From Nocardioides sp. HDW12B (lineage in GTDB: Bacteria > Actinomycetota > Actinomycetes > Propionibacteriales > Nocardioidaceae), in the NCBI RefSeq assembly GCF_011299595.1, contig NZ_CP049867.1, positions 2,170,001 through 2,234,000 on the forward strand: a stretch of DNA of 64,000 nt, given 5' to 3'. Shown one piece after another: positions 1-64,000 of the stretch. A program made the position numbers and the translations under genes. The notes beneath the pieces were generated by a model. That model worked only from the letters and a program-made list of their open reading frames with translations. It was not told the DNA's origin and ran no database searches. Numbering within the stretch: position 1 is the stretch's first letter; each line of letters opens with the position of its first letter.

Positions 1-181
1 CGCCCACTCGGTCGTGATGATCGAGCTGTGCTCGCCCGACGGCGAGGCGCTGGTCCAGGCCCGCACCTCCGACATCACCGCCTTCGTCACCGAGATGACG
101 CAGCTGGTCGCGCCGGGCGCCGAGACCCACCTCGTCGACATCGACGGCGCCATCGCCGCGATCCTGGCCGAGGCCGCCTGA
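1..181 (+). CDS. SsgA-family sporulation/cell division regulator, C-terminal part
   Basis: Only the last 59 residues are present, read in the frame starting at base 2; the start lies left of the window. The segment reads like the C-terminal half of SsgA-like proteins: a beta strand (VVMIELCSPDGEALVQA), then a helix, then a PGAETHLVDID stretch before an amphipathic C-terminal helix ending in LAEAA. I matched it from memory to Streptomyces SsgA/SsgB, whose C-termini share the SPEGEAL and PPGTEH-FDLD pattern. These proteins steer septum site selection and peptidoglycan remodelling and act in the cytoplasm at the division site. Which SsgA-like paralogue this is cannot be told from the fragment. 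Confidence 0.75.
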   Translation, partial: AHSVVMIELCSPDGEALVQARTSDITAFVTEMTQLVAPGAETHLVDIDGAIAAILAEAA

Positions 182-225
182 CCGTCCTGCTCCGGCGGGC
201 CGGTCGACCGGTCCTGACGTGCTCG

Positions 226-299
226 ACCGCGCCTGGGGGCGCAGACGGTCCGACAGGACAGGACCGCGCCTGGGGGCGCAGACGGTCCGACAGGACAGG
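226..299. repeat. Perfect tandem duplication of a 37-bp unit
   Basis: Bases 226-262 and 263-299 are identical and directly adjacent. They lie between the ssgA-like stop and the convergent stop of the aminotransferase gene. There are only two copies and no spacer, so this is a recent local duplication rather than a CRISPR-type array. The unit holds no obvious hairpin. Confidence 0.9.
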
Positions 300-323
300 G
301 TTGCGACCTCGGCGACCCGCGAC

Positions 324-1145
324 CTACGGGTCGAGGTCGGCTGCTTCACGGGCTGCCCACGTCGCCGCTGCTGCGGCGGTGACCGGGCCGGGCGTCTCGA
401 GCTCCCGTCCGTCGCACCAGGCGACGGCCTGGACGTCGCGCGTCGTGGAGGCCAGGAAGATCTCGTCGGCGCGCGCCAGCACGCCGACCGGCTCGTCGAC
501 CTCGACGACGTCGCACCACTCGACCAGCAGCGCCCGGGTGATGCCGGCGAGGCAGCCCGACTGCAGCGTCGGCGTCCGCAGCTGGCCGTCGACGACGTAG
601 AAGACGTTGGACCCGGTGCCCTCGCACAGGTCGCCCTTGGTGTTGGCGAACACCGCCTCCCCCGCCCCCACCGTCGCCGCGTGCGCCAGCGCGACCACGT
701 TCTCGGCGTACGACGTGGTCTTGAGCCCGGCGACCGCCCCGCGCTCGCTGCGCGGCCACGGGACGACCGTGACCCGTGCCGGTCCCTCCCAGGCCTGCAG
801 GGGTGCGGCGACGACGACCAGGGTGGGCTCGGCGTCACCGCGCCCGGAGCCGAGCGGCGCCGGGCCGCCGGTGTAGGTGACGCGCAGCCGTCCCAGCGGC
901 AGGTGCTCGGCGGCGAGCACCTCCTCGACGCCGGCCCGCACCCGCTCGAGGTCGGGCTCGGGCAGCCCGAGGCCGCGCGCGGAGGCCGTCAGCCGGTCGA
1001 GGTGGCGCGTCAGCGCGAAGGGCCGGCCCTCGACGATCTTGACGGCCTCGAAGACGCCGTCACCCACGGTGAACCCGTGGTCGGTGACCGGCAGGGCCGG
1101 TGCCGTCGGGTCCTCGAGCAGCTGTCCGTTCACCCACGCCTGCAT
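324..1145 (-). CDS. Class IV aminotransferase, probably 4-amino-4-deoxychorismate lyase
   Basis: The 273-residue protein has the fold-type IV PLP pattern. It opens with VNGQLL, followed by the family DHGFTVGDGVFEAVKIVEG stretch (about residues 22-40) and an RHLDRL arginine motif. The PLP lysine region is near TTSYAENVVALA, and a later GDLCEGTGSNVFYVVDG block binds the cofactor phosphate. In this family such proteins are either PabC, which releases pyruvate from aminodeoxychorismate to give 4-aminobenzoate for folate, or branched-chain/D-amino acid aminotransferases. Length and the opening motif favour PabC, but substrate cannot be fixed from sequence. It stands alone on the minus strand, convergent with the ssgA-like gene. 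The ATG start has no competing upstream start. Confidence 0.75.
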   Translation of the reverse strand: MQAWVNGQLLEDPTAPALPVTDHGFTVGDGVFEAVKIVEGRPFALTRHLDRLTASARGLGLPEPDLERVRAGVEEVLAAEHLPLGRLRVTYTGGPAPLGSGRGDAEPTLVVVAAPLQAWEGPARVTVVPWPRSERGAVAGLKTTSYAENVVALAHAATVGAGEAVFANTKGDLCEGTGSNVFYVVDGQLRTPTLQSGCLAGITRALLVEWCDVVEVDEPVGVLARADEIFLASTTRDVQAVAWCDGRELETPGPVTAAAAATWAAREAADLDP

Positions 1146-1263
1146 GGCTCCAACCTAGGACACCGGCACGGCCCGCGGGGGCACCCCCGAGTTGGTGCTG
1201 ACGGGACTGTCCGCTACAGTTTCGTCTCGCACGACAGGCCCCGCGAGGGGCCCGGAGTTGCAG

Positions 1264-1336
1264 GCGGACGTAGCTCAGTTGGTAGAGCGCAACCTTGCCA
1301 AGGTTGAGGTCGCGAGTTCGAGCCTCGTCGTCCGCT
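1264..1336 (+). tRNA. tRNA-Gly (GCC anticodon)
   Basis: The acceptor arms GCGGACG (1264-1270) and CGTCCGC (1329-1335) pair fully. The anticodon stem is CAACC/GGTTG and the loop TTGCCAA carries anticodon GCC. The T arm contains GTTCGAG. The discriminator base is T and CCA is not encoded. It is the first of three clustered tRNA genes. Confidence 0.95.
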
Positions 1337-1377
1337 CGGAGAAGGGTCGCAGATCCGGCGTGATCGGCCCCTCCACT

Positions 1378-1448
1378 GGTGGAGTGGCCGAGAGGCGAGG
1401 CAACGGACTGCAAATCCGTCTACACGGGTTCAAATCCCGTCTCCACCT
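1378..1448 (+). tRNA. tRNA-Cys (GCA anticodon)
   Basis: Acceptor arms GGTGGAG (1378-1384) and CTCCACC (1441-1447) pair fully. The anticodon stem ACGGA/TCCGT flanks CTGCAAA, giving anticodon GCA. The T arm contains GGTTCAAAT. CCA is not encoded. It lies 41 nt after tRNA-Gly and 10 nt before tRNA-Val, so the three are probably one transcript. Confidence 0.95.
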
Positions 1449-1458
1449 CGCAGTTCCC

Positions 1459-1530
1459 GGGCGATTGGCGCAGTGGTAGCGCGCTTCCTTGACACGGAAG
1501 AGGTCACTGGTTCAAACCCAGTATCGCCCA
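1459..1530 (+). tRNA. tRNA-Val (GAC anticodon)
   Basis: Acceptor arms GGGCGAT (1459-1465) and ATCGCCC (1523-1529) pair fully. The anticodon stem CTTCC/GGAAG flanks TTGACAC, giving anticodon GAC. The T arm contains GGTTCAAAC. CCA is not encoded. A strong hairpin follows 15 nt downstream. Confidence 0.95.
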
Positions 1531-1545
1531 CCGAAGTCGCAGGTC

Positions 1546-1568
1546 AGAGGCCCCTCCTGGGGGCCTCT
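1546..1568 (+). terminator. Intrinsic terminator of the tRNA cluster
   Basis: A perfect 9-bp stem, AGAGGCCCC with GGGGCCTCT, encloses a 5-nt loop. A short T/C-rich tract follows. It sits directly after tRNA-Val and ends the Gly-Cys-Val transcript. Confidence 0.85.
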
Positions 1569-1680
1569 TCCTGGTTTACCGCCGACTCCTCCCCCGGGGC
1601 ACCGACCGGGCTCGCGCCGCACCGCTGAGTCCGGTCATTAGGTGCATGCCTCCCTGAGGAGGATGGTGGAGGGGCACGCA

Positions 1681-2244
1681 GTGCTCGGGAGACCGGCGTC
1701 GCCGACCGACCAGAGCACGCAGAGCCCTTCTGGAGGGCACCGTCATCACCGGCACCGCGCCTCACCGTCATCCGTCGACCAGCATCCCCGCGCCGGCCCC
1801 GCACGCCCCGTGACTCCGGGCGTCGGCTGGGCTGACGAGCTGGACGTGACCGCGTCGACGACGTCGCCGGCTCAGGCACGCGCCTTCGTCGCGTGGTGGA
1901 GCCGCCAGCACGAGCTGCCCGACCTCCTCGACGACCTCCTGCTCGTCGTGAGCGAGCTGGTCACCAACGCCGTCGTCCATGCCCGGTCGCACGTACGGAT
2001 CCGGATCGAGGAGCTGCCGTCGCACGTGAGGCTGACGGTGTCCGACGACTCGCTCGAGCGTCCGCGCCTGAGCCTGGCCGGGCACGTCGTGGACGGCGAC
2101 GAGCACGGCCGCGGGTTGTGGCTCGTCGACGCGTGCAGCACCGACTGGGGCACCGACCTGCTCCGCGAGGGCGGGAAGTCGACGTGGGCCTCGTTCGCGG
2201 TACGGCCCCGGCGATGCCCCGGTCCAGGCACTCAGTCGAAGTAG
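1681..2244 (+). CDS. HATPase-domain anti-sigma factor-type kinase (RsbW/SpoIIAB-like)
   Basis: The C-terminal 130 residues form a compact GHKL ATPase of the RsbW type: an N-box SELVTNAVVHA, a G1-like VSDDS and a G2-like GRGLWLVD. Such proteins bind ATP and either sequester alternative sigma factors or phosphorylate anti-anti-sigma partners in the cytoplasm. No sigma factor or STAS gene is adjacent, so the target is unknown. The N-terminal 45 residues are low-complexity (His/Ser/Pro/Arg-rich). Start choice is unsure. GTG at 1681 has the best ribosome site (GGAGGGG, 6-nt spacing), ATG 1642 and ATG 1663 are upstream in frame, and GTG 1810 would give just the ATPase domain. The 3' end overlaps the convergent gene by 13 bases. 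Confidence 0.7.
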   Translation: MLGRPASPTDQSTQSPSGGHRHHRHRASPSSVDQHPRAGPARPVTPGVGWADELDVTASTTSPAQARAFVAWWSRQHELPDLLDDLLLVVSELVTNAVVHARSHVRIRIEELPSHVRLTVSDDSLERPRLSLAGHVVDGDEHGRGLWLVDACSTDWGTDLLREGGKSTWASFAVRPRRCPGPGTQSK

Positions 2245-2696
2245 AGCAGGTACCGGTCGGGCCCGTCGCGCTCGACGACCACCATCTCTCCGTTCACGCC
2301 CCTGAACTCACCGGTGCCACCGGTGACGGCGAGAGAGAAGCTGTCGCCACTGGTCTCCGAGAAGGTGATCGCGCCCTGGATGGTGATCTGCCCGCGACCC
2401 CTGAGCGTCAGGGTGCCGACGCACTGCATCGTGAACGACTGCCGCGTCACACGCTTGATCGTGCACTCGACAGCATCACGCCCCACACGCTCCCCACGCT
2501 GGAACAGCTTCTCCGTGAAACCGAACGTGTCTCCGGGGCTCTCCCCTCGGGGCCCGTTGTCGACGAAGTACTCCGTCCAGGGCTTGGCCGTGACCTGCAG
2601 GTCCGGCGCCACCTCGCCTGCATCTGCTGGTGCCGGCATAGCCCAGCACGTGGCTGCGGCCAGCGTTCCTGCCATGGCGCGTCGTGCGATCTTCAT
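2232..2696 (-). CDS. Secreted protein with dirigent/allene-oxide-cyclase-like barrel
   Basis: The 154-residue product starts with MKIARRAMAGTLAAATCW and a signal peptide that probably ends after APADA. The mature part has alternating beta strands and the motif FSLAVTGGTGEFRGVNGEM (about residues 122-140), which resembles the TGGTGxFxGaxG turn of dirigent-like and allene oxide cyclase barrel proteins. Function in bacteria of this type is not established. Two cysteines in the mature region may form a disulfide. I chose the start at 2696 because an AGGGGGCACC ribosome site precedes that ATG and a signal peptide begins there; an upstream in-frame ATG at 2738 would add 14 non-signal residues. Confidence 0.6.
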   Translation of the reverse strand: MKIARRAMAGTLAAATCWAMPAPADAGEVAPDLQVTAKPWTEYFVDNGPRGESPGDTFGFTEKLFQRGERVGRDAVECTIKRVTRQSFTMQCVGTLTLRGRGQITIQGAITFSETSGDSFSLAVTGGTGEFRGVNGEMVVVERDGPDRYLLYFD

Positions 2697-2919
2697 GGTG
2701 CCCCCTCTGTGAATGCGCTCAAGGCCCCCACAGGCCACCCCACCCCGGGCGAGCGCTCCTCCAGGGATACTCCTCGTGCCTCCCGTTGAACAGGATCCGC
2801 TAGACCGCTCGACCCGCAGTCCTGACGTTCGTCCTGTCCGTCTCGCGCCCTTGGCCCGTGGTGCCTGCCCCTCCGAGGAGGATGCTTAATGCCTCGGGCA
2901 CAAGAAACCGAGGGCCCCG

Positions 2920-3426
2920 ATGAAGACAGCGTTCGTTGCCGTTTCGGCAGTCGTGATCATGTTCCTGACGCCGACAGCCGGTGTCGCTTCGAGCAACGCT
3001 GACTGGGCGAAGCGATGTCAGGTCGAGCACGCGTCGCTGGGTTACAGGAACGTCGGCCAGTGCGTGTCGACCTACGCCCGAGGTGGCGGAACAGTCACGG
3101 GACCGGCATCGCTGACGCTCACCTACGAGATGACGGCGTGCGCCGCGTTCCCGCAGGTGCAGTGCATCTGGTCGGTCCAGGGCTCCGGCCTCGACCCTGG
3201 CAGCAAGGTCGTCGTCGGCGGCGTCGACGTCCTCCACGGCGCCGAGGCAACGGTCGGCACGGACGGCACTGTCAACGTCCGCGGGCTCTTCATGCTGGGC
3301 GACTGCGTCAACCCGGGCTTCGAGATCCACCACTTCGTGGCCCGAGGTGTCGCCCCCGGTGGTGCTGCAGTCACGTCGGAGGTCGTGACCGGCGACGTCA
3401 CGCAGTTCGTCCCACTCTGCGCATAG
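2920..3426 (+). CDS. Secreted protein of unknown function
   Basis: The 168-residue product has a clear signal peptide (MKTAFVAVSAVVIMFLTPTAGVA). The mature protein begins with a short helical segment containing NADWAKRCQVEHASLGYRNVGQCV, then a beta-rich domain with six more cysteines or near-cysteine pairs, suggesting an oxidised extracellular fold. The N-terminal helix looks like those found before many small actinobacterial secreted beta proteins, but I do not recognise the family. The start is supported by GAGGG 6 nt upstream. That ribosome site lies in the right arm of a small hairpin (CCTCGG 2892-2897 with CCGAGG 2908-2913). The gene is divergent from the barrel protein gene, so the 223-nt gap holds both promoters. 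Confidence 0.6.
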   Translation: MKTAFVAVSAVVIMFLTPTAGVASSNADWAKRCQVEHASLGYRNVGQCVSTYARGGGTVTGPASLTLTYEMTACAAFPQVQCIWSVQGSGLDPGSKVVVGGVDVLHGAEATVGTDGTVNVRGLFMLGDCVNPGFEIHHFVARGVAPGGAAVTSEVVTGDVTQFVPLCA

Positions 3427-3439
3427 CCGCCTCCCTGGA

Positions 3440-4063
3440 TCAGTCGCGTGCCGCATTGCGGGCGACGAAGTCGGCGCGGGTGTTCTCGTGCGGGAACGGC
3501 AGGTCCGGCACCGGTACGTCGAGCGCGCGGCAGAGCGGCTCCCAGCCGTCACCGGGCTGCCACTCGACCAGCCGTCGAGGGTCGATCTCCGAGCGCACCT
3601 CCGCGAGCCGGCGCTCGTAGCCGGCCCTGACGTCGACCGGGTCGTGCGGGTCGGCGAAGACGTCGGCGAACATCACGCCGAAGAGCGGCGTCATCGGGTC
3701 GTCGGGGTCGTTCCGGGCCAGGATCCTCCGGGTCGCGGCCAGCACGGTGGCGTCCATGCTGGCGAACCAGGTGTCCGCGCTGCCCCGGTGCGACAGCAGG
3801 ACCGGCACGTCCGGGTGGGCGGAGGCGAGGTCACGCCAGCAGCTGGAGAACGGGGTGTCGACGCCCGCGGCGTACCCGGCCAGGAAGTCCTCCCAGACCG
3901 GGGACCGTCCCTCGAGGGCAGCGACCCAGGTGGGGAGGTGCTCGGGGTGCGCGAACGCCTCGCTCATGTGGTAGACCGGCGCGTCCAGCAGGTGGCGCAG
4001 GGCCTCGCGCAGCGACGACGTACCGGTGCGCGGCAGACCGGCACCGATCAGTCGCAACGTCAC
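3440..4063 (-). CDS. Sulfotransferase-family protein
   Basis: The 207-residue protein begins VTLRLIGAGLPRTGTSSL. Residues 9-18 form the PAPS 5'-phosphosulfate loop of the family often labelled Sulfotransfer_4. Further family features are the YHMSEAFAHPEHLPTWVAAL block, the VPVLLSHRGSADTWFASMDATVL strand-helix that holds the 3'-phosphate site, and a C-terminal PxxPFPxENTRADF motif. These enzymes move a sulfuryl group from PAPS to a hydroxyl acceptor; the acceptor is unknown. I start at GTG 4063, where the conserved domain begins. An in-frame start at 4114 would add 17 residues with no family similarity. Confidence 0.7.
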   Translation of the reverse strand: MTLRLIGAGLPRTGTSSLREALRHLLDAPVYHMSEAFAHPEHLPTWVAALEGRSPVWEDFLAGYAAGVDTPFSSCWRDLASAHPDVPVLLSHRGSADTWFASMDATVLAATRRILARNDPDDPMTPLFGVMFADVFADPHDPVDVRAGYERRLAEVRSEIDPRRLVEWQPGDGWEPLCRALDVPVPDLPFPHENTRADFVARNAARD

Positions 4064-4305
4064 GCCCCCACGATAGGCCCCGGCCGGCTCCGGGGGACGT
4101 CGGCGCTGACTCACGAGTCAGCGCGTCTTGTCAGGGACCTAGGTCACCTCTCCACGACTTGCGCCCCATTCATCCCGCTCGCCCCACTAACGTCGGACAA
4201 GTGGCGGCTGTGTCTGTCACACGAGGGTCCCGGCTCCACTGGGAGGAGGGCCGGGACCTCCGGGGGCACTGGCTCCCCCGGGCGCGCAGCGAGTACTTTC
4301 CCCTC

Positions 4306-4992
4306 GTGCCCGAAGACATCCCGCGACCGGTCTGCGTCGCCCTCGTCAACGACTTCGAGGTCGTCGTCAAGGGGCTGCGCGACATGCTCGCGAGCTTCAC
4401 CGAGCGGGTGCTGGTCGTCGAGCTCGACCTCGGGGCCGAGGTGGAGCAGAGCGTCGACGTGGCGCTCTACGACTGCTTCGCCGCCCACCCCCTCCACACC
4501 GACGACCTGGCGCGCCTCGTCGCCCAGAGCACCGTCGGCGCCGTCGCGGTCTACACCTGGACCACGCGCGACGACCTCGTCGACCAGGCGCTCGCGACGG
4601 GAGCACGCGGCTGGCTGTCGAAGTCACTGGACGCCACGTCGGTCGTCTCCGCGCTCGAGCGGCTCGCCGCCGGGGAGCAGGTCGTCGACCACGGCGACGT
4701 CGCCGCAGGTCCGGGCGCCGACCCCGAGCAGACCGTCGGCGACTGGCCCGGGCGTGCGGCCGGGCTCTCGCCGCGGCAGGCCGAGATCGTCAGCCTCATC
4801 GCCCAGGGGCTGAGCAACAACGAGATCTGCGAGCGGACCTACCTCACCCTCAACACCGTCAAGAGCTACATCCGTGAGGCCTATCGCACCATCGGTGTGA
4901 CAACCCGGGTCCAGGCGGTGCTCTGGGGTGTGGAGCACGGCCTGGTGCCGACGCCGGAGCGGCGTACGGAACTCGGGCCCGAACCGGACTGA
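4306..4992 (+). CDS. LuxR/NarL-type response regulator with degenerate receiver
   Basis: The C-terminal part (about residues 150-215, LSPRQAEIVSLIAQGLSNNEIC to YREAYRTIGVTTRVQAV) is a clear GerE-type helix-turn-helix. The N-terminal 120 residues follow the receiver fold, but the acidic pocket is changed: the usual DD at the first strand is ND (ALVNDFEVV), and the DxxMP phosphoacceptor context is replaced by DVALYDCFA. The lysine is still present (WLSKSLDA). It may therefore bind DNA without classical phosphorylation. The start at GTG 4306 fits the receiver boundary; an in-frame ATG at 4159 would add a 49-residue unstructured extension. No kinase is adjacent; the nearest is at 5.9 kb, beyond two small genes and two terminators. 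Confidence 0.8.
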   Translation: MPEDIPRPVCVALVNDFEVVVKGLRDMLASFTERVLVVELDLGAEVEQSVDVALYDCFAAHPLHTDDLARLVAQSTVGAVAVYTWTTRDDLVDQALATGARGWLSKSLDATSVVSALERLAAGEQVVDHGDVAAGPGADPEQTVGDWPGRAAGLSPRQAEIVSLIAQGLSNNEICERTYLTLNTVKSYIREAYRTIGVTTRVQAVLWGVEHGLVPTPERRTELGPEPD

Positions 4993-5091
4993 CCCGGGGA
5001 GGCGAGGCGCAAGGGACCTCCGACCGTGGTCCGCCCCGCGCCGACGGGGTCACCGTCGAAGGGACCGAACCACACCTCACAGGGGGAAACC

Positions 5092-5493
5092 ATGTCCCGT
5101 CGCCGCTCCACCGCCGCCGTCCTCGCCGGTCTCACCGGTCTCCTCGCCGCCTCGCTCGCGGCCGCACCGGCCTCGGCCGCGCCCACCTCGTCTCCCCAGG
5201 TCGTGCCGATCGCGGCCACGTGCCCCGGCCTCGGTGAGGTCAGCATCGTGCCGCCTCCGGGCGGCGGCGAGTGGACGCCCGGCTTCATCGCCGGGACCGG
5301 CAAGGTGCTGGTCCCCTACGTCTTCACCTTCACCTTCTCCGACGGTGAGACCACGGAGACCGAGACGATCGCGAAGAGGGGCGCGCTCCCGGCCGGCTCG
5401 ATCACGTGCTCCTTCGGCGAGACCTTCGTCGAGGACGGGGTGACCTACACCTTCACCGGCACCGCCACCGGTCCCCTGCGTGGCAAGCCCTGA
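5092..5493 (+). CDS. Small secreted protein of unknown function
   Basis: The product has 133 residues with a typical signal peptide (MSRRRSTAAVLAGLTGLLAA, cleavage probably after ASAA). The mature part is beta-rich and contains two cysteines, a PPGGGEWTPGF turn and a repeated TFTFS/TFTGT pattern, which suggests a small extracellular beta sandwich. I do not recognise the family. The ATG at 5092 follows AGGGGGAAACC, a strong ribosome site, so the upstream in-frame ATG at 5026 is not used. A hairpin terminator follows 63 nt after the stop. Confidence 0.65.
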   Translation: MSRRRSTAAVLAGLTGLLAASLAAAPASAAPTSSPQVVPIAATCPGLGEVSIVPPPGGGEWTPGFIAGTGKVLVPYVFTFTFSDGETTETETIAKRGALPAGSITCSFGETFVEDGVTYTFTGTATGPLRGKP

Positions 5494-5555
5494 TCCCGGG
5501 CGGCGCACCCCCGCTCGGGTGTGACGCCCCCGTCCCGCTCCCCGTACCGTCAGCC

Positions 5556-5592
5556 TCACGGCCCCTCGCACCTCCCAGGCGTGGGGCCGTGA
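5556..5592 (+). terminator. Terminator hairpin after the small secreted protein gene
   Basis: A perfect 10-bp stem, TCACGGCCCC (5556-5565) with GGGGCCGTGA (5583-5592), closes a 17-nt loop. A CTTT run follows. It lies between the secreted protein gene and a 31-codon gene. Confidence 0.75.
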
Positions 5593-5625
5593 CCTTTGTC
5601 GACGACGTCAGGCGGCTGCCCCACC

Positions 5626-5721
5626 GTGTTCTTCTTCTTCAGCAACCGTCTCGGTTGCGCCGGGTCGCTGATGGTCTCCGCCGTGGTCACCGCGCTGCTC
5701 GTGCTGCTGCTCTGGCGCTGA
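5626..5721 (+). CDS. 31-residue membrane microprotein
   Basis: A GTG-started frame of 31 codons encodes MFFFFSNRLGCAGSLMVSAV followed by a hydrophobic stretch ending LLVLLLWR. It is one predicted membrane segment preceded by an aromatic patch and the motif SNRLGC-GS. I recall very short actinobacterial proteins with the same FFFSNR-GC-GS opening, so I believe it is real; no function is known to me. It falls between two terminator hairpins, which suggests its own short transcript. The ribosome site is weak (AGGCGG about 10 nt upstream). Confidence 0.6.
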   Translation: MFFFFSNRLGCAGSLMVSAVVTALLVLLLWR

Positions 5722-5791
5722 CGCTTGCCCGACACCGGCCGGCGCCGACCTGGTTCAGACAGACTTGGACGAGTGTCCTACTCTAGGGTCG

Positions 5792-5825
5792 AACCCCGGT
5801 CAGCCTCCCCCGTCTGACCGGGGTT
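5792..5825 (+). terminator. Strong terminator hairpin upstream of histidine kinase gene
   Basis: A perfect 12-bp stem, AACCCCGGTCAG (5792-5803) with CTGACCGGGGTT (5814-5825), has a C-rich 10-nt loop. It separates the microprotein gene from the kinase gene. Confidence 0.85.
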
Positions 5826-5912
5826 CCTCGCGTCGCGGGCCTGCCCTCCCCGGGACCGGACGGGTACGGTGATCGGACCACGTCCGGGACAGCACACAGC
5901 GAGGGGGCCACG

Positions 5913-8045
5913 GTGTCCGAGGACCCCTCCGGCCCGCCGAGCACCGGTCCCTCCGGCCGGGGCACCATCGATGTCCGCCGGCACCTGAGCGCACGCCTGC
6001 GCCACGGTCGTGCCCTGCAGTACGTCGTCGTCGCCCTCGTCGTGGCCTACACGATCTGGACGGTCCCCGGGGTGCGACCCGCTCCCGGGTTCGAGCCGTG
6101 GTTCGACGGCCTCCTGCAGGGGTCGTCGTACACGCTCATCGCGGCACTCGCCGTGCTCTGGGTCCTTCGCCCCCCGAGCAGCATCCCGGCCGCGAGCAGC
6201 ATCGCCGTCGCGCTCGTGCTGCGTGCGCTCGGGTTCGCCCTCACGCTGTCCTTCGTGAGCCTCGGCGACCCTCTCCCCTTCCCGTCGGTCGCCGACCTGG
6301 CCTGGGTGGGCTCGAGCCTGCTGCTCATCCTCGCCGTGGTCCTCCGGGTGCGGGACCTCGCCCCACGACTCCCCATGCTCGTCGTCCTCGACGCGCTGGG
6401 GGCCTCGCTGCTCCTCCTCGGTGCGGTGATCCTGCTCCTCCGCGGGCCCGTCCGCACGCTCACCGAGCAGCCGGGGGTCGCCGCCGACTCGGTGGCGTTC
6501 AACCTCGTCTACCCCGTGGTCGACCTGGCGTTGCTGATGGCCGTCGCGAGCCTCGTCGCGGCCGGTCGTCACCGGCTCACCGGCTCCGACTGGCTCGCCA
6601 TCGCGGGCATCGTCGGCTACGTCGTCGTCGACGTCGCCTACTTCGTCCTGCTCGCCGCGGGGCAGTGGCGACCGGGCAACCTCCTGGTGGCCGTCTCGGT
6701 CGTGTCCACCCTCGTGCTCGCCCTCGCCGTGGCCGCCGCCCCCGGACGCCGTCGCGACCCCGGTCGGCTCATCGGTGAGCTGCCCCCTCCCACGCCCGCC
6801 CCGGGGGTCGCCGTCCCCGCCACGATGGTGGGGCTGGCCGTCGTGGGCCTGAGCCTCGTCAGCGTGACCCACTCGGCCGGCGAGACCCACTCGACCGCCG
6901 CGACCCTCGCCTTCGTCGCGGCGGCGGCCGTGGCCGTCACCCGAGGCATCCGGACCGTCGGCAACGACCGCGTGGCCGCGAGATCGGTCCTGGGGATCGC
7001 CACCACCGACCTGCGTCGCTTCCAGGCGCTGGTCGAGGCCTCCACCGACCTGATCGGCATGTCCGACTCCGAGGGCAACATCGTCTACCTGAACCCCAAC
7101 GGACGCCGGTTGCTGGGCATGGAGGACGACCGGGACGTCCAGACGCTCACGGTGGCGACGGTGGCACCGGGCGTCGGGGAGGCCGGGTTCGCCAAGCGCT
7201 GGCCCGTGCTGCTGCAGACCGGGTTCTGGGAGGGCCAGTCCGAGCTCGTCCCGGTGGACGGCTCACCACCGATCCCGGTGGCGATCTCCACCTTCGTGAT
7301 GCGCGACCCCGACACCGGCGAGCCCTTCGGACTGGCCACCATCCAGCGCGACATCCGCGAGATGCGGCGCCAGGAGGCCGCCCTGCGGGACATCGCCGAC
7401 CAGCGCGCCCGGCTCCTCAACCGCCTGGTGCAGGCGCAGGAGGCCGAGCGGGCCCAGATCGCCGCCGACGTCCACGACGACTCGGTGCAGGCGCTGGCCG
7501 TCGTCGACCTGCGGATGGGCGTGCTCCGTCGCCGGGCCGCCCGGTCGGCTCCCGAGCTCGTCGAGACCGTCGACGACGTGCAGAAGGCCGTGTCCGCCGC
7601 GACCGACCGGCTCCGGCACCTGCTCTTCGACCTGGAGTCACCCGCCGAGGAGCTCGGCCTGCGCGCCGCGCTCGCCTCCGCCGCCGAGGTCGTCTTCACC
7701 GACACCGACGTCGACTGGCAGGTGCTCGGTGTCGACGACCTGCAGCTCGGTGACGCGGAGCGCATCACCGCCTACCGGGTGGCCCGCGAAGCGATGGTCA
7801 ACGCCCGCAAGCACGCCGACCCCGAGCACGTGACCGTCGCCCTCGAGCGCGAGGTCGGTGCCCTCGTGGTCACCGTGAGCGACGACGGCCGGGGCTTCGT
7901 CGCAGGAAGCACGGACGACCGCCGTGGGCACCTCGGCCTCGCCGCGATGCACGACCGGGCCTCGGTGGCCGGCGGAGAGCTCAGCATCACGACGCCGGAG
8001 ACCGGCGGGACGGTCGTGCGGCTCTCCCTCCCCGTCCCGGGGTGA
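5913..8045 (+). CDS. Membrane sensor histidine kinase with PAS domain (NarL-pathway type)
   Basis: The 710-residue protein begins with a long membrane region (about residues 28-350, roughly ten hydrophobic segments). A PAS domain follows (about 355-470; TDLIGMSDSEGNIVYLNPNG and later FGLATIQRDIREMRRQ). A HisKA_3 dimerisation domain comes next, with phospho-acceptor His521 in AADVHDDSVQAL. A HATPase domain ends the protein, with N-box REAMVNARKHA, DDGRGF and GHLGLAAMHDRA motifs. It should autophosphorylate and pass phosphate to a LuxR-type regulator. No regulator gene is adjacent, so it is an orphan unless it pairs with the degenerate LuxR protein at 4.3 kb. The GTG start follows GAGGGGG. Confidence 0.9.
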   Translation: MSEDPSGPPSTGPSGRGTIDVRRHLSARLRHGRALQYVVVALVVAYTIWTVPGVRPAPGFEPWFDGLLQGSSYTLIAALAVLWVLRPPSSIPAASSIAVALVLRALGFALTLSFVSLGDPLPFPSVADLAWVGSSLLLILAVVLRVRDLAPRLPMLVVLDALGASLLLLGAVILLLRGPVRTLTEQPGVAADSVAFNLVYPVVDLALLMAVASLVAAGRHRLTGSDWLAIAGIVGYVVVDVAYFVLLAAGQWRPGNLLVAVSVVSTLVLALAVAAAPGRRRDPGRLIGELPPPTPAPGVAVPATMVGLAVVGLSLVSVTHSAGETHSTAATLAFVAAAAVAVTRGIRTVGNDRVAARSVLGIATTDLRRFQALVEASTDLIGMSDSEGNIVYLNPNGRRLLGMEDDRDVQTLTVATVAPGVGEAGFAKRWPVLLQTGFWEGQSELVPVDGSPPIPVAISTFVMRDPDTGEPFGLATIQRDIREMRRQEAALRDIADQRARLLNRLVQAQEAERAQIAADVHDDSVQALAVVDLRMGVLRRRAARSAPELVETVDDVQKAVSAATDRLRHLLFDLESPAEELGLRAALASAAEVVFTDTDVDWQVLGVDDLQLGDAERITAYRVAREAMVNARKHADPEHVTVALEREVGALVVTVSDDGRGFVAGSTDDRRGHLGLAAMHDRASVAGGELSITTPETGGTVVRLSLPVPG

Positions 8046-8046
8046 G

Positions 8047-8211
8047 TCAGCCCTGCTGGCGGCTGTCACCGCCGTCGGAGTCGCCGTCCATCTCCTCGGC
8101 CTCGACCCGGCCCGCGTCCGGGCTGTTGCCGGGGTAGTCGTCCATCCCGTCGGGGCCGTCCGGAGAGGCGGCGGGCGAGGGGGACGAGGAGTCGGGCGGG
8201 TTGCTGGTCAT
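8047..8211 (-). CDS. Small acidic, disordered protein of unknown function
   Basis: A 54-residue frame starts at ATG (8211) and is very rich in Asp, Ser, Pro and Gly, with a central GMDDYPGNSPDAG and EEMDGDSDGGD. It has no hydrophobic segment. The codon pattern (G/C at third positions) and its snug fit between the kinase stop and the glycosylase gene favour a real gene, but the ribosome site is poor. I do not recognise it. Confidence 0.4.
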   Translation of the reverse strand: MTSNPPDSSSPSPAASPDGPDGMDDYPGNSPDAGRVEAEEMDGDSDGGDSRQQG

Positions 8212-8257
8212 GGGCAAGACCTACCCGCGCGGCCGAGGCCGCACACGCCGGGGGGCC

Positions 8258-8767
8258 TCAGCGACCGACGAGGGCGGCGAGGTCCGTCCACCACGACAAC
8301 CGGTCGACCCGGCCGTCGTAGTCGCGGCGCCGGTTGGCCCCCGACGTCCCGGGCAGCACGAAGACCTGCGCCCCGCCGACGTACCAGTCGGCCGGGCCGA
8401 GCCCCACGCGCCGGAAACGGCGGGCCTCCTCCCCCAGCACGCCGGCCGCCTCCTGCGCGGTCGTCTTGCTGGTGAAGGCCAGCCACTCGGGCTGCCAGCG
8501 CTCCACCTTCGCGACCAGGTCGTCGATGTCCACGTCGAAGCGCTCCCGACCACCGACGAGGTCGGTGAGGCAGAAGCCGTGCTCGGCCGCGAGCCGGTCG
8601 TCCTCGGGCCGCAGGCGCCCCGGCGTCAGACCGCTCAGGTCGAGCATCTCCCAGAAGTTGTTGCCCGGGGACTCGTAGTAGTGCTCGCGCGGACGCGTGC
8701 CTGCCCCGGCCCGGCCGCAGAACACCACGACCGGGTCCGGCGCGACGACGTCGGGGAGTACCTCCAC
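8258..8767 (-). CDS. Mug/TDG-type DNA glycosylase with altered motif 1
   Basis: The 169-residue protein has the layout of G:U/T mismatch-specific DNA glycosylases: an N-terminal strand VVVFCGRAGAG, then SPGNNFWEMLDLSGLTPGRL, a central GFCLTDLVGG and a C-terminal VLPGTSGANRR loop that would insert into DNA. In the Mug family motif 1 is GINPG, and its Asn activates water for base excision. Here the aligned positions read GRAGA, so that Asn is absent. Base excision may be weaker or target a different lesion. The second loop matches the family well. The gene starts 26 nt from the divergent DinB gene; a small palindrome (CAGCCTG-T-CAGGCTG, 8774-8788) lies in that gap. Confidence 0.75.
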   Translation of the reverse strand: MEVLPDVVAPDPVVVFCGRAGAGTRPREHYYESPGNNFWEMLDLSGLTPGRLRPEDDRLAAEHGFCLTDLVGGRERFDVDIDDLVAKVERWQPEWLAFTSKTTAQEAAGVLGEEARRFRRVGLGPADWYVGGAQVFVLPGTSGANRRRDYDGRVDRLSWWTDLAALVGR

Positions 8768-8793
8768 GCGCCCCAGCCTGTCAGGCTGGTGCC

Positions 8794-9321
8794 ATGAACG
8801 CGTCCCAGGCCCTGCTCATCGACCTGTTCGGCCGCGTGCAGGAGCACGTCCACGACGTCCTCGACGGCGCCGACGAGGAGCTGCTGCTCGCCCGCCCGGC
8901 GCCGGGCACCAACCACGTCGCCTGGCTGGTGTGGCACCTCACCCGCGTCGAGGACGACCACCTCGCCGGGCTCCAGGACGACGTCGACCAGGTGTGGACC
9001 GAGGGCTGGGCCGACGGCTTCGCCCTGCCCTTCGACCTCGCCGACATCGGCTACGGCCACGACGAGGCCGACGTCGCGGCCGTGCGTCCCAGCGCCGAGC
9101 TGCTGCGCGGCTACCACGACGCCGTGCACGACCGCGCCGTCTGGATCGTGCGCGGCCTCGAGGACGAGGACTTCGACCGGGTGGTCGACGAGGGCTGGGA
9201 CCCGCCGGTGACGCTCGCCGTGCGCCTGGTCAGCGTCATCGACGACTGCATCCAGCACTGCGGCCAGGCCGCCTACGTGCGCGGCCTGCTCCGCCGGCAG
9301 TCCGAGGCGCGTCAGGCGTAG
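8794..9321 (+). CDS. DinB-family (DUF664-type) protein, possible thiol transferase
   Basis: The 175-residue protein is a four-helix DinB-like fold. Its metal-site histidines are visible: His48 in LVWHLTRVEDDHL and His155 in DDCIQHCGQAAYVRG, with His56 nearby. Actinobacterial members of this superfamily include mycothiol-dependent enzymes, and most are uncharacterised. A role in thiol chemistry or detoxification is therefore an inference from the family. The gene ends 10 bases inside the convergent end of the inositol operon. A weak -10 (CAGGCT) stands 6 nt before the ATG and no ribosome site is seen, so it may be leaderless. Confidence 0.75.
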   Translation: MNASQALLIDLFGRVQEHVHDVLDGADEELLLARPAPGTNHVAWLVWHLTRVEDDHLAGLQDDVDQVWTEGWADGFALPFDLADIGYGHDEADVAAVRPSAELLRGYHDAVHDRAVWIVRGLEDEDFDRVVDEGWDPPVTLAVRLVSVIDDCIQHCGQAAYVRGLLRRQSEARQA

Positions 9322-10343
9322 AGGCCGGGGCGCTCCTCCTGCGGCACCGCGACCCGGCCCGCGCCGTGCAGCGAGTCGACGGCCGCGAAGGCGCCGAGGT
9401 TGGCCAGGTGGGCGTCCCACGCCGACGGCGCCGGCAGCTCGCCGGACCGCACGCCCTGCACCCACGAGGCCAGCTCGACCCGGTAGGCGTCGACGAAGCG
9501 GGTCACGAAGTCCGCTTTCACCTCGCGTCCGTCGAGGTTGGACGTCCGCCTCCCGATGCCGTACGGCGGCGTCAGCGAGACCGTGCCCTCGGTGCCGGTG
9601 ACCTCGGTGTGGATGTCGTAGCCGTAGCGGGCGTTGACCGACACCTCGACGGTCACCACCCGGCCGCCGGCCGTCTCGAGCACCGCCACCTGCACGTCCT
9701 GGAGCGTGCCCTCCGGCACCGTCGGCGCGAAGACCGTGACTGCGGTCAGCGGGTCGTCGAGCAGCCACGGCACCGAGTCGAACTCGTGGATCATGGAGTT
9801 GACCAGCACGCCCTCCGACGTCGCCGACGGGTGGGCGGAGGCGTTGCGGTGCAGGCAGTGCATGGCCCGCACCTCGCCGATGGAGCCGTCGTGGACGGCG
9901 GCGCGCAGCTCGAGGTAGGCGGGATCGAAGCGACGCATGAAGCCGACCTGGAGCAGGCGCCGACCCAGCGCCACCTCCGCCTCGACGACGCGGCGCGATC
10001 CCTCGGCCGAGGTCGCCAGCGGCTTCTCGCACAGCGTAGGCTTCCCCGCCGCCAGGCAGGCGAGCGCCAGGTCCTCGTGCAGCGGGTCGGGGGCCGCGAC
10101 GAGGACCGCGTCCACGTCGTCACCGCTGATCACCGACTCCGCGGAGTCGGCGGCCCGCGCCCCCACCCCCGCGGCGACCTCGGCGCACCGGTCGGCATCG
10201 GCGTCGTACACCGCCGTCACCGCCGCCCCAGGGACCCAGCGCGCCAGGGTCTCGACGTGCGCGGCGCCCATGGCACCGGCGCCGACGACGCCGATCCGCA
10301 CCAGGCCGGTCCCCCCGCTCGGGCCGGTCGCAGTCGTGCTCAC
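9312..10343 (-). CDS. iolG: Inositol 2-dehydrogenase (Gfo/Idh/MocA family)
   Basis: This is the last gene of the inositol operon (343 residues). The Rossmann motif GVVGAGAMG lies at about residues 18-26, the catalytic Lys in LCEKPLATS, and the substrate-side motif VNSMIHEFDSVPWLLDD later in the protein. The enzyme oxidises myo-inositol to 2-keto-myo-inositol (scyllo-inosose) with NAD+ in the cytoplasm. The GTG start overlaps the upstream stop as GTGA, so translation is coupled. A second Gfo/Idh/MocA gene precedes it; this one looks closer to IolG, but either could take the main role, and the other may handle scyllo- or chiro-inositol. Confidence 0.8.
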   Translation of the reverse strand: MSTTATGPSGGTGLVRIGVVGAGAMGAAHVETLARWVPGAAVTAVYDADADRCAEVAAGVGARAADSAESVISGDDVDAVLVAAPDPLHEDLALACLAAGKPTLCEKPLATSAEGSRRVVEAEVALGRRLLQVGFMRRFDPAYLELRAAVHDGSIGEVRAMHCLHRNASAHPSATSEGVLVNSMIHEFDSVPWLLDDPLTAVTVFAPTVPEGTLQDVQVAVLETAGGRVVTVEVSVNARYGYDIHTEVTGTEGTVSLTPPYGIGRRTSNLDGREVKADFVTRFVDAYRVELASWVQGVRSGELPAPSAWDAHLANLGAFAAVDSLHGAGRVAVPQEERPGLYA

Positions 10344-11506
10344 AGGCTCACCCACCGCTTCTCCTCGTAGGACGTCACCATGGCGTCGACGAGGCCGGCG
10401 GTGACGACCGCGTCCTCGATCGTGGCACCGAGCGGGACCCCGGTGCTGATGCTCTCGGCCAGCCGCCGGGCCTCGACGACCTTGAGGTCGTCGTAGCCCA
10501 TCGCCACGCCCGACCCCGGCTGGAACGCCGCCATCTCGCCGTCCCCGGGTCGCACGAGCAGCGTCTGCCACGCGGCGTCCTGGAAGTCCTGGTCCAGGCA
10601 CACGCGCAGCTCGCCCATGCGCCGGAAGTCCCACGACAGCGCGCCGTGGGTCCCGCGGACCTCGATGCCGTAGGCGCACTGCTCCCCCACCGCCACCCGG
10701 GAAGCCGTCAGGTAGCCCGTGGCGCCCTCGGCGAAGCGCAGCAGCGCGGAGGCCTGGTCCTCGTTGCCGACCGGCCCGCGCGGTCCCTCGCCGCCGCGGG
10801 CGAAGTGCGAGACCGCACCGGTGACGACCGGCCGCTCGCGGATGAACGTGGCCTGGTCGGCGACCAGCTCGCTGATGGCACCCACGCGCTCTCCCCCGAC
10901 GTACGTCGCGAGGTCGAAGCCGTGGGAGGCGAGGTCGCCGAGGACGCCCGTGCCGGCGTAGGCCGGGTCGAAGCGCCACGAGAGCCCGCCGTCCGGGTGG
11001 GCGGAGTAGTCGGCCAGCAGCCGCACCTCCACGCTCTCCACCCTCCCGAGCCGGCCGTCGGCGACGAGCTGCCGCGCGCGCTCGACCGCCGGGGCGTTGC
11101 GGTAGTTGAACCCCACCGCGGAGCGCACGCCCGCCTTGCTCAGCGCGGCGGCGATCGCGCTCGTGTCGTCGGCCGAGCGACCAGCGGGCTTCTCGATCCA
11201 CAGGTGGCGCCCCGACTCCGCGACCGCCACCCCGATCTCGCGGTGCACGAAGTTCGGGCCGCAGACGCTGACGACGTCGACGTCCTCGCGGGCCAGCAGG
11301 TCGCGCCACTCCGCGTGCGCGTCCGCGAAGCCGTACGCCGACAGCGCCTCGGTCCGGCGGCGCTCGTCGGGGTCGGCGACCGCCACGAGGTGCGGGCGCA
11401 CGGGGCTGTCGGGGTAGTGCTGGAGCAGCCGGGCCCAGGCGCGCGCGTGCACCTGACCCATCCAGCCGAACCCCACCACCGCGACGCCGAGGTCGCGGGT
11501 CGTCAT
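10340..11506 (-). CDS. Gfo/Idh/MocA-family oxidoreductase, probable second inositol dehydrogenase
   Basis: The 388-residue protein has [15 protein letters not shown] (NAD-binding), [10 protein letters not shown] with the catalytic Lys, and a [17 protein letters not shown] motif typical of the family. It is longer than the neighbouring IolG. It overlaps both neighbours by ATGA/GTGA. In inositol operons of actinobacteria such paralogues commonly act on other inositol isomers or on inosose reduction; the exact substrate is inferred from context only. Confidence 0.75.
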
Positions 11507-12492
11507 CGCGTGGTGTCCTCGCTCCCGGTGCTCGTGGCGGTGCCACCGGCCGCGGCCGCCTGCGCCGCTGCGCTGGGGCGGCCCGGGTCGGTGTTGAGGG
11601 TCTCCGCCACCTCCGCCTGCATCGTCTTCGCGACCTCGGAGTCCGGCATCTCGCGCGCCAGCTCGTGGCTCAGCGCCTCGAGCTCGGCGCCGCCGGCCAT
11701 CATCTGCACCAGGTCGTCGAGGGTCATCTCGGCCTTGGGGAAGTTGCCCATGCTGCGACCACGGCGCAGCAGCATGAAGCGGTCGCCGACCGGATAGGCG
11801 TGGTGCGGGTTGTGGGTGATGAAGATGACGCCGAGCCCGCGGTCGCGTGCCTTGGCGACGTACTTCAGCACCACGCCGGACTGGCGCACGCCGAGCGCCG
11901 CCGTGGGCTCGTCGAGGATGAGCACCCGGGCGCCGAAGTAGACCGCGCGGGCGATCGCGACGCACTGGCGCTCGCCGCCGGACAGCGTGCCGATCGGCTG
12001 GTCGACGTCGCGCAGGTCGATGCCCATGGCCGACAGCTCGGCCTTGGTCACCTTCTTCATCCCGGCGATGTCGAGGCGCTTGAGCGGGCCGATGCCCTTG
12101 GTCATCTCCGAGCCCAGGAAGAAGTTGCGCCACACCGGCATGAGCGGCACGACGGCGAGGTCCTGGTAGACGGTGGCGATGCCGAGGTTCAGGGCCTCGC
12201 GCGGCGACGAGAAGTGCCGCTCCTCGCCGTCGACGACGAGCGCGCCGTCGGTGTGGGTGTGCGCACCCGCCAGGATCTTGATGAAGGTCGACTTGCCGGC
12301 GCCGTTGTCGCCGAGCACGCAGGTGACCTCACCGGCGTTGACCGTGGTGGTGACGTCTCGCAGCGCGATGACCGAGCCGTAGGACTTCCCGATGTCGCGG
12401 ACCTCGATGAGCGTCGTGCCCTTCTCGGCCGCCGCCTTCGCGTCGCGCGGGCTCTCGGACGTGGTGCCGGTGTTGGTTTCCGGGGTGCTCAT
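11503..12492 (-). CDS. Sugar (inositol) ABC transporter ATP-binding protein
   Basis: The 329-residue protein holds one nucleotide-binding domain: Walker [10 protein letters not shown]-loop [11 protein letters not shown], signature LSGGERQ, Walker [12 protein letters not shown] and switch region FITHNPHH. RbsA/MglA-type transporters usually carry two such domains in one chain. This single-domain form presumably works as a homodimer on the inner face of the membrane. The N-terminal 25 residues and the C-terminal 45 (Ala/Gly/Thr-rich) look disordered. It energises inositol uptake with the permease encoded directly upstream. Confidence 0.85.
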
Positions 12493-13595
12493 CGCATGGA
12501 CTCCGCTCGTGTCTTGACCCAGTTGTTGACCAGCACCGCCCCGAGGAGCATCACGCCGAGGAAGGCGTAGAGCCAGTCGTTGTCCCAGCCGGCCTGGGGG
12601 ATGCCCTGCTGGACCATGCCGTAGATGAGCCCGCCGAAGGCGGCCCCGATGGCCGAGCCGTAGCCGCCGGTCAGCAGGCAGCCGCCGACCACGGCGCAGA
12701 TGATGAAGATGAACTCGTCGCCCACACCGGTGGTGCTCTGCACCGTGGTGGTCTTGAACAGCCCGAGCATGCCGACCAGCCACCCGGCGAAGGCGGTGGT
12801 CATGAAGAGGCCGACCTTGGCCTTGAAGACCGGGACACCGACCTGGCGGGCGCTGACCTGCGCGCCGCCGACGGCGAAGATCCAGTTGCCCGCGCGCGAG
12901 CGGAGCAGCACCCAGGTCGCCACCGCGGTCACCGCGACGAACCAGAAGGTGGCGGCGTAGAGCGTCAGCGTCGTCTTGACGTCGTTCTCCTCCAGCCACG
13001 GCACCCAGCCCATGTCGATGTTCACGAAGGAGCCGAAGATCTGCTTGCCGTCGAAGTAGCCGGCCGCGTCCTGCAGGCCGGTGACCGACACCTTGCCGAT
13101 GAGGATCTTGGTGACCGCCAGGTTCACGCCCTGGAGCACGAAGAAGGTGCCGAGCGTGACGATGAAGCTGGGCAGCTTGGTCCACATGACCAGCGACCCA
13201 TTCAGCGCGCCGATCGCGAGCGCGAGCACGAGCGAGATCAGGATCGACAACCAGACGTTGAGGTCGTACTCCGTCATCAGGATGCCGGTGGTCAGCCCGG
13301 TGGTGCCGATCATGGCTCCCGCGGACAGGTCGAACTCGCCGCCGATCATCAGCAGCGACACCGCCACGGCCATGATGCCGATGGTGGAGGCGTTGAAGAT
13401 CCACGTGCTGGCGCCGGCGGGCTCGAAGAACGAGTCGGTGCGGAGCGCGAAGAAGAGGAAGATCACGAGCGCGCCGGCCATGGCGCCGATCTCGGGTCGT
13501 CGCAGGACCTTGGTGAACCGGCCGGACGAGGAGATCCGTTCGTCGGTCTCGGTTGCGGGCGGGTCGGACCGCTCCGGTGCTGTGGTGGTGCTCAT
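12489..13595 (-). CDS. Sugar (inositol) ABC transporter permease
   Basis: The 368-residue protein is a BPD_transp_2-type permease with about nine to ten membrane segments. It has the family block [20 protein letters not shown] and the later [29 protein letters not shown]. It forms the membrane channel for the substrate delivered by the lipoprotein encoded upstream. The start has a good ribosome site (GAAGGAGA). A 179-nt gap rich in CAGCACC-like repeats lies between this gene and the binding protein gene. Confidence 0.88.
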
Positions 13596-13721
13596 GTGCG
13601 TCTCCTTCGCCGGTTGTCCCGGGCGGGACCGGTCTGCGGGCGGTGCTGGTGCTGGTGCGGTGTGCTGGGGGCTGCGGTGTACTGCGAGGTGCTGGTGTGC
13701 TGGGGGTGCTGCCGGCCGGGG

Positions 13722-13768
13722 CCGGGGCCGGGGCGCTCACGAGGGTGTCGCGGGCGGCCCGGCCCCGG
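13722..13768 (-). terminator. GC-rich hairpin between binding protein and permease genes
   Basis: Perfect 11-bp arms CCGGGGCCGGG (13722-13732) and CCCGGCCCCGG (13758-13768) enclose 25 nt. It lies directly after the binding-protein stop, inside the operon. There is no U tract, so it probably causes partial termination or protects the 3' end of the upstream mRNA, favouring high binding-protein levels. Confidence 0.6.
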
Positions 13769-13774
13769 CGCGGG

Positions 13775-14785
13775 TCAGCGGGTGCCGCCCTCGGCGAACT
13801 CGAGGACCTCGGCGGCGTTCTCCTGCGTGATGACGGCGGGACCCGAGTTGATGGGCTGGCCACCACCCACGTCGTTGCCGTTGATCAGCTTGAGGTAGAC
13901 GCCGGTGACGCCGAGGTAGCCCTGGACGTAGGGCTGCTGGTCGATGGCGAACAGCAGGCTGCCGTCCTCGACCAGCCCGGCCACGTCGGCGTTGAGGTCG
14001 AAGGTGCCGACCTGCACGTCGCGACCCGAGGTCTCGACCGCGGCGACCGCACGGCCGGCCATGTCGCCACCGAGGGCGAGGATGCCGTCGACGGAGTCGT
14101 CGGCGCTCAGGGCCGACTCGATCGTGGCCTGGGAACCGGCGAGGTCGGTGTTGTCGGTCTGCAGGTTCGTCATGTCGCCACCGAAGGTCGAGGCCGCGGC
14201 GCGGCACCGCTCCTCGAGGGCGATGTTGCCGGGCTCCTGGATGACGCAGATGGCGTTGGTGACGCCGGCCTCCGTCAGCTGCTCCCCGGCGGTCTCACCG
14301 GCGATGGTCTCGGACTGGCCGACGTGGGTGATGGCCCCGAAGTCCTGCCAGTCGTCGATGCCGGAGTTGATCGTGATGACCGGGACGCCCGCCTCGACGG
14401 CGTCGCGGATGGCGGTCTCCAGGCCGTCGGGGTTGGCCATGGAGACCACGAGCCCGCCGGTGCCGTCGGCCACCGCGTTGTCGATCAGCGTGCTCTGCTC
14501 GCCCGGGTCGGGCGAGGAGTTGTAGCGGACGTCGATGCCGAGGTCCTCGCCGGCGCGGTCGCTGCCGGCCTTGACGACGTCCCAGAACGAGTCGCCGGGG
14601 GCGGCGTGGGTGACGACGTCGATGCGCACGTCCTCGGCGGACGTGCTGCCGCCACCACCGCTGCTGCTCTCGCTGTCGCCGCCGCTGCTCTCGCCGCCGC
14701 TGCTGCCCTCCTCGCCGGTGCTGCAGCCCGCGAGCACGAGCGCGCTCGCCGCGATGCCCACGGAGAGAATCCGTCGGATCTTCAT
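13775..14785 (-). CDS. Periplasmic-type sugar (inositol)-binding lipoprotein
   Basis: The 336-residue protein has a lipoprotein signal (SALVLAGC, lipid on Cys21), a Ser/Gly linker of about 25 residues, then a RbsB-like type I binding domain. The motifs [44 protein letters not shown] and [14 protein letters not shown] fit this class. It is tethered outside the membrane and hands substrate to the permease. AAGGAGG before the ATG gives a strong start. Hairpins on both sides of this gene may set its expression apart from its neighbours. Confidence 0.88.
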
Positions 14786-14821
14786 GGTGTTCCTCCTTGT
14801 CGACCGCGTGTCGCGGACTGT

Positions 14822-14843
14822 GACCGATGCTTGGTCATCGGTC
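14822..14843 (-). other. Intercistronic hairpin upstream of the binding protein gene
   Basis: GACCGAT (14822-14828) pairs with ATCGGTC (14837-14843) around an 8-nt loop. It lies in the 71-nt gap between the iolA stop and the binding-protein start, within the operon. It could be an RNA processing point or a weak terminator. Confidence 0.4.
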
Positions 14844-14856
14844 GATCGTGGTGCCC

Positions 14857-16355
<1,499 letters not shown>

Positions 16356-16359
<4 letters not shown>

Positions 16360-18293
16360 GACGGGGTCTCCTCGGTGTGCGGGTCGGACGGACGCAGGTG
16401 GCTCCGTTGCCGCTGCTTGTTCTGCTCGTACGTCGTGCGTGCCTCGCGGGTGCTCTCGAGCACGGAGGTCTCGGCCACCGGGACGTCCCACCAGGCGGGG
16501 CTGTCGGGGGCCGGCACGGTCGGGTCGGTCTCGACGTGGATCACGGTCGTGACGTCCGCGGCCTGGGCCTCGGCGAACGCCTTCTCCAGCTCGTCGACGC
16601 CGGAGACCCGGATGACGTGGGCGCCCAGGCTGGCCGCGTTGGCGGCGAGGTCGACCGGCAGCACGTCGCCGTCGAGGCCGCGCTCGGTGCGGTAGCGGTA
16701 GCGGGTGCCGAAGCGCTGCGACCCCAACGACTCCGAGAGGGCGCCGATCGAGGCGAAGCCGTGGTTCTGGACCAGGACCACGATCAGCTTCACGCCCTCC
16801 TGCACGGAGGTGACGATCTCCTGCGACATCATCAGGTAGGACCCGTCGCCGACCATGACGACGACGTCGCGGTCCTCGCCGGTGTCGAGGGCGGCCATCT
16901 TGACGCCCAGGCCGCCCGCGATCTCGTAGCCCATGCAGGAAAAGCCGTACTCCACGTGGTAGCCCTTGCGGTCGCGGGTGCGCCACATCTTGTGCAGGTC
17001 GCCCGGCATGGAGCCGGCGGCGCAGACCACCACGTCCTGCGGGCGGCTGACCCGGTTGACGACACCGAGCACCTCGGACTGGGCCGGCAGCGGGGCGTGG
17101 CCCAGGTCGTGCGAGCGCTGGACGGTCGCGTCCCACTCCTGCGCCAGCTCCGTGGCCCGAGCGGTGTGGGCGTCCGGCGCGCTCCAGCCGGCCAGCGACT
17201 CCGTGAGCTGCACGAGCCCGCGGCGGGCGTCGCCCTGCGCGACGACGGCCGAGAGCTTGTGCGCGTCGACCGAGGCCACGTTGAGGTTCACGAAGCGCAC
17301 GTCCGGGTGGGCGAAGACGGTCTTGGAGGCCGACGTGAAGTCGCTCCACCGGGTGCCGACCCCGACGACGACGTCGGCCTCGGCCGCCAGCGCGTTGGCC
17401 GCGGTGGTGCCGGTGGCGCCGACGGCGCCCACGGACCGCGGGTGGTCGTAGGGCAGGGACCCCTTGCCGGCCTGCGACTCCGCGACCGGCACGCCGGTGG
17501 CCTCGGCGAAGGCGCGCAGCGCGTCGGTGGCCCCGGAGTAGATGGTGCCGCCGCCGGCGACCAGCAACGGGCGCTGCGCCGAGCGGATCGTCGCCACCGC
17601 CCGGGCGAGGGCGGCGTCCTCGACCGGCGGACGGGCGACGTGCCAGACCCGGCGGGCGAAGAGGTCGTCGTCGAAGTCCCACGCCTCGGCCTGGACGTCC
17701 TGCGGCAGCGACAGGGTCACCGCGCCGGTCTCGACCGGGTCCGTGAGCACCCGCATCGCGGCCAGCAGCGACAGCGGGAGCTGCTCGGGCCGGTTGACGC
17801 GGTCCCAGAACCGCGAGACCGGCTTGAAGCAGTCGTTGACGCTGACGTCCATCGACGTCGGGTCCTCGAGCTCCTGGAGCACCGGGTTGGAGACCCGGGT
17901 GGCGAAGACGTCACCGGGCAGCAGCAGCACCGGGATGCGGTTGATGGTGGCCAGCGCGGCGCCGGTGACCATGTTGGTCGCGCCCGGGCCGACGGACGCC
18001 GTACAGGCGAAGGCGGCGAGCCGGTCGCGGTGCCGGGCGTAGCCGACGGCCGCGTGCACCATCGCCTGCTCGTTGCGGGCCTGGTGGTAGCGCAGCACGT
18101 GGCCCTGCTCCTGGCCCTCCCGCGCCGCGACCTCGCGCTCGAGCAGCGCCTGACCGACGCCAGCGACGTTGCCGTGGCCGAAGATGCCCCAGCAGCCGGC
18201 GAAGAAGGGCGTCTCGACCCCGTCGCGCTCCACGTGCTGGGCCTCGAGGAAGCGCACGACCGCCTGGGCGACGGTGAGGCGGGTGGTGCTCAT
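16356..18293 (-). CDS. iolD: 3D-(3,5/4)-trihydroxycyclohexane-1,2-dione acylhydrolase
   Basis: The 645-residue ThDP enzyme has the acetolactate-synthase-like layout. The N-terminal Pyr domain has the ThDP-activating Glu in ARNEQAMVHAAVGYAR. A central domain follows (RPLLVAGGGTIYSGA). The C-terminal PP domain has the metal/diphosphate motif VGDGSYLMMSQEIVTSVQEG. It opens the ring of the diketo intermediate to give 5-deoxy-glucuronate. It overlaps iolA downstream and iolB upstream by ATGA. Confidence 0.9.
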
Positions 18294-19162
18294 CGGACGT
18301 CCTCCTGGTGCTGGTCGTCGGGGCGGCGCCGGAAGGGCAGCCGGGGGTCGACCTCCTGGTCGTCCCAGGTGCCGCGCACCCAGGTGTGGGCGGGGTCGTC
18401 GCAGATCTTCCACGCCCGCTCGTCGCCCGGTCCGGCCATCACGTTGAGGTAGTAGAGGTCGTAGCCGGGAACCGCCATCGACGGACCGTGCCACCCGTGC
18501 GGGATGAGCACGACGTCGCCGGTGCGGACCTCCTGGAGCACGTCGATCTCCTTGCCCGGGTGGCCGTAGACGCGCTGGTAGGCGATCCCGGGGCGGGCGG
18601 AGCCGTCGGCGCCGGTCGGCCCGTCGGCGACCTCGAAGTAGTAGATCTCCTCGAGCTCGGACTCGGTGTCGCTCTGCTCGTCGTGCTTGTGCGGCGGGTA
18701 CGACGACCAGTTGCCTCCGGGAGTCAGCACCTCGCAGGCGATCAGGGCGTCGGCGTCGAATGCGTCCGGCGTACAGAAATTGTTGACCTGACGCGAAGCC
18801 TGTCCGGCTCCGCGCAGCTCGACCGGTACGGCGTCCGCGGGCTGGTGCCGGAAGGGCAGCACGCGCTCGCAGCGGGCCGACGGGAGGGCGAAGCGTCCGC
18901 CCGTCTCGGAGGTGACGGTGACCTCGGCGTCGCGGGGGACGTAGACGAAGTCGCTGGGACCGTCGAAGACGTCGCGGCGGCCGGCGACGGCCAACGTCTC
19001 GTCGCCGAGCGCGACCGTGCAGGCCCCCTCCAGCGACAGCACCAGCGTCTCCGCCTCGCCGGTGGACCACGTCGCGCTCTCCCCCGGGCCGAGGGCGAGC
19101 ACGGCCAGGCCGCTGTAGCCCCAGCCGGCCGACTCGGGCGTCACGTGGACGGGGGTGCTCAC
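18290..19162 (-). CDS. iolB: 5-deoxy-glucuronate isomerase
   Basis: The 290-residue bicupin has the metal site SSYPPHKHDEQSDTESELEEIYYF and the downstream histidine pair IPHGWHGPSMAVPGYDLYYLNVMAGP, both hallmarks of IolB. It isomerises 5-deoxy-glucuronate to 2-deoxy-5-keto-gluconate. The GTG start overlaps the preceding stop (GTGA). Confidence 0.92.
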   Translation of the reverse strand: MSTPVHVTPESAGWGYSGLAVLALGPGESATWSTGEAETLVLSLEGACTVALGDETLAVAGRRDVFDGPSDFVYVPRDAEVTVTSETGGRFALPSARCERVLPFRHQPADAVPVELRGAGQASRQVNNFCTPDAFDADALIACEVLTPGGNWSSYPPHKHDEQSDTESELEEIYYFEVADGPTGADGSARPGIAYQRVYGHPGKEIDVLQEVRTGDVVLIPHGWHGPSMAVPGYDLYYLNVMAGPGDERAWKICDDPAHTWVRGTWDDQEVDPRLPFRRRPDDQHQEDVR

Positions 19163-20055
19163 ATCATCTCCAGGACGGTGTCGACGGCGGCGGCGACGTC
19201 GCCGTCGGGCGGGTAGAGCAGGGAGCGGCCGACGACCATGCCGCGCACCTGCGGGTGGGTCAGCGTGCGCTTCCAGCGGGCGAACTGCGCCTCCTGGTCG
19301 GCCGACACCTCCCCGCCGAGCAGCAGCACGGGCAGCGTGGTGGAGTCGAGCACCGGGTCCATGTCGTCGACCACCGGGAGCTTCAGCCAGGTGTGCGCGC
19401 TCGCGCGGCCGAGCCCGGCGCCCACGGCGGCGGAGCGGACCACGGCGTCGGTGCTCAGGTCGTTGCGCACCCGGCCGTCGACGCGGTGCGAGAGGAAGGG
19501 CTCCACCATGGCCATGAGGCCGCGGTCGGCGAGGTCGCCGACCGCCCGGGCGCAGGCCTCGAGGGTGGCGACGCTGGCGTGGTCGTCGGGGTCGATGCGC
19601 ACGAGCATCTTGCCGCCCTGGAAGCCGGACCGCTCGATCTGCTCGGCGTCGTAGGCGGTGAAGCGGTCATCGAGCTCGAAGACGGTGCCGGCGAGGCCAC
19701 CGCGGTTCATCGACCCGATGACCACCTTGCCCTCGAGCGCGCCCATGAGCAGGAGGTCGTCGAGGATGTCGGGGGTGCCCAGCACGCCGTCGACACCGGG
19801 GCGCTCCAGCGCGGCCGCGAGCCGGCCGAGCAGCTCACCGCGGTGCGCCATCGCCATCGGGTCGGACCCGGCGCCGAGAGCGCCGCGGGCCGGGTGGTCG
19901 GCGGCGACGAGCATCAGCCGGCCGGTGCTGCCGACCAGACCGGTCGGGCGGGTGCGGGCCTCGGCCAGCCGGGCCACCTGCCCGGGCTCGCGCACGCGGG
20001 TGGTGACGAGCGCGCCGACGTCCACACGGTCGGCGTACGACGTGGGGGCGCTCAT
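19159..20055 (-). CDS. TIM-barrel aldolase-like protein of the inositol pathway (Cgl0159 type)
   Basis: The 298-residue protein looks like a class I (beta/alpha)8 aldolase. Its blocks are RLMLVAADHPARGALG, GVLGTPDILDDLLL, GGKMLVRIDPDDHASVATLEACA, THTWLKLPVV-like (AHTWLKLPVVDDMD) and LLLGGEVSADQ. It matches the uncharacterised family I know as Cgl0159-like, found in actinobacterial inositol clusters. No canonical iolJ aldolase is present in the operon, so this gene, between iolC and iolB, is the best candidate for splitting 2-deoxy-5-keto-gluconate 6-phosphate into DHAP and malonate semialdehyde. That role is inferred. Confidence 0.75.
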   Translation of the reverse strand: MSAPTSYADRVDVGALVTTRVREPGQVARLAEARTRPTGLVGSTGRLMLVAADHPARGALGAGSDPMAMAHRGELLGRLAAALERPGVDGVLGTPDILDDLLLMGALEGKVVIGSMNRGGLAGTVFELDDRFTAYDAEQIERSGFQGGKMLVRIDPDDHASVATLEACARAVGDLADRGLMAMVEPFLSHRVDGRVRNDLSTDAVVRSAAVGAGLGRASAHTWLKLPVVDDMDPVLDSTTLPVLLLGGEVSADQEAQFARWKRTLTHPQVRGMVVGRSLLYPPDGDVAAAVDTVLEMM

Positions 20056-20999
20056 GCTGCCCCCTCCAGCAGGGCGTCGAGCTCTGCCGTCGTCGGCATC
20101 GCGTCGGCGCACGCCAGCTGGCCCGCGACGAAGGACCCGGCGGCGTTGGCGAAGCGGAGCATCCGCTCCACGTCCCAGCCGGCCAGCAGCCCGTGGCACA
20201 GGGCGCCGCCGAAGGCGTCGCCGGCTCCGAGGCCGTTGACGACGTCGACCGGCACCGGGGGCACCACCACCGAGGTGTCGCCGCGCACGCCCAGCACGCC
20301 CGCCGGTCCCTGCTTGACGACGGCGAGGTCCACTCCGGCGTCCAGCAGCGCGGCAGCGGCGCGCTCGGGGTCGGACTCCCCCACCGCGACCTGGCACTCC
20401 TCCTTGTTGCCGACGGCCACGTCGACCAGCGCGAGCGCCCGGCTGACGTGGGTGTGGGCCTCGTCGGGCGAGGACCAGAACATCGGGCGGTAGTCGAGGT
20501 CGAGCACCGTCGTGCCGTGCTCCCCGCGGGCGGCGAGCGCGGCCATGGTGGCCTCGCGGGACGGCTCCTCGCACAGGCCGGTGCCGGTCACCCAGAAGAT
20601 GTCGGCGGCCGCGATCGCCTCGAGGTCGAGGTCCTCGGCGCGGATCTGGAGGTCCGGCGCGGTGGGTCGGCGGTAGAAGTAGAGCGGGAAGTCGTCGGGC
20701 GGGAAGATCTCGCAGAACGTCACCGGGGTCGGCAGGTCCGCCACGGCGGACACGTAGCGGTCGTCGACCCCGAAGCCGCGCAGCGCCTGGTGGACGAAGC
20801 GTCCGAAGGGGTCCTCGCCGGTGCGGGTGATGACCGCGGACCGGCGGCCGTGGCGGGCGGCGGCGACGGCGACGTTGGTGGGGCTGCCACCGAGGAACTT
20901 GCCGAAGGAGCTGACGTCCTCGAGCGGTACGCCGATCTGCTCGGGGTAGATGTCGACCCCGACCCGGCCCATCGTGAGGACCTCGAAGCCGGCCGTCAC
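20052..20999 (-). CDS. iolC: 5-dehydro-2-deoxygluconokinase
   Basis: The 315-residue PfkB-type kinase opens with VLTMGRVGVDIYPEQIGVPL, has the sugar-binding FLGGSPTNVAVAAARHG and the catalytic signature NGLGAGDAFGGALCHGLL. It phosphorylates 2-deoxy-5-keto-gluconate. The family's PEQ-G---DV and FxKFLGGSPTN motifs are those of IolC rather than ribokinase. Start and stop overlap both neighbours (GTGA and ATGA). Confidence 0.9.
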   Translation of the reverse strand: MTAGFEVLTMGRVGVDIYPEQIGVPLEDVSSFGKFLGGSPTNVAVAAARHGRRSAVITRTGEDPFGRFVHQALRGFGVDDRYVSAVADLPTPVTFCEIFPPDDFPLYFYRRPTAPDLQIRAEDLDLEAIAAADIFWVTGTGLCEEPSREATMAALAARGEHGTTVLDLDYRPMFWSSPDEAHTHVSRALALVDVAVGNKEECQVAVGESDPERAAAALLDAGVDLAVVKQGPAGVLGVRGDTSVVVPPVPVDVVNGLGAGDAFGGALCHGLLAGWDVERMLRFANAAGSFVAGQLACADAMPTTAELDALLEGAA

Positions 21000-21910
21000 C
21001 GGACCGCGTCCTCGAGGTAGTCGAGGCAGCGGCGGACGTCGGCGACCGGGCCCTCGCCCTCGGGGCGCCCGGCGAGCTTCACGTCCTGCTCCAGGACGTA
21101 CCAGCCGCCGTAGCCGGCGCCCTCGAGCGTGCGGACCAGCGTCGCGACGTCGACCGAGCCCTCGCCCAGCGGCACGAAGAGCCCGTCGCGGACCGCGTCG
21201 CCGAAGCTCGTCTCGCCGGCGATGACGCGCTCGGCCAGCTCACCGTCGACGTCCTTGAGGTGGACGTGGACGACGCGCTCGGGGTGGGCGGCGGTCAGCG
21301 CGACCGGGTCGGCCCCGCCGACCAGGAGGTGGCCGGTGTCGACGCAGAGCCCGACGCGGGAGCCGGCGAGCACCCGCTCGGTCTCCTCGCCGGTCTCGAC
21401 CATCGTGCCCACGTGGGGGTGCAGGGCCGCCACCACGCCGCGGTTTGCGGCCAGGTCGGTGGCCCGGTCGAGGTTGTCCAGCAGCGCCTGCCAGCCGGTG
21501 TCGTCGAGGACCGGGCGGTCGTCGTACCCCTCGACGCCGGTGAAGGCGGCCAGCACGACGACGCCGGCCCCGGTGGCCAGGCAGTCGTCGATGAACCGGT
21601 CGACCTCCAGCAGCGGGTCGTGGCCCGGGTCGTGCAGCAGCACCGGCAGGAAGCCGCCGACCGCGGTCATGCCGTGGGCGGACAGGCGGGCGGCGAGATC
21701 CTCGGACGTCGAGCCCAGGAAGCCCACCGGTCCGAACTCCGTCGCGGCCAGCCCGAGGTCACGCATCTGCTCGAGGACCGTGGGGGCGTCGAGCTGGTAG
21801 CCCCAGCCCGGGACCTCGCACACGCCCCAGGAGATGGGGGCGCCCGCGATGCGGTCGCGGACCGGTGACGGGACGGACGGGTGGGCCGTGTGGGACGGGG
21901 AGACCGGCAT
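20996..21910 (-). CDS. iolE: myo-Inosose-2 dehydratase-like sugar phosphate isomerase/epimerase
   Basis: The first gene of the operon encodes a 304-residue TIM barrel of the AP-endonuclease-2 type. It has the family opener IAGAPISWGVCEVPGWGYQL, metal ligands in LHPHVGTMVET, VGLCVDTGHLLVGG and VVHVHLKDVDG, and a C-terminal GWYVLEQDVKL. IolE dehydrates inosose to the diketone. I chose ATG 21910 because a -10 box (GACAAT) ends 7 nt before it and no ribosome site exists, which fits a leaderless mRNA. An in-frame GTG at 21928 would add six residues and would lie upstream of the predicted transcript start. Confidence 0.85.
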   Translation of the reverse strand: MPVSPSHTAHPSVPSPVRDRIAGAPISWGVCEVPGWGYQLDAPTVLEQMRDLGLAATEFGPVGFLGSTSEDLAARLSAHGMTAVGGFLPVLLHDPGHDPLLEVDRFIDDCLATGAGVVVLAAFTGVEGYDDRPVLDDTGWQALLDNLDRATDLAANRGVVAALHPHVGTMVETGEETERVLAGSRVGLCVDTGHLLVGGADPVALTAAHPERVVHVHLKDVDGELAERVIAGETSFGDAVRDGLFVPLGEGSVDVATLVRTLEGAGYGGWYVLEQDVKLAGRPEGEGPVADVRRCLDYLEDAVR

Positions 21911-21917
21911 GGGTGAG

Positions 21918-21947
21918 ATTGTCGTCACACGGATTCGCTGGCGTCAA
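21918..21947 (-). promoter_or_regulatory. Promoter of the inositol operon
   Basis: On the minus strand, TTGACG (21942-21947) and GACAAT (21918-21923) are spaced by 18 bp. The predicted transcript start falls on or next to the iolE ATG. The promoter abuts the palindrome at 21951-21973. Confidence 0.65.
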
Positions 21948-21950
21948 GAC

Positions 21951-21973
21951 TTTGTCCAGACATATGGACGAAA
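21951..21973. promoter_or_regulatory. Palindromic operator, probably for the divergent GntR regulator
   Basis: GTCCA (21954-21958) and TGGAC (21965-21969) are perfect arms around a 6-bp AT-rich centre; outer TTT and AAA tracts extend the symmetry. It sits just upstream of the iolE -35 box and in front of the GntR gene, where a repressor of both units would bind. Assignment to this GntR protein rests on position and symmetry. Confidence 0.6.
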
Positions 21974-21990
21974 GGCCCGTCGGCGTGGCT

Positions 21991-22740
21991 ATGCTCCCGT
22001 CTGTGTTCCAGCCGCAGGTCGTGCTCGACCGCTCCAGCCCGGTGCCGCTCTACTTCCAGGTGGCCGAGCAGCTCGAGCGCGCCATCCGTGACGGCGACCT
22101 CGTCGCAGGCGACCGGATCGCCAACGAGGTCGCCTGGGCCGACCAGCTCGGGGTGTCCCGCCCGACCATGCGCCAGGCCATCCAGCTGCTGGTCGACAAG
22201 GGCATGCTCGTGCGCAAGCGCGGCGTCGGCACCCAGGTCGTACAGGCCCCCATCCGACGGACGGTCGAGCTGACCAGCCTCTACGACGACCTGCGGCGCA
22301 CCGGGCACCACACCACCACCGACGTCCTCGACCTCGCCCTGGTGCCCGCCGACGAGGGCCCGGCCACCCGGCTCGGCTGCCCGGTCGGCACCCCGGTCTG
22401 GCGCCTGGAGCGCGTCCGCCGCGTCGACGGCCAGCCACTGGCGCTGATGCGCAACCACGTCCCGGCGTCGGTGACCGACCTCGGCGACGTCGACTTCACC
22501 GCCACCGGTCTCTACGAGCTCTTCCGCACCCGCGCCATCCACCTCCGGGTCGCCCACCAGACCATCTGCGCCCGGCTCGCCGACCGGCGCGAGAGCAGGC
22601 TGCTCGGCGTCAAGGTCGCCGATGCGCTGCTGACGATGGAGCGCACGTCGTACGACGACAGCGGGCGGGCGGTGGAGCACGCCGACCACCTGTACCGACC
22701 GGACCTGTACTCCTACGAGACCACGCTCGTCGACCGCTGA
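21991..22740 (+). CDS. GntR-family (HutC type) regulator of inositol genes
   Basis: The protein (249 residues from ATG 21991) has an N-terminal winged helix (SSPVPLYFQVAEQLERAIRDG to SRPTMRQAIQLLVDKG and RKRGVGTQVV). A C-terminal UTRA ligand domain follows (VWRLERVRRVDGQPLALMRNHVP, ending YRPDLYSYETTLVDR). It probably represses the divergent inositol operon and releases it when an inositol metabolite binds. Start choice is open. GTG 21985 has GAAAGG 9 nt upstream, ATG 21964 lies inside the operator, and GTG 22003 would be leaderless with TATGCT at 21990-21995. Confidence 0.85.
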   Translation: MLPSVFQPQVVLDRSSPVPLYFQVAEQLERAIRDGDLVAGDRIANEVAWADQLGVSRPTMRQAIQLLVDKGMLVRKRGVGTQVVQAPIRRTVELTSLYDDLRRTGHHTTTDVLDLALVPADEGPATRLGCPVGTPVWRLERVRRVDGQPLALMRNHVPASVTDLGDVDFTATGLYELFRTRAIHLRVAHQTICARLADRRESRLLGVKVADALLTMERTSYDDSGRAVEHADHLYRPDLYSYETTLVDR

Positions 22741-22765
22741 GCCCGGTCACCGAGGGGCGTCGGGG

Positions 22766-23872
22766 TCAGCGCATCGGGTCGCGCAGCGCCCGCAGGACGC
22801 CCTCGACGGGTCCCTCGCTGCGGACGGTGCGACGACGCACGGGACGGTCCCGGCGGCGCCCGCGGGAGCGGCGGGACCGGCGGGCGGCCGAGCGCGCCAT
22901 GTCGGCCGCGCCGATGAACCCGGCCTGCGGGCCGAGCTCGGCGGCCACGATGACCGGCTCGTCGCGGAAGCCGCGACCTGTCAGCGCCCGGGTGAAAGCC
23001 TGCTTGGTCGGGTCCAGCAGCAGGTCACCCGCCGCGGACAGCCCCCCGCCGACGATGATGCAGCCGGGATCGAAGGCGGCGGTCATGCCGGCCAGCCCGA
23101 CGCCGAGCCAGTTGCCGACGTCGGCGATGAGCTCGATGGAGAGCGGGTCGCCGTCCCGGGCGGCCTGGGTGATCTGCGGGCCCTGCAGCAGCATCGGGTC
23201 GCCCGCCACCACCTCGCGGAGGTGGTGGGCCATCGGCGAGTGGGCGCGGATGAGCTCGCGGGCGTCGCGCACCAGCGCGTTGCCCGAGGCGTACTGCTCC
23301 CAGCACCCCCGGTTGCCGCACTCGCAGCGGTGACCGTTCGGCACGACCTGCATGTGGCCGAACTCCCCCGCCATGCCGTGGGTGCCGCGGTAGACCCGGT
23401 GGTCGAGCACCAGCGCGCCGCCGATGCCGGTGCCGAGGGTGATGCACAGCACGAAGCGGTGCCCCTTGCCGGCCCCGAAGTTGCTCTCGGCCAGCGCCAT
23501 CGTGTTGGCGTCGTTGTCGACCACCACCGGCACCTTGACCCGCTCAGCGACCCGCGCGCGCAGGGGCTCGCGGCGCCAGTTCAGGTGCGGCGAGAACATC
23601 ACGACCGAGCGGGTGGCGTCGACGAAGCCGGCCGCGCCCACCCCGACCGCCGCGACGTCGTACTCGCGGGAGAACTCGCGCACCAGGTCGACGATCGTGT
23701 CCTCCACCGCGGCGACGTCGTGACCGGTCGTGGGGCGCTGCTGGACGGCGAGGACCTGGCCGGTCGAGTCCACCACCCCGGCGAGGACCTTGGTGCCGCC
23801 GATGTCGACACCGACGGTCAGCGGGTCCCAGCGCGAGGGCCGGACGCGCCGGGCGGGGACGGTGTCGGACAT
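22766..23872 (-). CDS. ROK-family glucokinase with Arg-rich tail
   Basis: The 368-residue protein has the ATP phosphate loop VGVDIGGTKVLAGVVD, substrate motif VVVDNDANTMALAE, catalytic GTGIGGALVLD, the ROK histidine GMAGEFGHMQV and zinc site CECGNRGCWEQYASG. It phosphorylates glucose (or a related hexose) with ATP. An unusual tail from about residue 325 is highly basic (RRSRRSRGRRRDRPVRRR) and ends in a short helix. It follows the GntR gene convergently with 25 nt between and is not part of the inositol operon. Confidence 0.85.
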   Translation of the reverse strand: MSDTVPARRVRPSRWDPLTVGVDIGGTKVLAGVVDSTGQVLAVQQRPTTGHDVAAVEDTIVDLVREFSREYDVAAVGVGAAGFVDATRSVVMFSPHLNWRREPLRARVAERVKVPVVVDNDANTMALAESNFGAGKGHRFVLCITLGTGIGGALVLDHRVYRGTHGMAGEFGHMQVVPNGHRCECGNRGCWEQYASGNALVRDARELIRAHSPMAHHLREVVAGDPMLLQGPQITQAARDGDPLSIELIADVGNWLGVGLAGMTAAFDPGCIIVGGGLSAAGDLLLDPTKQAFTRALTGRGFRDEPVIVAAELGPQAGFIGAADMARSAARRSRRSRGRRRDRPVRRRTVRSEGPVEGVLRALRDPMR

Positions 23873-23897
23873 GGGAGCAGACTACTGAGACCCGGCC

Positions 23898-24317
23898 TCA
23901 GGCCGGCAGCAGACCGCGGATCCGCTGCTCCAGCGCGTCGGGGTCGGCGACCGTGAGGGTCGCGCCCGGGTGCTTGATGCGACCCGTGGGGTCGATGCCG
24001 GGCACGGGGGTGTGGAACGAGACGCACAGCGCGCGCTTGTCGTCCGGCCCCGCAGGCCCCTGCCCGTCGTTGGTGGCGAAGCTGATGCCGCGGTCGGAGA
24101 ACGACAGGTGCGGGGGCCCGGCGGTCTTGAGGAAGGCGAAGCCGCCGGTGCGCACGACGTCGGCGAGGTTCGTGACCGGGGTGGTCAGGGACCACGGCCC
24201 GTAGCGGACGTGCAGCGTGCGCTCGTCGAGCTCGACCCAGGCCGTGCGCGGCGTGATGCCGAAGAGCAGGGCGGGCGCGCGGTAGGCGGCGGCGAAGTCG
24301 AACGCGTAGCGGGTCAT
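23898..24317 (-). CDS. Conserved-looking hypothetical protein
   Basis: The 139-residue protein has no signal peptide or membrane segment. It opens with YAFDFAAAYRAPALLFGITPRTAWVEL and continues through alternating strands (LHVRYGPWSLTTPVTNLADV), resembling a small PH-like or split-barrel domain. A late PGATLTVADPDALEQRI suggests a helix-capped C-terminus. I do not recognise the function. It starts 25 nt from the ROK gene on the same strand and could share its transcript. Confidence 0.5.
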   Translation of the reverse strand: MTRYAFDFAAAYRAPALLFGITPRTAWVELDERTLHVRYGPWSLTTPVTNLADVVRTGGFAFLKTAGPPHLSFSDRGISFATNDGQGPAGPDDKRALCVSFHTPVPGIDPTGRIKHPGATLTVADPDALEQRIRGLLPA

Positions 24318-24354
24318 GTCCTCACCGTGCCCCGTGCGTGACGACTCACTCGGC

Positions 24355-25440
24355 TCACTCGTCGTCGGCGGTGTCCTCGTTGTGCGTGCCCGGCCGCGGG
24401 GCCCACGGCAGCTCCTTGGCCGGCCGGACCACGATCAGCTTGTCACCCCGGGCCAGCTGGGTGACCACCGGGTCGTAGTAGCGGTGCAGCGTCTGGTCGC
24501 GCACCACCGCGATGACCTGGTCGGGCAGCTGCTGGGGCTGCTTGCCGACCTCGGGCACCAGCAGCTCGCGCTCGGCCACCTCGAGCCCGTCGCCGTAGCT
24601 GAGCAGGTCGTCGATCACCGACCCCAGCGCGGGGCTCACCGCCGACAGCCCGAGCAGCCGCCCGACCGCGTCGGAGGAGGTGACGACCGCGTCGGCGCCG
24701 CTCTGGCGCACCAGGGCGACGTTGTCTCCCTCCCGCACCGCCGCGACGATGTAAGCCGAGGAGTTGAGCTGGCGGGCGTTGAGCACCGACAGCACCGTCG
24801 AGTCGTCACGGTCGGTCGTGATGATGATCTGCTGCGCCTTGGCCACCCCCGCCCGGCGGAGCACGTCGCGACGGGTGGCGTCGCCGACCACGACGGTGAG
24901 CCCGTCGTTGTTGGCCTCCTGGATCGCCGACGACGTGGGGTCGACCACCACGATGTCCTCACGGCTCAGGCCGTTGCCGATGAGGGTCGCGATGGCGCTG
25001 CGCCCCTTGGTGCCGTAGCCGACGACGACGACGTGCTGGTCCATGCGTTTCCTCCAACGTGCGGCGCGGAACATCTCGCGGCCCTGGCTGGCCAGCACCT
25101 CGATCGTGGTGCCGATCAGCAGCACCAGGAAGGCGATGCGCAACGGCGTGATGACGAAGGCGTTGACCAGGCGGGCCCCCTGCGAGGCCGGGGCGATGTC
25201 GCCGTACCCGGTCGTGGAGAGGGTGACGGTCGTGTAGTACATCGCGTCGACGAGGCTGATCTCGTTCGTCGGGTCGCTGTTGTCGACGTAGCCCTTGCGG
25301 TCGACGTAGACCAGGAAGACCGTGAACGCCAGGATGCCGACCGCCACCAGGATGCGGCGGGTGAGCACCCACCACGGCGAGTGACGGACCGCGGGGAACT
25401 TGATCCCGAGGCCGGTCGCGGACTCGGTCTCGTCGGGCAC
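24355..25440 (-). CDS. Potassium channel protein with TrkA-N (RCK) domain
   Basis: The 361-residue protein has two membrane helices (about 29-46 and 95-112) flanking a pore loop whose selectivity filter TTGYGD lies at residues 76-81. A cytosolic RCK domain follows with the NAD motif VVVVGYGTKGRSA, then VVVDPTSSAIQEA, a GDATRRDVLRRAG block and a C-terminal TrkA-C-like region ending VTQLARGDKLIVVRP. It is a 2TM ligand-gated K+ channel of the inner membrane. The acidic C-terminal tail is short. It sits alone among small hypothetical genes. Confidence 0.9.
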   Translation of the reverse strand: MPDETESATGLGIKFPAVRHSPWWVLTRRILVAVGILAFTVFLVYVDRKGYVDNSDPTNEISLVDAMYYTTVTLSTTGYGDIAPASQGARLVNAFVITPLRIAFLVLLIGTTIEVLASQGREMFRAARWRKRMDQHVVVVGYGTKGRSAIATLIGNGLSREDIVVVDPTSSAIQEANNDGLTVVVGDATRRDVLRRAGVAKAQQIIITTDRDDSTVLSVLNARQLNSSAYIVAAVREGDNVALVRQSGADAVVTSSDAVGRLLGLSAVSPALGSVIDDLLSYGDGLEVAERELLVPEVGKQPQQLPDQVIAVVRDQTLHRYYDPVVTQLARGDKLIVVRPAKELPWAPRPGTHNEDTADDE

Positions 25441-25482
25441 GGCGACGAATCTACGCGGTCCGGGTGCGGGCGGGGGGTCGCC

Positions 25483-25824
25483 TCACCGCACCACGTCGCC
25501 GTAGATCAGCGTCGTGACGTCGCCCGCGTCCCCCGGATCGCTCGAGAGCGTGGCGAAGCGGAACTGGTCGCCCTCCTCCGGGTCCGGGCCCCCGTCGATG
25601 CGTCGCCACTGACCGCACAGCTCGCCGTCCTCGCTCTGCGGGGCCTCGGCCGCCGCGTCGCCGGACAGGCACAGCTCCTGGCCGTCCTCGTCGTAGCTCA
25701 CCACCGTGGCGGTGTCGGTGTCCTCGGTGTCGGGCCCGGCCACGACCCCCACGAGGTAGCCGCCGAGGAGGCAGAGCGCGCCTCCTGCGAGCGCGACCGG
25801 GGTCGGCATCGTCACGTTCGCCAT
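25483..25824 (-). CDS. Small membrane-anchored acidic protein of unknown function
   Basis: The 113-residue product begins with one hydrophobic segment (VALAGGALCLLGGYLVGVVA), followed by an exported, very acidic domain with two cysteines (QELCLSGD and GELCGQW) that could form a disulfide. No family is recognised. It lies 4 nt downstream of the next minus-strand gene and is probably cotranscribed with it. Confidence 0.55.
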   Translation of the reverse strand: MANVTMPTPVALAGGALCLLGGYLVGVVAGPDTEDTDTATVVSYDEDGQELCLSGDAAAEAPQSEDGELCGQWRRIDGGPDPEEGDQFRFATLSSDPGDAGDVTTLIYGDVVR

Positions 25825-25828
25825 GGGT

Positions 25829-26083
25829 TCAGGGTGCCACGGGGCGTGCGACCACGCGATCGACGGTCACGTGACCGTCGGCCCAGCAGGTCAGCCGGAC
25901 CCGGTCGCCGACCCGCGGCTCCCGCTCCGGGTCGCGTGCCATGTCGGCCAGCAGCCCTCCGCCGTACGACGCCCGTGAGAGGTGCCCGTCGTGGACCACC
26001 TCGGCCACCCCGGGGTGGACCGCGGTGACGCGCCCGTTCGCGGACCCGGCGAAGCGGGTGGCGGCGCGGCGGGGGTGGCTCAC
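25829..26083 (-). CDS. Small basic beta-rich protein of unknown function
   Basis: The 84-residue protein reads as a small beta barrel. The segments GRVTAVHPGVAEVVHDG and PRVGDRVRLTCWADGHVTVDRVVARPV resemble an OB or SH3-like fold with a VGDRV turn. That could mean nucleic-acid binding, but this is only a fold guess. It overlaps no neighbour and precedes the acidic membrane protein gene by 4 nt. Confidence 0.5.
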   Translation of the reverse strand: MSHPRRAATRFAGSANGRVTAVHPGVAEVVHDGHLSRASYGGGLLADMARDPEREPRVGDRVRLTCWADGHVTVDRVVARPVAP

Positions 26084-26153
26084 GCAGTCAACGGTACGGG
26101 TCCGGCCGTGACCCGGGCACCGAGATTTCCGCGACCGGACCGGTCCGGCGGGC

Positions 26154-27269
26154 TCAGATCCGCGGCTCGCGCCGCATCAGCACGGTCTCCTCGTCGTCGA
26201 TGTCCGCGAGCACCTCGGGGTCGCTCAGGACCTCCTCGTCACGCTCGCCGAGACGGTGCAGCCGCAGCATCCGCGCCCGGCGCAGCCGGCGCACCATCTC
26301 GATGCGGGCGCGGGCGGGACCGGACTCGGGCCACAGCTGGTCGAAGGAGGCGTTGAGCGCCGCACCGATGAGGACCGCGATCGCGATGATGTAGAGCCAG
26401 ATCAGGACCGCGATGGGGGCGGCCAGCGGGCCGTAGATCGAGGTCGAGTCGCCGGCCGTCGCGGTCAGCACCCAGCGCAGCACGGCCGAGCCCGCCACCC
26501 AGATGACCATCGTCAGGATCGCGCCCGGGAGGTTGTAGCGCCACGAGGTCCGCACCGGCACGGACACGTGGTAGAGCGTGGCGGTGAAGCAGATGCACAG
26601 CACCAGCACGGCCGGCCAGTAGAGCGCGTTGAGGCTGTCGAGCCGGCTGGGCAGGACCTGGTCGACCAGTCCCGGGCCGGCCACGACCAGGGGGATCGTC
26701 ACGATGCCGGTCAGCAGGCCGAGCACGTAGAGCACGAAGGACAGCACCCGGGTGCGGACGATGCCGCGGTGACCGCCGAGGCCGTACATGATCGTCACGG
26801 TGTCGACGAAGACGTTGAGGGCACGCGAGCCCGACCAGAGCGCGAGCACGAAACCGATCGAGATGACGTCGTAGCGCGGCGCGCCGAGCGTGTCGTTGAG
26901 CGTCGGCACGATGATCTTGTCGACCGTGTCCTCGGTGAACGCCTGGAGGGCCAGGTCGACCACGTCGGCCTTGAACTCGCTGATGCGGCTGTCGGTGAAC
27001 CGCTGCACGACGTAGCCGATGGAGCCGGTGAGGCCGAAGATCAGCGGCGGCAGCGACAGCAGCGCGAAGAACGCGGCCTCGGCGGCGAGACCGGTGACGC
27101 GGTTGCGCAGGCAGGCGCTGACGGTCGAGACGACCAGGCGCCACAGCGTGTCGCGGAAGCGGACCCACAGCGGCTCGCCGGTGCGGGTCTGCGTCGCCGG
27201 GCGCGCGGGCCGGGGGTCGTCCCGGGCGGGTCGGGAGCCGCCCGCCGGACGCCGACCCTCGGTTGTCAT
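26154..27269 (-). CDS. YihY/BrkB-family inner membrane protein
   Basis: The 371-residue protein has six membrane segments in the YihY layout, with AAEAAFFALLSLPPLIFGLTG after the first amphipathic helix, then WSGSRALNVFVDTVTIMYG, and a late PLAAPIAVLIWLYIIAIAVLIGAALNASFDQ. A basic N-terminus and a charged cytosolic C-terminus flank the core. The family was once misnamed ribonuclease BN; its true role in the envelope is unknown. It is divergent from the acyl-CoA dehydrogenase gene with only 17 nt between the two starts. Confidence 0.88.
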   Translation of the reverse strand: MTTEGRRPAGGSRPARDDPRPARPATQTRTGEPLWVRFRDTLWRLVVSTVSACLRNRVTGLAAEAAFFALLSLPPLIFGLTGSIGYVVQRFTDSRISEFKADVVDLALQAFTEDTVDKIIVPTLNDTLGAPRYDVISIGFVLALWSGSRALNVFVDTVTIMYGLGGHRGIVRTRVLSFVLYVLGLLTGIVTIPLVVAGPGLVDQVLPSRLDSLNALYWPAVLVLCICFTATLYHVSVPVRTSWRYNLPGAILTMVIWVAGSAVLRWVLTATAGDSTSIYGPLAAPIAVLIWLYIIAIAVLIGAALNASFDQLWPESGPARARIEMVRRLRRARMLRLHRLGERDEEVLSDPEVLADIDDEETVLMRREPRI

Positions 27270-27286
27270 GCGACTACGGTAAAGCC

Positions 27287-28927
27287 ATGCGAGCTGACAA
27301 CCGGGTAGCGACGAACCAGGCTCCGCCGCTGGTCGGCCACGACGTGGTGACCTCGGACACGGCCCTGGTCGAGGCGGTCACCCGGCACGCCTCCGACGCG
27401 GTCGTCGCGGACCTCTCCCCCCTCGGCCTGCTGGCCGGCAGCGAGGAGGGCCGCGAGCACGGGATGCTGGCCAACCGGCACCACCCCGAGCTGGTCTCGT
27501 TCGACCGGTTCGGCAACCGGGTCGACGAGGTGCGCTTCCACCCGTCCTGGCACTGGCTCATGGAGCGCGGCGTCGGCTTCGGCCTCGGGGCGACGCCCTG
27601 GACCTCCGACGACCAGCACGCCCACGTCCGCCGGGCCGCCGGCTTCATGGCGTGGTCGCACACCGAGCCCGGTCACGGCTGCCCGATCTCCATGACGTAC
27701 GCCGCCGTCCCCGCGCTGCGGACCGACGACGCGATCGCGAAGGAGTGGACGCCCAAGCTGGCGTCGACGACGTACGACTTCGGGGTGCGGCCGGTGGCCG
27801 ACAAGGCCGGCGTGTTGGCCGGCATGGGGATGACCGAGAAGCAGGGCGGCTCGGACGTGCGGGCCAACGTGACCGAGGCCGTCCCGACGGCGGTCGACGG
27901 GGAGTACGAGCTGTTCGGACACAAGTGGTTCACCTCCGCGCCGATGAACGACGTGTTCCTCGTGCTGGCGCAGGCGCCCGGCGGGCTGTCGTGCTTCCTG
28001 GTGCCGCGGGTCCTGCCGAGCGGCGAACGCAACCGGCTGGACGTCGTACGCCTCAAGGACAAGCTGGGCAACCGCTCCAACGCGTCGTCGGAGCTCGAGT
28101 TCCACGGCACCTGGGCCCAGCGGCTCGGCGACGAGGGGCGCGGCGTGCGGACCATCATCGAGATGGTGGCCGCCACCCGGCTCGACTGCGTGCTCGGCTC
28201 GGCGTCGCTGATGCGGCGCGCGGTGGCCGAGGCGTCGTGGCACGTCGCGCACCGCTCGGCCTTCGGGTCGGTGCTGGCCGACAAGCCGCTGATGCAGAAC
28301 GTCGTGGCCGACCTGGCCGTCGAGTCGGAGGCCGCGACCGTGCTGGCGATGAGGCTGGCCGCGGCCGTGGACCGGCGCTCGGACCCGCACGAGGCGGCGC
28401 TGCGGCGCGTCGCCCTGCCGCTGGCGAAGTTCTGGGTCTGCAAGCGGACGCCGATGATGACCGCCGAGGCGCTCGAGTGCCTGGGCGGCAACGGCTACGT
28501 CGAGGAGTCGGTGATGCCGCTGATCTACCGCGAGTCTCCGCTGAACTCCGTGTGGGAGGGCTCGGGCAACGTCAACGCCCTCGACGTGCTGCGGGCGCTG
28601 TCGCGCGAGCCCGAGACCGTGACGGCGTGGATCGAGGAGGTCGGTCTCGCGCAGGGCGCCGACGCCCGCCTCGACCGGGCGATCCAGTCGACGCTGGAGA
28701 CGCTGGCCGACACCGGGGCGGCCGAGGGCCAGGCCCGTCGGCTCGCCGGCCAGATGGCGGCCTGCCTGCAGGGCTCGCTGCTCGTCCGCTTCTCCCCGCC
28801 CGAGGTCGCCGACGCCTTCTGCGGCTCACGGCTCGGCGGCGAGTACGGCGGCACGCTCGGGACCCTCACCTCCTCCCCCGCCGACCTCCGCGCCATCGTC
28901 ACCCGCACCACCCCGACCCTCCCCTGA
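27287..28927 (+). CDS. AidB-like acyl-CoA dehydrogenase family protein
   Basis: The 546-residue flavoprotein has an extended N-terminal region, the FAD-binding MTEKQGGSDVRANVTEA and HKWFTSAPMNDVFLVLAQ blocks, an RLDCVLGSASLMRRAVAEA helix and a C-terminal CLGGNGYVEESVMPLIYRESPLNSVWEGSGNV motif. The last motif and the length match AidB, the flavin protein of the alkylation response that also binds DNA, rather than short-chain acyl-CoA dehydrogenases of about 380 residues. Acyl-CoA turnover is not proven for this group. The start at ATG 27287 lacks a ribosome site; TACGGT lies 7 nt upstream, so a leaderless mRNA is possible. Confidence 0.82.
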   Translation: MRADNRVATNQAPPLVGHDVVTSDTALVEAVTRHASDAVVADLSPLGLLAGSEEGREHGMLANRHHPELVSFDRFGNRVDEVRFHPSWHWLMERGVGFGLGATPWTSDDQHAHVRRAAGFMAWSHTEPGHGCPISMTYAAVPALRTDDAIAKEWTPKLASTTYDFGVRPVADKAGVLAGMGMTEKQGGSDVRANVTEAVPTAVDGEYELFGHKWFTSAPMNDVFLVLAQAPGGLSCFLVPRVLPSGERNRLDVVRLKDKLGNRSNASSELEFHGTWAQRLGDEGRGVRTIIEMVAATRLDCVLGSASLMRRAVAEASWHVAHRSAFGSVLADKPLMQNVVADLAVESEAATVLAMRLAAAVDRRSDPHEAALRRVALPLAKFWVCKRTPMMTAEALECLGGNGYVEESVMPLIYRESPLNSVWEGSGNVNALDVLRALSREPETVTAWIEEVGLAQGADARLDRAIQSTLETLADTGAAEGQARRLAGQMAACLQGSLLVRFSPPEVADAFCGSRLGGEYGGTLGTLTSSPADLRAIVTRTTPTLP

Positions 28928-28950
28928 CCCGCCCCGCACCACCCGGTCCC

Positions 28951-29022
28951 ATTTCGTGCACAAGTTCGTTCATGTGCCTTCTGAGACGCTCACCAGCCAC
29001 TTGATCGTTCTTGTGAACGATT
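28951..29022. repeat. Copy 1 of a dispersed hairpin repeat family
   Basis: The left arm (28954-28972) and right arm (29002-29020) pair at 15 of 19 positions around a 29-nt loop. The left arm contains CACAAGTTCGTTCA and the right arm CGTTCTTGTGAACGA, both identical to copy 2 at 30.1 kb. It lies 24 nt after the aidB-like stop and may end that transcript. Confidence 0.7.
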
Positions 29023-29108
29023 GTGGGGGGCGTGGAGTGAGGTCGGGGTTCTCCACAAGCTCGAGTCGCGAGCGACGTACGACGTCGGGCGCATGTCACG
29101 GTCGGGGC

Positions 29109-30017
29109 ATGTTCGAGCCCGACCGACCGTTCCGCCGTTCCGAGGCCACTGCCGACGGTGTGCGCCCAGCCGACCTGAGCCGTCACTTCACCCGTGTCCT
29201 GGGTGGGATCTACGTGTCGAGGCGCGTCCCTCGTTCGAAGGTGCTTCGCGTCCAGGCTGCACTGCTCGCCCACCCCGCCGTGGCGGTGGCCAGCCACGCC
29301 AGCGCCGCACGGCTCATGGGCGCTCCGAACGACCTGGGTCCGGACGAGCACGTGACCGTGCCTGAGGCGGGCCAACGACGCCAACGCCACGGCGTCCGTT
29401 GCCACGTGGCCACGTTGCGCGAGCAGGACGTCCACGCGCTCGAGGGACTGCGCGTGACCGTGCCCGAGCGGACGTTCCTCGACCTGGCCGGGATTCTGCC
29501 CCTGGTCGAGCTGGTGGTCCTGGGCGACTGGTTGGTCGCCACGGGCAGAGCCACCGCCGCGTCCCTGAGGGGTTACTGCGAGTCGACTCCCGCTCGCTAC
29601 GCGAAGCGCGCAGCGGAGGCCGCGGCCTACGTCCGGGCCGGCGTCGACTCACCGAACGAGTCACGCCTTCGCATGCTGCTCGTCCTGGCCGGCCTTCCGG
29701 AACCGACGGTGAACCTCGAGATCCGTGGGAAGGACGGACGGCTGCTGGTCAAGATCGACCTCGCGTACGAGCAGGTGCGTCTGGCAGTCGAGTACGACGG
29801 GCGCCAGCATCTCGAGTCGGCACCCCAGTGGGAGCGCGACGTCGTACGAGGTGACTTCTTCGCTGACCAGGCCTGGCGCCACCTCCGCGTCACCTCACGA
29901 GGTCTCTTCCGCGACCCCGAGTCGACCGTTCGTCGGGTCTGGACCGCGCTCCACGAGCTCGGGCACCCCGACCTCGCGGCGCCCTCCGAGGCGTGGCGCC
30001 GTCACTTCGCTGCCTGA
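29109..30017 (+). CDS. AbiEi-like/DUF559 (Vsr-fold) domain protein
   Basis: The 302-residue protein starts with a winged-helix-like region (GVRPADLSRHFTRVLGGIYVSRR). A central domain resembling AbiEi-type antitoxins follows (VASHASAARLMG and RVTVPERTFLDLAG). The C-terminal DUF559-type endonuclease-like fold has KIDLAYEQVRLAVEYDGRQHL, ERDVVRGDFFADQAWRHLRV and a late helix. The D-E-Y-D-G-x-x-H pattern is that of the Vsr-like nuclease fold. Such proteins are common in Nocardioides and relatives; their biological role is unknown. No AbiEii-like toxin is adjacent. The start at ATG 29109 follows the domain boundary. The gene is bracketed by two related hairpin repeats. Confidence 0.7.
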   Translation: MFEPDRPFRRSEATADGVRPADLSRHFTRVLGGIYVSRRVPRSKVLRVQAALLAHPAVAVASHASAARLMGAPNDLGPDEHVTVPEAGQRRQRHGVRCHVATLREQDVHALEGLRVTVPERTFLDLAGILPLVELVVLGDWLVATGRATAASLRGYCESTPARYAKRAAEAAAYVRAGVDSPNESRLRMLLVLAGLPEPTVNLEIRGKDGRLLVKIDLAYEQVRLAVEYDGRQHLESAPQWERDVVRGDFFADQAWRHLRVTSRGLFRDPESTVRRVWTALHELGHPDLAAPSEAWRRHFAA

Positions 30018-30080
30018 GCCACGCCCCTCGGGTTCACTCGTGCCACGTGTCCACCGACCAGCACCCGTCGAACCGCGTCA

Positions 30081-30153
30081 CATCCGCGCACAAGTTCGTT
30101 CACGGGGCGGGTGGGATGTTCTCACGTCACATGAACGTTCTTGTGAACGAAAC
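30081..30153. repeat. Copy 2 of the dispersed hairpin repeat family
   Basis: Left arm CACAAGTTCGTTCA (30089-30102) pairs with TGAACGTTCTTGTG (30132-30145) at 12 of 14 positions, with a TT/TT internal mismatch. The arm-to-arm spacing (43 nt) and loop length (29 nt) equal those of copy 1. It lies between convergent genes and can act as a two-way terminator. Confidence 0.7.
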
Positions 30154-30161
30154 TAGGGGCC

Positions 30162-31229
30162 TCAGGGGTGGACGAGGATCTTGACGTTCTCCTCCTTGTT
30201 GTCGATCAGCTCCCGGAAGCCGCCGTCGACGATGTCGTCGAGACCGATCCGGCCGGTGATGAACTGGAAGGGGTCGACCTTGCCGTCGGCGATCAGGGCG
30301 ATCGTCGCGGGGTGGTCGTTGGCGTAGGCCAGGCTGCCGAGCAGGTTGATCTCGCGGAAGACCAGGTCGTTCATCGCCACCGACGCCTCGTGGCCCCAGA
30401 TCGCGACGTTGACGCAGGTCCCGCCGGCCCGGGTGGCCTTGATCGCGGTCGCCAGCACCTGGTCGATCCCGGCGCACTCGAAGGACACGTCGGCCCCACG
30501 CCCGCGGGTGATCTCGTTGACGGCCTCCACGACGTCGACCTCGCGCGGGTCGAGCACGTGGTCGGCCCCGGCGGTGACCGCCTTCTCCTTGCGGACCCCG
30601 GCCGGCTCGACGACCACCACCTCCTCGACGCCGACGGCCTTCAGCGACGCCGTCGTCACCAGGCCGATCGGCCCGGCGCCGAAGACGAGCGCGCTGTGCG
30701 ACGGCTGCGCCCCCGACAGGCGTACGGCGTGGTAGGCCACGGCCAGCGGTTCGACCAGGGCCCCGACGTCGGTCCCGAGCTCGCCGAGCGGGTGGATCCA
30801 GCGGCGCTCGGCGACGACGTACTTCGAGAAGCCGCCGCCCCCGCCGGACAGCCCGACGAAGCCCAGCGTCGCGCAGACGTTGTACTTCCCCTGCTCGCAG
30901 GCGTCGCACCGCCCGCAGACGATGTAGGGCTCGACGACCACCCGGTCCCCCGGGCGTACGTCGTCCACGCCGTCGCCGGTCTCCACCACCACGCCGGCGA
31001 ACTCGTGGCCCAGCGTGATGGGGATCGACTCCCCGGTCAGCGGGTGCGGCGCCTCGGTGGTCGGCGCGAAGATCGGCCCCTCGAGGAACTCGTGAAGGTC
31101 GGTGCCGCAGATGCCGCACCACTCCACCTCGACCTTCACCGTCCCCGGGCGCGTGGCCGGCTCGGGGACCTCGTCGACCCGCACGTCACCGCGGCCGTGG
31201 AACCGTGCCGCCCGCATCAGGTCGCTCAT
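30162..31229 (-). CDS. Zinc-dependent 2,3-butanediol dehydrogenase-type alcohol dehydrogenase
   Basis: The 355-residue MDR protein has the catalytic zinc ligands in WCGICGTDLHE, GHEFAGVVVETG and the structural zinc loop CGRCDACEQGKYNVC, then the Rossmann motif VFGAGPIGLVTTASL. The EPLAVAYHAVRLSG block and overall pattern are those of (R,R)-butanediol dehydrogenases. It would oxidise a secondary alcohol or diol with NAD+. It overlaps the upstream monooxygenase stop as ATGA, so the two enzymes are made together and probably act in one pathway. The substrate is inferred only. Confidence 0.82.
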   Translation of the reverse strand: MSDLMRAARFHGRGDVRVDEVPEPATRPGTVKVEVEWCGICGTDLHEFLEGPIFAPTTEAPHPLTGESIPITLGHEFAGVVVETGDGVDDVRPGDRVVVEPYIVCGRCDACEQGKYNVCATLGFVGLSGGGGGFSKYVVAERRWIHPLGELGTDVGALVEPLAVAYHAVRLSGAQPSHSALVFGAGPIGLVTTASLKAVGVEEVVVVEPAGVRKEKAVTAGADHVLDPREVDVVEAVNEITRGRGADVSFECAGIDQVLATAIKATRAGGTCVNVAIWGHEASVAMNDLVFREINLLGSLAYANDHPATIALIADGKVDPFQFITGRIGLDDIVDGGFRELIDNKEENVKILVHP

Positions 31230-33061
31230 GACGTGTGGTGGACGTCGGCGAGCGCGTAGACCGGGGTGTCGAGGCCCTCGTAGCGCGCCTTCAGCTGCAG
31301 CGCGAGGAACTGCGAGTAGTGCCGCGACTGGTGGAGGTTGCCGCCGTGCATCCACAGGTTCGGCACCTGCGTCGGCTTCCACATGTTGCGCTGCTCGCCC
31401 TCCCACGGACCGGGGTCCTTGGTGGTGTCGGAGCCGAGTCCCCAGCACTTCCCGAGCTTGTCGGCGGTCTCGGGGTCGATGAGGTCGGCCACCCAGCCGT
31501 TCATCGAGTTGTAGCCGGTGGCGAGGACCACGACGTCGGCCGGCAGCTCGGTGCCGTCGTCGAGCACGACGGAGTTCTCGGTCAGCCGCACCACCTGGCC
31601 GTGCACCAGCTTCACGTCGCCGTTGGCCACCAGCTCGGCGGCACCCACGTCGATGTAGTAGCCCGAGCCGCGGCGCAGGTACTTCATGAACAGCCCGGAC
31701 TCGTCGGCGCCGAAGTCGAGCCAGAAGCCCGCCTTCTCGAGCCGGTCGTAGAAGTCTGCGTCGCGCTGCTTGATCTCGTCGTAGATCGGGATCTGGAAGG
31801 TGTGCAGGATCCGGTAGGGCAGGGACGCGAAGATCATGTCGGCCTTCTCGGTCGTCACCCCCGCCGCCAGCGCCTCCTCGGAGTAGAGCGCCCCGAGGCC
31901 GACCTCCATGAGGCTGTCGCTCTTGACGATGTGCGTCGACGAGCGCTGCACCATCGTCACGTCGGCGTCGTGCTCCCACAGCGCACCGCAGATGTCGAAG
32001 GCCGAGTTGTTGGACCCGATGACGACGGCCTTCTTGCCGGCGTACGCGTCCGGTCCGGGGTGACGCGAAGAGTGGTGCACGTCGCCCTGGAAGACGTCCA
32101 TGCCCTCGATCTCGGGCATCCGCGCCTTGCCCGACATGCCGGTGGCGAACACGACCTGCGTCGGCTTGAGCGTGAGCGGCTTGCCCTCGCGCTCCACCTC
32201 GACCGTCCACTCCCCGGCCTCCTCGGACCATGTCGCCGACTTGGCCTCGGTGTTGGACCAGTAGGGCACCTCCATCACCTTGACGTAGGACTCCAGCCAG
32301 TCGCCGATCTTGTCCTTGGGCGCGAAGACCGGCCAGTTCTCCGGGAACTTGATGTAGGGCAGGTGGTCGTACCAGACCGGGTCGTGCAGGCACAGCGACT
32401 TGTAGCGGTTGCGCCACTGGTCACCGGGCCGCGGGTGCTTGTCGACGATCAGAGCCGGTACGCCGAGCTGCCGCAGCCGGCTGCCCAACGCGATGCCGCC
32501 CTGTCCCCCGCCGATGACCAGCACGTAGGGCTGCGTCGTCGACCCCAGGCTCTCCGCCTCGGCCTGCCGCTGCTCCTTCCAGGTGGCGCGCTGCTTGTTG
32601 GCGCCGTGCTCGGCGCCCATCGGGCGCCGGCCGCGCTTCGGCTCCTCGTGGCCCTTGAGCTCGTCGAGGGTGGTGAGGAACGTGAACGCCCGGTCCTCGC
32701 CGTCCTCGGTCACGAGCCGCACCAGGCCGGTGCCGCGGCCCACCGCGGTCTCGAAGGCGAACCACGCCGTGACGACGCCGTCGTCCTCGGTGGCCGGCTC
32801 GGTGGCGCGGAAGCCCGAGGGGTCGGTCTGCTCGAGGGTGGCGCCGAGCAGGTCGCTCACGCCGGCGCGGTGCTCGACGGTGGTGATGTTCCAGGTGAAG
32901 GACACGAGGTCGCGCCAGAAGCTCTCGGTGGCGAACATCCCGGCGGCCCGCTCGACGTCGCGGGCCTTCAGCGCCTCCTCGAACGAGGCCAGCCAGGCGT
33001 CGGCGCGCGCCGGGGCCGAGCCGGCGTCGGTCTCGGCGGGGCGCTCCATCGTGTCGGTCAT
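31226..33061 (-). CDS. FAD/NADPH monooxygenase fused to an N-terminal NTF2-like domain
   Basis: The 611-residue protein has an NTF2/SnoaL-like domain (about residues 21-135; ADAWLASFEEALKARDVERAAGMF, FWRDLVSFTWNITTVEH). A linker leads to a flavin monooxygenase: FAD site VLVIGGGQGGIALGSRL (about 180), second dinucleotide site VVIGSNNSAFDICGAL and the motif FQGDVHHSSRHP. That last motif follows the Baeyer-Villiger/FMO fingerprint FxGxxxHxxx(W)P with His in place of Trp. It ends near RHYSQFLALQLKARYEG. The enzyme should hydroxylate or oxygenate a small organic substrate. It is transcribed with the butanediol dehydrogenase gene and lies divergent from a GAF regulator. Confidence 0.82.
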   Translation of the reverse strand: MTDTMERPAETDAGSAPARADAWLASFEEALKARDVERAAGMFATESFWRDLVSFTWNITTVEHRAGVSDLLGATLEQTDPSGFRATEPATEDDGVVTAWFAFETAVGRGTGLVRLVTEDGEDRAFTFLTTLDELKGHEEPKRGRRPMGAEHGANKQRATWKEQRQAEAESLGSTTQPYVLVIGGGQGGIALGSRLRQLGVPALIVDKHPRPGDQWRNRYKSLCLHDPVWYDHLPYIKFPENWPVFAPKDKIGDWLESYVKVMEVPYWSNTEAKSATWSEEAGEWTVEVEREGKPLTLKPTQVVFATGMSGKARMPEIEGMDVFQGDVHHSSRHPGPDAYAGKKAVVIGSNNSAFDICGALWEHDADVTMVQRSSTHIVKSDSLMEVGLGALYSEEALAAGVTTEKADMIFASLPYRILHTFQIPIYDEIKQRDADFYDRLEKAGFWLDFGADESGLFMKYLRRGSGYYIDVGAAELVANGDVKLVHGQVVRLTENSVVLDDGTELPADVVVLATGYNSMNGWVADLIDPETADKLGKCWGLGSDTTKDPGPWEGEQRNMWKPTQVPNLWMHGGNLHQSRHYSQFLALQLKARYEGLDTPVYALADVHHTS

Positions 33062-33149
33062 CGGGACACTCCTTCGGGCTCGGGTGCGTGTGGCGCCGGT
33101 CACGCCGGCGGGCCCCCAGCACACCGCGCCGTACGCCGGGCGCGGAAGG

Positions 33150-33212
33150 GTTGCACGACGTTGCATTCCCACCACGCGGCCTGTGGTGCCGGTCACACCG
33201 GCCGCCTAGGGT
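33150..33212 (+). promoter_or_regulatory. Divergent control region of the monooxygenase and GAF regulator genes
   Basis: On the + strand TAGGGT (33207-33212) lies 6 nt before GTG 33219, the spacing of a leaderless promoter. Upstream, TTGCACGACGTTGCA (33151-33165) has two TTGCA blocks and a partial dyad, a possible operator for the GAF regulator. The monooxygenase has its own ribosome site (GGAGTG) at 33066-33071 on the minus strand. Confidence 0.45.
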
Positions 33213-33218
33213 GGGCCC

Positions 33219-34412
33219 GTGAGGACCACGGCGTACGGCGCGGTGCAGCCCGGCACCGACCTGGGGGTCCACGCCCGCGCCCTGCGGCGGATGCACGACG
33301 CCGTCCTGGGCGGCGCGAGCCCGCCGGTGGCACCGCGTCCGCTGGTGGCCCGGTCGTGGACGCGGGTGATGCGGCTCGGCCTCGACCCCACCCGCACCAA
33401 CGCCCGCGACCCGCTCGGCCGGGCCGAGGTCGAGCGTCGGCGCCGCGGCTCGGCGCTCTCGCTGGTCATCGACGACATCCGGGCCGTGCTCGGCAGCGTC
33501 GCCGACGCCTCGCGCTTCATCACGGTCGTCACCGACCCCGACGGCGTCATCCTGTGGCGCGAGGGGTCCGCGCGCGTGCTGCAGCAGGCCGACTCGCTCG
33601 GCTTCAGCGAGGGCGCCACCTGGACCGAGGACCACGTCGGCACCAACGCCATCGGGACCGCGCTGGCCGAGGCCGCGCCGGTGCAGCTGTTCTCGGCCGA
33701 GCACTTCGAGGAGGGCCAGATCCCGTGGTACTGCACGGCCGCGCCCCTGCACGACCCCCGCACCGGTGAGCTGCTCGGGGTCGTCGACGTCAGCGGCCCG
33801 GCGCTGACGCTGCACCCCGCGATCATCGCGCTGGTCGAGACCGCCGCGAAGCTGGCCGAGGCCCAGCTCTGGCGTCACCACCAGGAGCGGCTCGAGCGGT
33901 TGCGCCGCTCCGCCGAGCACGTGCTCGCCACCACGTCGGGGCCCCTGCTGCTGGTCGACGACCACGGCTGGGTCGCGCACCACACCGGCGTGGCGGCCCG
34001 GGACCGGATCGCCGTACCGGACGCGCAGCGGGCGCTCGCCGTGCCCGGCCTCGGGCTCTGCCTGCCCGAGCGGCTCTCCGAGGGCTGGCTGGTGCGACCG
34101 TCGGCCGGCGACGCCACCGTGACGGCGACGCTCGACCTGACCGCGGACGAGGCGGTGCTCGCGGTGAGCTCCGCCGACGGGAGCTGGCGCACACCCCTCT
34201 CGCCGCGCCACGCCGCCGTGCTGCAGCAGCTGGCGGCGGCCGGCCGCACGGGCCTGACCGCCGCCGACCTGAGCCGGGCGCTGTTCGGCGACGACGCCCA
34301 CCAGGTGACGGTCCGCGCCGAGGTGAGCCGGCTGCGGCGCACCGTCGGCGCCCTGGTGGCGACGCGGCCCTACCGGGTCGCCGCCGACGTCTCCTTCTCC
34401 GTGGTGGGCTGA
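33219..34412 (+). CDS. GAF-domain transcriptional regulator without AAA+ domain
   Basis: The 397-residue protein has an AcoR/sigma54-activator-like N-terminus: RSWTRVMRLGLDPT, then a GAF sensor (about residues 100-220; TDPDGVILWREGSARVLQQADSLGFSEGATWTEDHVGTNAIGTALAE). The AAA+ ATPase domain of AcoR is missing. The C-terminus is a winged-helix-like segment (GLTAADLSRALFGDDAHQVTVRAEVSRLRR). The GAF core motif EGATWTEDHVGTNAIGT is highly typical of acetoin/alcohol-sensing regulators. It probably senses the substrate of the divergent monooxygenase and controls that unit. The GTG start has a -10 6 nt upstream and no ribosome site. Confidence 0.82.
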   Translation: MRTTAYGAVQPGTDLGVHARALRRMHDAVLGGASPPVAPRPLVARSWTRVMRLGLDPTRTNARDPLGRAEVERRRRGSALSLVIDDIRAVLGSVADASRFITVVTDPDGVILWREGSARVLQQADSLGFSEGATWTEDHVGTNAIGTALAEAAPVQLFSAEHFEEGQIPWYCTAAPLHDPRTGELLGVVDVSGPALTLHPAIIALVETAAKLAEAQLWRHHQERLERLRRSAEHVLATTSGPLLLVDDHGWVAHHTGVAARDRIAVPDAQRALAVPGLGLCLPERLSEGWLVRPSAGDATVTATLDLTADEAVLAVSSADGSWRTPLSPRHAAVLQQLAAAGRTGLTAADLSRALFGDDAHQVTVRAEVSRLRRTVGALVATRPYRVAADVSFSVVG

Positions 34413-35077
34413 GCCGCCTCGCTGCGTCGGGCCACTTCGCCAATTCGGGCGTCCTCGCCGCGTCGGGCCTCGGTGCCCCGCCGGGCGGAGACCACCGCGG
34501 CCGCGATGCCGAGCAGCAGCAGGATGTAGGAGCCGGGGAACGGGGTGAAGGCGTAGAGCGCGCCCAGGCACATCAGCAGCGTCACGCCGGGCGAGACCAG
34601 CTCGTGGCGTCCGAGGCTGAGCGCGACACCGGTCCAGCCGACGGCGAAGATCCCGTAGGACACCACGATGACGAGCAGCGAGTAGCCGGTCGGGTCGTCG
34701 AGCGCCTCGGGCGCCAGCCGCATCTGGAAGGCCTCGGTCGTGATGTTGCCGAGCACGAGCAGGGTGCCGACGTAGGCCAGCCCGACGCACGTCCGGCCGG
34801 GCCTGCCGAGCACGTGCCCGGCGCGCAGCGCGAGCCCCAGGAGGGCGACCGAGGCCAGCACCATCGCGGTGACCAGCCCGAGGCCATGGGCGGCGAAGAG
34901 GAACTCGTCGGACGCGGCGGCTCGGGTCTCGATCGTGAAGTGGTAGAGGTCGGAGGGGACCCCGACGGCGGCGGCGACCAGGCCGGCGGGCAGCGCCAGC
35001 CGGACCAGTCGGGCACCTGGTGGAGCGGCCGAGGGGGTCGTGGTGGTGTCGGGAGCGGGGAGCGTTGTGTTCGTCAT
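34370..35077 (-). CDS. Multi-pass membrane protein of unknown function
   Basis: The 235-residue protein has a disordered Thr/Pro-rich N-terminus, then about six hydrophobic segments (LALPAGLVAAAVGVPSDLYH, LGLVTAMVLASVALLGLAL, YVGTLLVLGNITTEAF, YSLLVIVVSYGIFAVGWTGV, LVSPGVTLLMCLGAL and YILLLLGIAAAVVSA) and a charged tail. I do not recognise the family. Its last 43 bases overlap the end of the convergent GAF regulator gene. ATG 35077 has GGGTGGGAG upstream. It is divergent from the two-component genes and may be controlled by them. Confidence 0.6.
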   Translation of the reverse strand: MTNTTLPAPDTTTTPSAAPPGARLVRLALPAGLVAAAVGVPSDLYHFTIETRAAASDEFLFAAHGLGLVTAMVLASVALLGLALRAGHVLGRPGRTCVGLAYVGTLLVLGNITTEAFQMRLAPEALDDPTGYSLLVIVVSYGIFAVGWTGVALSLGRHELVSPGVTLLMCLGALYAFTPFPGSYILLLLGIAAAVVSARRGTEARRGEDARIGEVARRSEAAQPTTEKETSAATR

Positions 35078-35197
35078 GGCTCCCACCCTCGGTCCGCACG
35101 GCGTCCCCGGTCGTCAGTCCTCCGGTGGGACCTGGGTCGTCCCGGGAAGGACCTGCGCGTCATCCCCAGGTGGACGACGTCGGGGCAGTCGGCTGAC

Positions 35198-35203
35198 TAG
35201 CCT
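35198..35203 (+). promoter_or_regulatory. -10 box of the two-component operon
   Basis: TAGCCT stands 6 nt before the kinase GTG at 35210, with no ribosome site in between. This is the pattern of a leaderless transcript. A clear -35 element is not visible. Confidence 0.5.
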
Positions 35204-35209
35204 TCCCGG

Positions 35210-36364
35210 GTGCGCCTCCGCCCGTTCGACCTCGCCCTCGCCGCCGTGCTCACCGCGACGGTCCAGGCCGAGCTCTGGTGGTACGACGACGGGCCGGGCG
35301 GGGTGCCCGCCGTCACGGCGGTCGCGTCGTTGCTCCTCACCTCGTCGCTCGCCCTGAGGTCCACCCGGACCGAGGTGATGGCCGGCGTCGCGGCGGCGAC
35401 GATCTTCGCCCAGGCGATGCTCGGCGGCCGGATGACCAGCACGCTGTCCCTGGCGCTGGCCTCCATCACGATCGTGTTCTCCGTGGGGCTGCTGCTGCCG
35501 CGGCGCCGGGCCCTGGCGTGGGCGGCGGTGCTGCTGGCCGCGTCGTGGTTCGACCTCGTCGCCATCGACCACGACGACTTCGGGGTGCTCTCCGACCTGG
35601 TGTTCACCTCGGTCCTCGTCGTGGGCGCTCCCCTGCTCGCCGGGGTGACCGTGCGCGAGCTGCGCCACCGCGCGGGTGAGCTCGAGCGGGTCAACGAGGA
35701 GTTGCGGGCCGAGCGGGAGGAGACCGCTCGCCTCGCCGCCCTCGACGAGCGGGCGCGCATCGCCCGCGAGGTGCACGACGTCGTGGCCCACAGCGTCAGC
35801 CTCATGGTGGTGCAGGCCGGTGCCGCCCGCCACCTGCTGGAGCGCGACCCCGCCCAGTCCCGGGAGGCCCTCGGTGCGGTGGAGTCGGTCGGGCGCGACG
35901 CGCTGCGCGAGCTGCGCCGCACCCTCGGCGTGCTGCGCGAGGACCACGAGGACGCCGCCGCCCTCGCGCCGCAGCCCGGGCTGGCCCAGCTCGAGCAGCT
36001 GGTGGCCGGCGCGCGCAGCGGTCTCGACGTCACGCTGCACGTCGACCTCAGCGACCGGCACCTGCTCGGCGCGGCCGACGTGACGGCGTACCGGATCGTC
36101 CAGGAGGCCCTCACCAACGCCCTCAAGCACGCTCCCGGCGCCCACGTCACGGTGAGCGTCACCGCCGACGCCGACGGGGTCCGGCTCCTGGTCGAGGACG
36201 ACGGCGCCACCCGGCCGGTCGCCGCGGCCACGTCGCGCGGGCACGGGCTCGAGGGCATGCGGGAGCGCGTGGCGATGCACGGCGGGCGGCTCGACGCCCG
36301 TCCCCGACCCTCCGGGGGCTTCCGCGTCGACGCCCACCTGCCGGTGGACGGGGGCACGCCGTGA
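35210..36364 (+). CDS. Sensor histidine kinase (NarL-pathway type, DUF-free membrane sensor)
   Basis: The 384-residue kinase has four or five membrane segments in the first 150 residues and a short coiled-coil linker. A HisKA_3 domain carries phospho-acceptor His189 in ARIAREVHDVVAHSVSLMVVQ, and a HATPase domain follows with EALTNALKHAPG and GHGLEGMRERVAMHGG. There is no large extracellular domain, so the signal may be sensed in the membrane. It is coupled by GTGA overlap to its response regulator, so the pair forms a complete system. Confidence 0.92.
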   Translation: MRLRPFDLALAAVLTATVQAELWWYDDGPGGVPAVTAVASLLLTSSLALRSTRTEVMAGVAAATIFAQAMLGGRMTSTLSLALASITIVFSVGLLLPRRRALAWAAVLLAASWFDLVAIDHDDFGVLSDLVFTSVLVVGAPLLAGVTVRELRHRAGELERVNEELRAEREETARLAALDERARIAREVHDVVAHSVSLMVVQAGAARHLLERDPAQSREALGAVESVGRDALRELRRTLGVLREDHEDAAALAPQPGLAQLEQLVAGARSGLDVTLHVDLSDRHLLGAADVTAYRIVQEALTNALKHAPGAHVTVSVTADADGVRLLVEDDGATRPVAAATSRGHGLEGMRERVAMHGGRLDARPRPSGGFRVDAHLPVDGGTP

Positions 36365-37014
36365 CGCGCGTCGTGGTCGCCGACGACCAGGCGCTGATCC
36401 GGGCCGGCTTCCGCATGATCCTCGACGCCGAGCCCGACCTCGAGGTGGTGGGCGAGGCCGCCACCGGGCTGGAGGCCGTCGGGGTGGTGGCGCGCACGCA
36501 GCCCGACGTCGTCCTCATGGACGTGCGGATGCCCGAGCTCGACGGCATCGAGGCGACGCGGAGGGTGGTCGCGTCCGGTGCCCCGACGAAGGTGCTGATC
36601 CTCACCACGTTCGACCTCGACGACTACGTCCACGAGGCCCTGCGCGCGGGGGCGAGCGGCTTCCTGCTGAAGGAGTCGCCGCCCGAGCAGCTGGTCACGG
36701 CCGTCCACACCGTCGTCTCAGGTGACGCGGTGCTGGCCCCCGGCGTCACCCGGCGGATGATCGAGCGCTTCGTGTCCTCCGCGCCGCCGCGTCCGCCGGA
36801 CGAGGTGCTCGGGTCGCTGACGCCGCGCGAGCTGGAGGTCCTCGGCCTGGTAGCCCGGGCGCGCTCCAACAGCGAGATCGCCGCCGAGCTCTACGTCAGC
36901 GAGGCGACGGTCAAGACGCACCTGGCGCGCCTGCTGGTCAAGCTCGGGTTGCGCGACCGCCTGCACGCGGTCGTCTTCGCCTACGAGAACGGCGTGGTGC
37001 GGCCGGGCTCCTGA
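36361..37014 (+). CDS. NarL/LuxR-family response regulator
   Basis: The 217-residue regulator has an intact receiver: DD in VVVADDQALIRAGF, phosphoacceptor Asp54 in VVLMDVRMPELDG, Thr in LILTTFDLDDYV and Lys in FLLKESPPEQ. The DNA-binding domain is a GerE helix-turn-helix (SLTPRELEVLGLVARARSNSEIA to VKTHLARLLVKLGLRDR). It is phosphorylated by the kinase encoded just upstream. Target genes are unknown; the divergent membrane protein gene is a plausible one. Confidence 0.93.
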   Translation: MTRVVVADDQALIRAGFRMILDAEPDLEVVGEAATGLEAVGVVARTQPDVVLMDVRMPELDGIEATRRVVASGAPTKVLILTTFDLDDYVHEALRAGASGFLLKESPPEQLVTAVHTVVSGDAVLAPGVTRRMIERFVSSAPPRPPDEVLGSLTPRELEVLGLVARARSNSEIAAELYVSEATVKTHLARLLVKLGLRDRLHAVVFAYENGVVRPGS

Positions 37015-37044
37015 CCGTCGCCGGCAGGTGGCACGATCCAGGGC

Positions 37045-37650
37045 ATGCACTCCGAGACCGGCGGGACGAGCGGGCAGCGGTTCCGCGACGAGGACTGGTA
37101 CGCCGAGGACCTGGCCGACCGCGTCTTCACCGACTGCACCTTCACCGACGTCGACCTGACCGAGGCGACGTCGAGCGGCGCGACCTTCACCAACTGCCGC
37201 TTCGAGCACTGCAAGCTCAACGCCTCGCACCACACGGCGACGGCCTTCGTGGGGTGCGAGTTCGTCCGGACCAGCCTCTTCGACGCCGAGCTGGAGGGCT
37301 GCAAGCTGACCGGCAGCACGTTCGTCGACTGCACGCTGCGCCCGCTGACCGTCCGCGGCGGGCTCTGGCGGGCGGTGGGCCTGCGGGGAGCCCGGTTGAC
37401 GAAGGTCAGCCTCGCCGGGGTGAACCTCGCGGAGAGCGACCTGACCGAGTCCGACCTCACCGACGCCGACCTGAGCGGCTGCGACCTCACCGGCGCCCAG
37501 CTGCGCGGCGCCCGACTGACCCGCACCGACCTGCGCCGCGCCACCCTCGACCGTTGCGACCTCGGCGCCGCCGACATGCGCGAGACCCGGCTCGACCTCG
37601 CCGGTGCCGTGCTGCTGGCCGAGCACCTCGGCGCCAAGGTCGAGGCGTGA
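37045..37650 (+). CDS. Pentapeptide-repeat protein
   Basis: The 201-residue protein is built from A(D/N)LXX-type repeats from about residue 30 to 190. Examples are FTDCTFTDVDLTEA early, VNLAESDLTESDLTDADLSG in the middle and LRRATLDRCDLGAADM late. It should fold as a right-handed beta helix. Some family members protect DNA gyrase from quinolones, but many have no known partner, so no role can be fixed. It overlaps the downstream NYN gene as GTGA. Confidence 0.85.
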   Translation: MHSETGGTSGQRFRDEDWYAEDLADRVFTDCTFTDVDLTEATSSGATFTNCRFEHCKLNASHHTATAFVGCEFVRTSLFDAELEGCKLTGSTFVDCTLRPLTVRGGLWRAVGLRGARLTKVSLAGVNLAESDLTESDLTDADLSGCDLTGAQLRGARLTRTDLRRATLDRCDLGAADMRETRLDLAGAVLLAEHLGAKVEA

Positions 37651-38015
37651 CGCGCGTCCTGGTGGTCGACGGCGCCAACGTCGTCGGGGCCACCCCCGAC
37701 GGCTGGTGGAAGGACCGCGCCGGCGCCGCCCGTCGCCTCCACGAGAAGCTGCTGGTCGCCGACACGGCGTACGACGAGGTGGTGCTCGTCCTCGAGGGCA
37801 AGGCCAAGGGCGGCGTGAAGGCCGGCCGCGACCTCCACGTCACGACCGTCCACGCCCGCCGCGACGGTGACAGCGCGATCGTCGGTGTCGTCAACGAGGC
37901 CGTCGCGCGCGGGGAGCAGGTCACGGTGATCACCGCCGACCGGGTGCTCCGAGGCGCGGTCGAGAACCTCGGCGCCCGTGCCATGAGCCCGTCGTGGCTG
38001 CTGGACATGCTGTGA
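37647..38015 (+). CDS. NYN (PIN-like) domain protein
   Basis: The 122-residue protein begins VLVVDGANVVGATPDGWWKDR, the classic NYN start with an acidic residue in the active site. It continues EVVLVLEGKAKGG and VITADRVLRGAVENLGARAMS. These fit a small YacP/NYN-type ribonuclease fold with conserved Asp at both ends of the sheet. Ribonuclease activity is a family inference. It is coupled on both sides by GTGA overlaps, forming one operon with the pentapeptide and SDR genes. Confidence 0.78.
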   Translation: MTRVLVVDGANVVGATPDGWWKDRAGAARRLHEKLLVADTAYDEVVLVLEGKAKGGVKAGRDLHVTTVHARRDGDSAIVGVVNEAVARGEQVTVITADRVLRGAVENLGARAMSPSWLLDML

Positions 38016-38836
38016 GCCCGACACGGGTCCTCCCCGACCTGCTCGACCTGAGCGGCCGGGTCGCCCTCGTGACCGGGGCCGGCTCGCCCGACGGCATCGG
38101 TACGGCCACCGCCCGCCTCCTCGGCCGTCTCGGAGCGGTGGTCGCCGTCACGGCGACCACCGACCGCGTCCACGAGCGGGTCGCCGAGCTTCGCGCCGAC
38201 GGCACGACCGCGCTCGGCCTCGTCGCGGACCTGACCGACGAGGACCAGGTCGCCGCGACCGTCGCCACGGTGACGCGCACCCTCAGCGCGCCGACGGTGC
38301 TGGTCAACAACGCCGGCATGACGAGCGTGGCCGTTCCCGCCCTGGACACGGCCGCCTCCGGCGGTGCCGAGTCCGGCACCGTCACCGGTCTGTCCTACGC
38401 ACAGTGGCGGGCCGCCGTCGCCCGCAACCTCGACACCGCGTTCCTCACCACCCGCGCCGCGCTCCCCGGCATGCGGGCCGCCGGCTGGGGCCGGATCGTC
38501 ATGGTGTCGTCGGTCACCGGCCCGGTCATGGCGATGCGCGGCGAGGCGGCGTACGCCGCGGCCAAGGCCGGCATGGTGGGCCTGGCCCGCTCCCTGGCCG
38601 TCGACCACGCCGCCGAGGGTGTGACCGCCAATGCCGTGGCGCCGGGCTGGATCGCCACCAGCAGCCAGACCGCCGACGAGGCGCACCAGGCGGCCCGCAC
38701 CCCGCTGGGCCGCAGCGCCCACCCGGACGAGGTGGCCGCAGCCGTGGCGTTCCTCTGCTCCCCCGGCGCCTCCTCCGTCACCGGTCAGTGCCTGGTCGTC
38801 GACGGCGGCAACTCCGTGGCCGAGGAGCGCGCCTGA
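38012..38836 (+). CDS. Short-chain dehydrogenase/reductase
   Basis: The 274-residue protein is a classical SDR: cofactor motif VTGAGSPDGIGTATA with an unusual SPD insert, structural NNAGM, catalytic Ser in VSSVTGP and the YAAAK motif (Tyr-x3-Lys). It most resembles FabG-like 3-oxoacyl reductases and related alcohol dehydrogenases; substrate unknown. The GTG start overlaps the NYN stop, so I prefer it to the upstream in-frame ATG at 37994, which lies inside the NYN gene. Confidence 0.85.
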   Translation: MSPTRVLPDLLDLSGRVALVTGAGSPDGIGTATARLLGRLGAVVAVTATTDRVHERVAELRADGTTALGLVADLTDEDQVAATVATVTRTLSAPTVLVNNAGMTSVAVPALDTAASGGAESGTVTGLSYAQWRAAVARNLDTAFLTTRAALPGMRAAGWGRIVMVSSVTGPVMAMRGEAAYAAAKAGMVGLARSLAVDHAAEGVTANAVAPGWIATSSQTADEAHQAARTPLGRSAHPDEVAAAVAFLCSPGASSVTGQCLVVDGGNSVAEERA

Positions 38837-38858
38837 GCCGTGACGGGCCCGGCCGGCG

Positions 38859-39668
38859 TCAGCGGCGCCACTCGTACGGCGTCGTCGTGGACACCTTCAC
38901 CAGGCCGGACCGCTCCAGGATGGGGCGGGAGAGCTCGGTCGAGTCGCTGTGCATCCACCGCTTGCCCAGCCGCAGCGCGGAGCGCGCCCGCGCGGCGGTG
39001 AGCGCCCGGTAGATCCCGCGTCCGCGCCACGCCGGCAGCGTCGCACCGCCCCAGATGCCGGCGAACTCGGTGTCCGCGACGGGCTCGAGCCGGCCCGCGC
39101 TGACCATCGCGCCCTCTGCCTCCGCCACCCACAGCTCCATCCCGTCGTCACGCCGCAGCCGCGCCAGCACGGCGTCGGCGCGCTCGGTCGACACCGGGTC
39201 GCCGAAGCCCTCGTCGGCCATCGCGCTCATCGCACGCACGTCCGCTTCCGAGGTCACCCGGCGCAGCGTGACGCCGTCGGGCAGCGGGACGTCGACGGCG
39301 AGCGGGCCGACCTCGCCGACCATGATCGACTCGGGCTCGTCGGGCACGAACCCGTGCGCCAGCAGGGCCTCGTGCAGCCCGGGAGCGTGGTCGTGACCGC
39401 GGGACTTCCACTCGACCCGGGAGATCTCACCGTCGGCGACGTAGTGGGTCAGAGCGCCCGCGACCAGGCGCGCCACCTCCGCCGCGTCCGCGCCCCCGAG
39501 GTCGCGGTAGGTCACGAAGCCGCGCCCGCCGGAGAAGGTCACGAGCCGCAGCGGACCGAGCCGCGTCACGTCGACGGCGCTGGGCGTCTCCGCGTCGGTG
39601 CGCAGCTGCTCGTCGTACGCCGCCAGCAGCGCGGCCCGGTCGACCGCCGTCGGGTCCCCGTCGGTCAC
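38859..39668 (-). CDS. GNAT-family N-acetyltransferase
   Basis: The 269-residue protein has a C-terminal GNAT domain with VAEAEGAMVSAGRLEPV and the acetyl-CoA motif GGATLPAWRGRGIYRALTAARA, then a WMHSDSTELSRPILERSGLVKV finish. The N-terminal half is a second, degenerate GNAT-like unit. The acceptor is unknown. The GTG start overlaps the methyltransferase stop as GTGA, so the two are cotranscribed. Confidence 0.85.
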   Translation of the reverse strand: MTDGDPTAVDRAALLAAYDEQLRTDAETPSAVDVTRLGPLRLVTFSGGRGFVTYRDLGGADAAEVARLVAGALTHYVADGEISRVEWKSRGHDHAPGLHEALLAHGFVPDEPESIMVGEVGPLAVDVPLPDGVTLRRVTSEADVRAMSAMADEGFGDPVSTERADAVLARLRRDDGMELWVAEAEGAMVSAGRLEPVADTEFAGIWGGATLPAWRGRGIYRALTAARARSALRLGKRWMHSDSTELSRPILERSGLVKVSTTTPYEWRR

Positions 39669-40411
39669 CGAGGACCGCTCCCGCCGGCCCAGCCGTAGAC
39701 CGACACGTGCTGGTCGTGGCCGGTGTAGGGCTGCCGCTGCCAGCCGCCCCAGCGCTCGACGAGGCACAACCCGGCGATCCGCGCCATGAGGTCGAGCTCG
39801 GAGGGCCAGGCCAGCCGGCACGAGACCGGGCCGAAGTGCGTCCCGGCCGCGTCGATGCGGACGTGGTTCTCGTCGAGCACCTGGGTGACCGGGTCGTAGG
39901 TGCACACGTCGAGCGTCACGGCGTCAGCCTCCACCCGCTCGGGTCGTGCGTAGGAGTGCGACGGCAGCCAGGCGCTCGGCACCGCTGCCTCCACCACGAA
40001 GACGCCGTCCTCGTCGAGGTGGGCGGCGGCGTTGGCGAAGCAGGAGACCTGCTTGTCCTGGGTGAGCAGGTTGAAGACCGTGTTGTAGACGAGGTAGACG
40101 AGCCCGTAGCTCCGCCCGGTCGCGACGCCCGCCATGTCGCCGACCCAGACGTCGAGGTCGCAGCCCTTGGCCTCGAGCACCTCGACCATCGCCGCCGACA
40201 GCTCGATGCCGTCGACGACGACCCCACGCTCGGTCAGCGGCACCGCGATGCGCCCGGTCCCGATCGCCAGCTCGAGCGCCCGCCCGCTCGCCGTACGACC
40301 CGCCAGCTCGGCCAGCAGGTCGGCGGCCGCGTCCTCGTCCCCACGAGGCTGGTCGTCGTACGACGCCGCCACGTCCGGCCCGAAGCTCGTCCTCGGGTCG
40401 AATCCCCTCAT
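39665..40411 (-). CDS. Class I SAM-dependent methyltransferase
   Basis: The 248-residue protein has motif I ALELAIGTGRIAVPLTERG, acidic loop VDGIELSAAMVEVLEAKG, motif II VYLVYNTVFNLLTQDKQVSCFANAAAHLDEDGVFVVEA and a C-terminal substrate-covering domain. The substrate cannot be told. It is cotranscribed with the GNAT gene, so the two may modify the same compound, but this is an inference. Confidence 0.82.
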   Translation of the reverse strand: MRGFDPRTSFGPDVAASYDDQPRGDEDAAADLLAELAGRTASGRALELAIGTGRIAVPLTERGVVVDGIELSAAMVEVLEAKGCDLDVWVGDMAGVATGRSYGLVYLVYNTVFNLLTQDKQVSCFANAAAHLDEDGVFVVEAAVPSAWLPSHSYARPERVEADAVTLDVCTYDPVTQVLDENHVRIDAAGTHFGPVSCRLAWPSELDLMARIAGLCLVERWGGWQRQPYTGHDQHVSVYGWAGGSGPR

Positions 40412-40497
40412 GCGTGCCCCCTCGTCGTCGACGCCCGCAGCCTTGCACGGCGTCGACTCGGGGTGCGACGGGTTATCGGGACGTCGCTGCCGGTCTT

Positions 40498-40612
40498 ACC
40501 GGGTCTCGACGACGCTCGCTGGCGCTCGCTGCTCGACCACCGGGCGGACGCTCGCTGGCGCTCGCTGCTCCTTGGATCGAGCCCGTCGAGATCGACCAAC
40601 GGCCCCGCCCGC
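40498..40612. repeat. Degenerate Nocardioides-type intergenic repeat, copy A
   Basis: The stretch opens ACCGGGTCTCGAC and closes GGATCGAGCCCGTCGAGATC, matching copy B at 53768-53835 in both outer parts. Inside, a 24-bp unit occurs twice (40511-40534 and 40547-40570). It fills most of the 209-nt gap between the glyA stop and the methyltransferase start. I see no gene here. Confidence 0.65.
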
Positions 40613-40620
40613 CCCCACAC

Positions 40621-42135
40621 TCAGGCCAGGTCGAGTCCGGGGTAGAGCGGGTGCTTGTCGAGCATCTCGGCCGACGCGGCGTGGGTGCGCTCGACGACAC
40701 CGTCGGCGAGCGTGTACTTCGCCTTCGAGCCCGCACCGGCCGACGTGGTGGTCGGCGTGGTCGACGACAACACGTCGACGACCAGCTCCGCGACCTTGTC
40801 GAACTCGTCGTGACCGAAGCCCCGCGTGGTCAGCGCCGGGGTGCCGAAGCGGATGCCGGAGGTGTACCAGGCGCCGTTCGGGTCGGCGGGCACGGAGTTG
40901 CGGTTGGTGACGACGCCGGCGTCGAGAAGCGCCGACTCGGCCTGCCGCCCGGTGAGCCCGAAGGAGGTCACGTCGAGCAGCACGATGTGGTTGTCGGTGC
41001 CTCCGGTGACGAGCGTGGCGCCGCGGGTGTTGAAGCCCTCGGCCAGCGACAGGGCGTTGTCGGCCACCTTCTGCGCGTAGTCGCGGAAGCCCTGCTGCTT
41101 GGCCTCGGCGAACGCGACGGCCTTGGCGGCCATGACGTGCGACAGCGGGCCTCCGAGCACCATCGGGCAGCCGCGGTCGACCGACGGGGCGAACTCCTCG
41201 GTGGCCAGCACGATGCCGCCGCGCGGTCCGCGCAGCGACTTGTGCGTGGTGGAGGTGACGACGTGGGCGTGCGGCACCGGGTCCTCGTCGCCGGTGAAGA
41301 CCTTGCCGGCGACCAGCCCGGCGAAGTGGGCCATGTCGACCATGAGGGTGGCGCCGACCTCGTCGGCGATCTCGCGCATGGTCGCGAAGTTCACCCGGCG
41401 CGGGTAGGCGGAGTAGCCGGCCACGAGGATGAGCGGCTTGAACTCCTTGGCCGCCGCGCGGACGCGGTCGTAGTCGAGCAGACCGGTCTCCGGGTCGGTG
41501 CCGTAGGAGCGCTGGTGGAACATCTTGCCGCTGATGTTGGGGCGGAAGCCGTGGGTGAGGTGGCCGCCGGCGTCGAGGCTCATGCCGAGCATCCGCTGGT
41601 TGCCGAGCTCGTGGCGCAGCGCCTCCCAGTCGGCCTCGGAGAGGTCGTTGACGTTCTTGGCCTGGTGCTTCTCCAGCGCCGGCGACTCGACCCGGTGCGC
41701 CAGGATCGACCAGAAGGCGACGAGGTTGGCGTCGATGCCCGAGTGCGGCTGGACGTAGGCGTACTCCGCGCCGAACAGCTCCTTGGCGTGCTCGGCGGCG
41801 ATCGACTCGACGGTGTCGACGTTCTGGCAGCCCGCGTAGAAGCGGTGGCCGACGGTGCCCTCGGCGTACTTGTCGGAGAACCAGGTGCCCATCGTGAGCA
41901 GCACGGCGGGCGAGGCGTAGTTCTCGCTCGCGATCAGCTTGAGCGAGGCCCGCTGGTCGGCGAGCTCGGCGCGGGTCGCCTCGGCGATGCGCGGCTCGAT
42001 CGAGGCGATCACCTCGAGCGCCGACGCGTACGCCGTGCTGGTGGCTTTCGCGACCGGCTCCGAGCCGGCGGCGAGGACGGTGTCCGGCGTGCCGGAGGCG
42101 TCGAGGGACGGGGGCTCAGGGCTGCTGGCGACCAT
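40621..42135 (-). CDS. glyA: Serine hydroxymethyltransferase
   Basis: The 504-residue PLP enzyme makes glycine and 5,10-methylene-tetrahydrofolate from serine. Hallmarks are [55 protein letters not shown] and the PLP-lysine block [15 protein letters not shown]. It is longer than the E. coli enzyme (417 residues): about 34 extra residues at the N-terminus and an insert at about residues 148-180 before the [16 protein letters not shown] strand. On the minus strand TAGGCT stands 7 nt before the ATG with no ribosome site, so it is probably leaderless. It is divergent from the sulfur operon. Confidence 0.92.
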
Positions 42136-42142
42136 GGGAGGG

Positions 42143-42148
42143 AGCCTA
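42143..42148 (-). promoter_or_regulatory. -10 box of glyA
   Basis: On the minus strand the hexamer reads TAGGCT and lies 7 nt before the glyA ATG. The same hexamer at the same spacing is found before lpdA (46266-46271). Confidence 0.55.
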
Positions 42149-42224
42149 GACCCTGGCTCCGACGGGGCCGACGGCACGCACCGCGGCCATATCATATCAT
42201 GGACACGCGTCTCACTAAGCAAGA

Positions 42225-42261
42225 CGGACATTTGTCCGGAGCCGGTTGCGGCGACGACAAT
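42225..42261 (+). promoter_or_regulatory. Promoter and operator of the sulfur assimilation operon
   Basis: TTGTCC (42232-42237) and GACAAT (42256-42261) are spaced 18 bp. The predicted transcript start falls on the GTG of the leader peptide (42269). A perfect 14-bp palindrome, CGGACA-TT-TGTCCG (42225-42238), covers the -35 box and is a likely repressor site. AT-rich CATATCATATCATG (42189-42202) lies just upstream. Confidence 0.65.
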
Positions 42262-42268
42262 CGATTCC

Positions 42269-42358
42269 GTGATCAGTTCGGCGACCGCCCTGCGTCTCGT
42301 GGTACGACGCCACGTGGACTTCGGGCGCACCCGTTCGATGATCTGTATGTCGGTCTGA
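42269..42358 (+). CDS. Cysteine-responsive leader peptide upstream of sulfite reductase
   Basis: A 29-codon frame starts GTG 42269 and encodes [20 protein letters not shown] near its end. I recognise the (R)RHVD-x-x-R-x-x-S-x-x-C pattern of the short leader peptides found before sulfur assimilation genes in actinomycetes. The single Cys is residue 26, three codons before the stop. In mycobacteria, translation of such Cys-containing leaderless uORFs is reported to sense cysteine supply and control the downstream genes. Here a -10 ends 7 nt before the GTG, so the peptide is probably the first translated codon of the mRNA. The 119 nt between its stop and the sulfite reductase ATG would hold the switch; no clear hairpin is seen by eye. 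Confidence 0.7.
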
Positions 42359-42477
42359 CCCGTCCCGTTGCTCACCCACCAGCACCCGGGCACCGCGGTC
42401 GCCGACGCACCCCCGACACCGTCGTCGGTCCGTCCGCGCTCGTGCCCGGCCCCCGAGAGCCCGCACAGAGGAAGACC

Positions 42478-44262
42478 ATGACGACCGCTCCCGCACCGTC
42501 CTCCGCCGAGTCCGCCGAGTCCGGCGGCACGCCCTCCGGCGCCCCTGACGCGCGCGCGCCCCGCGCGACGCGCCCCCGTGCCCGCAAGGGTGAGGGCCAG
42601 TGGGCCCTGGGCTACCGCGAGCCGCTCAACAAGAACGAGCAGACGAAGAAGGACGACGCGCCCCTCAACGTGCGGGCCCGGATCGAGAACATCTACGCCC
42701 ACCGCGGCTTCGCCTCGATCGACCCCGGCGACCTGCGTGGCCGCTTCCGCTGGCTCGGCCTCTACACCCAGCGCGCTCCCGGCTTCGACGGCGGCAAGAC
42801 CGCGACGCTGGAGGAGCACGAGCTCGACGACGAGTTCTTCATGATGCGCGTCCGCAGCGACGGCGCGCTCCTCGGCGCCGAGCAGCTGCGCGCCCTGGGC
42901 GAGGTGTCGACGTCGTACGCCCGCGGCACCGCGGACGTCACCGACCGCCAGAACATCCAGTACCACTGGATCCGCGTGGAGGACGTCCCCACCATCTGGG
43001 AGCGCCTCGAGGGTGTCGGCCTCAGCACCACCGAGGCGTGCGGCGACTCCCCGCGCCCCTTCCTCGGCTCCCCCGTCGCCGGTGTGGCCAAGGACGAGAT
43101 CATCGACGCCTCCCCTGCCCTGGCGGAGATCAAGCGCCGCTTCATCGGCGACCCGGCGTACGCCAACCTGCCGCGCAAGTTCAAGACCTCCGCGACCGGG
43201 CACCCCAGCCTCGACACGGCACCCGAGGTCAACGACGTCAGCTTCGTCGGCGTCGTCCACCCTGAGCATGGCCCCGGCTTCGACCTGTGGGTCGGCGGCG
43301 GGCTGTCGACCAACCCGATGCTGGCCAAGAAGCTCGGCGTGTGGATCCCGCTCGAGGACGTCGCGGACGTCTGGGAGGGCGTGGTCGGGATCTTCCGCGA
43401 CTACGGCTACCGCCGGCTGCGCAGCCGCGCCCGCCTGAAGTTCCTCGTCGCCGACTGGGGCGTGGAGAAGTTCCGCGAGGTGCTCCAGAGCGAGCGCTAC
43501 CTCGGCCGTGAGCTGCCCGACTGCGAGTCGCCGATCGCGACCGGTCCCAGCGGGGACCACATCGGCGTGCACGACCAGAAGGACGGCCTGAAGTACGTCG
43601 GCGTCGCTCCCGTCGTGGGTCGCGTCAACGGCGCGATCCTGTCCGGCCTCGGCGACCTCGTCGAGCAGTACGGCGCCGCCGGTGCCCGCCTGACCGCTCA
43701 CCAGAAGATCGTCGTCCTCGGCGTCGACCCCGAGCGCGTCGAGGACCTGGTGGCGGACCTGTCCGCGATCGGGCTCGAGGCCCGGCCCAGCCAGTGGCGT
43801 CGCAATACCATGGCCTGCACCGGCATCGAGTTCTGCAAGCTGGCCATCGTCGACACCAAGCAGCGCGCCGCCGACCTCGTCAGCGAGCTCGAGCGCCGCT
43901 TCCCCGACCTGGACACCCCGATCAGCGTCAACGTCAACGGCTGCCCCAACGCCTGCGCGCGCACCCAGGTCGCCGACATCGGCCTCAAGGGTCAGCTCGT
44001 GATGGCCGACGGCGAGCAGGTCGAGGGCTTCCAGGTCCACCTCGGTGGCGGCCTCGGTCTCGTGGCCGAGCAGGGCACGCCCTTCGGCCGCAAGCTGCGC
44101 GCCCACAAGGTCACCAGCGCCGGACTCGACGACTACGTGACGTCCGTCGTCACCGGCTACCTGGAGGACCGCAAGGACGGCGAGGCGTTCGCCGACTGGG
44201 TCGCCCGCGCCGACGAGACCGTCCTGCGCGGCGAGCCGCGCGAGCCCGCGAGCGTCTCGTGA
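42478..44262 (+). CDS. Ferredoxin-dependent sulfite (or nitrite) reductase
   Basis: The 594-residue sirohaem enzyme has two ferrite-reductase-like half-domains and two sirohaem/4Fe-4S halves. The cluster ligands are in [12 protein letters not shown] (about residue 445) and [14 protein letters not shown] (about residue 488), i.e. C-x5-C and C-x3-C. Other hallmarks are [20 protein letters not shown] and [18 protein letters not shown]. The neighbours (cysH, chelatase, leader peptide) point to sulfite rather than nitrite as the substrate: six-electron reduction to sulfide. An N-terminal disordered stretch of about 40 residues precedes the fold. AGAGGAAG supports the ATG at 42478. Confidence 0.88.
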
Positions 44263-44492
44263 GCGCGCGCATGACCCCGTTCCACTGCCCCTACTGCGGC
44301 GAGGAGAACCTCTGGCCGCACGAGGGGGACAGCACGGCGTCCGGTGACCAGCCCGCGGGTGGTCACGGCGCGTGGGAATGCCGGTCGTGCATGCGAGCGT
44401 TCAAGGTGTCGTTCCTCGGGATCCTCCGTCCCACGGCGTCGTCGGGGGACCGCTCCCCCGACCCGACGTCCGAACGGAAGGTCGAGCCATGA
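44259..44492 (+). CDS. Small zinc-ribbon protein within the sulfur operon
   Basis: The 77-residue protein carries one zinc ribbon: Cys10-Pro-Tyr-Cys13 and Cys41-Arg-Ser-Cys44 ([14 protein letters not shown] and [12 protein letters not shown]). It overlaps the sulfite reductase stop by GTGA and the cysH start by ATGA, so it is translated as part of the operon. No function is known to me. Position suggests a partner or redox/metal adaptor for APS/sulfite reduction. A second in-frame start (ATG 44271) would lose only four residues. Confidence 0.75.
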
Positions 44493-45235
44493 CCGCCGCC
44501 ACCGCCTCCAAGGCGTTCCGTGCCCGCGGCACCGCCACCGAGGGTCGCTCCGAGTCCGAGCTGCGGGACCTGGTGCGCATCGCCGGCACCGAGCTCGAGC
44601 TCGCCCCGGCCGAGGACATCATCGAGTGGGCCGTGGCGACCTTCGGGTCCCGCTTCTGCATCACCTCCTCCATGGGCGACGCCGTGCTGGCCCACCTGGC
44701 CTCGAAGGTCGCCCCGGGGGTCGACGTGGTGTTCCTCGACACCGGCTACCACTTCGCCGAGACCATCGGCACCCGCGACGCCGTGGCCGCCACGCTCGAC
44801 GTCAAGCTGCTGTCGATCACCCCGAAGCAGACGGTGGCCGAGCAGGACGCCGAGCACGGCAAGGACCTCTTCGCCCGCGACCCCGACCTGTGCTGCGCGC
44901 TGCGCAAGGTGCAGCCGCTCAACGAGTCGCTGAGCCACTACGACGCCTGGGCCACCGGCCTGCGTCGCGCCGAGACCCGCAACCGCGTGATCGCGCCTGT
45001 CATCGGCTGGGACGCCAAGAAGGGCAAGGTCAAGGTCTCCCCGCTCGCCCGCTGGGACGACGCCCAGGTGGAGACCTACATCGCCGAGAACGGCGTGCTG
45101 GTCAACCCGCTGCAGTACGACGGCTACCCCTCGATCGGCTGCGCCCCCTGCACCCGTCGCGTCGCCCCCGGCGAGGACCCGCGCGCGGGCCGCTGGTCGG
45201 GCACCGGCAAGACGGAGTGCGGCATTCACGTCTGA
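44489..45235 (+). CDS. cysH: Phosphoadenylyl/adenylyl-sulfate reductase
   Basis: The 248-residue enzyme has the nucleotide motif ITSSMGDAVLAHLASKV, VVFLDTGYHFAET, SITPKQTVAEQ and the cysteine pairs DLCCALRKVQPL (about residue 134) and CAPCTRRVAPGEDPRAGRW (about 218), plus C-terminal ECGIHV. The CC and CxxC motifs bind a 4Fe-4S cluster, which marks the APS-reductase subtype found in actinobacteria. It reduces the activated sulfate to sulfite for the enzyme encoded upstream. It is coupled to the zinc-ribbon gene by ATGA overlap. Confidence 0.92.
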   Translation: MTAATASKAFRARGTATEGRSESELRDLVRIAGTELELAPAEDIIEWAVATFGSRFCITSSMGDAVLAHLASKVAPGVDVVFLDTGYHFAETIGTRDAVAATLDVKLLSITPKQTVAEQDAEHGKDLFARDPDLCCALRKVQPLNESLSHYDAWATGLRRAETRNRVIAPVIGWDAKKGKVKVSPLARWDDAQVETYIAENGVLVNPLQYDGYPSIGCAPCTRRVAPGEDPRAGRWSGTGKTECGIHV

Positions 45236-45349
45236 CCCTTCCCCACGACCCGACCCACCCCCGCGGCAGCGCCGCCGACGGGACACCACCGAGCAGGACC
45301 CCAGCAGCACCCGGCCCCGCCGGGACAGAACGGACAGGAGGCTGAGCCC

Positions 45350-46093
45350 ATGACCGCACCGGCCCTGGTGGCTCTCGCCCATGGCAGCCGCGACCCCCGA
45401 TCCGCCGCCACCGTGCGCGACCTCGTCCGCGAGGTCCGCGCGATGCGCCCCGACCTGCGCATCGAGGCGGCGTTCCTGGAGCTGTCCAAGCCCGAGTTCG
45501 GCACCGTCGTCGACCGGCTGGTCAAGGCCGGCCACGACGAGATCGTGGTCGTGCCCCTCCTCCTCAGCGAGGCCTACCACGCCAAGATCGACGTCCCCAG
45601 CGTCGTGGCGGCCGCCGCGGCACGTCACGAAGGCCTGCAGATCCGCACCACGAACGTGCTCGGCCTGGAGACCTCCTTCCTCGGCGTGCTGGACCGTCGG
45701 CTGCGCGAGGCGCTGGCCGTCTCGCGGGTCCGCGAGCTCGACGCGCTCGTGCTCGCCGCGGCCGGCACCTCCGACGCGCTCGCCACCCAGTCGATCAACC
45801 GGCTGGCACGCGTGTGGGGCGCCCAGCACCGGCTGCCCGTGATCACCGCCTTCGCTTCCGCGACCCCGCCGGCCGCCGGCGAGGCCGTGCGCCTGTTCCG
45901 CGGCCAGGGCCGGCGCCACATCGCGGTGGGGTCGCTGTTCCTCGCCCCCGGCTTCCTGCACGACCGCGTCACCGAGCTGTCCTTCGAAGCCGGTGCCGTC
46001 GCGGTGTCGCAGCCGTTCGGCGCCGACGAGGAGGTCGCCCGCACCGTGCTGGCGCGCTACGCGGTCGGAGCCGTCGAGCTCGTTCCCGTCTGA
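45350..46093 (+). CDS. Sirohydrochlorin ferrochelatase (CbiX/SirB-like)
   Basis: The 247-residue protein has two CbiX-type half-domains. The first has ALAHGSRDPRSAATV with the metal-binding His, followed by PLLLSEAYHAKIDVP with the second His. The second has VLAAAGTSDALATQSINRLARV and SLFLAPGFLHDRV. It inserts iron into sirohydrochlorin to make sirohaem, the cofactor of the sulfite reductase in the same operon. Some relatives insert cobalt for B12, but the operon favours iron. ACAGGAGG supports the start. A strong hairpin follows the stop. Confidence 0.85.
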   Translation: MTAPALVALAHGSRDPRSAATVRDLVREVRAMRPDLRIEAAFLELSKPEFGTVVDRLVKAGHDEIVVVPLLLSEAYHAKIDVPSVVAAAAARHEGLQIRTTNVLGLETSFLGVLDRRLREALAVSRVRELDALVLAAAGTSDALATQSINRLARVWGAQHRLPVITAFASATPPAAGEAVRLFRGQGRRHIAVGSLFLAPGFLHDRVTELSFEAGAVAVSQPFGADEEVARTVLARYAVGAVELVPV

Positions 46094-46112
46094 CGGTCTC
46101 CCACGGTATGTA

Positions 46113-46164
46113 GGCAAGCCGGCACTCCCCATGGCGTCCGTGCCATGGGGAGTGCCGGTTTGCC
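46113..46164 (+). terminator. Long hairpin terminator of the sulfur operon
   Basis: Arms of 23 nt (46113-46135 and 46142-46164) pair at 22 positions plus one G-U, with a 6-nt loop. The arm sequence contains GGCACTCCCCATGGC and its complement. A partial third copy of the right arm core (GCCATGGGG) follows at 46162-46170. It ends the chelatase transcript, 20 nt after the stop. Confidence 0.8.
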
Positions 46165-46265
46165 ATGGGGTGCCTGCCGCGGGCGGGCTCCGCGGCGGAA
46201 GCCGCCCTCGGTGCTCTGCCCGTCCGGGGTTGCCATCCACTTCACGCCGCCCCCCGGTCTCGGAC

Positions 46266-46271
46266 TAGGCT
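46266..46271 (+). promoter_or_regulatory. -10 box of lpdA
   Basis: TAGGCT stands 7 nt before ATG 46279. TTCACG (46241-46246) is a weak -35 match at 19 bp. No ribosome site lies before the ATG, so the mRNA is probably leaderless. Confidence 0.55.
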
Positions 46272-46278
46272 CGTCCCC

Positions 46279-47673
<1,395 letters not shown>

Positions 47674-47684
47674 CCCGGGCGCGC

Positions 47685-47760
47685 ATTTCGTTCAAAAGAA
47701 CGTTCAGAACCCCCTCCCAGTGTCTCGGGAGGGGGTTCTGAACGTTCTTTTGAACGAAAT
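47685..47760. repeat. Perfect 34-bp-stem hairpin, copy 3 of the dispersed repeat family, two-way terminator
   Basis: The left arm 47685-47718 and right arm 47727-47760 are perfect reverse complements with an 8-nt loop (AGTGTCTC). The outer 22 nt of each arm match the arms of copies 1 and 2 at 28.9 and 30.1 kb (about 18 to 20 of 22). The inner part adds GAACCCCCTCCC/GGGAGGGGGTTC. It lies between convergent lpdA and the next minus-strand gene, 11 nt and 8 nt from the two stops. Confidence 0.92.
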
Positions 47761-47768
47761 CTGTGCGC

Positions 47769-48188
47769 TCAGGTGGTGGGGATGACCTGCTCGGAGATCG
47801 CGGCGCCGTCGACGACGAGCAGGGCCTTCCACACCGGCCACTCGGCGGCGACGCCGACGATCTCGGCGGGGAAACGGGCGGTCACGTGGTCGTCCTCGAC
47901 GGTGGCGTCGGTGCGGACGTCCTGCTGACGGCCGTCGGCGGCGACGAACTGTCGCGCGGTGCCGTCGGGTCCCCCGGTGCGCTCGTGACACAGCACGACC
48001 CGCTCGGAGCCCTCCTCGTCGTCGATCGTGACGACCCACGCCACCGTCGTCCCGGCGAGCGTGCCGTCCCACGTGATGTCGAAGACGACGATGCCGCCGC
48101 CGACGGTCCGCCCGCACTCGCGGATCCGGGCCTCGCCGGAGCCGTCCGTCGTGCCGCCGTCGCCCGTGCTCGTGTCGTCAGCCGCCAT
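47769..48188 (-). CDS. Hypothetical protein, beta-rich
   Basis: The 139-residue protein begins with an acidic disordered stretch (MAADDTSTGDGGTTDGSGEA), then a beta-rich domain (RECGRTVGGGIVVFDITWDGT, WVVTIDDEEGSERVVLCHERTGG, VTARFPAEIVGVAAEWPVWKALLVVDG). There is no signal or membrane segment. I do not recognise it. It ends right at the large hairpin and may share its terminator with lpdA. Confidence 0.6.
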   Translation of the reverse strand: MAADDTSTGDGGTTDGSGEARIRECGRTVGGGIVVFDITWDGTLAGTTVAWVVTIDDEEGSERVVLCHERTGGPDGTARQFVAADGRQQDVRTDATVEDDHVTARFPAEIVGVAAEWPVWKALLVVDGAAISEQVIPTT

Positions 48189-48229
48189 GTGCAGAACGCT
48201 ATCCCGGCCGCCCTGCACCGTCCGCGCTC

Positions 48230-48898
48230 TCAGCGGGGTGTCGCGGTGACGACCACGTTGGACAGGTAGCGCTCGCCGTCCCAGTCCTCGCACGTCACGA
48301 CCACGAGCCGTCCCGGCACCTCCTGGCTGAAGAGCCGCTCCGCCTGCTGCGTGACGGCGCCCTTGGCGAACACCTCGACGTCGCTGACGCGGTAGTCGAC
48401 CTGCCCGCGGCGCGTGGAGACGACGATGTCGTCGCCGACCTCCAGCGTCTCCAGCTGGTCGAGCGCGCCCTCGCCGGAGTGCACGGTGTGCCCCGTGACC
48501 AGGGCGCTGCCGCGCCGGGCGCCCGGCTCGGCGCCCTCCGACCACCACCCCAGGGTCTGGGCGTCGCTGGGAGGCACGAGGACGTCGCCGTCGGTCCGCA
48601 CCGCGGCCACCGGGGCGTCCACGCCGAGCGCGGGGATCGCCAGCCGGCGTGGTGAGGAGGGGGTGACGCGGCCGGCGGGCGGGTCGGGCAGCTCGACGGC
48701 CTCGGCCTGCGGCCCGGGGGCTGCGTCGGGGTCGACCACGGCGACGGCCTCGGTCAGGGCCGCCTCCTGCGCCTCGCCGGACTGGCCGAACCACAGGTAG
48801 CCGCCGCCACCGAGGAGCGCCAGCCCGGCGAGCGCGGGCAGGAGGCCGCGGCCCCGTCGCCGGGGTCCGCGGTCCCGCCCGTGAGCTGGGTCAGCCAT
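48230..48898 (-). CDS. Class F sortase
   Basis: The 222-residue protein has a basic N-terminus and a single membrane anchor (LLPALAGLALLGGGGYLWFG), then a sortase beta barrel with SPRRLAIPALGVDAPV. The catalytic His lies in LVTGHTVHSGEGALDQLE, and Cys and Arg in VVVTCEDWDGERYLSNVVVTA. It cleaves a sorting signal on an exported partner and attaches it to the envelope. The partner is almost certainly encoded upstream: the two genes overlap by 8 nt. Confidence 0.88.
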   Translation of the reverse strand: MADPAHGRDRGPRRRGRGLLPALAGLALLGGGGYLWFGQSGEAQEAALTEAVAVVDPDAAPGPQAEAVELPDPPAGRVTPSSPRRLAIPALGVDAPVAAVRTDGDVLVPPSDAQTLGWWSEGAEPGARRGSALVTGHTVHSGEGALDQLETLEVGDDIVVSTRRGQVDYRVSDVEVFAKGAVTQQAERLFSQEVPGRLVVVTCEDWDGERYLSNVVVTATPR

Positions 48899-49961
48899 GG
48901 GCCCGGGTACGGCGTGCGTACCAGAGCAGGGCGCCTCCGACGGCGGCGACCAGGAGGCCGATGAGGGAGCCGCGCGCGATGTCGCTCCCCGTCGCACCGG
49001 CGTCGACCGAGGTCGGGGTGTCGCTCTCCCCGCTGGTGGTCACGTCCTGCGAGACCCCGGACCGCGACGCCGTGCCGGCGCCGTCGGCGCTGTCGCTGCC
49101 GGCCCCGGAGACCGAGCCGCTCTCGCTGCCCGAGCCCTCCGACCCCTCGCCCGGGCCCTCGACAGAGCCGTTCTCCTCACCGTCCGGGGGCGCGAGCGAG
49201 CTGGTGCCGGAGTCCTCGCAGTCCTCCACCCAGAAGACCTTGTGCTTGACGTCGGAACCGTTGCTGCGCGGGGTGTTGACGGTCAGCTTGACGTGGTAGC
49301 CCTGCTGCGGGTGCGGCGCGCCGTCGAACGAGAGCGTGTAGGCCTGCACCCCGTCGGGGTCCTGCCCGGCGCCGCTCGCGGGGTCCTCGCCGACGAACAC
49401 CTCGCCCGGCCCGTTCACCGTCAGCCCCACGTCGCCGGTCGGCGCCTGCATCGCGAAGGAGACCCGGGACACGACGTCCGCGCCCTCGTCGAAGCCGTAC
49501 CACTCGACCTGGAAGTCGCAGCCGGGGTGCGGGGAGTTGTTGGGGATGCCGTCCATCTCGCCGAGCGGCGCGATCTTCACCGTGCCGTTGTTGCCGGGGG
49601 GCGAGCCCTGGGCCGAGCCGCCTCCGGAGGCGCCGGAGCCCTCGGTGTCGGCGGAGCCGCCGGCTTCCGACCCGTCTGACGCCGACCCACCCGACGCCGA
49701 TCCGCCCGACGCACCGGGCGAGCCCTGGGAGCCCTGGCCGGCGGACGGCTTCGGGCCGTTGTCGTGGCCCTTCGCCTTCGCCTTGCCCTGGGGCTCGTCG
49801 GCCTGCGGCGCCGCGTTGCGGCTGCTGGGCCCGTCGCCCGAGCCGTTGCCCTGGTTGCCCGGGGCGGCGACGGCCGTGCCGGCCGCACCGCTGAGGGCCA
49901 CGAGGGCCAGGGCGCTGGTGGCGGCCACGCGGCGCACCGTGGGCGTGATGGATGCGTGCAT
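48891..49961 (-). CDS. Exported surface protein, likely sortase F substrate without LPXTG
   Basis: The 356-residue protein has a signal peptide (ATSALALVALSGAAGTAVA) and a long Gly/Ser/Ala-rich disordered region. A beta domain at about residues 125-250 follows (CDFQVEWYGFDEGADVVSRVSF, GDVGLTVNGPGEVFVGEDPASG, GYHVKLTVNTP, KHKVFWVEDCE). A second Ser/Gly-rich linker leads to a C-terminal membrane helix with a basic tail (LIGLLVAAVGGALLWYARRTR). No LPXTG is present; the expected sorting site before the helix reads TSVDAGATGSDIARG. I recall actinobacterial class F partners with V-x-AG-x-G-type signals, which this resembles. ATG 49961 has an upstream GAGGGGAC. Confidence 0.8.
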   Translation of the reverse strand: MHASITPTVRRVAATSALALVALSGAAGTAVAAPGNQGNGSGDGPSSRNAAPQADEPQGKAKAKGHDNGPKPSAGQGSQGSPGASGGSASGGSASDGSEAGGSADTEGSGASGGGSAQGSPPGNNGTVKIAPLGEMDGIPNNSPHPGCDFQVEWYGFDEGADVVSRVSFAMQAPTGDVGLTVNGPGEVFVGEDPASGAGQDPDGVQAYTLSFDGAPHPQQGYHVKLTVNTPRSNGSDVKHKVFWVEDCEDSGTSSLAPPDGEENGSVEGPGEGSEGSGSESGSVSGAGSDSADGAGTASRSGVSQDVTTSGESDTPTSVDAGATGSDIARGSLIGLLVAAVGGALLWYARRTRAHG

Positions 49962-50066
49962 GAGAGTCCCCTCGACGTCCCGAGCGGGTGGGCCCCCCAT
50001 GGGCCACCCGGTGACTCACATAGTTCTCATTTCGGACACACCTGAAACATGCCGTGTCACATGGGA

Positions 50067-50489
50067 TCAGCGGACCAGCACGTGCACCAGCCGCTCGAGC
50101 TCGCCCGCGGCGTCGAGCGTCGTGCCGCCGTGGATCGGCCCCGGTCGGACGACGGTGCTGCGCGGGGCGCTGAGGAAGCCGAACCGCGCTCCCAGGACCG
50201 TGCCCCCGGACCGGTCGTCACGCACCAGGGCGGGCACGTGGGCCTCCCCGCGGCACACCGCCTCGGCCGCGGCCAGGGCGGACTGCACCGCCCCCACCTC
50301 GAGAGTCGGCGCCAGGGCCGCGAGGCGAGCGGCCTCGACGTGGCCCGCGCACCCGAGGAACCCCTGGTCCTCGCAGTAGAGGACCACGCCGACGTTGACG
50401 AACTCCTCACGGTCCGCACGCGGCACGCACCGCAGCACGACGTACTGGTAGCCGCGCCGCGCGCCGACCTCGGGGGTCGCGGTGCTCAT
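50067..50489 (-). CDS. DUF3037-family protein
   Basis: The 140-residue protein begins with YQYVVLRCVPRADREEFVNVGVVLYCEDQGFLG, the recognisable DUF3037 opening. It continues through an alpha/beta body to PALVRDDRSGGTVLGARFGFLSAPRSTVVRPGPIHGG and ends LERLVHVLVR. Function is unknown. It overlaps the HipA-like gene by ATGA; the two families are commonly paired, so they probably act together. Confidence 0.82.
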   Translation of the reverse strand: MSTATPEVGARRGYQYVVLRCVPRADREEFVNVGVVLYCEDQGFLGCAGHVEAARLAALAPTLEVGAVQSALAAAEAVCRGEAHVPALVRDDRSGGTVLGARFGFLSAPRSTVVRPGPIHGGTTLDAAGELERLVHVLVR

Positions 50490-51253
50490 CGCGCCTCCCC
50501 CAACCAGGCGCGGCCGCCGTCGAGCCGGGCGCGCAGGAAGGTGACGTACGCCGCCCGCACGGCGTCGGCGTCGGCGTCGGGAACCGGGCCGAGCCACTCC
50601 TCGGGGACCCGGGCGACCACGTCGCGCAGCAGCTCGTCGGTGACCAGGGGCGCGAGCTCCGCGTCGGCCTCCGGGAGCCCGGCGACGTGGCGCACCAGGA
50701 CGTGGTCGTCGAGTCGGTAGGGCTGGACCGCGAACCGCTCGGGCGAGGTGAGACCGCCCGCCCACGAGTGGTGGAAGTACAGCGCCGCCCCGTGGTCGAT
50801 GGCCCACAGCCGCCGGTGCCAGACCAGCAGGTTGGGGTTGCGCCACGAGCGGTCCACGTTGGCGGTCAGCGCGTCGAGCCACAGGATCCGGGCCGCCTCG
50901 ACCGGGTCCGGCTCCGTGCCGGCGTCGTAGCCGAACGCGCCGGGCAGGAAGTCGATGCCGAGGTTGAGCCCGAGGCTGGCGGTGAGCAGGTCCTGGACCT
51001 CCTCGTCGGCCTCGTAGCGGGCGATCGGCGCCTCGAGCTCCAGCGCCACCAGCTCCGGGGTGCGGATGCCGAGGGCCCGGGCCAGCTCCCCCACGACGAC
51101 CTCGGCCACGAGCACCTTCGGGCCCTGGCCGGCGCCGCGGAACTTGCAGACGTAGGTGCCGAGGTCGTCGGCCTCGACGATCCCCGGGAGGGAGCCGCCC
51201 TCCCGCAGCGGGACGACGTACCGGGTGGCGCGGACGCGCCGCAACGTGCTCAC
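50486..51253 (-). CDS. HipA-like kinase
   Basis: The 255-residue protein resembles the kinase half of HipA: N-lobe PLREGGSLPGIVEADDLGTYVCKFRGAGQGPKVLVAEVVVG and C-lobe catalytic loop TANVDRSWRNPNLLVWHRRLWAIDHGAALYFHH. The loop carries the Asp and Asn of a protein-kinase-like site and IDHG in the metal position. It lacks the HipA N-terminal domain and has no HipB-like antitoxin next to it, so it is probably not a toxin-antitoxin module. It is coupled to the DUF3037 gene. The GTG start overlaps nothing upstream. Confidence 0.8.
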   Translation of the reverse strand: MSTLRRVRATRYVVPLREGGSLPGIVEADDLGTYVCKFRGAGQGPKVLVAEVVVGELARALGIRTPELVALELEAPIARYEADEEVQDLLTASLGLNLGIDFLPGAFGYDAGTEPDPVEAARILWLDALTANVDRSWRNPNLLVWHRRLWAIDHGAALYFHHSWAGGLTSPERFAVQPYRLDDHVLVRHVAGLPEADAELAPLVTDELLRDVVARVPEEWLGPVPDADADAVRAAYVTFLRARLDGGRAWLGEAR

Positions 51254-51326
51254 GGCCCCGACCCTCTCACGGGTGAACTCCGGGTGACGGCTCCGTCGGG
51301 GTCCTGGACCTGTCGGTGCGGCTGCC

Positions 51327-51332
51327 TAGACT
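51327..51332 (+). promoter_or_regulatory. -10 box of the egtB-egtD operon
   Basis: TAGACT lies 69 nt before egtB, in TGCCTAGACTCG. The leader has a proper ribosome site (GAGGAGG) near the ATG, so this mRNA is not leaderless. A clear -35 was not found. Confidence 0.5.
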
Positions 51333-51400
51333 CGAAGGCACCGTCAGGTGGACGTCGGCGAGCTCGGTCGTCGACGTCGCGAACCGAGGAGGCCCGGACC

Positions 51401-52750
51401 ATGACGAGCACGATCTCCCGCCCACCCTCCGCCCCGGACGCGTCCTGGGACGCCGACGCGCTGCGGACCCGCTTCGACGAGGTCCGCGGGCACACCGAGG
51501 CCCTGGCGGCTCCCCTGAGCCCCGAGGACCAGACGGTGCAGTCGATGGCCGACGTCTCACCCACGAAGTGGCACCGCGCCCACGTGACGTGGTTCTTCGA
51601 GACGTTCCTGCTCGCCGAGCAGGAGCCGGACTTCGCGCCGTTCGAGGACCGCTACTGGTTCCTCTTCAACAGCTACTACGAGGCGCTCGGTCCGCGCTAC
51701 GCCCGGGCCCAGCGCGGCGCGGTCAGCCGGCCCGGTGCCCACGACGTGGGTCTCTACCGCGGCAACGTCGACGACCGCGTGCGGGACCTGCTGGCGCGCG
51801 CCGACGGCGGCACCGTCGAGCGGATCGCCGCCACCGTCGAGCTCGGCTTCCACCACGAGCAGCAGCACCAGGAGCTGCTGCTCATGGACATCAAGCACGT
51901 GCTCTCGCTCAACCCCCTCCAACCGGTGTACGCCGGACGGCCCAGCGCGACCTGTGCGACCGACACCCTGGGGTGGGTCGACGTCGAGGGCGGCCTGGTC
52001 GAGATCGGTCACCGCGGCGACGGGTTCTCCTTCGACAACGAGCTGCCGCCGCACCGCACCTGGCTCGAGCCCTACCGGCTGGCCGACCGGCTGGTGACCA
52101 ACGGGGAGTGGCTGGAGTTCATGACCGACGGCGGCTACCGCCGGGCCGACCTCTGGCTGTCCGACGGCTGGGGCAAGGTCAACGGCGAGGGCTGGTCCGC
52201 GCCGTTCTACTGGTCGGAGCAGAACGGCACCTGGTTCGAGCACACCCTCAACGGCACGTGGCCGGTGAACCCCGGCCTGCCGGTGGGCCACGTCAGCTAC
52301 TACGAGGCCGACGCGTTCGCCACCTGGGCCGGCAAGCGGCTCCCGACCGAGGCCGAGTGGGAGCACGCCGTCCGCGAGGACGGGCAGGACCAGGCCGTCG
52401 TCGGCAACCTCGCCGACACCACCACGTTCCACCCCCGAGCGGCGGCGTCGGCACCCGACGCAGCCGCGGGCCCCGGCGCCGGACGGCTCCGGCAGGTCCA
52501 CGGGGACTGCTGGGAGTGGACCTCGTCGGCCTACCTCCCCTACCCAGGCTTCCACCCCGCCGAGGGGGCCATCGGGGAGTACAACGGAAAGTTCATGAGC
52601 AACCAGATGGTGCTCCGTGGGGGCTGCGCCCTCACCCCGCCGGGCCACGCCCGTGCGACGTACCGCAACTTCTTCCCGCCGCCCGCCCGCTGGGCGCTGT
52701 CGGGCGTCCGCCTGGCCGACGGCGGCACGCCGAGCCGAGCGGCCCGATGA
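51401..52750 (+). CDS. egtB: Ergothioneine sulfoxide synthase
   Basis: The 449-residue protein has an N-terminal DinB-like domain with the non-haem iron site His152-x3-His156-x-Glu158 (FHHEQQHQELLL) and a further His in the early SPTKWHRAHVTWFFE helix. The C-terminal FGE-sulfatase-type domain has GGLVEIGHRGDGFSFDNELPPHRTWLEPYRLADRLVTNGEW, then WEWTSSAYLPYPGF and MVLRGGCALTPPGHARATYRNFFPP. It joins hercynine to gamma-glutamylcysteine (or cysteine) with O2. It overlaps egtD by ATGA. No egtA or egtC is adjacent. Confidence 0.92.
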   Translation: MTSTISRPPSAPDASWDADALRTRFDEVRGHTEALAAPLSPEDQTVQSMADVSPTKWHRAHVTWFFETFLLAEQEPDFAPFEDRYWFLFNSYYEALGPRYARAQRGAVSRPGAHDVGLYRGNVDDRVRDLLARADGGTVERIAATVELGFHHEQQHQELLLMDIKHVLSLNPLQPVYAGRPSATCATDTLGWVDVEGGLVEIGHRGDGFSFDNELPPHRTWLEPYRLADRLVTNGEWLEFMTDGGYRRADLWLSDGWGKVNGEGWSAPFYWSEQNGTWFEHTLNGTWPVNPGLPVGHVSYYEADAFATWAGKRLPTEAEWEHAVREDGQDQAVVGNLADTTTFHPRAAASAPDAAAGPGAGRLRQVHGDCWEWTSSAYLPYPGFHPAEGAIGEYNGKFMSNQMVLRGGCALTPPGHARATYRNFFPPPARWALSGVRLADGGTPSRAAR

Positions 52751-53727
52751 GCGCCGTGCTGCCACCGGTCGTGTCGGTGCACCTGCCCAGCGACTGGGCC
52801 GCCAGCGGCCTGGTCGACGACGTCCGTCGCGGCCTCGGGTCACGCCCGCTGCGGCTCCCGCCCAAGTGGTTGTACGACGACGAGGGCTCGCGCCTGTTCG
52901 ACGAGATCACGCGCCTCGAGGAGTACTACCCCACCGAGGCGGAGCGCGCGATCCTCCGGCTCCACGCCGACGCGATCGTCGCCGCCAGCGACGCCACCAC
53001 GCTCGTCGAGCTCGGCAGCGGCACGAGCGACAAGACCCGGCTCCTGCTCGACGCCTTCACCCGGGCCGGCCGGCTGCGCACCTTCGTGCCCGTCGACGTC
53101 TCGGAGCAGACGCTGCGCGACGCCGCCGACGAGGTCGCCGCGGAGTACCCCGGCGTCCGGGTCGAGGCGCTCGTCGGCGACTTCACGCTCCACCTCGGGC
53201 ACCTCCCGACCGGCGGCCCGAAGATGGTCGCCTTCCTCGGCGGCACGATCGGCAACCTCTACGTCGAGGAGCGGGCGGCGTTCCTCGGGGCGCTCGCCGA
53301 CTCGTTGGAGGCCGGTGACTGGCTGCTGCTCGGCACCGACCTGGTCAAGAGCACGGACCGCCTGGTCGCGGCGTACGACGACGCCTCCGGGGTCACCGAG
53401 GCGTTCGTGACCAACTGCCTGCACGTGCTCAACCGGGAGCTCGGCGCCGACTTCGACGTCGAGGCGTTCACCTACGTCGCGTTCTGGGACCCGGCGATGG
53501 AGCGGATGGACCTGCGGCTGCGCGCGGACATGCCCCAGACGGTCACGGTTCCCGGCGCCGACCTCACCGTGGACCTCGCCGGCGGCGAGGAGATCCGGGT
53601 CGAGATCTCGACGAAGTTCCGCCCCGGGACGCTGCGTTCCGAGCTCGGCGAGGCGGGCTTCGAGGTGGTCGAGATCTTCACCGACCCGCCCGGCGACTTC
53701 GCGCTCACCCTCGCCCGGCTGACCTGA
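52747..53727 (+). CDS. egtD: Histidine N-alpha-methyltransferase
   Basis: The 326-residue SAM-dependent enzyme trimethylates histidine to hercynine. It has the family opening LRLPPKWLYDDEGSRLFDEITRLEEYYPTEAE, SAM motif LVELGSGTSDKTRLLLDAF, VDVSEQTL and a FLGGTIGNLYVEERAAFL block, ending ISTKFRPGTLRSELGEAGF. The ATG overlaps the egtB stop, so hercynine formation and its C-S coupling are translated together. A 22-bp palindrome and an intergenic repeat follow the stop. Confidence 0.93.
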   Translation: MSAVLPPVVSVHLPSDWAASGLVDDVRRGLGSRPLRLPPKWLYDDEGSRLFDEITRLEEYYPTEAERAILRLHADAIVAASDATTLVELGSGTSDKTRLLLDAFTRAGRLRTFVPVDVSEQTLRDAADEVAAEYPGVRVEALVGDFTLHLGHLPTGGPKMVAFLGGTIGNLYVEERAAFLGALADSLEAGDWLLLGTDLVKSTDRLVAAYDDASGVTEAFVTNCLHVLNRELGADFDVEAFTYVAFWDPAMERMDLRLRADMPQTVTVPGADLTVDLAGGEEIRVEISTKFRPGTLRSELGEAGFEVVEIFTDPPGDFALTLARLT

Positions 53728-53737
53728 AGGGCCCCCT

Positions 53738-53835
53738 CGGTGGTCGAGCTCGACCACCGCATGGGTCACCGGGTCTCGACAACGGTCGCTGCGCGACCTG
53801 CTCCTCGGATCGAGCTCGTCGAGATCGACCAGCGG
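53738..53835. repeat. Palindrome plus intergenic repeat copy B, between convergent genes
   Basis: CGGTGGTCGAG/CTCGACCACCG is a perfect 22-bp palindrome (53738-53759). From 53768 to 53835 the sequence matches copy A at 40.5 kb in its outer parts (ACCGGGTCTCGAC start; GGATCGAG, then CGTCGAGATCGACCA near the end). It reaches right up to the stop of the convergent acyltransferase gene and can end both transcripts. Confidence 0.7.
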
Positions 53836-54945
53836 TCAGTCGGCCCGGCGGCGGGCCTCGTCGGCGACGTCCTGGTGCGGGCGGCGGCCGAGGCGGCCGA
53901 AGGGGTCGATGGGGCCGAGGTCGGTCGGCTTGTGCTCCTCGACCCAGTGGTCGATGTCCTCCCACCAGCGGTAGAGCCAGTCGATCTGCGCGTCGCGGCC
54001 CGACGGGATCTCCTCGCGCGGCACCCGCCACCAGCGGGTGGTGATCTCCTTGTCCATCGGCAGCTCGCGCCACACGTCCCCGACCGTCAGCACGTGGTCG
54101 AGGCCGGTGTGGGCCACGAGCAGCACGTCCGTGTCGGGCGAGGCCTCGAGCGCCGCCAGGAAGCCACCCGGTCGCGGGGCCAGCACGTTGCGCATCCCCT
54201 CCGCCCGGTCGGCCATGTGGTGGAAGCCGCGCTCACGGAGCTTCGCGATGGCGCGCTCACGGCGCTTGGGGGTGAAGTTGCCGCCCTCCGGGAAGATCAC
54301 GAAGGCGTCGTCGTCGTCGAGGTCGGTGGCGAGGTGAGCGATGTGCTCCTCGACGTCGTCGCCGGGACCACCGGAGATGAAGCGGTTGGGGATGCGGTTG
54401 AGCAGCGTGTCGACCATCGGGTCCCAGGCGAGGGTGTCCTTGAGGACGACGCGGGGCTCACGGTCGTACCAGTGCATCAGGGCGTACATCAGCACCAGCG
54501 AGTCACCGGGACCGGCGTGCCGCGAGCACACGAGCAGCGGCGAGCCGGGATGCGCGTCCGGGGCGGGGCCCTGGGTGGTGATCTTGAGCCGCAGCACCCG
54601 TCGCGCCTCGCGGAAGAGCGTGACGAGGTACCACCGCGCCAGCAGGTAGTGCCGTCGCTCGAACCACGGGGCGCGGATCCTCCAGCCGCACCCGGACATC
54701 AGCCAGAGCACGAGCAGCGCGAGCAGCACCGTGGTCTCGAGCACGAGCTGCACGGTCGCGATCCACAGCAGCCGGATCGGGCGCCACCGGCCCTGGCTGA
54801 ACGGCGAGACGACGGCGGCCACCAGCAGCGAGACCGGCAGCAGGGCCAGGAACACGACGGTGAGCGCGACCACGAGCGCGGCGCCGACGGTGCGTCGCAC
54901 CAGGCGGAACCACCACGAGGCCGTCACGGACCCCAGACCCGTCAC
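53836..54945 (-). CDS. PlsC-type lysophospholipid acyltransferase family protein
   Basis: The 369-residue protein has two N-terminal membrane segments (about 20-45 and 63-85), then an acyltransferase domain with SRHAGPGDSL, i.e. the H-x4-D active site, and VIFPEGGNFTPKRR, the glycerol-phosphate-binding EGG motif. It should move acyl chains onto lysophosphatidate or a similar acceptor at the membrane. The GTG start overlaps the patatin stop as GTGA, so acyl transfer and lipase functions are cotranscribed. Confidence 0.85.
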   Translation of the reverse strand: MTGLGSVTASWWFRLVRRTVGAALVVALTVVFLALLPVSLLVAAVVSPFSQGRWRPIRLLWIATVQLVLETTVLLALLVLWLMSGCGWRIRAPWFERRHYLLARWYLVTLFREARRVLRLKITTQGPAPDAHPGSPLLVCSRHAGPGDSLVLMYALMHWYDREPRVVLKDTLAWDPMVDTLLNRIPNRFISGGPGDDVEEHIAHLATDLDDDDAFVIFPEGGNFTPKRRERAIAKLRERGFHHMADRAEGMRNVLAPRPGGFLAALEASPDTDVLLVAHTGLDHVLTVGDVWRELPMDKEITTRWWRVPREEIPSGRDAQIDWLYRWWEDIDHWVEEHKPTDLGPIDPFGRLGRRPHQDVADEARRRAD

Positions 54946-55766
54946 AGCTCTGCCTCCAGGTAGGCGCGCGAGGCGTCGTACGCCCGGTCGATGCGGTCCC
55001 GCACCGCGGAGAAGCTGCGGTAGGCCAGCAGCGCGTCGTCACGGGCCGAGCCGCCACCGGTGGGCAGGACGTACGCCGTGACGCCGTCGGGGAGCTCGGC
55101 CATCTCGCGGTGGAACCGGTGGCGCCGGGCGATCTCGAAGGACACCCGCGCCACCTCCCACGGACGTCGTGGGTTCGTCAGCGGCCGCTCGATCCGGCCG
55201 ACCTGGAGCACGAACACGCGGTCCGCGCCCTGCTGCACCGCTCGGGCCACCGGGATCGAGTTCACGATGCCGCCGTCGAGGTAGTGCTCGGAGCCGACGC
55301 GGGCGGGGGCCAGCAGGCCCGGGACGGCGGCGGAGGCGACCACCGCGTCGACCACCCGGCCGGAGGTGAACCAGTGCTCGGCCGCCCGCTCGATGCTGGC
55401 GGCGCAGCACTGGAACGGGATCGCGAGGTCGTCGAAGGTGCGGTCCCCGAGCTCGGCGTGGATGCGGCGGCGCAGGGGCTCGCTGGAGTGCAGGTGGGTC
55501 CCGGTGCGGACGGCCCGGCGCACCTGGCGGATGACGCCGTCGGAGTAGATCTCTCCCCCGGCCGCAGTCTGCCACAGCTCCACGAGCCGCTCGACGACCT
55601 CCGGGCCGGGGTAGGCGGCGACCATCGATCCGTTGAGGGCGCCCACGCTGGTGCCGAGGATGACGTCGGGCCAGACGTCGGCCTCGATGAGGGCGCGCAG
55701 CATGCCGACCTCGGCGGCGCCCAGCACCCCGCCGCCTCCGAGCACGAACGCCGTCGTCCCCGTCAT
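54942..55766 (-). CDS. Patatin-like phospholipase
   Basis: The 274-residue protein has the oxyanion motif FVLGGGGVLGAAEVGML, nucleophile Ser in LGTSVGALNGSMVA and catalytic Asp in YLDGGIVNSIPV. It is a Ser-Asp dyad lipid acyl hydrolase, likely acting on phospholipids or acylglycerols. It is translated before the acyltransferase, to which it is coupled, so the pair may remodel membrane lipids. The start at ATG 55766 begins the domain exactly; an upstream in-frame start would add an Arg/Pro-rich leader. Confidence 0.88.
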   Translation of the reverse strand: MTGTTAFVLGGGGVLGAAEVGMLRALIEADVWPDVILGTSVGALNGSMVAAYPGPEVVERLVELWQTAAGGEIYSDGVIRQVRRAVRTGTHLHSSEPLRRRIHAELGDRTFDDLAIPFQCCAASIERAAEHWFTSGRVVDAVVASAAVPGLLAPARVGSEHYLDGGIVNSIPVARAVQQGADRVFVLQVGRIERPLTNPRRPWEVARVSFEIARRHRFHREMAELPDGVTAYVLPTGGGSARDDALLAYRSFSAVRDRIDRAYDASRAYLEAEL

Positions 55767-55791
55767 GGGCCCCACGCTAGTGGGCGGGGCC

Positions 55792-56547
55792 TCAGCCGCC
55801 GAACGCGTGGGTGGCGGTGGCCCCGCCGTCGGCGACGAACTCGGCGCCGGTGGAGAACGAGCTCTCCTCGCTGGCGAGGAAGACGTACATCGGCGCGATG
55901 GTCTCGGGCGTGCCCACACGCCGCAGGGCGACCCGCTTGGCGGCCCAGGCCATGCCCTCGTCGCCGGCCATGCTGCGCGTCATGTTGGTGTCGACCATGC
56001 CGGGGTGGACCGAGTTGACCCGGATGTTGGAGGGCCCCAGCTCCATGGCCGCGGCCTTCGTCATGCCGCGCACGGCGAACTTCGTGCCGGTGTAGGCGAC
56101 CAGCGACGGCATCCCGCCGAGGCCCTCCACGGAGGAGCAGTTGACGATGGAGCCGCCACCGGCGGTCTTCATCACCGGGGCCACGGTCTTCATGCCGAGG
56201 AAGCAGCCGACCATGTTGACGCTGATCAGCCGCTGGAACTCCGCCAGCTCCATGGTGGGCAGCTCGGCGAAGGTCAGCACCCCGGCGTTGTTGACGAGCA
56301 CGGTGACCGGGCCGAAGGCGCGCACGGTCTCCTCGACGACCGCCTTCCAGCTGTCCTCGTCGGAGACGTCGTGGTGGACGTAGATCGCGTCGGGGCCGAG
56401 CTCGTCGGCCAGCGCCTTGCCCAGGTCGTCGGCGATGTCGGCCAGCGCCACCTTCGCACCCTCGGCGACGTAGGCGCGCGCGATGGCCGCCCCCTGCCCC
56501 TGCGCCGCCCCGGTGACGATCGCGACCTTGCCTGCCAGTCGACCCAT
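55792..56547 (-). CDS. SDR, 3-alpha(20-beta)-hydroxysteroid dehydrogenase-like
   Basis: The 251-residue classical SDR has VAIVTGAAQGQGAAIARA (cofactor), NNAGVL, catalytic Ser in VNCSSVEGLGG and the YTGTK motif (Tyr-x3-Lys), then HPGMVDTNMT. Proteins with the GAAQGQGAA glycine loop and this C-terminus are often annotated as hydroxysteroid dehydrogenases. It lies 4 nt after a second SDR gene in a KstR-linked unit, so a hydroxysteroid or a steroid side-chain acyl-CoA is a plausible substrate; this is inferred. Confidence 0.82.
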   Translation of the reverse strand: MGRLAGKVAIVTGAAQGQGAAIARAYVAEGAKVALADIADDLGKALADELGPDAIYVHHDVSDEDSWKAVVEETVRAFGPVTVLVNNAGVLTFAELPTMELAEFQRLISVNMVGCFLGMKTVAPVMKTAGGGSIVNCSSVEGLGGMPSLVAYTGTKFAVRGMTKAAAMELGPSNIRVNSVHPGMVDTNMTRSMAGDEGMAWAAKRVALRRVGTPETIAPMYVFLASEESSFSTGAEFVADGGATATHAFGG

Positions 56548-56551
56548 GTGC

Positions 56552-57460
56552 TCAGACCTCCAGTTTCATGACGCTGTCCGCGGCGAAGCAGACCGCGGGG
56601 TCGCGGTCCTCGAAGTAGCTCCCGACCTGCGTGTCGAGGTCGGCCAGGTCCCAGGTCGCGCCGGCGGCGTCGAACCGCTGCTCCACGACCGGCGCCGCCA
56701 GCAGGGCCACCATCCCGCCGTACACGACGAAGACCTGGCCGTTGATGCGCGCCGCCGCCGGCGAGGCGAGGTAGGCCACCAGCGGCGCGACGTGCGCCGG
56801 CGACAGCGGGTCCACCTCCGCGCCCGACTCGTCGGCGCCGAAGACCCCGGCCGTCATGGCGGTGCGCGCCCGCGGGCAGATGGCGTTGGCGGTGACACCC
56901 ATGCGGCCCAGGCCCCGGGCCTCCGAGAGCGTCAGCGCGGTGATGCCGGCCTTGGCGGCGGCGTAGTTCGGCTGGCCCGGGGAGCCGGACAGGAAGGCCT
57001 CCGACGAGGTGTTGACGATGCGGCCGTGGACCGGCTCGCCGGTCGACTTCGCCAGGCCCCGCCAGTACGCCGCTGCGTTGCGCGAGAGCAGGAAGTGGCC
57101 GCGCAGGTGGATGCGCAGCACCGTGTCCCACTCCTCGTCGGCCATGTTGAACAGCATCCGGTCGCGCGTGACCCCGGCGTTGTTGACCACGACGTCGAGG
57201 CGACCCAGGTCGTCGACCGTGGCCGCCATCAGGGCGTCCGCCGTCGACCGCTCCCCCACGTCGCCGGGCACCACCCGGGCCTCCGCCCCGGTCGCGCGGA
57301 TGGCCTCGGCGGCCTCGTCGGCGGCACCGGGCAGGTCGTTGAGCACGACCGTCGCCCCCGCGGCGGCCAGGGCCTCGGCCTCGGCCCGCCCCAGGCCCGC
57401 GCCGGCACCGGTCACCACCGCGACCCGGCCGTCGAGCCTCGTCCCCCCGTCCTGCGCCAT
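56552..57460 (-). CDS. SDR of the steroid cluster (Rv3502c/ChsB1-like)
   Basis: The 302-residue SDR has RVAVVTGAGAGLGRAEAEALA, NNAGVTRDRMLFNM, NTSSEAFLSGSPGQPNYAAAKAG with the catalytic Ser-Tyr-Lys, and a C-terminal extension. The long form, the motif NNAGVTRDRMLFN and its place next to a ferredoxin gene match the M. tuberculosis Rv3502c-Rv3503c arrangement next to mce4, which I recall as part of the KstR regulon. There it is linked to the hydroxyacyl-CoA step of cholesterol side-chain breakdown. I start at ATG 57460, with GGAG 11 nt upstream; GTG 57472 would overlap the ferredoxin stop as GTGA and is also possible. Confidence 0.82.
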   Translation of the reverse strand: MAQDGGTRLDGRVAVVTGAGAGLGRAEAEALAAAGATVVLNDLPGAADEAAEAIRATGAEARVVPGDVGERSTADALMAATVDDLGRLDVVVNNAGVTRDRMLFNMADEEWDTVLRIHLRGHFLLSRNAAAYWRGLAKSTGEPVHGRIVNTSSEAFLSGSPGQPNYAAAKAGITALTLSEARGLGRMGVTANAICPRARTAMTAGVFGADESGAEVDPLSPAHVAPLVAYLASPAAARINGQVFVVYGGMVALLAAPVVEQRFDAAGATWDLADLDTQVGSYFEDRDPAVCFAADSVMKLEV

Positions 57461-57468
57461 CGTCCCGG

Positions 57469-57660
57469 TCACTCCACGATCGACAGCGCGGCCCGCGGGC
57501 AGGCCGCCACGGCCTGGCGCACCTGCTGCTCGTTGTCCGGCCTCACCTCGTCGTCGAGGACCTGCAGGTAGTCGTCGTCGTCGAGCTCGAACGTGTCCGG
57601 GGCGAGCGCCGTGCAGAGCGCGTTGGCCTCGCACAGGTCGAAATCGGCCTTGACCTTCAT
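57469..57660 (-). CDS. 3Fe-4S ferredoxin
   Basis: The 63-residue acidic ferredoxin has Cys10, Cys16 and Cys54 (DLCEANALC and AACPRA). With three ligand cysteines instead of four and the C-x5-C spacing, it is the 3Fe-4S type that feeds cytochrome P450s and related oxygenases. It resembles FdxD of the mycobacterial mce4 region. It is coupled to the upstream PPOX gene by ATGA. The reductase gene in the same unit can reduce it. Confidence 0.88.
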   Translation of the reverse strand: MKVKADFDLCEANALCTALAPDTFELDDDDYLQVLDDEVRPDNEQQVRQAVAACPRAALSIVE

Positions 57661-58160
57661 CGGGTTCCTCCTCCGGGGAGCTGCTGCATCTTGCTGTGGT
57701 CCCAGCTGGCTGTTCTTGTCGGGGTGACAACGATGGCGACGCGTTTGCGCACCTGCGCCTCGACGATGTCGCGGCCCAGGTCACCGAGGTCCTCGCCGCC
57801 GGCCATGGCGGTGACGACGGCGCTGCCGATCTCACGGATGCGTTCCTGGTCGCGGACGATCTCGGCCGTGCCCTGGATCGAGACGCCGGCGAGCTCGCCG
57901 TACTCCTCGCCGGTCTCGACGAGGCAGGTGAGGCGGTCGTCGCGCTCGAGGTTCTTGACCTTCTGCGAGGTGGCGTAGGTCCAGAACGCGATGCGTCCCT
58001 CGTGGACGACGTAGAACAGCGTCGTCAGGTGGGGCCACCCGTGGGGGCCGTTGCTGGCGACCTGCACCTTGATCGAGCGGGTGAGGTAGGCCGCGACCTC
58101 GTCGTCGCTCATGGCGACGGCCGAGCGACCGGCGGCGCGGGGCGGTGTCGCGTCGGGCAC
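57657..58160 (-). CDS. Pyridoxamine 5'-phosphate oxidase-like (split-barrel) flavoprotein
   Basis: The 167-residue protein has a split-barrel PPOX fold: SIKVQVASNGPHGWPHLTTLFYVVHEGRIAFWTYATSQKVKNLERDDRLTCLVETGEEYGELAGVSIQGTAEIV. The WPHLTTLFYV and KVKNLERDDRL motifs are those of FMN- or F420-binding members. Its reaction is unknown. It lies between the reductase and ferredoxin genes in the same operon, 3 nt from the first and overlapping the second. Confidence 0.75.
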   Translation of the reverse strand: MPDATPPRAAGRSAVAMSDDEVAAYLTRSIKVQVASNGPHGWPHLTTLFYVVHEGRIAFWTYATSQKVKNLERDDRLTCLVETGEEYGELAGVSIQGTAEIVRDQERIREIGSAVVTAMAGGEDLGDLGRDIVEAQVRKRVAIVVTPTRTASWDHSKMQQLPGGGTR

Positions 58161-58163
58161 CGC

Positions 58164-59168
58164 TCAGCCCTCCGAGGAGTGGCCGGGGAACAGGTGGGCG
58201 TCCGGGTCGAGCACGACGGCGGCGTTGTTGACCGCGGTCGCGGCCTCGCCGAAGCCGACGGCGATGAGCCGCACCTTGCCGGGGTAGTCGGTGATGTCGC
58301 CGGCGGCGAAGACCCGCGGCAGGTTCGTCCGGGTGGCGGAGTCGACGACGATGTGGCGCTTGTTGACCTCCAGGCCCCACTCCTGGATGGGTCCGAGGTC
58401 GGCGACGAAGCCGAGCGCGGCGACGACGGCCTGGCAGGGCAGGGTGCGGGTCTCGTGCGTCTTCACGTCCTCGACCTCGACGCTCTCCAGCGCGCCGTCG
58501 CCGACCAGGCGCGTGACGTTCGCGTTGGTCAGGATGCGGGTGTCGCTCGCCTCGACCTTGGTGACCGTGGCCTGGTGGGCCCGGAACTTCTCCCGCCGGT
58601 GCACCAGCGTGACGGACGCGGCCACCGACTGCAGCGCGAGGGCCCAGTCGAAGGCGCTGTCGCCGCCGCCGACGATGACGACGTCCTTGCCGGCGTACTC
58701 GGCGAACGACGGCACGAAGAAGGCGACCCCGCCGTGGGTCCAGCCCTCTGCTGCGGGCAGCGGCCGGGGCGTGAACTTGCCGATGCCGGCGGTGATGATG
58801 ACTGCGCCGGCGACCACCGTGGTGCCGTCGTCGAGACCGATGCGCACCTGGCCCGCGGCCTCGTCCGGCTCGAGCGTCGCGGCCGTGCGGTCGAGGAGGT
58901 ACGTCGGCTTGGCCGTCGCGGCCTGCTCGACGAGACCCTCGACGAGGGCCTTGCCCTTGACGACCGGGAAGCCGGCGACGTCGAGGATGTCCTTCTCCGG
59001 GTACATCGCCGTGATCTGGCCGCCGAGCTCCGGCAGCGAGTCGACCACGGCGACCGAGAGGCCGCGGAAGCCTGCGTAGTAGGCGGTGTAGAGGCCGACC
59101 GGGCCGGCGCCCACGATCAGCACGTCGACGACGTGGTGCCCGATGTCGTTGCCGACTGCCTCGGTCAT
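58164..59168 (-). CDS. Ferredoxin-NADP+ reductase, thioredoxin reductase-like
   Basis: The 334-residue flavoprotein has FAD site VLIVGAGPVGLYTAYYAGFRG, the DSLPELGGQI and MYPEKDILDVAGFP blocks, NADP site VVIVGGGDSAFDWALALQ with HRREKFRAHQ, and FAAGDITDYPGKVRLIAVGFGEAATAVNNA. It lacks the CxxC of thioredoxin reductases, which marks the YumC-type ferredoxin/flavodoxin reductases. It is the first gene of a five-gene unit with a perfect KstR box in its promoter, so it probably supplies electrons through the 3Fe-4S ferredoxin to steroid oxygenases. Confidence 0.9.
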   Translation of the reverse strand: MTEAVGNDIGHHVVDVLIVGAGPVGLYTAYYAGFRGLSVAVVDSLPELGGQITAMYPEKDILDVAGFPVVKGKALVEGLVEQAATAKPTYLLDRTAATLEPDEAAGQVRIGLDDGTTVVAGAVIITAGIGKFTPRPLPAAEGWTHGGVAFFVPSFAEYAGKDVVIVGGGDSAFDWALALQSVAASVTLVHRREKFRAHQATVTKVEASDTRILTNANVTRLVGDGALESVEVEDVKTHETRTLPCQAVVAALGFVADLGPIQEWGLEVNKRHIVVDSATRTNLPRVFAAGDITDYPGKVRLIAVGFGEAATAVNNAAVVLDPDAHLFPGHSSEG

Positions 59169-59204
59169 CGCTGCCTCCTCACCGGTCCGCAGCGGCCGGT
59201 AACC

Positions 59205-59218
59205 TAGAACGTGTTCTA
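59205..59218. promoter_or_regulatory. KstR operator
   Basis: TAGAACGTGTTCTA is a perfect 14-bp palindrome and matches the mycobacterial KstR pattern TNNAACNNGTTNNA at every fixed position. It lies 37 nt upstream of the reductase start. KstR represses sterol uptake and breakdown genes until a sterol-derived CoA ester binds it. Confidence 0.8.
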
Positions 59219-59295
59219 CTTTAGCCGAGTGGGCCGCTTCTTCCTACCACGGGGTGCCGGTCGTCGGGCCGGACGCGACGCACCCGGGGCGGCGA

Positions 59296-60240
59296 TCAGG
59301 CGAACCGGGCGACCAGCGCCTCGCCGAGCTCCCGCCCGGACAGGAAGGCGCTCTCCACCTTGGCGGTCGCCGACCACGCGTCGCCGCAGACACCGAGGCC
59401 GTCGTCGAGCAGGAAGGTGCGCTCCCTGCTGCCGGTCGGCTTGGCGAAGGTCCACCGGTTCACCTCGGTGTGCCGGGGCTCGTCGAGGTCCAGGACCGCG
59501 CGGAGCTCGGCCACCAGCGCCGGCCCGGCCGCGGCGGGGTCCTCGAGGTGGCCCCGGGCCAGGTCGGGGGTGGAGTGGGCGACGAGCACCGGGGCTCCGT
59601 CGCCGCGACGGCGTCCGTCGTCGGCGACCCAGCCGAGGACGTCGCTGCCGTTGACGAACGCGCCGTCGAGGTCCCACGTGCGCTCGTCCCAGACCGCCGT
59701 CAGCGCCAGGATCGGCTCGAAGGGGTCGTCGAGCTGCTCCGCGACGTCGGCGAGACCCGGTCCGAGGAGCCGTCGGGCCTGCGGGTCGGGCATGGCCAGC
59801 ACCACCGCGGGGGCGGAGACGTCGTCCACCCGGAGCCCGCCGTCGACGCGGTCCACCCGCGTCACGGTGGCCGTCCGGACCTTGAGCCCCGCCGCCTCGT
59901 GCTCGACCAGCGAGCGCAGCCCCTGCGGGGCGCCCCACCGCAGCGGGCCCGGCTTCGGCTGCCAGGCGCCGTCCTCGTCGCGGGCGTCGAAGGTGTCCGT
60001 CCACGGCCGGGCCAGCCCCGCGTCACGCCACCGGTCGACGACGGCCGCGAAGCGGTCGTCGGCGACGGTGAGGTACGACGCGCCGAGGTCGACCCGCCGA
60101 CCCTCGACGAGCCGGCTCGCCATCCGGCCCCCGGGCTTCCGGCTGCGCTCGAGCACCGTCACCGGCAGCCCGGCGGCCGCCACGGCGCGGGCACAGGTCA
60201 CCCCGGACAGTCCGGCTCCCACCACGACGATCGGCTCCAC
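59296..60240 (-). CDS. Renalase-like FAD-dependent oxidoreductase
   Basis: The 314-residue flavoprotein has IVVVGAGLSGVTCARAVAAAG, a dinucleotide acidic end VTVLERSRKPGGRMASR, RRVDLGASYLTV and a C-terminal GVCGDAWSATAKVESAFLSGRELGEAL FAD motif. The GGRMASR and GASY patterns match renalase/amine-oxidase-like proteins, which oxidise isomeric forms of NAD(P)H or amines. The substrate here is unknown. The GTG start at 60240 has AGGAG 4 nt upstream. Confidence 0.75.
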   Translation of the reverse strand: MEPIVVVGAGLSGVTCARAVAAAGLPVTVLERSRKPGGRMASRLVEGRRVDLGASYLTVADDRFAAVVDRWRDAGLARPWTDTFDARDEDGAWQPKPGPLRWGAPQGLRSLVEHEAAGLKVRTATVTRVDRVDGGLRVDDVSAPAVVLAMPDPQARRLLGPGLADVAEQLDDPFEPILALTAVWDERTWDLDGAFVNGSDVLGWVADDGRRRGDGAPVLVAHSTPDLARGHLEDPAAAGPALVAELRAVLDLDEPRHTEVNRWTFAKPTGSRERTFLLDDGLGVCGDAWSATAKVESAFLSGRELGEALVARFA

Positions 60241-60293
60241 GTCACTCCTCGCTCGTTCCCCGGGCTCCCGGGGCGGGAGCCGGGTCCAGCCTG

Positions 60294-61160
60294 TCAGGCG
60301 GTCGGGAAGGTGATGTCGTCGATGAGCCACTCACCGTCGCCGTCGCGCACGACGGTGACGTTGGCGCGGTCCTGCAGGATCCGTTGCCGCGGCGAGTCCG
60401 CCGTGTACGTCGTGCGGTTGAGGAAGACCAGCGTCTCCACCTCGTCCGGCGTCTCGGAGACGACCGAGACGGCCACCACGGTCGCCTCCTGGGTCCGCTC
60501 CTGCTCGAGCGCCCGGTCCCGGATGGTCTCCACGGTGGGGAGGTACTCCTCGGCGAAGGAGTCGGTCATCAGCGCCGACGCCGCGTCGAGGTCCTCCTCG
60601 AAGGTCGTGTAGTCGTAGCTCAGCAGCCGCTCCAGGTGGCCGGGCACCGTCGCCCGCGCGGCCCGGCCGGCCTCGCCCGAGGCCTCGCGCTCGAACGCGT
60701 CGCGCCACGCAAGCACGGCGAGCGCGCCGAGGACCAGCGTGACGACGAGGCTCAGCGCCACTACCGCGAGCAGCACGGCCCGGGGCCGACCCGTCAGACG
60801 TGCGCGTGACGTGGACGGCCGGCCCGCGGTCGCCGTACCGGCTTCCGCCTCGGGCGTCCCCGCTGCCTGCGCGGTGCCCGACCCGGTCGCCCGTGCCGCG
60901 GTCCGGGCCGGCCGGGGGCTCCGGCGCCGCACGCGGCTCTTCGCGGACGGGGCCGCCGCGGGGGCGGCTCCGGGCGCCGCCGCCGCGGTCAGGTCGCTCT
61001 GGCACCAGCGGCACTTGATCGCCGCGACCCGGATCGTCTCGGCGCAGTAGGGGCACGCCTTGGTGGCGCCGTCGCCGAGGTCGGCGTCCGCGCCTCCCCC
61101 GTCGCCGGGTCCGACGCCCTCGAAGCCGGTCACGCCCGGCGGGGTCTCAGGCCTGCTCAT
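60294..61160 (-). CDS. Mce-associated membrane protein with N-terminal zinc ribbon
   Basis: The 288-residue protein has a zinc ribbon in its first 55 residues (Cys36, Cys39, Cys50, Cys53; CPYCAETIRVAAIKCRWC), an Ala/Arg/Pro-rich linker and one membrane segment (about 129-151). An external domain follows with LLSYDYTTFEEDLDAASALMTDSFAEEYLP, typical of Mam proteins. These proteins stabilise Mce transporters. A zinc ribbon on a Mam protein is unusual. It overlaps the previous gene by 14 nt. Confidence 0.8.
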   Translation of the reverse strand: MSRPETPPGVTGFEGVGPGDGGGADADLGDGATKACPYCAETIRVAAIKCRWCQSDLTAAAAPGAAPAAAPSAKSRVRRRSPRPARTAARATGSGTAQAAGTPEAEAGTATAGRPSTSRARLTGRPRAVLLAVVALSLVVTLVLGALAVLAWRDAFEREASGEAGRAARATVPGHLERLLSYDYTTFEEDLDAASALMTDSFAEEYLPTVETIRDRALEQERTQEATVVAVSVVSETPDEVETLVFLNRTTYTADSPRQRILQDRANVTVVRDGDGEWLIDDITFPTA

Positions 61161-61689
61161 CGATGAACTCCAGCTGGCTGGTCAGCCACCGGCCGTCAAC
61201 CTTCGACACGGTGACCTGGAGGCGGTACTGACGCGGCTGCGGCGTCTCGGCGCTGGTGTTGGTGACCTGGGCGTCCATGACGATCAGCACGCGGGCCTCG
61301 TCGTCGCGCCGTTCGAGCAGCCCGGCGCCGCCCTGCGGGATGGTGGGCACCTGGACCGACTCGTTGCTCTCGATGAGCTGGCGCAGCGCCTCCTCGCTCT
61401 CGTCGAACTGGCGCGCGAAGTCGCCCGTCGCACCGGCCTCGACCTTCGCCACGAAGGCGTCGACGTCGCGGTAGTCGACCGAGGCCCAGTTGAGCGTCTG
61501 CAGGGTGGCGGCGTTCAGCGCCGCACGGTCCTCGGCCGCCGCGGCGACCGCGGCGTCGCGCTCGCGGTCCTGCCACACGTAGAGACCGACGGCGACCAGC
61601 ACGGGCAGGAGCGCGGCGAGGCCGACCCGCACCCACCAGCCGCGGGAGCGCTGTGCGGTCGTCGGACCCCCTGCCTCGGGGCCGGTCAC
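61147..61689 (-). CDS. Mce-associated membrane protein (Mam)
   Basis: The 180-residue protein has one N-terminal membrane segment (VGLAALLPVLVAVGLYVW) and an external NTF2-like Mam domain (LNWASVDYRDVDAFVAKVEAGATGDFARQFDE, then VLIVMDAQVTNTSAE and RLQVTVSKVDGRWLTSQLEF). The GTG start overlaps the mceF stop as GTGA. It is thought to support assembly or stability of the Mce complex in the envelope. Confidence 0.85.
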   Translation of the reverse strand: MTGPEAGGPTTAQRSRGWWVRVGLAALLPVLVAVGLYVWQDRERDAAVAAAAEDRAALNAATLQTLNWASVDYRDVDAFVAKVEAGATGDFARQFDESEEALRQLIESNESVQVPTIPQGGAGLLERRDDEARVLIVMDAQVTNTSAETPQPRQYRLQVTVSKVDGRWLTSQLEFIDEQA

Positions 61690-62945
61690 TTCTCGAGGGT
61701 GGGACCGAGGAGCATCCACTTCCACGCATCGCCTCCGTAGACGTCGGCCGGGCCCTGGGAGCCGCCCAGGCCGCTGACCTCGACCTCCTGATCGCTGCCG
61801 AGCACGCTACCGGTGCGCGGGTCGTACGGCGCCACCCGGTAGGAGCGGGTGCGCGGCGCCGGGGCGTAGTTCGAGCCGCGGCTCGTGTACGGCGAGGGCG
61901 AGGCGCAGCGGGCCTTGAGGTAGATGGGTGCGTCCTTGGTGTTGTACGGCGAGCGCCACCGGCTCGGCGGGAGGTAGCCCTTCGTGCAGGGGGGCGGCTC
62001 GTTGGTGTACTCGAGGTGCACGTGCCCGAAGCCGTCGCGGGTCGTGCCGGTGAAGCCGCTGGCGATGACCACCGGGTAGGTGACCAGCAGCTGCTCGACC
62101 GAGGCGAGCCGGGCGACCGTGACCTGGTTGACGGTGACGAGGTTGCCGAGCAGGACGGGGAAGGTCGGCTCGAGGTCGGTCATCAGCCCCTCGAGCTGGG
62201 CGGCCGCCCCGGGACCGCCCTGGAGGACCGCGCGCACGTCGTCGTCGCTGCGCCGCAGCGCCCCGGTGACCTCGGCGAGGCCGGAGGCGAAGTCGCGGAT
62301 GCTGCCCGCGTTGTCCTGCTGGGTCTGCAGCACGGTGCGGCCGTCGGTGAGCAGGTCGATGGTGGCGTCCTGGTTCTCCTGGGCCGCGGTCACGAGCTCC
62401 GAGCTGCTGTCGAGCAGGTCGCCCAGCGGCCGGCCGGTGCCGGAGAACGCCAGGCCGAGCTCCTCGACGGTGGTGCGCAGGCTGCCCTTGTCGACGGAGC
62501 GGACGAACTGGTCGAGGTCGACCAGCAGGTCGCCCTCGTCGGTGGGCAGGGAGTCGCGGTCGCCCTCGATCGTGTCGCCGTCGCCCAGGTAGGGCCCCTC
62601 GTCGTCGGGCGGCTCGAAGTCGAGGTACTGCTCCCCCACCGCCGAGCCGTTGTGGACGAAGACCGCCGCGTCGGTCGGCACCTTCGCCTCGTCCTCCAGC
62701 GCGAGCGAGACCGCCACCCGGTCGTCGTCGGGCGACATCGCCGCGACCTTGCCGATCTGCACGCCCCGATAGGTCACCTCGCTGCCCTCGTAGAGCCCGC
62801 CGCTGGCCGGGAGCAGTGCGGTCACGGTGTAGCCGCGGCCGAGGAGGCGGTCGACGAGCCCGAGGTAGTTGGCGCTGGCGTAGACGATGCCGACGGCGCT
62901 CAGCACGACGAAGGCGATGAGGCGTCGCTTGATCCCGGTGGTCAT
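61686..62945 (-). CDS. Mce-family lipid transporter subunit (MceF position)
   Basis: The 419-residue protein has an N-terminal membrane anchor (LIAFVVLSAVGIVYASANYLG), an MlaD/MCE domain (about residues 37-113; YTVTALLPASGGLYEGSEVTYRGVQIGKV), a long helical barrel region with many LLDSSSELV-type heptads, and a C-terminal domain with two cysteines (CTKGYLPPSRWR and ARCASPSPYTSRGSNY). In actinobacteria six such proteins form a lipid-conducting tube across the envelope; this is the last of its set. Steroid genes and a KstR box nearby suggest sterol import (Mce4 type), which is an inference. Confidence 0.88.
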   Translation of the reverse strand: MTTGIKRRLIAFVVLSAVGIVYASANYLGLVDRLLGRGYTVTALLPASGGLYEGSEVTYRGVQIGKVAAMSPDDDRVAVSLALEDEAKVPTDAAVFVHNGSAVGEQYLDFEPPDDEGPYLGDGDTIEGDRDSLPTDEGDLLVDLDQFVRSVDKGSLRTTVEELGLAFSGTGRPLGDLLDSSSELVTAAQENQDATIDLLTDGRTVLQTQQDNAGSIRDFASGLAEVTGALRRSDDDVRAVLQGGPGAAAQLEGLMTDLEPTFPVLLGNLVTVNQVTVARLASVEQLLVTYPVVIASGFTGTTRDGFGHVHLEYTNEPPPCTKGYLPPSRWRSPYNTKDAPIYLKARCASPSPYTSRGSNYAPAPRTRSYRVAPYDPRTGSVLGSDQEVEVSGLGGSQGPADVYGGDAWKWMLLGPTLEK

Positions 62946-64000
62946 CGCACCCCCACCCCCGGGAGGCCGAGACGGCCGCCGCCGCCGCCGTTATCTCCGC
63001 CACCGCCACCGCCACCGCCGCCGTTGCCGCCGCCGAGCAGCCCACCGAGGGGGTTGCCCGGGTCGAGGGGCAGCCCGCCGAGCGGGTCGTCGGGGTCGAC
63101 CGGCAGCTCCGGCAGGTCGGTGCCGGAGGGCTGCTGGTTCTGGAACAGGTTGTTGAGGTCGGCGCTGAAGACGATGGAAGTGTTGGCGTAGTCGCCGTAG
63201 ACGATGTCGTTGGACTCGATGGGGAACGGGAAGCTGATGAGCAGCCCGAGCGCCTCGGGGATCTGGTCGTCGACGTCGGCGATCTCGCGGACGATGGGCT
63301 CGAGGTGCCGCAGCGACTTCAGCAGGTCCTCCTTGGTGGCCCCGACCACGCGGGTGCCGACCACGCCGAGCCGGTCCAGCGCCCGGAGCATCGCGATCAG
63401 CTGGTCGTGCTGGTCGGCCAGGACGGTGACGGCGGGACCGAGCTCGTCGAGCGCGGTGACGACCGTGCGCTTCTCCCGGTTGAGCGTGGAGGCCAGCCCG
63501 TTGAGCGACTCCAGCGCCGAGATGATGTCCTCCTTCTGCTCGTCCAGGCCTCCGACGAGGGTGTCGAGCTCGCGCAGCACGCTGCGGACCCGGTCCTGGC
63601 GGCCGTCGAAGACGGCGTTGAGCTCGCGGGTGATGATCTCCAGCTGACCGACGCCGCCCCCGTTGAGCAGCAGCGACAGGGCCCCGAGGACCTCCTCGAG
63701 CTCGGGGTTGCGGCCGGTCTGCTCGAGCGGCAGGACGTCGCCGTCACCGAGCCGCCCACCACCACCCCCGTCCCCACGCTCGGCCGGCACCAGCTCGACG
63801 TACTTCTCGCCCAGCAGGCTGGTCTGGCGGATGTCGGCGTACACGTCGGCGGGCAGCTCGACGTCGTCCTGGATGCGCAGCGTCGCGGTGGCGTGCCAGC
63901 CCTCGCGGCCGAGCTCGACGACCTCGCCCACCGTCACGTCGTTGACCTTCACCGGCGAGCGCGGCACGAGGTTGAGCACGTCGCGGAACTCGGCGGTGAC
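62942..64000 (-). CDS. Mce-family lipid transporter subunit (MceE position), N-terminus missing
   Basis: At least 352 residues are encoded; the frame is still open at the right edge, where the visible N-terminus is VTAEFRDVLNLVPRSPVKVNDVTVGEV, part of the MCE domain. A long alpha-helical region follows (LNAVFDGRQDRVRSVLREL, DIISALESLNGLASTLNREKRTVVTALDELGPAV), then a Pro/Gly-rich tail (about the last 60 residues) with a run of nine glycines. By order next to MceF it is MceE, in this family a lipoprotein; the lipobox would lie outside the window. It overlaps mceF as ATGA. Confidence 0.88.
   Translation of the reverse strand, partial: VTAEFRDVLNLVPRSPVKVNDVTVGEVVELGREGWHATATLRIQDDVELPADVYADIRQTSLLGEKYVELVPAERGDGGGGGRLGDGDVLPLEQTGRNPELEEVLGALSLLLNGGGVGQLEIITRELNAVFDGRQDRVRSVLRELDTLVGGLDEQKEDIISALESLNGLASTLNREKRTVVTALDELGPAVTVLADQHDQLIAMLRALDRLGVVGTRVVGATKEDLLKSLRHLEPIVREIADVDDQIPEALGLLISFPFPIESNDIVYGDYANTSIVFSADLNNLFQNQQPSGTDLPELPVDPDDPLGGLPLDPGNPLGGLLGGGNGGGGGGGGGDNGGGGGRLGLPGVGVR

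What the first reader, a model, noticed from the sequence alone, without database searches (positions are those of the whole stretch)
28951..30153. DUF559/AbiEi-like gene bracketed by direct copies of the hairpin repeat
The 302-residue Vsr-fold protein lies exactly between two copies of the repeat in the same orientation and with equal spacing. Palindromic repeats around a nuclease-fold gene recall REP-associated transposons, although this protein has no transposase motif. The unit could be a cassette that moves or is selectively kept by means of the repeats.
Basis: partly seen in the sequence, partly recalled or inferred. Interest (0 to 1): 0.55.

Follow-up and report, generated by a model that had tools for sequence, protein, structure and literature searches.

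The report
Nuclease gene with private palindromic repeats
A gene for a probable DNA-cutting enzyme sits between two copies of a palindromic DNA repeat scattered through its own genome, and most sampled relatives of the gene in actinobacteria have the same layout with a different repeat, which looks like an undescribed kind of mobile genetic element.

Summary
In detail: a 302-aa gene (29109-30017) lies between two ~66-bp palindromic elements (28955-29020, 30085-30150). It is not peculiar to this locus. Of 152 non-redundant homologues from actinobacteria, 123 have matching repeats on both sides, against 0 of 64, 0 of 43 and 1 of 31 control genes. Distant homologues have different repeats. The repeats are also scattered through the same genome: 24 sites plus one weak for this family, 0 in four congeners; 37 for a paralogue's family. 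The predicted structure (pLDDT 96) joins an AbiEi-type module to a Vsr/I-Bth0305I-type nuclease with conserved acidic residues. No Y1 (RAYT-type) transposase was found in nine genomes. In relatives, gene plus repeats behaves as a unit: a 1.19-kb cassette absent from two congeners, and opposite orientations with breakpoints at the repeats. Best reading: a REPtron-like element run by an unrelated AbiEi-Vsr nuclease that recognises its own repeats. The association is solid; that the nuclease moves the repeats is inferred. Mobility at this exact locus could not be tested.

The parts
28955..29020 (+). upstream copy of the palindromic repeat (family B)
   Evidence: CM hit 63.5 bits; DNA hairpin, z -2.89
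29049..29058 (+). TTCTCCACAA, a one-mismatch form of the upstream motif TCCACAG/CTGTGGA found in 132 of 152 homologues (DnaA-box-like; that label is recalled)
29109..30017 (+). AbiEi-Vsr-like nuclease gene, 302 aa plus stop (Pfam MTES_1575 / DUF559)
29109..29636 (+). residues 1-176: AbiEi-antitoxin-like part (winged helix plus nucleotidyltransferase-like domain)
   Evidence: 6y8q Z 11.6, rmsd 5.7, 170 aligned; 1zel Rv2827c Z 8.5; PADLOC AbiEi E 6.4e-19; Pfam AbiEi_1 under its cut-off
29643..29966 (+). residues 179-286: Vsr-fold nuclease with conserved E184, D217, E228
   Evidence: 3r3p I-Bth0305I Z 11.9; 1cw0 Vsr Z 10.0
30085..30150 (+). downstream copy of the palindromic repeat (family B)
   Evidence: CM hit 64.6 bits; z -2.11
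47688..47757 (+). dispersed solo copy (family A, near-perfect 70-bp palindrome) between two convergent ORFs
   Evidence: z -12.9

Best explanation
The gene and its repeats form one bipartite element, analogous to a REPtron but built on an unrelated enzyme. The AbiEi-like N-terminal half recognises the cognate palindromic repeat. The Vsr-like C-terminal half nicks or cuts DNA at or beside it. Two repeats flanking the gene act as the ends of a cassette that can be inserted or inverted as a unit; single repeats are carried to other intergenic sites in trans, giving a repeat family private to the genome or to close relatives. Shown here: the bracketing, the gene-specific and dispersed repeats, the predicted fold and conserved acidic residues, unit behaviour of cassettes in relatives, and one clear presence/absence of a solo repeat. 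Inferred: that this protein binds and cuts its repeats and causes the movement, and by which chemistry (nick-primed copying, or excision and end-joining).
For: Bracketing: 30 of 40 homologues taken by rank vs 0 of 64 neighbouring genes, Mann-Whitney p 7.5e-14; 63 of 80 in a named set vs 0 of 43; 123 of 152 non-redundant overall; 1 of 31 intergenic-flanked controls at >=15 and 0 at >=18. Gene specificity: 38 of 11,003 pairs with N-terminal identity under 45% share a repeat at score >=18, against 21 of 22 above 70%; 18 of those 22 are syntenic, and 3 of the other 4 share. Dispersal: 24+1 sites in the window genome and 0 in 4 congeners; 37 places for the paralogue's repeat R43; in a 12-genome test the listed rows fall only in the source genome or a congener (capped list). 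Placement of 30 of the 37 R43 copies by a crude ORF caller: 29 intergenic (13 convergent, 12 tandem, 1 divergent, 3 unclassed), 1 inside a called ORF. Fold: pLDDT 96.1, AbiEi plus Vsr/homing-endonuclease; E184, D217, E228 in 85 of 85. Unit behaviour: a 1185-bp cassette in G069 with the flanks contiguous in G064 (6-bp gap) and 152 bases apart in G025; opposite cassette orientations in two genera with breakpoints at or near the repeats; a solo repeat in G034 absent at the matching spacer in G012. No Y1 transposase in 9 of 9 genomes. AbiEi and Rv2827c bind 23-bp inverted repeats beside their own genes and did not bind each other's (PMC7319586, passages).
Against: No binding, cutting or transposition data. 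29 of 152 genes show no matching flanks at the threshold; L105, L118 and L124 do match under a looser search, but others, such as L034 in this genome (score 9), seem to lack them. Dispersal is not universal: G084, G098 and G041 gave 3-4 matches each, the listed ones at the gene, and the listed L039-type matches lie at its gene. Transposases other than Y1_Tnp were not searched for. Opposite orientations could come from host recombination between repeats or from independent insertions. No target-site duplication was identified. Of nine solo R95 sites queried, one gives a clean empty site, one is noisy and the rest do not (one of them not aligned). The window's own cassette could not be tested. 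N- and C-terminal divergence rise together, so the specificity domain is not established. Homologues of one family are not independent samples.
Confidence: 0.6

Rival explanations
1. Operator sites: the repeats are autoregulatory binding sites of an AbiEi-like repressor; downstream and dispersed copies are extra operators or a small regulon, and the nuclease domain serves something else such as defence or repair.
For: AbiEi and Rv2827c bind inverted repeats upstream of their own genes (PMC7319586, passages); the N-terminal fold matches and the upstream repeat ends a median of 108 bp before the start codon.
Against: Autoregulation needs no downstream copy, yet that copy starts a median of 24 bp after the stop. 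Dispersed R43 copies sit mainly between convergent or in tandem genes, 1 divergent of 30. Gene plus both repeats is a cassette that is present or absent as a unit.
Confidence: 0.17
2. Passive hitch-hiking: the palindromes are neutral or terminator-like sequences multiplied by an unrelated activity, and the gene is kept, flipped or inserted by homologous recombination between copies.
For: Many copies lie next to 3' ends of genes and the elements form hairpins; recombination between inverted copies explains flips without any enzyme. Transposases other than Y1_Tnp were not searched for.
Against: Distant homologues have different repeats, and in the listed results repeats occur only in the genome that carries the gene or in congeners (capped lists). 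No Y1/RAYT transposase was found. No T-run terminator in the window region.
Confidence: 0.13
3. Chromosomal defence or addiction module: a nuclease that spares or tolerates the host's marked repeats, so that losing the repeats or the gene is punished.
For: AbiEi profiles in PADLOC match; a DUF559 Vsr-like protein of Caulobacter is needed for the DNA-damage response of cells lacking a cytosine methyltransferase (PMC12907096, passages).
Against: The genes beside it are an AidB-type acyl-CoA dehydrogenase and a zinc alcohol dehydrogenase, not an AbiEii-like toxin or methyltransferase. Copy number differs widely between families.
Confidence: 0.1

Closest known systems
REP / RAYT (REPtron) and REPIN systems
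   Same: Cognate enzyme gene flanked by palindromic repeats; repeats dispersed in intergenic DNA near 3' ends; a different repeat family beside each enzyme (PMC3733652 and PMC3116915, passages)
   Different: No Y1 transposase in 9 of 9 genomes; the enzyme is an AbiEi-Vsr fusion by predicted fold; repeats here are about 57-75 bp hairpins or short-unit arrays; several gene/repeat families in one genome
AbiEi antitoxin (type IV AbiE system), Rv2827c
   Same: Fold of residues 1-176 (6y8q Z 11.6, 1zel Z 8.5); AbiEi binds inverted repeats by its own gene
   Different: C-terminal Vsr-like nuclease; no AbiEii partner in the adjacent genes; repeats on both sides and scattered over the genome
Vsr endonuclease and the I-Bth0305I homing endonuclease
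   Same: Fold of residues 179-286 (3r3p Z 11.9, 1cw0 Z 10.0); acidic residues conserved (the PD-(D/E)XK reading of them is recalled)
   Different: Fused to an AbiEi-like module and sits between its own palindromes; adjacent genes are metabolic
MITEs and TIR-bounded insertion sequences
   Same: Solo inverted-repeat elements plus a gene-bearing cassette per family; cassette indel
   Different: Each end is a complete palindrome or array rather than half of a TIR pair; no transposase domain seen in the protein; no target-site duplication found. General description of MITEs is recalled

Membership tests
REPtron (RAYT plus REP) | enzyme is a Y1/HUH (IS200-like) tyrosine transposase | tested here: not met
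   PF01797 absent from 9 of 9 genomes, rings in 5 of 14 control genomes; this protein's model matches AbiEi plus Vsr
REPtron (RAYT plus REP) | gene flanked by its cognate palindromic repeats | tested here: met
   123 of 152 vs 1 of 31 intergenic-flanked controls; palindromic beyond shuffles in 80 of the 123
REPtron (RAYT plus REP) | repeats dispersed in extragenic space of the same genome | tested here: met
   some families gave few or no matches away from the gene
REPtron (RAYT plus REP) | GTAG or CGTC tag on the repeat | not tested
   repeat sequences differ from gene to gene; no tag analysis was run
AbiE toxin-antitoxin system | AbiEi-type fold of the antitoxin | tested here: met
   6y8q_A Z 11.6, rmsd 5.7, 170 aligned; PADLOC AbiEi E 6.4e-19; Pfam AbiEi_1 in only 5 of 50 members
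AbiE toxin-antitoxin system | adjacent AbiEii nucleotidyltransferase toxin gene | tested here: not met
   adjacent genes are AidB/acyl-CoA dehydrogenase and zinc ADH; neighbours of the homologues were not annotated
Vsr / DUF559 endonucleases | Vsr fold with conserved catalytic acidic residues | tested here: met
   E184, D217, E228 in 85 of 85; E184 and E228 invariant, D217 at least 90% in 50; Pfam MTES_1575 in 50 of 50 and DUF559 in 41 of 50
Vsr / DUF559 endonucleases | mismatch-specific nicking linked to a cytosine methyltransferase | not testable with these tools
   needs biochemistry; no methyltransferase in the adjacent genes
Insertion sequence / MITE | target-site duplication on insertion | tested here: inconclusive
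   the 1185-bp cassette has a 6-bp gap in the empty site of G064 and no evident duplication; only distant genomes available
Intrinsic terminators | GC-rich hairpin followed by a T run | tested here: not met
   0 found in 28900-30250, both strands, by a simple pattern scan

The most novel reading that the evidence does not exclude
A previously undescribed class of bacterial mobile element, widespread in actinobacteria, in which a single AbiEi-Vsr fusion nuclease recognises its own private palindromic repeat, spreads solo copies through intergenic DNA and moves or flips itself as a repeat-bounded cassette, with protein and repeat diverging together; in effect an independent invention of the REP/RAYT arrangement by a homing-endonuclease-like enzyme.
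Probability: 0.55. Interest if true: 0.92.

Novelty: categorically new. Interest (0 to 1): 0.85.

Why it matters
Relatives of this protein were found in all 90 genomes sampled from its family, 1 to 12 matches each, and Pfam lists DUF559 as of unknown function. A role in making and maintaining private palindromic repeats would explain them, add a second, unrelated enzyme class to the REP/RAYT problem, and offer many natural enzyme/target pairs for studying how DNA specificity changes. It makes the open question of how REP-like repeats spread testable with an enzyme that is not a transposase.

Tried and rejected
Single-sequence structure prediction was useless (pLDDT 32); only the alignment-based model was used. 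The first related-loci scan with the lone protein found no relative. The loose flank alignments also align coding with coding in some loci (for example L069, L076, L079, L088), so they are not counted; the stringent test replaced them. L041 (contig end) and L049 were not put through the stringent test; of 167 flank sets five were dropped before pairing (L037, L042, L256, L259, L264: in-frame stop or under 250 aa). The empty-site test of the window's own cassette failed: no relative among 38 gave the two neighbours side by side (10 candidates scored per genome); G008, the only one matching both, has them about 245 kb apart. Solo-repeat empty sites: nine R95 sites were queried. Six were aligned: L317 is clean, L311 noisy, L314 has other sequence in the spacer, and L312, L316, L318 are too diverged. 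Of the rest, L313 has other sequence between the flanks in G012, L315 matches on one flank only, and L310 was not aligned. The G034 cassette of L328 has its flanks 1.8 kb apart in G012 with other sequence between, so it is not an empty site. The L112 cassette: G041 keeps the left flank only, and G051 and G058 gave no joined site. That the N-terminal half alone sets repeat specificity is suggested by the L112/L113 chimera but not established. Rfam: one match, far below its family's cut-off and inside the gene. Terminator reading: not supported by pattern scan. NCBIfam: no family for the window protein. Literature: ten searches; judged by titles and starts of abstracts, no listed paper links DUF559/MTES_1575/Vsr-like proteins with dispersed palindromes; bioRxiv and most subscription papers are not held. 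I read passages of PMC12907096, PMC7319586, PMC3733652, PMC3116915 and PMC3710099 (MTES_1575 as a Vsr REase domain), none in full.

Full report
WHAT IS THERE. The window is bases 2170001-2234000 of a 4.19-Mb one-contig genome, G000, of a genus with five held genomes. The best-matching named homologues are mostly from Nocardioides and other Nocardioidaceae, at 48% identity and below. A 302-codon gene (29109-30017, +) lies between two palindromic elements (28955-29020 and 30085-30150). Its neighbours are an AidB-type acyl-CoA dehydrogenase and a zinc alcohol dehydrogenase. The elements share the arms CACAAGTTCGTTCA and CGTTCTTGTGAACGA and fold as hairpins. A covariance model of 17 copies finds 24 sites plus one weak match in this genome and none in the four congeners (150 candidates scored per genome); the hairpin is supported by compensatory changes. 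A 17-base arm pattern with up to one mismatch occurs in 1 of 294 family genomes, the window's own.

THE LAYOUT IS GENERAL. All 90 family genomes sampled hold homologues, 1 to 12 matches each. In 40 homologues chosen by rank alone, a stringent local alignment of the 300 bp upstream with the 300 bp downstream scores 15 or more in 30, against 0 of 64 neighbouring genes (Mann-Whitney p 7.5e-14) and 43 of 1560 cross-gene pairs. In 80 loci with organism names (the best 80 of 547 confirmed candidates; Nocardioides, Kribbella, Intrasporangium, Serinicoccus, Microbacterium, Rathayibacter, Rhodococcus and others) it does so in 63, against 0 of 43 neighbours. The sets overlap in part. 167 flank sets were made (47, 40 and 80); five were dropped, 162 were usable and 152 remained after removing proteins 97% or more identical. 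Of these 152, 123 pass and 105 reach 18. A stricter control, genes with at least 80 bp of intergenic DNA on both sides, gives 1 of 31 at 15 and 0 at 18. The upstream repeat ends a median of 108 bp before the start codon; the downstream one begins a median of 24 bp after the stop. In 80 of the 123 the upstream repeat region is palindromic beyond 20 shuffles; some of the others are short-unit arrays. The 29 that fail include three that match under a looser search (L105, L118, L124), a chimeric case (L112) and genes that seem to have no repeats, among them one paralogue in this genome (L034).

DISTANT GENES HAVE DIFFERENT REPEATS. Repeat sequences differ between genes, even between paralogues of one genome: of six homologues tested in G000, five pass (L029, L039, L043, L047, and L048 at the threshold, 15) and one does not, and the repeats of the first four do not resemble one another. 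Among 11,476 gene pairs, a shared repeat (score 18 or more) is seen in 38 of 11,003 pairs below 45% N-terminal identity and 21 of 22 above 70%. With syntenic pairs removed the figures are 3 of 4 above 70%, 7 of 39 at 60-70% and 0 of 21 at 55-60%. N- and C-terminal identities rise together, so these data do not say which half recognises the repeat. Two paralogues of genome G069 (L112, L113) share a nearly identical nuclease half and downstream repeat but differ more in the N-terminal half and in the upstream repeat, which hints at the N-terminal half.

THE REPEATS ARE DISPERSED. The repeat of the paralogue at 3479044 has 37 places in G000 by my count of the 49 rows; a query with it and four other repeats found no convincing match in the four congeners (two marginal matches, E about 0.02). 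Of 30 copies examined with a crude ORF caller, 29 are intergenic: 13 between convergent genes, 12 tandem, 1 divergent, 3 not classed; one lies inside a called ORF. In a test of eleven repeats against twelve genomes (at most 40 candidates scored per genome, listing cut), the listed matches fall only in the source genome or in a congener. The number of matches runs from 3-4 (G084, G098, G041; the listed ones at the gene) to 78 (G012, G034; both strands and more than one family counted). None of nine genomes has a Y1 (RAYT/IS200) transposase, while the same search rings in 5 of 14 control genomes. Other transposase families were not searched for.

THE PROTEIN. AlphaFold2 with 50 aligned sequences gives pLDDT 96.1 and pTM 0.92. 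Residues 1-176 match the AbiEi antitoxin (6y8q Z 11.6, rmsd 5.7, 170 aligned) and Rv2827c (1zel Z 8.5); residues 179-286 match the I-Bth0305I homing endonuclease (3r3p Z 11.9), a putative Neisseria endonuclease (3hrl Z 11.4) and Vsr (1cw0 Z 10.0). E184, D217 and E228 are present in 85 of 85 homologues aligned; in the 50-member alignment E184 and E228 are invariant and D217 is at 90% or more. That they are catalytic is recalled from the PD-(D/E)XK pattern. AbiEi and Rv2827c bind 23-bp inverted repeats beside their own genes and did not bind each other's (PMC7319586, passages), so an AbiEi-like half that recognises a gene-specific palindrome is a reasonable inference. It has not been tested.

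UNIT BEHAVIOUR. In G069 the L112 cassette (1185 bp: both repeats and the gene) is missing from the matching place in G064, where the flanks are joined with a 6-bp gap, and from G025, where 152 bases lie between them and the left edge is not exact. G041 keeps the left flank only, and G051 and G058 gave no joined site. With two empty sites and no occupied one seen among five congeners, insertion is the simpler reading. In G058 against G064 and G051, and in G039 against G020, the chromosomal flanks align in one orientation and the gene in the other, with breakpoints inside the repeats or within some 20-30 bp of them: the cassette has flipped, or was inserted independently in opposite orientations. 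A solo repeat in G034 is absent from the matching spacer in G012; this is the one clean case among nine sites queried. In G040 against G076 a 7.8-kb stretch, gene included, is 87% identical while the protein is only 54% identical. For the window's own cassette no relative searched keeps both neighbours together, so presence or absence could not be tested.

MECHANISM. Most likely the AbiEi-like half binds the cognate palindrome, the Vsr-like half nicks or cuts there, and repair or copying leaves repeats at new intergenic sites; when both flanking copies are engaged, the cassette moves or flips. Only the anatomy, the dispersal and the unit behaviour are shown. Host recombination between repeats could cause the flips, and operator function could explain the upstream copy alone. 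Neither explains the downstream copy, the gene-specific families and the cassette indel together.

COMPARISON. It works like a REPtron (PMC3733652, PMC3116915, passages) but is not one, because the defining transposase is absent. It is not an AbiE system, because no AbiEii gene is adjacent in the window. The nuclease half belongs to the Vsr/DUF559 group by fold and Pfam. Ten literature searches listed no paper that, by title and start of abstract, connects these proteins with dispersed repeats; the library lacks preprints and most subscription papers.

AN EXTRA REGULARITY. 132 of 152 genes carry CTGTGGA/TCCACAG within 150 bp upstream (shuffled mean 3.4, largest 9; downstream 2 of 152). The wider consensus, about GYYRTCCACAGG, resembles a DnaA box (recalled). 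The window gene has a one-mismatch version at 29052-29058. Its meaning is open.

Noticed in passing
upstream 150 bp of 152 homologues; window 29049-29058: A DnaA-box-like motif (about GYYRTCCACAGG) lies upstream of the start codon in 132 of 152 genes, but within 150 bp downstream in only 2 of 152.
   Followed up: partly
L026, about 1496-1564 (G000:C1:3857110-3857177): A family-A palindrome lies in frame inside an open protein frame of 251 codons (stop to stop), which suggests insertion into a coding gene.
   Followed up: partly
L161, 1863-1926 and 2836-2902 (G000 1164862 and 1165835): Two R43 copies bracket a two-gene unit that looks like a MerR-type regulator with a small heat-shock protein (read by eye); other copy pairs lie 1-3.5 kb apart.
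   Followed up: partly
L112 and L113 (genome G069): Paralogue chimera: nuclease half and downstream repeat nearly identical, N-terminal half and upstream repeat diverged; a natural domain-swap experiment.
   Followed up: partly
L094 and L100 (G040, G076): Same chromosomal site, 87% identical in DNA over 7.8 kb with the gene included, but the nuclease proteins only 54% identical: fast divergence or replacement.
   Followed up: no
repeats of L091, L092, L097, L101, L106, L113, L116, L117, L126: Many repeats share a core like CCnnGATTTGnnnnnTT with a variable part, as if related proteins keep a common half-site (seen by eye).
   Followed up: no
L328 against L364 (G034, G012): Where G034 has a repeat-bounded cassette, G012 has about 1.8 kb of other sequence between the same flanks, perhaps a different insertion.
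   Followed up: no
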